Virus record (IMG/VR): IMGVR_UViG_3300031707_000173
Coordinates: 1 to 23,984 of that record
Strand: one strand, 5' to 3'
DNA length: 23,984 bases
From: a virus
Of the stretch, positions 1 through 23,984 are shown piece by piece. A program made the translations under genes and the position numbers. The number at the start of each line of letters is the position of its first letter. Within the stretch, counting starts at the first letter, position 1. The notes below the pieces were generated by a model, which was not told the DNA's origin, did not search any database, and saw only the letters and a program-made list of their open reading frames with translations.

Positions 1-2990
1 GCATCCAAGGTATTTCTGTTCAAGGTATTCAAGGTATTCAAGGTGGAGAGGGGGCTCAGGGTATTCAAGGTATTTCAAGTCAAGGTACTCAAGGGGTACA
101 AGGTCAGGCTGTTCAAGGAGTAGGTGGAGGGCAAGGAGTTCAGGGTATTCAGGGTATATCAAGTCAAGGTGTGCAAGGAGCTCAGGGAATATCTATTCAG
201 GGTTCTCAAGGAGTACAGGGAATACAAGGACAAGGAATACAAGGTGGACAAGGAGCAACAGGAGCTGGAACACAAGGTACTCAAGGAGTACAGGGAATTC
301 AATCATCTCAAGGAGTACAGGGAATTTCTGGTGATATGGAGGGTCCACCAGGATTACAAGGAACTCAAGGAGTACAAGGGATACAAGGTTTAGGTAGTCA
401 AGGCACTCAGGGAGTAACTGGAGCTGGAACACAAGGAACAGATGGAGGACAAGGTATTCAAGGTATTCAGGGTACTGGTTCTCAAGGAACTCAGGGGGTA
501 CAGGGGACTGGTTCTCAAGGCAGTCAGGGAGTACAGGGTCAGGCTATACAAGGCAGTCAGGGAATACAATCATCTCAAGGTATTCAAGGTATCCAAGGAG
601 GAGGTAGTGATGCTTCTATAACAGATGTATATGTTGAAGCAGATCCACAATTTCCTATTGATTATTTAAAATATGTTTCCGCTCAAGGAATACAAGATGT
701 AACTGATATTCCTAAATCAAATGGTTTGGTAGCAGGAGGTATTGTTACATGGGAGAGTGGTTTGACATTTTTAGTATCACCAGCTGCTTATTATATTAAT
801 GGGGTTCTTTATATAACAGTAACAGATGATGTTACCTTAGATACAGCTGATCCAAATTATCCAAGAATTGATATTATAATAGTAGACACATCATCCGCTG
901 TTTCAATTATAAAAGGGGTGGCAGAAACTAACCCTGTTAAACCAACTGTAGACCCAGCCACTCAGATAGAACTTACACAGGTTCTTGTACCAGCTAATGC
1001 CACAGAGCCAGATATTGAAATTACATCGGAACTTATTTATGATGAAAATGTTGAGTGGACAGGAGCTGTTGCTGGAACTACTGGTAACTTTAATTCTGCT
1101 ACTTCTCCATTCCATTTAACTAAATGTCTTGAAATTACTAATATTGGTAATAATGATACTATAACATTTACGAAAGGAGCTGGTACTTCTGATATTACAG
1201 ACTTTGAAACCTTAGTTGTCTATATTAAGTTAAAAGCAACTATGGACAATTCAAGGAATATGTACCTGGCTTTCTTAAATGCAACGACATTAATAAATAC
1301 AGAGGTTCTGCTTCCAGTAAATAAATCGTTAATAAATAGTTGGCAGAACATTTCAGTTAATTTAGCAGGATTGGCTTATAGTGCCTCTTTATTTAATAAG
1401 GTAAGGATAAGATTTTCCAAGACAGGAGCTCAATCAGATCATACTGGGTTTTATTTAGATTACCTAGAGTTACATACAGGAATTACTCAACCTACCATTG
1501 CTGGAGCACAAGGAACACAAGGAGTAACCGGAGGTCAAGGAATTCAGGGAGTTCAAGGATTAGGTAGTCAGGGAATACAAGGTCAGGCTATACAGGGTAG
1601 TCAAGGAGTACAAGGTATATCATCTCAAGGTACTCAGGGTATTCAAGGAGTACAAGGAGAGTCAATTCAGGGAGGGGAAGGTGTACAGGGAATACAAGGG
1701 GAAGGTGTACAGGGAATACAAGGGGAAGGTATACAGGGAATACAAGGAGAGAGTATTCAAGGTGCTCAAGGAATTCAAGGGGAAGGTGGACAAGGAGCAC
1801 AAGGTATAAGCGGTTATCAACAGATATATGTTCAGGATGAAGCTCCAGTTTCTCCAAATGAAGGTGATATATGGATTGACTCTGACGGAGCTACTAATGC
1901 TCAAGGAACAACTGGACTACAAGGAGCTACGGGTAGTGGTACTCAAGGTGGAGAAGGAGGACAAGGTAGTCAAGGAATACAAGGAGAGAGTATTCAAGGT
2001 AGTCAAGGAATACAAGGAGAGAGTATTCAAGGTAGTCAGGGTATTCAGGGTATTTCTTCTCAAGGAGCGCAAGGTATTCAGGGAATAAGCAGTCAAGGCA
2101 GTCAAGGCACTCAAGGTATTTCCTCTCAAGGAGCTCAGGGCACTCAGGGAATATCCTCTCAAGGAGCTCAGGGAATACAAGGTCAGGCGATCCAAGGTAC
2201 TCAAGGGATTCAAGGTATTAGTTCACAAGGAGCTCAAGGTATTCAAGGCATATCATCACAAGGTGCCCAAGGTATTCAAGGTATATCAAGTCAGGGGGCT
2301 CAGGGAGTTCAGGGTATTAGTTCACAAGGAACTCAGGGCATTCAGGGAGTAAATGCTGGACAAGGTGCTCAAGGTACGCAGGGTATAAGCAGTCAGGGTG
2401 CACAGGGAATACAAGGTATATCAAGTCAGGGTGCACAGGGAATACAAGGAGTACAAGGTATATCTTCACAAGGTGCTCAGGGAATACAAGGAATTAGTTC
2501 TCAAGGAACTCAGGGTATTCAGGGTAATTCAGCTTCTATGCAAGGGGTACAAGGTATTCAAGGTATATCAAGTCAGGGAGCTCAGGGAGTTCAGGGTATT
2601 AGTTCTCAGGGAGCTCAGGGTGCTCAGGGACCACAAGGTATTCAAGGTAAAACATCTGATATAAGACTAAAAAAGAATATACGTCCATTTGCTGAAGGAG
2701 TACAAACATTACTGGGTATTGATTCTGTAAAATTTCAATATAATGGATTATATGGCACTCCAACTGATGGAAGGGATGTTATTGGTATAATTGCTAATCA
2801 GTTAGAGCAGATCATACCAGAAGCTGTTTATAAAATAAAAGGTAAATTAAGGTTGGAGGATATTGAAGAAACAGATATACTTCATTATGACGAAGTTCCG
2901 ATGTTGATGGTTTGTATTAATGCTATTAAAGAGCATAATAAGACTATTGATGATTTATTGTTAAGAGTTAAAAAATTGGAAGAAGTATAA
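1..2990 (+). CDS. Collagen-like tail fibre protein with C-terminal S74 chaperone, 5'-partial
   Basis: The reading frame is already open at base 3, so the start lies upstream of the window; GTG 171 is only an internal codon. The visible part has collagen-like Gly-X-Gln repeats (about 3-602), a non-repetitive globular insert (about 603-1500), a second repeat block (about 1501-1808), a short linker ending in EGDIWIDSD, a third repeat block (about 1893-2651), and a C-terminal domain starting SDIRLKKNI at 2655. That last motif is the hallmark of the peptidase S74 intramolecular chaperone, which trimerises fibres and then cleaves itself off at the Ser. The insert has a beta-rich look and could be a receptor- or carbohydrate-binding module; this is inference. 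Repeats are nearly proline-free, with Gln mostly in the Y position. It likely forms a trimeric host-recognition fibre. The stop overlaps the next ATG by one base. Confidence 0.9.
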   Translation, partial: IQGISVQGIQGIQGGEGAQGIQGISSQGTQGVQGQAVQGVGGGQGVQGIQGISSQGVQGAQGISIQGSQGVQGIQGQGIQGGQGATGAGTQGTQGVQGIQSSQGVQGISGDMEGPPGLQGTQGVQGIQGLGSQGTQGVTGAGTQGTDGGQGIQGIQGTGSQGTQGVQGTGSQGSQGVQGQAIQGSQGIQSSQGIQGIQGGGSDASITDVYVEADPQFPIDYLKYVSAQGIQDVTDIPKSNGLVAGGIVTWESGLTFLVSPAAYYINGVLYITVTDDVTLDTADPNYPRIDIIIVDTSSAVSIIKGVAETNPVKPTVDPATQIELTQVLVPANATEPDIEITSELIYDENVEWTGAVAGTTGNFNSATSPFHLTKCLEITNIGNNDTITFTKGAGTSDITDFETLVVYIKLKATMDNSRNMYLAFLNATTLINTEVLLPVNKSLINSWQNISVNLAGLAYSASLFNKVRIRFSKTGAQSDHTGFYLDYLELHTGITQPTIAGAQGTQGVTGGQGIQGVQGLGSQGIQGQAIQGSQGVQGISSQGTQGIQGVQGESIQGGEGVQGIQGEGVQGIQGEGIQGIQGESIQGAQGIQGEGGQGAQGISGYQQIYVQDEAPVSPNEGDIWIDSDGATNAQGTTGLQGATGSGTQGGEGGQGSQGIQGESIQGSQGIQGESIQGSQGIQGISSQGAQGIQGISSQGSQGTQGISSQGAQGTQGISSQGAQGIQGQAIQGTQGIQGISSQGAQGIQGISSQGAQGIQGISSQGAQGVQGISSQGTQGIQGVNAGQGAQGTQGISSQGAQGIQGISSQGAQGIQGVQGISSQGAQGIQGISSQGTQGIQGNSASMQGVQGIQGISSQGAQGVQGISSQGAQGAQGPQGIQGKTSDIRLKKNIRPFAEGVQTLLGIDSVKFQYNGLYGTPTDGRDVIGIIANQLEQIIPEAVYKIKGKLRLEDIEETDILHYDEVPMLMVCINAIKEHNKTIDDLLLRVKKLEEV
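3..602 (+). repeat. Collagen-like Gly-X-Gln coding repeat, block 1
   Basis: Tandem nine-base units encode G-[I/V/T/A/S]-Q triplets such as GIQ, GVQ and GTQ. They are broken by five-residue units (GISSQ, GIQSS) and by a short GPPGLQ stretch, one of very few proline sites in the fibre. The window opens inside this block, so its full length is unknown. Confidence 0.9.
1501..1808 (+). repeat. Collagen-like Gly-X-Gln coding repeat, block 2
   Basis: This is a second G-X-Q block between the globular insert and the EGDIWIDSD linker. It contains tandem GEGVQGIQ and GESIQ units, with near-identical DNA copies around 1675-1745. Acidic Glu takes X or Y positions here more often than in the other blocks. 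Confidence 0.85.
1893..2651 (+). repeat. Collagen-like repeat, block 3, with an 11-residue GIQGISSQGAQ period
   Basis: The dominant higher-order unit is about 33 bases and encodes GIQGISSQGAQ or close variants, many times in a row. The protein repeat is strict, but the DNA is not: the SS pair is written TCCTCT, AGTTCA, AGCAGT, TCATCA, TCAAGT, TCTTCA and TCTTCT in different copies. The GISSQ step breaks the Gly-every-third register regularly, so the triple helix would be segmented. Confidence 0.9.
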
Positions 2991-3712
2991 TGGCACAGTT
3001 TACAGATAATTTTAATAGTTATGTAGTAGATGATCCACTTGCAGGTCAAGGGCAATGGACTGGTACTTCTGGTATTAAAGTACTTACTGGTGGTATAATT
3101 GGTGCAATTTCTAATAGTATGGCTCAGACAGGGGTAAGTTTAACCTCATTTGATAATAGTAGTAATAATTGGGATATATCATTTAAAATAGTAGAAACAA
3201 CAACAGGAGATGGTGGTTATATAGGTATAGCAGGATCAGCATGGATATTTGGTTATGGTGGAGGGGAGCAATTTTTATGCTATGGAGAATTTTTATATGA
3301 TTGGATTTATAGGGATTCCCCTCATGTAGATGGAGATGTGGTATTAATTAAGGTAACAGAGGGAGGAACACATATTGAGTTTTATGTAAATGGAGATATA
3401 GATACAGAGTATTCAACGGCTCCTGCTGGATTTACAGGAGGGGATGGGGTGTTTGATATTCCTTTTGTTTTAGATACCTTTTTATCTAGTGCTCTTCAAT
3501 TTTACTTTACTTTTACGGATAGCACTTTTCGGGTAGATGATGTTATAATTAATTATGATGCAGTTGCTTCATTTGCATATCAAGGAGTTTTAAAAATATA
3601 TGATAATAGTGAATGGATTCCTCGACCATTATTGGTTGAGGATTTAGCATTTGAACGTAGACCAGTTCGAGCATATATAGATGGTAATTGGGAATTAATA
3701 CAGTCATTTTAA
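2990..3712 (+). CDS. Putative lectin-like virion / tail-associated protein
   Basis: This 240-residue protein starts by one-base overlap with the fibre stop (taATG). The N-terminus (DNFNSYVVDDPLAGQGQW) resembles the opening of concanavalin-A/LamG-like jelly rolls, and residues 1-190 look all-beta, with many Gly, Thr and aromatic residues. The last 45 residues (KIYDNSEWIPRPLLVED, then AYIDGNWELI) contain two W-centred repeats of a kind often seen at the C-termini of small phage virion proteins. There is no signal peptide or membrane segment. Its position just after the fibre suggests a virion-bound accessory or carbohydrate-binding protein. The jelly-roll assignment rests on sequence character, not on a diagnostic motif. 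Confidence 0.6.
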   Translation: MAQFTDNFNSYVVDDPLAGQGQWTGTSGIKVLTGGIIGAISNSMAQTGVSLTSFDNSSNNWDISFKIVETTTGDGGYIGIAGSAWIFGYGGGEQFLCYGEFLYDWIYRDSPHVDGDVVLIKVTEGGTHIEFYVNGDIDTEYSTAPAGFTGGDGVFDIPFVLDTFLSSALQFYFTFTDSTFRVDDVIINYDAVASFAYQGVLKIYDNSEWIPRPLLVEDLAFERRPVRAYIDGNWELIQSF

Positions 3713-3721
3713 ACAAAGAAT

Positions 3722-6259
3722 ATGTTTGGAGATAAAATAGGAAGAAATTATCGTTTGGATGTACTCAATCGTAACCTTGTGAGAACGATTCTTGAGGCAG
3801 GTGGGAATATTGTGCCTTTAATGATAAACTCATTAGATAGCAAAGGACTTGGATTATGTAACCCGTCTGTATTCATAGATAATGGTAAGCCTATGATGAT
3901 TCTTCGGAATGTTAATTATACACTTTACCATGCTGAGAATACTCAGGCTTTTAATAGCAGGTATGGTCCATTATCTTATCTTAATCCTGAAAATGATATA
4001 CACCTACGTACATGGAATTTCTTATGCGAATTGGATCCAAAGACATTAGCAATAGCCAAGTATTGGAAAATAGATACATCCAAGTTGGACAAGGAACCAC
4101 TTTGGGAGTTCATAGGTTTGGAAGATGCAAGACTTGTGCGTTGGGATGGAAAACTATACGGTATAGGTGTACGAAGAGATACGACTACGAATGGTCAGGG
4201 TCGTATGGAGTTCAGTCAACTGCAGATCACAGGTAGGCATAGTATTGATAATACTATTGAGCATCTAGAAGTCAAGGAAATAACTCGTAATCGTATTGAG
4301 AATACAGACCCAAAAGCTTATTGTGAGAAGAACTGGATGCCTGTACTTGATATACCAAATACATTTGTTAAGTGGGTTAATCCTACGGCAGTAGTAGAAG
4401 TGGATTTGGAAACTAATACTGCCAAGCATATTTACCACGGTAAGGATACAGATATTATTCCTGGTTTGCCTTTCCTGCGTGGTGGATCACAGGTAGTTAC
4501 CTGGGGAGAATTTAGGTTTTGCCTGGTGCATGAATGTGATTTGTTTAGTAATGTATTGGAACAGAAAGATGCTACTTATTTACATCGTTTTGTGGTTTGG
4601 GATAAAAATTGGAATGTTATTAAAATAACAGAACCATTTTCGTTTATGGGTGGAGAGATTGAATTTTGTTGTGGGGCAGCCATATATGAGGATAATTTAT
4701 TATTAACTTTTGGTTTTCAAGATAATGCGGCTTATTTGTTAAGAGTACCTAAACTTATGATACCATGGGTATTAGGATTGGTAGAAGAGTTTGACTGGGG
4801 ATTAATAGAAGAGAATCAGTGGTTTAAGAAAGGATTGATTAGGGAAATTAAAATAGAAGATCAATATCAAAGATATTTTAAGGTAGAAAAAGGAGATGTC
4901 GTACTTGATCTTGGAGCCAGTGTTGGTCCATTTGCCGTACATATACTCCCGCAGAAGCCTTCTGAGATTATATGTTTAGAACCTCATCCTGAGTTATTTA
5001 AAACCTTGATTAAGAATACTGCTCGATCCTCAATTATTAAGTGTCATAATTTAGGAATTGCTGCAATAGACGGAGTAGTTGAAACAAATAGCTTATTTGA
5101 TCCTGACTCAGGTTTGGTATCAGACAAAGTAAATAAAATGACCAGTATTCGTTTTGATACATTAGTTGAGAATATACCAGACATAGACTTCTTAAAGATT
5201 GATATTGAGGGTGGGGAGTATGATGTATTTACCGAAGATAATTTGGCATGGATTGCTACACACGTTAAAAAGATAGCAGGTGAGTTACATTTACATACTC
5301 CTGAAGAAAAAGAGAAATTTCGTAAATTCCGTGATTTATACTTTAAAGCATTCCCAAACTTTCAGGTTCATGCTAACAATGGGGCAAATATTAAGTTTCA
5401 GATATGGGATGATAATTTTGCTGATTTATATGGATTTGTTACTTTCTATATAGATAATCGTCCTAACAGGTGGGCAGTAACTCCAGTGGCATCATTGGAG
5501 ATAACTACTATCATACCAAAGGGTGGTTGTCCTATTGATTGTGTATTTTGTCCACAAGATGCTTTAAAAGCCAGATATGATGATCCTATAAAAAAGCTGA
5601 CTCTTGAGAATTTTAAAGAACTTATTGATAAAGTTCCAAAGGAAATTATTATAACATTTGCTGGTTTTACGGAACCGTTCTTGAATAAGGATTGTGCAAA
5701 TATGATAGTATATGCTAACGAGCAGGGACACAGGGTTTCTTTATTTACTACAGCAGTAGGTATGACAATGGATGATTTCTTTAAGATAAGACATATACCA
5801 TTCCAAAGTGCTCAAGGAGGATTTGTGTTACATCTACCTGATATAGAAGGTTATTCTAAGCATAAAATAACTTCTGATTATGTGGATTTGTTATCTCAGA
5901 TAATGACATCAGGAATAGCCTACCAGGCAGTTTCAATGGGAACTCCTCCTGAAAATATTAGAGTAATGTTTCCAGAGTACATAAAACAGACTATGTGGTG
6001 GAGAGCAGGTAATTTGAAAGCAGGGGTTGTTGATTACAATCAGGTAAGAGTTAAGTCAGGTTCAATTACTTGTGGATGTCAGGAAAAGGTTTATCATAAT
6101 GTATTACTTCCAAATGGAGATATAACACTTTGTTGCATGGATTATGGATTAAAACATATACTTGGTAATTTATACAAGCAAGAGTATAAAGACATTGTAC
6201 CAGTTTATAATGAACCTTTTGAATTATGTAAATATTGTGAAAATGGAGTATCAATATGA
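3722..6259 (+). CDS. Three-domain enzyme: beta-propeller glycosidase-like + FkbM-type methyltransferase + radical SAM/SPASM
   Basis: This is a single 845-residue reading frame. Residues about 40-345 resemble a five-bladed propeller of the GH43/GH130 kind, with CNPSVF (46-51), GLEDARLV (132-139) and EKNWMPV (202-208). Residues about 375-560 are a SAM-dependent methyltransferase of FkbM type, with VVLDLGASVGPFA (393-405), EPHP (420-423) and LKIDIEGGEYD (491-501). Residues about 588-845 are a radical SAM domain with C603-x3-C607-x2-C610 binding the 4Fe-4S/AdoMet cluster and a GFTEP motif (648-652). It ends in a SPASM-like Cys-rich tail (C784, C786, C804, C805, C836, C839) for extra clusters. The likely role is modification of a glycan or glycopeptide. 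No frameshift or stop separates the domains. The next gene overlaps by ATGA. The propeller's catalytic identity is uncertain; the other two domains are clear. Confidence 0.85.
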   Translation: MFGDKIGRNYRLDVLNRNLVRTILEAGGNIVPLMINSLDSKGLGLCNPSVFIDNGKPMMILRNVNYTLYHAENTQAFNSRYGPLSYLNPENDIHLRTWNFLCELDPKTLAIAKYWKIDTSKLDKEPLWEFIGLEDARLVRWDGKLYGIGVRRDTTTNGQGRMEFSQLQITGRHSIDNTIEHLEVKEITRNRIENTDPKAYCEKNWMPVLDIPNTFVKWVNPTAVVEVDLETNTAKHIYHGKDTDIIPGLPFLRGGSQVVTWGEFRFCLVHECDLFSNVLEQKDATYLHRFVVWDKNWNVIKITEPFSFMGGEIEFCCGAAIYEDNLLLTFGFQDNAAYLLRVPKLMIPWVLGLVEEFDWGLIEENQWFKKGLIREIKIEDQYQRYFKVEKGDVVLDLGASVGPFAVHILPQKPSEIICLEPHPELFKTLIKNTARSSIIKCHNLGIAAIDGVVETNSLFDPDSGLVSDKVNKMTSIRFDTLVENIPDIDFLKIDIEGGEYDVFTEDNLAWIATHVKKIAGELHLHTPEEKEKFRKFRDLYFKAFPNFQVHANNGANIKFQIWDDNFADLYGFVTFYIDNRPNRWAVTPVASLEITTIIPKGGCPIDCVFCPQDALKARYDDPIKKLTLENFKELIDKVPKEIIITFAGFTEPFLNKDCANMIVYANEQGHRVSLFTTAVGMTMDDFFKIRHIPFQSAQGGFVLHLPDIEGYSKHKITSDYVDLLSQIMTSGIAYQAVSMGTPPENIRVMFPEYIKQTMWWRAGNLKAGVVDYNQVRVKSGSITCGCQEKVYHNVLLPNGDITLCCMDYGLKHILGNLYKQEYKDIVPVYNEPFELCKYCENGVSI

Positions 6260-7476
6260 CAGAGCTATTAAATTACATATCAGATACTAAGAACGGACAA
6301 TACAATTTTGCGTTGGGACGTTGGTATGAAAGTCAGGGTCATACGGCGGCTGCTGCAGGTTATTATATTCGTACTACCGAGTTTGCAAAGGATGAGTTAC
6401 TTATTTATGAAGCTCTACTGAGAATTTCTATTTGTTTATTAAGTCAGGGAGCAAGGGTATTTGTTTCTAAAGGAGTATTGTTGAGAGCTATTGCATTAAA
6501 ACCTGAAAGACCAGAAGCCTATTTCTTAATGAGTCAATGCTGTGAACATAATAAGGATTTTTCAGAGTCTTACACCTATGCTTGCTTAGGGGAGAGGATT
6601 TATACAAATAAAGAAACACCAAAATTAAGAACTAATGTTGGTTATCCTGGTGAGTATGGATTTATATTTGAGAAAGCCGTATCAGGTTGGTGGCTTGGTT
6701 TAGTAGATGAATCTATTCATTTATTCCGTCAGTTGGATAAAAGGGCAGATATGCTTCCTATTCATATTGTTTCTGTAAAAAATAATTTGAAAAATCTGTC
6801 AAATAACTTTAAGAATCCTCTTACCTATTATGGTAATATGTATGAAAGACTAAAGGTAAAATTTAAGGGAGCAAGAGATATAGAACGCAATTATTCCCAA
6901 TGCTACCAGGATATGTTTGTACTTACTATACTCAATGGTAAAGAGAATGGTAAATTTGTAGAGATAGGTTGTGGAGATCCATTCTTTGGTAATAATACAG
7001 CATTACTTGAAGAATTTGGATGGACTGGTATTTCAATAGATATAGATTCAAATATAACAAAGAAATTTGCTGAACAGAGAACAAGTCAGGTAATTACGGC
7101 AGACGCAACCAAACTGGATTACTCATCGCTCCTCACAGGAGACTACGACTATTTACAGATAGACTGTGATCCAGCCCTAAATTCGCTTCAAGTGTTATTC
7201 AGGATACCATTTGAAAAATGTCGTTTTGCCATAATTACTTTTGAACATGATGCTTATAGTAATGATAGTATAGGGATTAAAGAGAGAAGTAGAGTGTATT
7301 TACATTCATTAGGGTATAAAATGATAGTAGGAGATATTGCTCCTGATAAGTATATGAACTTTGAGGATTGGTGGATTCATCCTGATCTAACTGATGGAGT
7401 ACCATGTGATTTGATTACCTATTCTGGGGAGGATAAAACAAGGAAGGCTGATGAATATATGTTAAATTTAGGATAA
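6256..7476 (+). CDS. FkbM-like SAM methyltransferase with helical TPR-like N-terminus
   Basis: This 406-residue protein starts in an ATGA overlap with the fusion enzyme, so the two are probably co-translated. Residues about 10-160 are helical with TPR-like character (ALGRWYESQGHTAAAAGYY, then LRAIALKPERPEAYFLMSQC). Residues about 212-390 form a methyltransferase-like domain: YSQCYQDMF (213-221), GKFVEIGCGDPFFGNNT (232-248) as the SAM loop, SIDID (260-264) and DYLQIDCD (298-305). The CYQDMF/FVEIGCGDP combination is typical of FkbM-like enzymes, which O-methylate sugars. The TPR part may hold the acceptor or the neighbouring fusion protein (inference). Its stop overlaps the next start by one base (taATG). 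Confidence 0.8.
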   Translation: MTELLNYISDTKNGQYNFALGRWYESQGHTAAAAGYYIRTTEFAKDELLIYEALLRISICLLSQGARVFVSKGVLLRAIALKPERPEAYFLMSQCCEHNKDFSESYTYACLGERIYTNKETPKLRTNVGYPGEYGFIFEKAVSGWWLGLVDESIHLFRQLDKRADMLPIHIVSVKNNLKNLSNNFKNPLTYYGNMYERLKVKFKGARDIERNYSQCYQDMFVLTILNGKENGKFVEIGCGDPFFGNNTALLEEFGWTGISIDIDSNITKKFAEQRTSQVITADATKLDYSSLLTGDYDYLQIDCDPALNSLQVLFRIPFEKCRFAIITFEHDAYSNDSIGIKERSRVYLHSLGYKMIVGDIAPDKYMNFEDWWIHPDLTDGVPCDLITYSGEDKTRKADEYMLNLG

Positions 7477-7703
7477 TGAATAAGGACTTATATCAGAATA
7501 TATTAGGGACGGCAATAGGAGTAATCCTTGTGATTATGCTTACATTGCTTTTTCTAATTGATATTCCACAGAATAATATGAATATACTACTTTTAATTAT
7601 TGGTGCTCTTATTAGTTCTTTTACTACGGTAGTTCAGTATTATTTTGGTTCAAGTAAGGGATCAGCTGATAAGGATAAGATTTTAAGAAATAAGGAGGAG
7701 TAG
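7476..7703 (+). CDS. Small two-helix membrane protein, holin-like candidate
   Basis: This 75-residue protein has two hydrophobic segments, about residues 9-29 and 35-57, joined by a short turn (DIPQNN). A charged C-terminus follows, beginning YYFGSSKGSADKDK. The YFGSSKGS ending is one I associate with small phage membrane proteins sometimes annotated as holins. No endolysin gene is adjacent, so a lysis role is not supported by context. It sits between the sugar-modifying pair and the portal gene and carries the portal gene's SD in its last codons. Alternatives are a membrane anchor for the upstream enzymes or a superinfection-exclusion protein. Confidence 0.6.
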   Translation: MNKDLYQNILGTAIGVILVIMLTLLFLIDIPQNNMNILLLIIGALISSFTTVVQYYFGSSKGSADKDKILRNKEE

Positions 7704-7704
7704 T

Positions 7705-9219
7705 ATGGAAAGAACTAAACATAACGGAGAGGATCTTGCTGAAAAGATTATTCCTAAAACCGTAGGACAAATCAAGGTATTTAGCGAGTTGGTCAATCGC
7801 CTAACTCTTGGATATAAGATGGGGGTTCAGTATGAAGGATCTCGGGATTTATATAAGGCGCTTGGATATAAGGAAACTTTAGTATTCAGAGATTTCTATA
7901 ATAGATATACTCGGCAGGCAATGGCTAAGGCGATAATTGATCGTCCTGTAATGGCAACTTGGTCGGGGGATCTCGATTTGATTGAACCAGAGGAAGCTGA
8001 AGATACCGAGTTTGAGGAAGCTTGGGATGATCTGGATAGGAAGTTAGGAATGAAGACCTTGTTATCCAGAGTTGATAGATTAACTGGTATTGGGAGATAT
8101 GGAGTATTATTACTGGGATTAAATGATGTGACCAATCAACAAACCTTCAGTCAACCAGCCGTAAGAAATAATTATAAGTTAATCTACGTAAAGCCGTTTG
8201 GGGAAGAAACCGCAAAGATTGAATCCTTTGAAACTAATGCAAAGAATGAGAGATATGGAAAACCATTGTTTTATAATATCAATATTGTTGATGCTGCTAC
8301 TCAAACCGCTCAAACTGTAAGAATTCATCATACAAGGATTATTCATATAACTGATGATAATTTGGAATCTGAAGTATTTGGAACTCCAAGACTTGAGCCA
8401 GTATTTAATAACCTGATGGATTTGGATAAGGTGACTGGAGGAGATGCTGAAATGTTTTGGAGGGGTGCTCGTCCTGGATATCATGGAAAACTGGATCCTG
8501 AGTTTATGGCAACAGAAGCCTTCAAGACTAAGTTACAGGCTGACCTTGATGAATATGAACATAATTTGCGTAGGTTTATTATAAATGAAGGAGTTGACCT
8601 GAAGGCATTGGAAGTGCAGATTTCTGATCCTACTCCTCACGTTGATGTGATACTTCAGAATATCTCAGCCCAGACTGGAATTCCTAAAAGAGTATTGACC
8701 GGTACTGAGAGAGGGGAGTTAGCTAGTTCCCAGGATACGACTGAATGGTTATCATATGTTCAGGCAAGACGTGAGGACCATGCTGAACCTCGGATAGTTC
8801 GTCCAGTAGTTGATCGTTTTATTGAATTGGGGATATTACCTCCTACTATGAATGAGAGTTATCAGGTGAAGTGGGCAGACCTATTCTCAATCAGTGAAAA
8901 AGCAAAAGTTGATATTGGAGTGAAAAGAGCTGAAGCTTTAAGGAATTATACTTACAATGCAATGGCTCAAGTTATAATGCCTCCTGATTTATTCAATGAA
9001 AAATGCTTAGGGCTTACAAGAGATGAACTTACTCTTGCAGAAAAAATGAGAGATGAGCAATTAGGTGAAGAAGTAATGGATATAGTGAAGGATACTCTCG
9101 ATGCACAGAATGCTCCTCCACCGGCTCCAGTACAAGGAACAGGAGGAACCGGAGGAAAAGCTAAAACAGGAGCTGCTGTTAAATCGTCAGGAAGACCACC
9201 AAGACCACAAATAAGATGA
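7705..9219 (+). CDS. Portal protein (DUF1073 / phage_portal_3 family)
   Basis: This 504-residue protein forms the dodecameric DNA-entry ring at the capsid vertex. Family-type motifs include RQAMAKAIIDRPVMATW (70-86), LSRVDRLTGIGRYGVLLLGL (120-139), an FWRGARPGYHG segment in the middle, and a late QTGIPKRVLTGTERGELASS stretch. The last 40 residues are low-complexity and rich in Pro, Gly and Ala. ATG 7705 is chosen because a perfect AAGGAGG (7692-7698) lies just upstream, inside the end of the previous gene. The Mu-F-like gene overlaps its stop, the usual portal-gp7 pairing. The family shares part of its database name with anti-CBASS Acb1; no evidence here supports such an activity. Confidence 0.85.
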   Translation: MERTKHNGEDLAEKIIPKTVGQIKVFSELVNRLTLGYKMGVQYEGSRDLYKALGYKETLVFRDFYNRYTRQAMAKAIIDRPVMATWSGDLDLIEPEEAEDTEFEEAWDDLDRKLGMKTLLSRVDRLTGIGRYGVLLLGLNDVTNQQTFSQPAVRNNYKLIYVKPFGEETAKIESFETNAKNERYGKPLFYNINIVDAATQTAQTVRIHHTRIIHITDDNLESEVFGTPRLEPVFNNLMDLDKVTGGDAEMFWRGARPGYHGKLDPEFMATEAFKTKLQADLDEYEHNLRRFIINEGVDLKALEVQISDPTPHVDVILQNISAQTGIPKRVLTGTERGELASSQDTTEWLSYVQARREDHAEPRIVRPVVDRFIELGILPPTMNESYQVKWADLFSISEKAKVDIGVKRAEALRNYTYNAMAQVIMPPDLFNEKCLGLTRDELTLAEKMRDEQLGEEVMDIVKDTLDAQNAPPPAPVQGTGGTGGKAKTGAAVKSSGRPPRPQIR

Positions 9220-10175
9220 TGCCAGAAGTAGAACATATATGCACTTATGCGGCTGCCAATAGATATGATCCCACTCATACTACGGCATTGAGAAATGCTT
9301 TTGTCAGGGATATGAAGACTCGTTTTGCTGAATTGGTAAAGGTGGTTCGTTTGGCAGTTGATAAGCAGGATTGCTTTGGTTTTAAAGAAAGAAGGATTTC
9401 TACATTGCAGATGAATCCTCCAGGACAACATGCCTTTTCTTTCCTTAGAGATCCTGAAAAGATTGACGAGTTTATGAAATGGTTACAACAACAAGTTGAT
9501 AGAGGATTATTGACTCTTGGCACTTTTCACCAGATAGGTAGGGGTATAGAAAATGAATGGACCAATACTTATATACTTGATTCATACAAACGAGGATTAT
9601 TACGGGCTCAGTCAGAATTAAGGAAGGCTGGTGTAGCTATTGGGGATATTGAAATAGGGATATCAATGGGTACTCCTATTCATCTCGATAGAGTGGGGGT
9701 TCTATTCACGCGAGTATTCTCCGAATTGAAGGGAATTACCGCCGAGATGGAGAGGAACATTAGTCGAATATTGGCTCAAGGAATGATCAATGGTGAAGAC
9801 CCGATTACTCTTGCCAACAAGTTAGTTGCAGCTATTGATGGAACAGGAATGGGTACTTTAGGGATGACTGATTCTCTGGGAAGATTTATTCCGGCTTTGA
9901 CGAGAGCTAAAATGATGGCTCGTACGGAAATGATCAGAGCTTTTCATCTTGCTGCTATCCAAGAGTATAGGAACTGGGGTATCGAAGGAGTGATAGTAAT
10001 GGCTGAATGGATGACGGCACAAGATGAAAAAGTTTGCAGTCAATGTTTGGCACTTCAAGGAAAAATATTTAGTTTAGACGAAATTGAACCAATGATACCC
10101 TTACATCCTAATTGCAGATGTATTGCTTTACCGTACATTGAAGATATAACGAAGTTTTATAATATTAACGGATAG
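9216..10175 (+). CDS. Mu F-like / SPP1 gp7-like head morphogenesis protein
   Basis: This 319-residue protein overlaps the portal stop (ATGATG). The C-terminal third carries the signature of this minor head family: LTRAKMMARTEMIRAFHLA, then WMTAQDEKVCSQC and MIPLHPNCRCIALPY. The two CxxC/CxC pairs (C274, C277, C300, C302) plus H297 are a likely metal site, as in other members. Family proteins sit in the procapsid near the portal and help assembly or DNA ejection. A second ATG at 9219 would shorten it by one residue. It is followed after 11 bases by the protease/scaffold gene, itself preceded by GGAG. Confidence 0.88.
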   Translation: MMPEVEHICTYAAANRYDPTHTTALRNAFVRDMKTRFAELVKVVRLAVDKQDCFGFKERRISTLQMNPPGQHAFSFLRDPEKIDEFMKWLQQQVDRGLLTLGTFHQIGRGIENEWTNTYILDSYKRGLLRAQSELRKAGVAIGDIEIGISMGTPIHLDRVGVLFTRVFSELKGITAEMERNISRILAQGMINGEDPITLANKLVAAIDGTGMGTLGMTDSLGRFIPALTRAKMMARTEMIRAFHLAAIQEYRNWGIEGVIVMAEWMTAQDEKVCSQCLALQGKIFSLDEIEPMIPLHPNCRCIALPYIEDITKFYNING

Positions 10176-10186
10176 GAGAAAAAATT

Positions 10187-11611
10187 ATGTCAGTTTTTCT
10201 TATTTTCAAAAATAGACAAAAACCAACTCAAGTTGTAGAGACTATTCAACATGAAGGAGTTTCTCATCTGAAGGTTCCTGTGGTTATGATGGTAGAAGGA
10301 GTTCATAATGGAAGTCATGGACCTTTACTTTATACTGCAGAGGAATTAAGTAAGTTTCCAGAGGCTTGGGATGGAAGACCAGTGGTTATTGATCATCCAG
10401 AAGTTGAGGGAGTATATGTATCAGCCAACTCACCTCAAATGATAGAACAGAGGAAAATTGGGAATGTTTATAATACTCATATGGATGGATCCCGATTGGT
10501 GGCTGAACTTTGGATAAATGAGGAAAAGATAAGACAAATGTCTTCAGCTGTTCTTGCTGCCTTACAAGCTGGTCAAACCTTGGAGGTTAGTTTGGGGATG
10601 TTTACAGAAGAAGAACAAATATCAGGAACATGGCACGGTAAAACATATAATTCTATTGCTCGAAACAACAGACCAGATCACTTAGCACTTCTGCCCGGCG
10701 GTGTTGGAGCCTGTTCTATTGCAGATGGTTGTGGGACTTGTGTTAATAGTGCTTTGTGTATTAATAAGAAAGGAGGAATAGATGTGAATGAACTTGATTT
10801 TAACAAAGCGTTGAAAGATTTCTATGTAGCTCAGCTTAATGCTAATGCGGAGCAGGGATACAAAGAACTTGTTGATGCCGCTCGTTCAAAACTTGATTCC
10901 ATGGATAGTAATGATTCAATTAACTTCTTACAAGAAGTATATGATGACTTTCTTGTCTATGAGACTCGGTTAAGAATTGGTGGCGCAAAGGTCTATAAGC
11001 AGGAATACGAATACAAAGATGGTGCCGTTGTATTAAAAGGTAATCCTACTGAAGTTAGAAAGAAAGTGGAATACGTAGCACTTGCCGAAGGTTCTGGCAT
11101 TGAAAGGACCAAGTTTAATAACAATTCAAATAAGGAGGAACACGAAATGGCAGATAATGCTGAAAAATGCGCTCCCTGTATTAAGAAGAAAGTGGATGCT
11201 TTGATAGCTCACACATCAAAGAAATTTGCTGAAACTGATAGGGGGTGGCTTGAAACTTTTTCCGAAGATCAGTTGGATAAAATGATTCCAACCGTGATTG
11301 AGAAAGAAGTTACCAAGGAGGTGAATGTTCTCACTGATGCTCAAAAAGCCGCTCTCGCCTATGGTGAGAAAGTGCTGAAAGAAAGACGTGAGAAGCTGAT
11401 TAAAGGAATTCAGACCAACGCGAAAGATGTTTGGTCCGATGCTGATCTGGATGACATGGATGAAGTAAAACTTGAAAAAGTATTTATTTCTATTAACAAG
11501 GTTAAGATTGATGAATTTGACTACTCTGTAGCCGGAGAGGTTGAACTCAATGTTAACGAGTGTAAGGAAGCTCCGCTTCTTCTTACTGGGGCTAAACTTA
11601 AAACTAAATAA
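10187..11611 (+). CDS. DUF2213-type prohead protease fused to scaffold
   Basis: This 474-residue protein has GGAG ahead of ATG 10187. Residues about 15-190 match the DUF2213 phage family (KVPVVMMVEGVHNG, WDGRPVVIDHP, QRKIGNVYNTHMDGSRLVAE, EVSLGMFTEEEQ, RPDHLALLPGGVGACS), which sits just before capsid genes and is thought to be a prohead maturation protease. Residues about 200-474 are charged and helical, as expected of a scaffold. Two in-frame internal starts with strong SDs are visible (GTG 10784 and ATG 11147). The layout resembles lambda C/Nu3, where the scaffold is made from an internal start of the protease gene. The catalytic residues cannot be assigned with confidence; conserved His in VIDHP and Ser in EVSLGM are candidates. 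Confidence 0.8.
   Translation: MSVFLIFKNRQKPTQVVETIQHEGVSHLKVPVVMMVEGVHNGSHGPLLYTAEELSKFPEAWDGRPVVIDHPEVEGVYVSANSPQMIEQRKIGNVYNTHMDGSRLVAELWINEEKIRQMSSAVLAALQAGQTLEVSLGMFTEEEQISGTWHGKTYNSIARNNRPDHLALLPGGVGACSIADGCGTCVNSALCINKKGGIDVNELDFNKALKDFYVAQLNANAEQGYKELVDAARSKLDSMDSNDSINFLQEVYDDFLVYETRLRIGGAKVYKQEYEYKDGAVVLKGNPTEVRKKVEYVALAEGSGIERTKFNNNSNKEEHEMADNAEKCAPCIKKKVDALIAHTSKKFAETDRGWLETFSEDQLDKMIPTVIEKEVTKEVNVLTDAQKAALAYGEKVLKERREKLIKGIQTNAKDVWSDADLDDMDEVKLEKVFISINKVKIDEFDYSVAGEVELNVNECKEAPLLLTGAKLKTK
10771..10776 (+). promoter_or_regulatory. Internal SD (AGGAGG) ahead of in-frame GTG 10784
   Basis: AGGAGG lies 7 bases before an in-frame GTG (MNELDFNKAL if initiated), just where the protease-like region ends. 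ATG 10782 is also present but is out of frame and followed immediately by TGA, so it would be a dead start. Confidence 0.5.
10784..11611 (+). CDS. Possible nested scaffold product from internal GTG
   Basis: This would be a 275-residue product in the same frame as the protease/scaffold gene. It starts after the Cys-rich GACSIADGCGTC segment that closes the protease-like region, so it would comprise the full helical part alone. Support is the well-spaced AGGAGG, the domain boundary and the lambda Nu3 precedent. Against it, GTG is weaker than ATG and a stronger internal ATG lies further down. It shares its stop with the parent. Confidence 0.4.
   Translation: MNELDFNKALKDFYVAQLNANAEQGYKELVDAARSKLDSMDSNDSINFLQEVYDDFLVYETRLRIGGAKVYKQEYEYKDGAVVLKGNPTEVRKKVEYVALAEGSGIERTKFNNNSNKEEHEMADNAEKCAPCIKKKVDALIAHTSKKFAETDRGWLETFSEDQLDKMIPTVIEKEVTKEVNVLTDAQKAALAYGEKVLKERREKLIKGIQTNAKDVWSDADLDDMDEVKLEKVFISINKVKIDEFDYSVAGEVELNVNECKEAPLLLTGAKLKTK
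11132..11138 (+). promoter_or_regulatory. Internal SD (AAGGAGG) ahead of in-frame ATG 11147
   Basis: A perfect AAGGAGG lies 8 bases before an in-frame ATG deep inside the protease/scaffold gene. It is as good as or better than the SDs of the separate head genes nearby. In the parent it encodes Lys-Glu-Glu, so the amino-acid sequence alone does not require this exact base string. Confidence 0.6.
11147..11611 (+). CDS. Nested in-frame scaffold protein (internal ATG)
   Basis: This would be a 154-residue product starting MADNAEKCAPCIKKKVDAL and ending with the parent protein. It has strongly charged helical segments (TVIEKEVTKEVNVLTDAQKA, EKVLKERREKLIKG) and a CAPC pair near its start. The size and composition fit a phage scaffold that packs inside the procapsid and is then degraded by the full-length protease. 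The evidence is the perfect SD and ATG in frame plus the known protease/scaffold arrangement. Alternatively the SD could be a translational pause site within one long protein. Confidence 0.6.
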   Translation: MADNAEKCAPCIKKKVDALIAHTSKKFAETDRGWLETFSEDQLDKMIPTVIEKEVTKEVNVLTDAQKAALAYGEKVLKERREKLIKGIQTNAKDVWSDADLDDMDEVKLEKVFISINKVKIDEFDYSVAGEVELNVNECKEAPLLLTGAKLKTK

Positions 11612-11625
11612 GAGGAGGACTGAAA

Positions 11626-12108
11626 ATGAGTATAGATCGTTATACTATTAAGCTGAAAAGTTACTTGGATGTGTTCATTGAGAAATATGCTCATGAGGCA
11701 TTTTATCCAGGAGCTTTATTACTTCTGAACGCAGATGATGAGTTGGAGGTACATGATGATGATGCTCCTGCAGCATTCGTTCCTATCATAGCGATAGAGG
11801 ATGCTTTGCAGGGGAAGGGAATTAATGATGCCTATGCAGCTGGCGATTGGGTTCGTGGTTGGATTCCCACTAGGGGAGATATCTTTTATGGTATTCTTGC
11901 TGATGGTGAACATGTAGCCATTGGGGAATTTCTGCAGTCTTATGGTACTTCAGGGTATCTTGAAAAACAGACTGGTACTGGACATCCTGTGGCTATTGCC
12001 CTGGAACATTTGGATCTTTCAGGTTCAGATAGTTCAGAAGCTCCCGATCCTAACAATCCTGTCAGCCCGTTCGGATACAACAGGAGAATCAAAGCTATGG
12101 TAATTTAA
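11626..12108 (+). CDS. Putative capsid decoration / cement protein
   Basis: This 160-residue protein sits between the protease/scaffold and the major capsid gene, the standard position for a head decoration protein. A strong AGGAGG lies 9 bases before ATG 11626. The middle (FYPGALLLLNADDELEVHDD, FVPIIAIEDALQGKGINDAY, WIPTRGDIFYGILADGEHV) reads as a compact beta-barrel, similar to lambda gpD or DUF2190-type capsid cement proteins (fold inference). A Ser/Asp/Pro-rich stretch (SGSDSSEAPDPNNP) and a basic tail follow. The high SD quality suggests high copy number. The name depends partly on position. Confidence 0.65.
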   Translation: MSIDRYTIKLKSYLDVFIEKYAHEAFYPGALLLLNADDELEVHDDDAPAAFVPIIAIEDALQGKGINDAYAAGDWVRGWIPTRGDIFYGILADGEHVAIGEFLQSYGTSGYLEKQTGTGHPVAIALEHLDLSGSDSSEAPDPNNPVSPFGYNRRIKAMVI

Positions 12109-12127
12109 TTTAAGAAAGGAGAAAATA

Positions 12128-13246
12128 ATGAAGACAAGCGTTGATTTAATTGGTATGGATGGAAGAGCCAGAGGTGAAGTTGCCAGAATGTTGGCAGGTA
12201 AGAAACTGGATCCTCACAGAATGCGTCCTTTCATCGGTGAAGATGGGGTGACCTCATATTTTACCGTTTTTAAAGGCGGTGATCCTGAGGACATAAAGAG
12301 CTACCAGGTAGTTCCAGCTCCCATGAATGTGAATGCTACTCTCCGTAGGGATGAGTGGAAAGTCCTTGATGAGGCAGTAGTAAGAGCTAAAGATTACAGA
12401 CTCGGTGGAGTTGAGGATCTTATTTCAAAAGGTCTTACCTTCCAGCTGGGAAATGCTATGGGAACTACGATGCTTGAATGGCATGATATGGTTGGTGATC
12501 TGGAAGCTGATATCTCTATGGACGGTGTAAGCCGGGCTCTTGGTAACAGACCAGATTTTCAGTTCAACTATATTCCAATACCGATCGTTCACGTTGATTA
12601 TGAAATTAACTTGAGGGAATTGGAAACAAGTAGGAACATGGGAAACCCCCTGGATACCACAATGGCTGAAAGAGCCACTCGGGCGGTTATGGAGAAATTG
12701 GAGAATATGCTTTTCACCAACTTAACTTTCAGTTTTGGGGAGAAAGATTCTCACAACCGGAATACCATATACAGTTATGTCAATCACCCAAATAGGAATC
12801 AGATTAGTTTGGTTCATGCTTGGAATGATTCGGCTACTACTGGTAAGGACATTGTTGACGAGATCATAACCTGGAAACAGGCTAGTATTGATGATCGTCA
12901 TTACGGTCCATGGCAGATTTATATTCCACCGGCTTATGAGACTGTATTGGATGAGGACTACGTTGGTTCTACTCCTGATACTGCTCCGAATCAGACTATA
13001 CGTCAGAGGATTATGGCTATTGATAGGATTGCCGGTATTAAGGTTATTGATACCTTGGCAGCTAATACCGTTCTGTTTATTCAGATGACTCCTGATGTAG
13101 TTCGTTTAATTCAGGGTCTTCCTCTGCAGAACGTTCAGTGGGAAACTGAAGGGAAGTTCGTTGAGAAATTCAAAGTTCTTACCATACAGGTTCCTCAGAT
13201 TAGGGCTGACGCTGATGGAAGAAGTGGAGTACTCCATATAGCATAA
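12128..13246 (+). CDS. Major capsid protein
   Basis: This 372-residue protein follows the decoration gene by 19 bases, with AAAGGAG ahead of ATG 12128. Features of HK97-fold capsid proteins in the DUF2184/encapsulin-like group include an N-terminal stretch with LRRDEWKVLDEAVVRAKDYR, the VHVDYEINLRELETSR segment, a helix that ends the DTTMAERATRAVMEKLEN region, and a C-terminal IQGLPLQNVQWE plus KVLTIQVPQIRADADGR ending. It has no obvious N-terminal scaffold domain of its own, in keeping with a separate scaffold upstream. It should be the most abundant product of the window. A small hairpin follows its stop. Confidence 0.82.
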   Translation: MKTSVDLIGMDGRARGEVARMLAGKKLDPHRMRPFIGEDGVTSYFTVFKGGDPEDIKSYQVVPAPMNVNATLRRDEWKVLDEAVVRAKDYRLGGVEDLISKGLTFQLGNAMGTTMLEWHDMVGDLEADISMDGVSRALGNRPDFQFNYIPIPIVHVDYEINLRELETSRNMGNPLDTTMAERATRAVMEKLENMLFTNLTFSFGEKDSHNRNTIYSYVNHPNRNQISLVHAWNDSATTGKDIVDEIITWKQASIDDRHYGPWQIYIPPAYETVLDEDYVGSTPDTAPNQTIRQRIMAIDRIAGIKVIDTLAANTVLFIQMTPDVVRLIQGLPLQNVQWETEGKFVEKFKVLTIQVPQIRADADGRSGVLHIA

Positions 13247-13257
13247 ATAATTAATAA

Positions 13258-13278
13258 GATACTAATCAAGTACCTTTT
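13258..13278 (+). terminator. Weak hairpin after the major capsid gene
   Basis: TACT (13260-13263), loop AATCA, AGTA (13269-13272), then CCTTTT. The stem is only 4 bp, so termination would be partial at best. It shares the loop and the preceding CTAATCA string with the stronger hairpin after the tail tube gene. Confidence 0.3.
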
Positions 13279-13291
13279 AAAACTAAAGATT

Positions 13292-13657
13292 ATGGAACGT
13301 ACTAAAAGTACTGAACCAGCGATAAGACCTGATGGTAAGATTCGTTGGAAGAAAGAAGGTAGAGGAGTTTTCCGTCTGAAAAATCATATTTACCGACCAG
13401 GAGAAATCTTTTGGGCTCGTCCCGATGAGATATCACCTCAGTTCAGAGATTTAATAAAACCGGTTGATGTTGAGGCAGAAACAATATTAGCCTCTGCTCC
13501 GGTTAAAGAAGAACTTGTTATAAAACCAGCCTACTCCAAGGTAAAAAGAGAATCCAGTAATTTTTGGGATATACTTGATGGGGAAGGAAAACAAGTTAAT
13601 GAAAAGGCTTTAAGAGAGGAACAGGCTGACGAGTATTTGGAATCATTAGCAAAATGA
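13292..13657 (+). CDS. Small conserved-looking phage head protein, function unknown
   Basis: This 121-residue protein is basic at the N-terminus and acidic at the C-terminus. The core (GRGVFRLKNHIYRPGEIFWA, then ISPQFRDLIKPVD) has the look of small proteins found just behind phage capsid genes, with an 'R..N..Y.PGE.F.A...I....RD' pattern, but I cannot give it a function. No clear SD precedes ATG 13292, unlike its neighbours, so it may depend on a local transcript or be poorly translated. It ends in an ATGA overlap with the first gene of the glycan cassette. Confidence 0.6.
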   Translation: MERTKSTEPAIRPDGKIRWKKEGRGVFRLKNHIYRPGEIFWARPDEISPQFRDLIKPVDVEAETILASAPVKEELVIKPAYSKVKRESSNFWDILDGEGKQVNEKALREEQADEYLESLAK

Positions 13658-14379
13658 TCTGGAAAGTTCCTCCAATCTGGGAAGATGGAGAGGTATGGAT
13701 ACTTGGTGGTGGACCATCTGTTACAAAGCAGTTTGGTATACCTGATGAAGTGGTAAATGATGTTATCAACAAAGTTCAACCACCAAGTGCCTATTCTCCC
13801 TACATGGAAGCCATTCATAAAAAACACGTGATTGGAATAAATGTATCCTTTCTGATTGGTAAATGGATAGATATGTGTTTCTTTGGGGATGTTAAATTTT
13901 TTAGACAATATAAAGAAGCTCTGGCTTCTTGGCCTGGTTTGAAGGTGGCTTGTGATCCAGGAGCATCAAGGCTTACTTGGATAAAGTACCTGGAGAGAGA
14001 TACTTCCCACTCTCTTGGGATTAGTAAGAGAGTTAATGCCGTATCATGGAATCTCAATAGTGGAGCGGCTGCTATAAGTCTGGCAGCTCATACGGGAGCG
14101 AAAAGAATCATATTAGTGGGATTCGATATGTCTCTGAATGGTAATGGTAATAAGCATTGGCATAAGTTATATGAACCAATACTTTCGCAACAAGATATAA
14201 GAGGTTTAAGGAAAATAGGGATTAGACATAAAACTGCCCCAATGCCTTTTGGAAGACATTTGAGAGGATTTCCACAGATGCTAAAAGATGCCCAAGCAAG
14301 AGGTATTGAAATTATTAATGCTTGTCCTGAAAGTGCTATAACCGTATTTCCTAAATGCAATGTAAAGGATCTATTATGA
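13654..14379 (+). CDS. DUF115 / MAF-like Rossmann protein, likely sugar-transfer related
   Basis: This 241-residue protein has VWILGGGPSV (14-23) as a glycine-rich nucleotide-binding loop, INVSFLIGKWIDMCFFGD (62-79), SGAAAISLAAHTGAKRIILV (136-155), GFDMS (156-160) and a KHWH motif (167-170). This set matches the DUF115/MptE-like family, which includes motility accessory factors and resembles GT42 sialyltransferases; many phage copies exist without tested function. It probably handles a nucleotide-sugar or transfers an acidic sugar. It opens the seven-gene cassette by ATGA overlap with the head gene before it. Confidence 0.75.
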   Translation: MIWKVPPIWEDGEVWILGGGPSVTKQFGIPDEVVNDVINKVQPPSAYSPYMEAIHKKHVIGINVSFLIGKWIDMCFFGDVKFFRQYKEALASWPGLKVACDPGASRLTWIKYLERDTSHSLGISKRVNAVSWNLNSGAAAISLAAHTGAKRIILVGFDMSLNGNGNKHWHKLYEPILSQQDIRGLRKIGIRHKTAPMPFGRHLRGFPQMLKDAQARGIEIINACPESAITVFPKCNVKDLL

Positions 14380-15020
14380 AAGCTTTTATTATAAATTACA
14401 ATCGTTTGACATTACCACGCAATATGGCCCTATGGTTATTTGATAGAGGAGTAGAGCCTATCTTTATAGATAATAAGTCAGACTATCCTCCTTTGGTAAA
14501 ATACTATAGCAACTGCCCTTTCCAAGTTCTTTTTATGAAGGCTAACTATGGTCATAAGGTATTTTGGGATTGTAAATTATATGAGTTGCTTAAACCTAAT
14601 GAAAGATACATTCTAACTGATCCTGATTTAGACTTGGAGGGAATACCAGATGATTTTCTTACCGTATTAAATGAAGGGTTAAATAAATATAGGGAGTATA
14701 ACAAATGTGGTTTCTCCCTTGAAATAAATGATTTACCTGACACACCTGAGGGTAATCTTATAAGAAATCAAGTTGAACCAAGATATTGGAGAAGAAGGAA
14801 AGGTAAGATGTATTTTAATGCACCTATTGATACCACCTTTGCCTTATATAGAGAAAGGTCTAATAGATATTTTCATGAGGCATTAAGAACAGATAGACCT
14901 TATACGGCAAAACATATACCTTGGTATTATTATCATATTAGTGAATTACCAGAAGATGAACAATACTATTACTCAACTGCCAATGGAAGTTCTAGTGGTA
15001 AACAAAGATTAGTGCCATGA
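14376..15020 (+). CDS. GT-A type glycosyltransferase with DPDLD motif
   Basis: I choose ATG 14376 (MKAFIINYNRLTLPR), which gives an ATGA overlap like its neighbours and has AAAGGA about 6 bases upstream, over ATG 14355, which would add seven residues. The product has 214 residues: IINYNRL at the start, IFIDNKSDYPP (29-39), and ILTDPDLDL (79-87) as the DxD-type metal/nucleotide-sugar site. A C-terminal YHEALR-like helix and a WYYYHISELPEDE tail follow. It looks like a compact GT2-related transferase seen in environmental phages. The sugar and acceptor are unknown. Confidence 0.75.
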   Translation: MKAFIINYNRLTLPRNMALWLFDRGVEPIFIDNKSDYPPLVKYYSNCPFQVLFMKANYGHKVFWDCKLYELLKPNERYILTDPDLDLEGIPDDFLTVLNEGLNKYREYNKCGFSLEINDLPDTPEGNLIRNQVEPRYWRRRKGKMYFNAPIDTTFALYRERSNRYFHEALRTDRPYTAKHIPWYYYHISELPEDEQYYYSTANGSSSGKQRLVP

Positions 15021-15790
15021 AAATAGCTGTTGTATTATCATATTACGAGAGACCTTTACAATTGGATGAGACATTGTTTTCAATGACTAAAACCAATTAT
15101 AAAGATTTTGAGGTAGTTATTGTTTCAGATGAAACACAGCAACCTTACAAGGTACCAGATCTACCATATAAGACAGTTATGCTAAATTGTAGTAAGAAGA
15201 CAGATAGATGGGTAGGTGGTATGATGGTACTTAATACTGGATTTCTATATGCTTTAAAACAGAAGGCAGATGTTGTGCTTATACAAAATGCAGAATGTTA
15301 TCATGTTGGTGATGTAATAACAAAGGCAGCTTCGGTGACTGATAGAAATTATATTTCATTTGGTTGCTATAGCCTTGATGAAGAAACTACTTTTTCTAAA
15401 CACGATATTTTTGAAGTTATAAAGAAAAGTGATAGAGGAGCAAGGATAGATGGTGAGAATGCTTGGTATAATCATCCTACAAAAAGACCAGTTGGTTATC
15501 ATTTTTGTTCTGCCATAACGGCTGCTAATTTGAAAAAACTTAATGGTTTTGATGAAAGGTATATGGATGGAGTAGCTTATGATGACAATGATTTCCTTAG
15601 TAGGATTCGTTTGCTAAGGTTAAGAATTGACATAACCGAGGATCCTTTTGTAGTACACCAATGGCATTTTAGCGGACATGGAGCAATTCCAAATAAAAGT
15701 GCTTTAATTGAAAAGAATAAAGAATTATATATGATGTTAAAGAGAAATGGTAATATAAGAGCAAAACATTTAATAACTGAAGATTTATGA
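15017..15790 (+). CDS. Family 2-like glycosyltransferase
   Basis: This 257-residue protein has VVLSYYERPLQLDETLFSM (5-23) as the usual GT2 opening. FEVVIVSDETQQ (31-42) follows. QNAEC (90-94) stands where a DxD is expected, so metal binding may differ. GFDERYMDGVAYDDNDF (177-193) is the acceptor/catalytic-base region with an acidic cluster, and HQWHFSGH (214-221) comes after it. The acidic motif plus HxWH is typical of GT2 and GT27-like transferases. It has ATGA overlaps on both sides. Confidence 0.8.
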   Translation: MKIAVVLSYYERPLQLDETLFSMTKTNYKDFEVVIVSDETQQPYKVPDLPYKTVMLNCSKKTDRWVGGMMVLNTGFLYALKQKADVVLIQNAECYHVGDVITKAASVTDRNYISFGCYSLDEETTFSKHDIFEVIKKSDRGARIDGENAWYNHPTKRPVGYHFCSAITAANLKKLNGFDERYMDGVAYDDNDFLSRIRLLRLRIDITEDPFVVHQWHFSGHGAIPNKSALIEKNKELYMMLKRNGNIRAKHLITEDL

Positions 15791-16521
15791 GACATCCTTT
15801 AAAAGTAAGAAAACAGTTGACTCGATTCTATATATGGGTTACCAGTGATTGCAATCTAAGTTGTCCTTTCTGTATTCAGAAATGGGCAATGGAAGATACG
15901 AAAGGTTACCAAATGTCTTTGGAAGAAGTTCACTATATCGTAGATTCCTGTAAGGCAAGAGGGTTACATTTTGATATTATTGAAATTACAGGTGGAGAGG
16001 CTTCACTTTGGAAAGGGATAAAAGAAGGAGTTCCATTATTTGCTACAATATGTGATATGGTTACCTTAGCCACAAATGGAAATAATCCTGAGTTGATTAG
16101 ATCACTTGGATTAAAAACCTTTATATTATCTCAAAGTCAAGCCACACCAGCACAAATGAAACAATATGAAGACATTGTGCATACATTGACTATTAATAAT
16201 CATCAGCATAAGAAGATGCCAGAGAAACCATTTGATAATGTATTACCCTCTTCTTGTGCTACCACGGTTACACCGCCTATACCTTGTGTACCTAAGGGCG
16301 TTCCAAGAGGTGGTCTACCACAGGCTACCTTTGAGTATGTAAAAGGGAAGGTTTATAATTGTCCTGATTGTTACACCCATCTTCAATACGTTCCAGCTAC
16401 GGATGATATAGTATGTGACTTTGAAGATGATTTTGTAAGCAAGTTTTACAATAAGAATTTTAATAAAGAGATATGTAGATATTGTCTTGGTAATCACAAA
16501 GTTTGGAATAAAATAGCATGA
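15787..16521 (+). CDS. Radical SAM enzyme with auxiliary-cluster cysteines
   Basis: This 244-residue protein has C22-NLS-C26-PF-C29, the CxxxCxxC site for the 4Fe-4S cluster that cleaves SAM, and ITGGEAS (67-73) as the GGE motif. The C-terminal half has C157, C167, C192, C195, C210, C230 and C233, enough for one or more further clusters as in SPASM/twitch enzymes. It could perform oxidation, epimerisation or C-C chemistry on a sugar or peptide. It is short for a SPASM protein, with about 65 residues between the cysteine pairs and the core. It lies inside the glycosyltransferase run with an ATGA overlap upstream and one base downstream. Confidence 0.85.
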   Translation: MRHPLKVRKQLTRFYIWVTSDCNLSCPFCIQKWAMEDTKGYQMSLEEVHYIVDSCKARGLHFDIIEITGGEASLWKGIKEGVPLFATICDMVTLATNGNNPELIRSLGLKTFILSQSQATPAQMKQYEDIVHTLTINNHQHKKMPEKPFDNVLPSSCATTVTPPIPCVPKGVPRGGLPQATFEYVKGKVYNCPDCYTHLQYVPATDDIVCDFEDDFVSKFYNKNFNKEICRYCLGNHKVWNKIA

Positions 16522-16522
16522 T

Positions 16523-17323
16523 ATGATACCTAAAATTTGTCACTTTATTTGGACTAACAAGTCCTCGATGTCTTGGATGCAGACATTATCTGTCCTTTCT
16601 TTCAAAAGGTATAATCCTGATTGGGCAATAAAAATTCATCTGATAAAGCAAATACCACAGGAACTTGGAGCAAACGTCTACGTTCCAGAATATACTGGAG
16701 AAGATCATTTTCAGAGTCTATCTAATTTTGATATAGACTTACATGATATATATGATGAAGGTATAGCAAATGATAAACATGGAATCCAAGTTTCAGATAT
16801 ACTGAGAATGAGATTATTACATAGGGTAGGTGGTGTTTATTCTGATTTTGATACATTATGGTTAAAACCTATGTCTAAATTTTATGAGGTATATACGGAA
16901 AATTTTGAGACAACGATTTGTCAACATGCTGGAGATAAGCACCATAATGCTTCTAATCTTGTATCAGAACCTAATGGTTCTTTTCTGGCAGCAGTCATTG
17001 CTTTACAAAACAGAATAAATCGACCACCTTATGATTATCAGGCTTATAACAATGCTTTATTAAACAGGTGGTTTCGTAATTGGGATAGAGTAAAGAAAAC
17101 GTATCCTAGATTGTTAAAGATTGATTATGAAACTTTTTATCCTTATGATGTCTATCATCCTGAAAGACAGTGGAAGGAGGATAACCTATCTTATCTGGTA
17201 GAGAAGACAGTGGCAGTTCATTGGTTTAATGGTAATAATTTAAGTAAGGAATTTATAAATAGAAATGATTACACAATACCATGTTCTATAACTTCAATTC
17301 TTAAAAAGGAAGGATATCTATGA
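16523..17323 (+). CDS. Glycosyltransferase with DXD sugar-binding region (GT32/OCH1-like)
   Basis: This 266-residue protein starts with PKICHFIWTN, the usual opening of the family that uses nucleotide sugars in capsule and glycolipid synthesis. SDILRMRLLHRVGGVYSDFD (91-110) is its hallmark, with the DFD metal site at 108-110. The C-terminus has AVHWFNGNN, matching the conserved HW motif. It is the most confidently named transferase of the cassette. There is no membrane segment or signal peptide, so it acts in the cytoplasm. Confidence 0.87.
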   Translation: MIPKICHFIWTNKSSMSWMQTLSVLSFKRYNPDWAIKIHLIKQIPQELGANVYVPEYTGEDHFQSLSNFDIDLHDIYDEGIANDKHGIQVSDILRMRLLHRVGGVYSDFDTLWLKPMSKFYEVYTENFETTICQHAGDKHHNASNLVSEPNGSFLAAVIALQNRINRPPYDYQAYNNALLNRWFRNWDRVKKTYPRLLKIDYETFYPYDVYHPERQWKEDNLSYLVEKTVAVHWFNGNNLSKEFINRNDYTIPCSITSILKKEGYL

Positions 17324-18027
17324 TAGCTCTTATTACACCGACTGGAGGACGTCCAAAGCAAATTGAACTTTGCACAAAGTTTATGCTAAATCAGGATTAT
17401 GCTGGTAAAGTACTTTGGGTGCTTGTCGATGATGTAGTTCCTACCAGTATTAAAAATATACCTTTAATATTTAAAAGTAATTGGAATATTCAGAAGGTAT
17501 ATCCTACTCCCAAATGGAAGGTGGGAGGAAATACTCAGGCAAGAAATTTACTGGAAGGAATAAATGTTGTAAATAGATATGAAGATATAACTGCTGTTTT
17601 TATAATAGAGGATGATGATTATTACTCTCCTCAATACTTGCGTTTAATGAATGAGAGGTTAAAAGGGTATGACGTGGTTGGACAAATTAACACCGTATAT
17701 TATAATCCAATATACAGAGGATGGATGAGGAATGGTAATGATAAGCACGCAAGTCTCTTTCAGGTAGCCTTTACTCCAGAGGTGCTTGGTATTTTCCAAA
17801 TGGCTTGTAAGACACCAAGAGCCTTTATAGATATGCACTTCTTTAGATTAGTTAAAACCAGAAAGGTTAATTTGTTTAATGGTAAGGATTTAGCGGTGGG
17901 TATTAAAGGATTACCTGGTAGATCAGGAATAGGAATGGGACATAGAGCAGAAATTAGAATGACTCCTGATCCTGAGTTTGTAAAGTTAAAAGAGTTAATT
18001 GGTGATGATTATATGTATTACTTATGA
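17320..18027 (+). CDS. GT-A type glycosyltransferase with EDDD motif
   Basis: This 235-residue protein starts MIALITPTGGRPKQIELC, a GT2-like N-terminus. VLWVLVDD (31-38) and FIIEDDDYYSPQYL (94-107) form the nucleotide-sugar and metal sites. The C-terminal KGLPGRSGIGMGHR segment resembles an acceptor loop. It overlaps both neighbours by ATGA. It is probably a transferase; an alternative is an inactive GT-A fold, because no clear acidic base can be placed. Confidence 0.72.
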   Translation: MIALITPTGGRPKQIELCTKFMLNQDYAGKVLWVLVDDVVPTSIKNIPLIFKSNWNIQKVYPTPKWKVGGNTQARNLLEGINVVNRYEDITAVFIIEDDDYYSPQYLRLMNERLKGYDVVGQINTVYYNPIYRGWMRNGNDKHASLFQVAFTPEVLGIFQMACKTPRAFIDMHFFRLVKTRKVNLFNGKDLAVGIKGLPGRSGIGMGHRAEIRMTPDPEFVKLKELIGDDYMYYL

Positions 18028-18689
18028 ACCAACCGATATTCATAACAGGAGTAGAAAGATCAGGAAGTTCACTGATTGCAAAGATATTTGATATTTGTCA
18101 TGTGCATGTTGGAATGGTTTCTACTATGTATGAAAATATTGGGTTTAAGTTAATTATGGATAGTTATCTGGATACAAATGGATCTTTGTTTCCAGAAACT
18201 AAGTCATTAAAAATACCTGTTGATTGGAATGAATTAATATTAAATCTATTAAAGAGTGAAGGGTATAAAGATGGACCTTGGATATGTAAAGGATCTCGTA
18301 TGACTCAAATGTGGCCAGTTTGGCATTATGCTTTTCCAAACGCCAGATGGATAATTGTAAGAAGAAAGACTTCTGATATTGTTCAATCTTGTATGAAAAC
18401 CGGATACATGAGAGTATTCAAGGAGCCGGCGAATCTGATTAGAATAAAGGTTAAAACTGAGGAGGAAGGTTGGTTGTGGTGGACCCACCAGTATGAAAAG
18501 AAGTTTGTTGAAATGATTGAAGCCGGAGTGAATTGTAAACAGGTTTGGCCTGAAAGAATGGTACATGGCGATTATCAACAGGTCTACGAAACACTTGAGT
18601 GGTTAGGTTTGAAGTGGAACAGTAAAATAGTGGAAACGATTGATCCAAGGTTAATTAAAAGTAGGAGGAAAGAAGGATGGCATATGTAA
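18024..18689 (+). CDS. PAPS-dependent sulfotransferase-like protein
   Basis: This 221-residue protein has FITGVERSGSSLIAKIF (6-22), the P-loop-like 5'-phosphosulfate motif, and RWIIVRRKTSDIVQSC (108-123), the 3'-phosphate motif with Arg and Ser. WICKGSRM (86-93) corresponds to the conserved core helix. It would move sulfate from PAPS to a hydroxyl, most plausibly a sugar made by the preceding genes. PAPS must come from the host, since no ATP sulfurylase or APS kinase gene is seen. Its last 13 bases overlap the connector gene, whose SD lies inside its coding sequence. Confidence 0.82.
   Translation: MNQPIFITGVERSGSSLIAKIFDICHVHVGMVSTMYENIGFKLIMDSYLDTNGSLFPETKSLKIPVDWNELILNLLKSEGYKDGPWICKGSRMTQMWPVWHYAFPNARWIIVRRKTSDIVQSCMKTGYMRVFKEPANLIRIKVKTEEEGWLWWTHQYEKKFVEMIEAGVNCKQVWPERMVHGDYQQVYETLEWLGLKWNSKIVETIDPRLIKSRRKEGWHM
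18663..18668 (+). promoter_or_regulatory. SD (AGGAGG) for the connector gene inside the sulfotransferase CDS
   Basis: AGGAGG ends 8 bases before ATG 18677. It is encoded within the sulfotransferase C-terminal codons (SRRKEGWHM) and fixes the start of the connector gene, showing that the cassette end and the structural operon are stitched together without spacer. Confidence 0.7.
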
Positions 18690-19054
18690 CCCCAGATGAA
18701 GTAATAGGAGTAATGGAGGAATGCTCCTTAACATCCGACCAAGTTGATCCATATATCTTATCAGCTCATTTATTTGTTACTGATATTCTGAGTGGTAGTG
18801 GATTATCAGCAAGCCGGTTGAAAGATATTGAAAAATATCTTGCAGCTCATTTTATTGCAAGTATTCACAGTCGCCCTTCTTCTCGAGAGAAAGTAGGTGA
18901 GGTTGAAGTTGAATACTCCAATACTAAGTTTGGAGAAGGTTTAAAATCTACCCCATATGGACAGATGGTTAGCATGTTAGATACTACTGGTTTAATTGCG
19001 GCATCAGGGAAAAGAGCTGCAACATTTTTTGTACCTAAAAGCTTTGACGAATGA
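18677..19054 (+). CDS. Head-tail connector / adaptor protein (DUF4054-type)
   Basis: This 125-residue protein starts MAYVTPDEVIGVMEECSL and has LSASRLKDIEKYLAAHFIAS and GLKSTPYGQMVSMLDTTGLI, the core pattern of phage head-tail adaptors that dock under the portal. It begins 13 bases before the sulfotransferase stop, in another frame. It marks the return to ordinary structural order after the glycan cassette: in related phages this gene follows the capsid gene within one or two small genes. The last codon region overlaps the next start by ATGA. Confidence 0.8.
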   Translation: MAYVTPDEVIGVMEECSLTSDQVDPYILSAHLFVTDILSGSGLSASRLKDIEKYLAAHFIASIHSRPSSREKVGEVEVEYSNTKFGEGLKSTPYGQMVSMLDTTGLIAASGKRAATFFVPKSFDE

Positions 19055-19437
19055 GTATAATGAGTACATATAGAAGTTCCCTTGTACAAAAGGCAGTATA
19101 TTGGGGATCACCAGTAGATAACGGATATAATAAATTTGATTATGCTGATCCCGTAGAGATAGATTGTCGTTGGGAAGGTAAGGAACAATTACTAAGGACT
19201 TGGGATGGTGGAGGAATATCTCTTTCTTATATTGGAATTGTATGGGTTGATCAGGACTTGGATAAGAATGGATGTTTATTCTTAGGAACTTTGAATGATT
19301 TAGATAGTGGAGCTGAAGAGGATCCTTTATCTATGGATACTGTTTTTAGAATTCAGCAGTTTGAAAAACTTCCGAGGATGAGATCAACTACTGAATTTAT
19401 TAGAAGGGCATTTTTATCACCTTGGCAATACAGATAG
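19051..19437 (+). CDS. Putative head closure protein
   Basis: This 128-residue protein starts in an ATGA overlap; a second ATG at 19060 (MSTYRSSL) is an alternative start. The content is beta-rich (IDCRWEGKEQLLRTWDG, LSYIGIVWVDQDLD, MDTVFRIQQFEKLPRMRSTT). Size and position between the connector and tail-completion genes match the head closure or stopper proteins (HK97 gp7 / SPP1 gp16-like) that plug the connector after packaging. I recognise this mainly by order, not by a diagnostic motif. Confidence 0.65.
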   Translation: MSIMSTYRSSLVQKAVYWGSPVDNGYNKFDYADPVEIDCRWEGKEQLLRTWDGGGISLSYIGIVWVDQDLDKNGCLFLGTLNDLDSGAEEDPLSMDTVFRIQQFEKLPRMRSTTEFIRRAFLSPWQYR

Positions 19438-19440
19438 GTT

Positions 19441-20013
19441 ATGGGAATGGAGTTTTTCAGATTGGACATTAACGGCATCCCCCGATCAAACATTCAGGCG
19501 ATTGATAAATGGACTATGGCTTTTAATAGACAGGTTTCAGGTATTGAAGGACGATCTTTGGCAGGATTACTTAAATGTGCTGCTTTAATCAGAAATGAAA
19601 CTGAACATGGTGATGTTAAGACTCCAAGAAGAACTGGTAATTTGATCAATAGTTGGTTTGTGGTTTCGGGAAGGGGAAAGATTGTAGCAGGAGGAGGAAA
19701 GAAACATAGGGCTGAAGCAGGAGGTCCTTTTTCAGGTCCAGATGGAGCAAGAGTTGCAGGAGAACATAGTGCCATTTTATCTGATATGGAAAAGAGAGCG
19801 ATTACCAACTCTAAAGCAAATGGGGGACCTATCGTAATTATGGGGTATAGTGCCTTTTATGCTCTTTACGTTCATGAAATGCAAGGTACTGAATCAGGTA
19901 AGGAAATACATTGGACCAGAAAGGGATCTGGACCATCTTGGTTTTATAAGGCTCTTATTAAACAACAGCCCAATATGTTAAAGATAATAGCAGAGAATAT
20001 TAAACTGAAATAA
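19441..20013 (+). CDS. Tail completion / neck protein (HK97 gp10-like)
   Basis: This 190-residue protein has an N-terminal helical part including SLAGLLKCAALIRNETEHGD, then KTPRRTGNLINSWFVV, the classic 'TPVDTGRLR.SW' motif of gp10-like neck proteins. An YSAFYALYVHEM segment follows, equal to the 'Y..YVE.GT' motif. The region between (AEAGGPFSGPDGARVAGE) is an extra Gly-rich loop relative to short members. It joins head and tail ends after assembly. It is followed by the GIY-YIG remnant. Confidence 0.82.
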   Translation: MGMEFFRLDINGIPRSNIQAIDKWTMAFNRQVSGIEGRSLAGLLKCAALIRNETEHGDVKTPRRTGNLINSWFVVSGRGKIVAGGGKKHRAEAGGPFSGPDGARVAGEHSAILSDMEKRAITNSKANGGPIVIMGYSAFYALYVHEMQGTESGKEIHWTRKGSGPSWFYKALIKQQPNMLKIIAENIKLK

Positions 20014-20014
20014 T

Positions 20015-20128
20015 ATGAATACTCCCAATATTGTGTTTATTTATAGGATATTAAATAAAATTAATGGTAAGTTTTATATTGGATCTACTTATTCTATTGA
20101 TAGGAGATTTAAAGAACACCGTAACTAA
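20015..20128 (+). pseudogene. Truncated GIY-YIG endonuclease remnant
   Basis: ATG 20015 to TAA 20126 encodes 37 residues: FIYRILNKINGKFYIGST, then SIDRRFKEHRN. This is the first half of a GIY-YIG nuclease domain (IYRI...YIG, then the RR..EH helix), including the Y-I-G core and the following Arg. The rest, including the catalytic Glu region, is absent: the next gene starts 30 bases later. No SD precedes it. It is most likely a decayed homing endonuclease, possibly once part of an intron or a free-standing gene between tail genes. Confidence 0.75.
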
Positions 20129-20157
20129 ATGGTGGAAACAAAGAAAGGAGGAGTCAA

Positions 20158-20547
20158 ATGCAGTGTTGTTCTGAAGATATAAAGGATATGTTGTTAGCAG
20201 AAAGTTCTTTGGATCTTGAACTCGCTAAAAATTTATTTGTAGGACATGAGCCACCGAATCCAGATAACATAGTAATTGTTTTTGATAGATATGGAGGTAA
20301 TTCACCTGTGACTTTAGATGGAGAAGTTTACGAATATACGAGCGCTCAGATAATGGTTAGAAGTAGGGATTATCAACAGGCGCAAAGTTTAGTTAGAGAT
20401 ATAAAGGAGCTATTACATGGCCGGGCAAATGAGACATGGAATGGAACCTTTTATACGTTGATTCTATGTTCCACTCCTTCTATGTTGGATTGGGATGATG
20501 GACAACGAGTTCGTTTTATTATTAATATTAATTTGCAAAGGAGGTAA
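20158..20547 (+). CDS. Tail terminator-like protein
   Basis: This 129-residue protein has AAAGGAGGA before ATG 20158. The pattern DNIVIVFDRYGGNSP, then YEYTSAQIMVRSRDYQQAQS and DIKELLHG, matches the small minor capsid / tail terminator fold (mixed alpha-beta), in which a beta-strand 'iqi.vRs.dy..a' is followed by the amphipathic helix. It caps the tail tube and joins it to the neck. The ending FIININLQRR is the usual last beta-strand. The strong SD of the tail tube gene overlaps its final codons. Confidence 0.78.
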   Translation: MQCCSEDIKDMLLAESSLDLELAKNLFVGHEPPNPDNIVIVFDRYGGNSPVTLDGEVYEYTSAQIMVRSRDYQQAQSLVRDIKELLHGRANETWNGTFYTLILCSTPSMLDWDDGQRVRFIININLQRR

Positions 20548-20550
20548 ATT

Positions 20551-20949
20551 ATGAGCAAAGCATTTGCAGGGGTGGGAACAGTCTTTAATAGGAATGGTAC
20601 GCCTCTTGCTGAAATAAATTCGATAACAGGTCCTGGAATGACCAGGGACTTTATTGATGTAACCTCATTGGACTCTACTGGTGGTTATCGAGAGTTCATT
20701 GCGGGATTTAGGGATGGGGGGACAGTTGTACTCAATATGAACTTTACCATTGAAACATGGGCATTGATGAAAGATGATTTTGAGGATGATGCTGCCGTAC
20801 CATACTCTATTGAGCTACCGGACTCTGATGGAACAACTATTTCATTTAATGGTCTGGTTACAGAATGTCCGATAACTATTCCAACTGATGATAAGGTTAC
20901 AGCTGATGTAACTATTAAAGTCACTGGGGAAGTTAGCGTAGGTTCTTAG
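20551..20949 (+). CDS. Major tail tube protein
   Basis: This 132-residue protein has AAAGGAGGT 6 bases before ATG 20551, one of the best SDs in the window and consistent with the many copies needed for a tail tube. The sequence AGVGTVFNRNGTPLAEINSI, then RDFIDVTSLDSTGGYREFIA and GFRDGGTVVLNMNF, followed by TISFNGLVTECPITIP and ADVTIKVTGEV, is the lambda gpV / TTP_lambda-like tube pattern (MARKERS 'sLDST..yrEfiaG..DGG.v.l..n'). It is short for the family and lacks an Ig-like C-terminal domain. A hairpin with a T-run follows its stop. Confidence 0.88.
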   Translation: MSKAFAGVGTVFNRNGTPLAEINSITGPGMTRDFIDVTSLDSTGGYREFIAGFRDGGTVVLNMNFTIETWALMKDDFEDDAAVPYSIELPDSDGTTISFNGLVTECPITIPTDDKVTADVTIKVTGEVSVGS

Positions 20950-20958
20950 TGGTTTAAT

Positions 20959-20986
20959 GATCCTAATCAGGGATTTTTTATTTATT
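20959..20986 (+). terminator. Rho-independent-like terminator after the tail tube gene
   Basis: ATCCT (20960-20964), loop AATCA, GGGAT (20970-20974) gives a 5-bp stem with one T-G pair, followed by six T bases (20974-20979) and more AT-rich sequence. The position right behind a high-copy gene suits a partial terminator that lowers expression of the tail chaperone and tape measure genes downstream. Confidence 0.5.
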
Positions 20987-21011
20987 AACAATTAATTTGG
21001 AGGACTAATCA

Positions 21012-21440
21012 ATGACATTAATGACAAGAGATCAGCTTTTAACAAGAGAAGAGCTGAAAAGAGAAAAAGTAGAATTAGGAGAAGACAAGTATGTATTCGT
21101 TACTGAAATGACGGGTAATGCTCGTGACAAGTTTGAAAATTCATTGCTGAAAAAAATCAGAGATCCTAAAACGGGACTGGTTGCCAGTTATGAACAGGCT
21201 ACGGAAAACTTCCGAGCTAAGTTAGCAGTTAATACCATCTGTGATGAAAATGGTATTCTGATTCTCAAACCGGAGGATTATCTGAAGTTCAGTGAGTCAA
21301 TCGGAGCAAAGAGTCTGGAAAAGATTATTGAAAAGGCTAATGAGTTAAACGGAATTGGGGCTAAGGATCAGGAGGAGATCATAAAAAACTCCGTAGCCGA
21401 CCAAGTCGGCAATTCCAGTTCAGACTCTGTAGGGAAATAG
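21012..21440 (+). CDS. Tail assembly chaperone G
   Basis: This 142-residue product starts at ATG 21012 behind TTGGAGGA. It sits between the tail tube and tape measure genes, as in lambda. MTRDQLLTREELKREKVEL, EMTGNARDKFENSLLKKIRD and NTICDENGILIL match the G-type chaperone family, in which short acidic-helical proteins coat the tape measure during tail assembly. It is the abundant unshifted product; a -1 frameshift at codons 125-126 gives the GT form. Confidence 0.85.
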   Translation: MTLMTRDQLLTREELKREKVELGEDKYVFVTEMTGNARDKFENSLLKKIRDPKTGLVASYEQATENFRAKLAVNTICDENGILILKPEDYLKFSESIGAKSLEKIIEKANELNGIGAKDQEEIIKNSVADQVGNSSSDSVGK

Positions 21441-21784
21441 GAGTAATCCATCCCGATTTCCTATTGGATCAATTAACTTCTCATCAACTCGCTGAATGGG
21501 AAGCGATGGATAGGATAGATCCAATAGGAGAATGGGTGGAAGAGTTTAGATTTGCAAGGTTACAATCCTTAATATTGACCATTGCTTTGAAATGGGCGGC
21601 TGGTAAGAAACCGGTAGATCCTGTAGATGTATTGGATTTTATGCCAGATTGGTTAGGAGAGAAGGAGCCTAAAAAACAAACAGTAGAACAAATGAAGACT
21701 ATTTTACTGGGACTTGCGAAACATCAGAATAAAAAAGTGGCAACTCAAGCCAAAATAAAAGAAAGACGAAACAAACATGCCTAA
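21012..21784 (+). CDS. Tail assembly chaperone GT, made by -1 frameshift
   Basis: Translation of frame 0 to AAC (21387-21389), then -1 from CTC at 21389, gives a fusion of about 257 residues: 126 from G and 131 from the T part. The T part runs LRSRPSRQFQFRLCREIGVI, then HPDFLLDQLTSHQLAEWEAM and DRIDPIGEWVEEFRFARL, the hallmark of gpT/DUF4035-type domains. No independent SD and no ATG precede the T part (only TTG 21464), so it is not a separate gene. GT recruits the tail tube protein to the tape measure; the G:GT ratio is set by the slip rate. Confidence 0.9.
21383..21410 (+). promoter_or_regulatory. -1 programmed frameshift signal (slippery site + hairpin)
   Basis: A AAA AAC (21383-21389) is in the correct phase in the G frame (ATA AAA AAC). 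A 6-base spacer (21390-21395) is followed by a perfect hairpin GCCGAC-CAA-GTCGGC (21396-21410). The sequence shows all three canonical parts of a -1 frameshift signal. The -1 frame is open from here to the gene T stop at 21784. Confidence 0.93.
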
Positions 21785-23984
21785 TATAGGATCAATGACC
21801 GTCGAGCTCGGAATGAGGTTAAAAGGAATAACTCAGGCCGAACGAGCAATGGTTAATATGTTAAGAGGTATCAGTAAAGAGGTAGAGAAGACTTCAAAGA
21901 GGATTGAAGAACTCACCGCTCGTCAGAAGAGGATGAGTGAAATGAAAATGAGGTCAGATGCCTTCAGAGCTTTGCCTAGTCAAGTAAAAGATGCCACTAA
22001 ATCAATAGATGACATGACCTCCTCTATTTATAGATCAGCTCAACGATGGAGGACATTTGGTTATCTGGCTTCAATAGCTCTAACTGCTCCAATTGTATAT
22101 GCTGGTAAGAAGTCAATAGAAACGGCGAGTGATTTTGAATACTCCATGAATAAAATTGTGGGATTGGTTGGTGTAGGAAGAAAAGAGGTTGAGGGATTCA
22201 AGAAGGAAATAATGGATATGTCTATGGCGACTGGGCAATCTACTACTAAATTGGCTGAAGGTTTATATTATATTACTTCTGCAGGATTTAAGAAAGGAGC
22301 AGAGGCTTTACGTATCTTGGAGGTAGCTGCTCGCGGTTCTACTGCTGGGTTGGGGGATCTGGTTGATATGAGTAAGTTATTAGTATTTAGTATGAACGCT
22401 TATCGAAAATCAGGATACTCAGCAACTCAAGTGGCTGATATATTTGTAGCAGCTGTTCGAGAAGGAGCTCTTGAAGCAGGCGACTTTGCTGGAGCAATGC
22501 AATCGGTCATACCAATAGCTTCAGGTATGGGAGTTAGTTTGGAGCAGGTGGCTGGCTCTATGGCAGCCATGTCTCTACAGGGGGCTTCAGCTCAGAATGC
22601 CGCCGTTTACTTGAAGGGGATGTTAAATGCCTTACTAAAGATCAAGCCAAATAATATGGCAGGTAAATCACTGGCTAAGATGGGGGTGAATGTTGATGAT
22701 CTTTTGGAAAAATTAAAATCCCCTGGTGGTTTGATGAGAGTATTAATGCAACTACAAGAGTTATCCAAGAAGAGTACTGGTAATCAATTCTTGAAAGAGA
22801 TATTTAGGGATATTCGAGCTATGACTGGTGAGTTATCACTAACTGGTGAAAACCTTGAGTATAACCAATTTGTGATGAATGAGGTAGAGAATGCTGCTGG
22901 CGATTTAGCTCGGGCAGATAAGGCAGTAGCCAATGGGATGGATAAGTTAAGGAAGGTGGCATCAGCTACTGGAGAAATTATCAGAATTAAATTAGGTGAT
23001 GATCTTGCGGCGGTAGTTCTTCCCGCCCTTCAGAGCTTATTAAATACTGTTCAAGGTATAATTAAAGCCTTTGATCGACTTGAACCAGCTACTAAGAAAG
23101 TAATAATTCAAGTACTTGGATTAATAGCGGCTTTAGGCCCTCTTGCTTTATTTGGATCTCTATTGAAATATGCTTACGGAGGATTCTTGAGTACTTTTGT
23201 TAGAGGGTTTATATTTGCTCGAAATGTAGTAGGGGCTTTGAATGGTGATCTCATTAAGATGGGAAAGCTGATGAAGAATACTCCTAAACTGGCAGGTGGG
23301 GCTAAAGCCTTCAACGTTTGGAGATTAGGTGGGGGAGGAGCTAACTTAGGAAAAGCGTTGGTTAGTGCTCCAGTAGTATTATTATCTACCGCCGTGGCAG
23401 TAGGAACAGTAGCTTTCTTCAGATATGCCAAACGAATAAGGGAAGCGGCTGAAGCTGCCAGGTCTTTTAATTCTATGCAGGTTACGGTCAATGATACAGT
23501 GAAGGCTTTCAATGAAATGGATAAGTCTGATATTGAACAGATGACCTTAGATGAGATGATGTTAGCTAAAGCAAAAGCTGCTCAAGTTTGGGCTGATTCA
23601 TATAAGATGTACAAACAATATGAAAAGAATCTTGAAGAAGGGGCTGGTAGTAGATATTGGAATAAAAAATATATGCAGGAGGAAGCTGATGCGGTTGAGT
23701 TTGCTAAAAAACAATATGATAATCTGACAGCCTCCATATACGAAATGCAAAAGAGATTAGTAGCTGATAGGGCTCGGGCTAAGAGAGTGGAGGACTTAAA
23801 GAAAACGAAGGCTGAAAATGAGGCTATTACTAAGGTTATGCAAGATATGTATGATGCTTTAGCTCAGGTAGATCAGCAAGCTAAAGCTATGGCGGCTATA
23901 TCAAAACCATTTGACATTGCTGAAGAAAAGGCAAGAATCTTACTTAAGGCCTTAGATGAACTTACTGGAGGAGATATTAGACTT
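21777..23984 (+). CDS. Tape measure protein, 3'-partial
   Basis: ATG 21777 overlaps the T stop by 8 bases and the frame stays open to the window end (736 codons visible). Residues 1-85 are charged helices (GISKEVEKTSKRIEELTA). Residues about 112-330 match the TP901-type tape measure core: ETASDFEYSMNKIVGLVGV (115-133), ATGQSTTKLAEGLYYITSAG (151-170), then a GDFAGAMQSVIPIASGMGV segment. Hydrophobic stretches lie at about 440-480 and 534-551, likely for membrane insertion during DNA ejection. The C-terminal part visible here is coiled-coil-like. It sets tail length and its 3' end lies outside the window. No clear SD precedes it; translational coupling to T is likely. Confidence 0.9.
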   Translation, partial: MPNIGSMTVELGMRLKGITQAERAMVNMLRGISKEVEKTSKRIEELTARQKRMSEMKMRSDAFRALPSQVKDATKSIDDMTSSIYRSAQRWRTFGYLASIALTAPIVYAGKKSIETASDFEYSMNKIVGLVGVGRKEVEGFKKEIMDMSMATGQSTTKLAEGLYYITSAGFKKGAEALRILEVAARGSTAGLGDLVDMSKLLVFSMNAYRKSGYSATQVADIFVAAVREGALEAGDFAGAMQSVIPIASGMGVSLEQVAGSMAAMSLQGASAQNAAVYLKGMLNALLKIKPNNMAGKSLAKMGVNVDDLLEKLKSPGGLMRVLMQLQELSKKSTGNQFLKEIFRDIRAMTGELSLTGENLEYNQFVMNEVENAAGDLARADKAVANGMDKLRKVASATGEIIRIKLGDDLAAVVLPALQSLLNTVQGIIKAFDRLEPATKKVIIQVLGLIAALGPLALFGSLLKYAYGGFLSTFVRGFIFARNVVGALNGDLIKMGKLMKNTPKLAGGAKAFNVWRLGGGGANLGKALVSAPVVLLSTAVAVGTVAFFRYAKRIREAAEAARSFNSMQVTVNDTVKAFNEMDKSDIEQMTLDEMMLAKAKAAQVWADSYKMYKQYEKNLEEGAGSRYWNKKYMQEEADAVEFAKKQYDNLTASIYEMQKRLVADRARAKRVEDLKKTKAENEAITKVMQDMYDALAQVDQQAKAMAAISKPFDIAEEKARILLKALDELTGGDIRL

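Follow-up and report, generated by a model that had tools for sequence, protein, structure and literature searches.

A variable locus of predicted glycan enzymes in the head operon of uncultured tailed phages

Why would a phage place seven genes of sugar and sulfate chemistry in the middle of its head operon? The question is raised by a 23,984-nucleotide stretch of viral DNA (IMG/VR record IMGVR_UViG_3300031707_000173, hereafter the window), for which it was originally predicted that a glycan synthesis and sulfation cassette is translated together with the virion genes. The open reading frames confirm that the seven genes are real and contiguous: consecutive plus-strand frames fill positions 13654-18689, bounded by a 121-amino acid frame (sm) that follows the gene of the major capsid protein (MCP) and by the DUF4054 gene (Table 1). 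Read in order, from sm up to the gene past DUF4054, the gaps between neighbouring frames are -4, -25, -4, -4, +1, -4, -4, -13, and -4 nt. The ATGA overlaps that had been predicted are thus found at most junctions and not at all of them. The expected Shine-Dalgarno sequence at the exit of the cassette was located within the last gene as AGGAGG (18663-18668), where it serves the DUF4054 start at 18677. Scans for promoters and terminators here gave fewer matches than shuffles did and are uninformative. Chance insertion or an assembly artefact in a single contig was considered and rejected, as parts of the block recur at 100% identity in L018, L068, and L069 and other alleles of the locus are found in many lineages.

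Table 1. Features of the head-operon locus in the window and the basis of their assignment
Feature	Positions	Strand	Basis
Major capsid protein MCP (DUF6260/Major_capside)	12128..13246	+	Pfam 1.7e-20; query for sister-phage retrieval
sm, small two-domain head protein, candidate acceptor/docking protein	13292..13657	+	two-domain model; no Pfam/PHROG match
G1, Maf/GT42-fold transferase, conserved first gene	13654..14379	+	phrog_4603 ('alpha-2,3-sialyltransferase') 4.2e-30; model; motifs
g2, possible GT-A-like glycosyltransferase	14355..15020	+	invariant DPD alone; family not recognised
g3, GT2-like glycosyltransferase	15017..15790	+	Glyco_transf_7C 1e-3, Glycos_transf_2 2e-3 (weak)
g4, radical SAM enzyme, rare optional interior gene	15787..16521	+	PF04055 (Radical_SAM) 5.6e-9
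g5, DXD glycosyltransferase (Gly_transf_sug), optional interior gene	16523..17323	+	PF04488 1.3e-7
g6, GT2 glycosyltransferase with invariant EDDD	17320..18027	+	PF00535 in 17/20 homologues
g7/ST, PAPS-type sulfotransferase, conserved last gene	18024..18689	+	PF13469 (Sulfotransfer_3) 5.5e-8
DUF4054 gene, right boundary	18677..19054	+	PF13262 1.3e-6; Shine-Dalgarno sequence inside g7

Sister phages were retrieved by their MCP, and the locus was present in 56 of the 66 capsid lineages with a complete interval from MCP to DUF4054; the locus-negative sample is 10 lineages only. When retrieval used the capsid alone, G1 and/or ST was found in 44 of 54 lineages. The phages that carry the locus are uncultured and tailed and form a large group, in which the two end genes are nearly constant. 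The 71 loci with both ends have the order MCP, sm, G1, variable genes, ST, DUF4054, in which G1 is first, ST is last and directly precedes DUF4054, and 0-11 interior genes lie between them and are exchanged as in an O-antigen locus. Spacing between the genes of the relatives is tight (-4 nt at the median and no more than 20 nt in 96%) and leaves no room for separate promoters. This conserved, gap-free placement bears out the predicted co-expression of the glycan pathway with the virion genes; relatives in which the cassette has a promoter of its own, named beforehand as evidence to the contrary, were looked for and none was seen. The distance correlation with MCP was 0.75 for G1 and 0.68 for ST, compared to 0.69 for DUF4054 and 0.74 for the tail tube, and G1 and ST therefore follow the capsid gene as tightly as other virion genes do. 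It had also been suggested to search relatives for the same cassette between capsid and DUF4054. What recurs, in dozens of relatives, is the ends of the block and not its seven-gene composition, which is one allele of a variable locus rather than the unit.

The interior genes fall into 163 families (40% identity) that are common to few locus pairs. The window and L071 are ~90% identical beginning precisely at the start of g6, L002 and L003 are 92% identical on either side of a single-gene difference, and L079 and L095 have flanks that are both ~80% identical around unrelated centres; these three comparisons indicate allelic exchange of the interior. The Pfam content is that of sugar chemistry (glycosyltransferases, sugar-nucleotide enzymes, and methyltransferases), and the enzyme types include GT2, GT11, GDP-mannose dehydratase, and methyltransferases. 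Among the interior genes of the window, the radical SAM family of g4 occurs in 3 loci only, with homologues solely in L034 and L193, and radical SAM modification, as originally proposed, is not a general feature. The 10 homologues of g2 are 57-69% identical to the window copy and keep the DPD motif; g2 gave no Pfam, PHROG, or PDB match and is without fold or family support. The GT2 identity of g6 is clear in its homologues only, and g6 itself has a weak PDB match to 5tze ('Glycosyl transferase').

The first gene is the likely point at which a sugar would be joined to a protein. The G1 model (pLDDT 93) is closest to Maf, with a Z of 14.3 to 5mu5, followed by the GT42 sialyltransferase CstII with a Z of 12.2, and G1 has the Rossmann-like fold of the Maf central domain and of GT42 enzymes together with the GxGPS, SG, and GxD motifs, which are common to CstII. 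The Pfam score for MptE-like/PF01973 is 22.3 bits, which is under the curated cut-off of 34.6, and for this reason G1 is described as having a Maf-like fold and is not counted as a member of the Maf family. Maf enzymes O-glycosylate Ser/Thr residues of flagellin and can accept CMP-Kdo or CMP-Neu5Ac as donors (PMC11339370). Cytosolic transfer to protein is likely for G1 by this resemblance; however, G1 is a single 241-amino acid domain that lacks the N- and C-terminal domains of Maf, is phage-borne, and adjoins a head gene instead of a flagellin gene. The likeness to CstI and CstII is one of fold (Z ~12) and nucleotide-site motifs, whereas the identity is 16% and the sequence E is >0.05. A search of 20 long records gave no CMP-sugar synthetase.

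G1, or G1 with sm, could instead be mainly structural or morphogenetic in head completion, with glycan enzymes accumulating in a permissive neighbouring spot. The P1 homologue pmgO is annotated 'putative morphogenetic function', that of PAJU2 is annotated 'structural protein', and L130 has G1 without interior genes and without ST. We regard this as distinctly unlikely, since G1 keeps its GT42 motifs, ST is conserved too with MCP-like divergence, and G1 is absent from some members of the group.

On its sequence, the last gene encodes a PAPS-dependent sulfotransferase, in agreement with the original prediction. It scores 33.8 bits for Sulfotransfer_3 (cut-off 27), and both the 5'-phosphosulfate loop and the R...S pair that binds the 3'-phosphate of PAPS were found: G9, R12-S13-G14, and R114 are invariant and S122 is nearly so (at least 90%). 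The family match fits sugar and tyrosine acceptors alike. Among solved structures the nearest are protein-tyrosine sulfotransferases (E 2e-4), and 4 complete loci have ST but no G1, so ST might act directly on a virion protein, at tyrosine or some other residue, separately in function from the sugar enzymes. The structural match is weak and common to the entire family, however, and ST adjoins glycan enzymes in most loci; direct sulfation of this kind appears very unlikely. ST has no relatives among 50,697 named-phage records, and no sulfotransferase-bearing phage head cassette was found in the literature searched.

The protein sm is a candidate for the partner of these enzymes at the head. Its model has two domains and a linker and is of low confidence (pLDDT 74, pTM 0.39): the N-domain is strand-rich and the conserved C-domain is beta-beta-alpha with a GKxxNEKAL motif and has no invariant Ser/Thr. 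No meaningful PDB match to this model was obtained. Neither sm nor the L058 small protein, used as a query, gave a relative among named phages. Two-domain sm is found in 52 of 56 locus-bearing lineages and in 2 of 10 locus-free lineages (Fisher 3e-6, which is optimistic as the lineages are not phylogenetically independent). Additionally, L126, L139, L146, and L164 have fusions of the N-domain with putative glycan enzymes, one of which contains a Capsule_synth domain. Exceptions occur in both directions: the full sm is present in L175, which lacks the locus, and no sm was detected in L028 and L191, which carry it. This linkage suggests that sm may be the acceptor or a docking/adaptor factor for the glycan. 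The original prediction named the capsid or the fibre as the target, and with a co-varying sm the head fits better than the fibre.

The enzymes could also act on the host surface, remodelling LPS or capsule so as to exclude superinfection or convert the serotype; phages are known to carry such enzymes, and the interior types match those of O-antigen loci. Multi-pass membrane proteins (at least 2 TM segments) were found for 0 of 459 interior genes and nearly all locus enzymes are predicted to be soluble, and no Bac_transf (phosphoglycosyl transferase) was detected in the 20 long records, in which the controls gave signals. Neither the phosphoglycosyl transferase nor the multi-pass flippase or polymerase of a lipid-linked (Wzx/Wzy or ABC) locus was therefore seen. 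Bacterial O-antigen and capsule loci share the conserved flanks, the swapped interior, and the enzyme classes, whereas here the enzymes are soluble and encoded in a viral head operon. Expression with late head genes, the fixed position among them, the link to sm, and a tyrosine integrase in only 2 of the 20 records also argue against remodelling of the host surface, which we consider unlikely. The lack of multi-pass proteins and the gaps of about -4 nt indicate that assembly is cytosolic and late.

Modification of the phage DNA is a further alternative, as virus-encoded glycosyltransferases that hypermodify DNA bases are known (work cited in PMC12619734). No thymidylate-synthase-like hydroxymethylase was found in the 20 long records, which are possibly fragments, and the controls gave signals; Tet_JBP gave no match in the same records and its control was silent. 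The Maf/sialyltransferase-like fold of G1, the terminal sulfotransferase, and the late head-operon timing would be unexpected for DNA glycosylation, which is highly improbable.

We consider it probable that this integral and variable portion of the head operon directs the synthesis of a glycan with a sulfate or other cap, in the host cytosol and during assembly, and its transfer to a head protein. In the proposed mechanism, sm would join the growing head or present the substrate, and Maf-like G1 would add the first sugar to a protein Ser/Thr from a host-made donor, possibly CMP-Kdo or CMP-nonulosonate. Extension and decoration of the glycan would then fall to the glycosyltransferases and tailoring enzymes of the interior (g2, g3, g5, and g6 with the radical SAM enzyme g4 in the window), and ST would add the cap, with host PAPS as its donor. 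Exchange of the interior between constant ends would give new coats with unchanged attachment and capping chemistry. Counting against this are the lack of a known acceptor sequon and of an invariant Ser/Thr in the sm C-domain, the sm/locus exceptions, and G1-like genes located apart from the capsid gene (P1 pmgO; Citrobacter phage phiNP). More tentatively, the locus may be a serotype-like modular glycan island, in which a fixed attachment enzyme, a fixed capping sulfotransferase, and a reshuffled interior give related capsids differing sulfated coats, borne by a small protein of the head that is dedicated to them.

Glycans have been reported on capsid and tail-tube proteins of mycobacteriophages (Corndog/cluster O, Che8; Freeman et al. 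2023, cited through PMC11256854, PMC12619734, and PMC11600133). Corndog-group (cluster O) phages have four sugar genes between portal and protease (PMC4351075), a precedent against the premise of a usual separation of sugar genes from structural genes in phages. As in the present locus, phage-encoded glycosyltransferases and a methyltransferase are used and the cluster O genes lie within the structural operon; the mycobacteriophage set is fixed at about four genes, whereas here 0-11 interchangeable genes, a capsid/head-tail position, a Maf-like start, and a sulfotransferase end are found in dozens of lineages. Phage glycosyltransferases sited with virion genes, the arrangement expected of virion glycosylation, were found in the gap-free head operon of the window and its relatives. 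As judged from its genes, the locus is probably a new form of the virion glycosylation already known in phages, with a predicted target and glycan. If this is correct, capsid glycosylation would be old, widespread, and fast-diversifying among uncultured phages instead of a peculiarity of a few mycobacteriophages, and the sulfation of virion glycans would be chemistry new to phages. It would also bear on head-surface variation in phages, be it for protection, for adhesion to surfaces in the environment, or for recognition by predators or hosts, and would provide a source of soluble, modular protein-glycosylation enzymes.

Named phages include distant capsid relatives only, among them a Brevundimonas relative without the locus, and a scan with the L174 capsid gave no relatives. 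Capsid matches occur in MAG contigs of many phyla; since these may be mis-binned viral contigs, no host is claimed, and a scan of genome contigs with ST for host assignment gave no match. The order MCP, small protein, G1 is also found in unrelated phages with PF05065 (HK97-type) capsids. In the D3 group of Pseudomonas phages, of which PMG1 is cultured, the capsid gene is likewise followed by a small Ser-rich protein, a GT42-like gene, and a head-tail adaptor (PMG1_0006 to 0008); the small protein is PMG1_0007 and the G1-like gene is PMG1_0008, or orf7 in D3. The D3 group differs in its unrelated capsid type, in lacking a sulfotransferase and variable interior at this position, and in having a methyltransferase a few genes on; as these phages are cultured, their G1-like gene and small protein allow a direct test.

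In the window, seven overlapping genes (g1 to g7) fill the space between sm, which encodes a small two-domain head protein, and the DUF4054 gene. The seven-gene block of the original prediction is borne out by the open reading frames and their overlaps. One ATGA both ends sm and begins g1, and the AGGAGG ribosome site of the DUF4054 gene sits within g7. The GC content of the cassette is 34.7%, compared with 40.1% in the preceding head genes and 39.0% in the following genes. The IMG/VR record is complete at 23,984 bases and yet a fragment, as its ends are cut within the fibre gene and the tape-measure gene.

Features of the window
Feature	Position	Remark
Fibre	3-2990	
Protein of second pair, 845 aa	within 3722-7476	FkbM methyltransferase, radical SAM and SPASM domains
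Protein of second pair, 406 aa	within 3722-7476	TPR and methyltransferase-like
Major capsid gene	12128-13246	left of cassette
sm, 121 aa	13292-13657	between major capsid gene and g1
DUF4054 gene	18677-19054	right of cassette

Related loci (L002-L252) were obtained by scanning a viral collection with the capsid, g1, g4 and g7 proteins, and viral and genome contigs with a capsid profile; ORF calling was mechanical, and the ORFs took their labels from profiles made of window proteins. The gene order in the relatives is major capsid, sm, G1 (the g1 enzyme), interior, ST (the g7 sulfotransferase) and DUF4054, except in L035 and L036, where the block directly follows DUF4054. Among 102 loci with a complete capsid-DUF4054 interval, 71 have G1 and ST, 12 G1 only, 4 ST only and 15 neither. 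The loci retrieved by capsid alone, a sample not picked for the cassette, show the same picture (37 of 54 lineages at 90% capsid identity with both ends, 3 with G1 only, 4 with ST only and 10 with neither). From G1 to ST, the locus measures at least 2.0 kb, in L148, where the two are adjacent and G1 is enlarged to 448 aa, and at most 10.3 kb, in L023, where 11 genes separate them.

The ends of the locus are its core, whereas its interior genes are exchanged. When 43 phages are compared in pairs, the distances for G1, ST, DUF4054 and the tail tube correlate with the capsid protein distances at 0.75, 0.68, 0.69 and 0.74, respectively. The interior comprises 163 families at 40% identity, and the share of phage pairs with no interior family in common is 73% at a capsid distance of 0.3-0.4, 88% at 0.4-0.5 and 98-100% beyond. 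Alignments show the exchange directly: the window is ~90% identical to L071 from the first base of g6 (17320) onward and has no match to it upstream; L002 and L003 are 92% identical on the flanks of one additional gene, and the flanks of L079 and L095 are ~80% identical on both sides of unrelated centres. The original interpretation holds in direction, but its seven genes are one allele and not a fixed unit, and the radical SAM step that it included is incidental.

The Pfam families met most often among 192 representatives of the interior are GT2, GT11 (the fucosyltransferase type), GDP-mannose 4,6-dehydratase, epimerases and RmlD, UDP-glucose dehydrogenase, DegT aminotransferase and Exostosin, as well as Methyltransf_24/FkbM/TylF and other methyltransferases, radical SAM (8) and additional sulfotransferases. 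Of the 459 interior proteins put through a hydropathy test, 453 had no membrane segment, six had one and none had two or more; the same test found 60 proteins with at least two segments among the other genes of these loci and is therefore able to detect them. A search of 20 records, each 53-79 kb long, gave no Bac_transf (phosphoglycosyl transferase), while the controls matched. Thus, cytosolic assembly of the glycan, on an acceptor that is itself soluble, is most likely. Modification of the host surface is disfavoured by the solubility of the enzymes, the late co-expression of the locus and the rarity of tyrosine integrases (2 of 20 records). Glycosylation of phage DNA is likewise disfavoured, as no hydroxymethylase was found in 20 long records, which may be fragments, although the control did not match in the parallel Tet_JBP search.

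The AlphaFold2 model of G1 (pLDDT 93) best matches the Magnetospirillum Maf flagellin glycosyltransferase (Z 14.3, 190 residues, rmsd 3.7). The CstII/CstI sialyltransferases come next, at a Z of about 12, and then M. jannaschii HPPK at 10.5; for folds that are clearly unrelated, Z drops to about 4. The GxGPS, SG and GxD motifs are common to the G1 and CstII sequence profiles. Maf enzymes O-glycosylate flagellin Ser/Thr and tolerate CMP-Neu5Ac and CMP-Kdo (PMC11339370). Since no CMP-sugar synthetase was found in 20 long records, we infer that the sugar donor of G1 is made by the host. One 710-aa G1 fusion (L028:4570-6702) carries extra domains that by eye resemble a methyltransferase and a GT2-type transferase. 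G1-like genes also lie within the head operon of cultured Pseudomonas phages (PAJU2 ORF010, L254:4486-5055; PMG1_0008, L253:4480-5076), and P1 pmgO (L256:3962-4624), a G1 relative within the pmg gene cluster, is annotated with a 'putative morphogenetic function'. A purely morphogenetic G1 is possible given the PmgO annotation and that of PAJU2 ORF010, which is called a 'structural protein' and may therefore itself be virion-associated, but this would leave ST and the interior unexplained; PmgO may instead transfer sugar. ST has G9, R12-S13-G14 and R114 as invariant residues, and the conservation of S122 is at least 90%; this is the PAPS pattern of the family, a phosphosulfate loop plus an arginine with a serine eight residues on. 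Its acceptor may be a sugar or a tyrosine, which are not separable on sequence.

The sm model has two small domains and a linker; the N-domain is rich in strands, and the C-domain is beta-beta-alpha and contains 'GKxxNEKAL'. Of the lineages that have the locus, 52 of 56 carry sm in full length, against 2 of 10 of those that do not (Fisher 3e-6, uncorrected for kinship); locus-less lineages mostly lack sm altogether, and L144 and L174 keep the N-domain alone. This N-domain is fused (about 1e-20) into larger in-locus proteins (L126:12189-14306, L164:12514-14634, L139:12534-13481 and L146:12181-13125), each adjoined by a free full-length sm copy, and the complete loci of this group have no sulfotransferase before DUF4054. 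The L126 fusion has a Capsule_synth domain (E 2e-4), a family that includes Kdo transferases; the L146 fusion matches no Pfam family, and its putative enzyme role is thus deduced from position. Fusions of this kind speak for physical contact between sm and the enzymes. In unrelated phages with PF05065 capsids, too, G1 relatives come after the capsid and a small protein, whose tail is often Ser/Pro/Ala-rich. In PMG1, which belongs to the D3 group, the major head protein is followed by a protein of 95 aa whose tail is rich in Ser, then by the G1-like gene and the head-tail adaptor. The acceptor or docking factor could be sm or, in these other phages, the small protein, and the head is a likelier site of modification than the fibre that had also been suggested. 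A tandem duplication of sm with diverged copies was seen in one branch (L002, L003, L009, L010, L073, L074, L077 and L094).

Virion glycosylation is already established in mycobacteriophages, by 2023 work as cited in PMC12619734 and PMC11600133. The present phages add a design of conserved ends and variable interior, with a Maf-like enzyme at the start, a sulfotransferase and a small head protein linked to the locus, and they show it to be broadly distributed among uncultured phages. None of the papers returned by the literature searches describes this.

The space from the end of the fibre to the portal holds a second pair of sugar- or methyl-modifying proteins, encoded at a GC content (34.9%) as low as that of the cassette. 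Among the relatives listed, it is seen upstream of the portal only in the near-identical contig L006, and it is possibly a fibre-directed counterpart of the cassette. The fibre itself has long collagen-like QG-x-QG repeats and a C-terminus that resembles an intramolecular chaperone, by eye of the S74 type.
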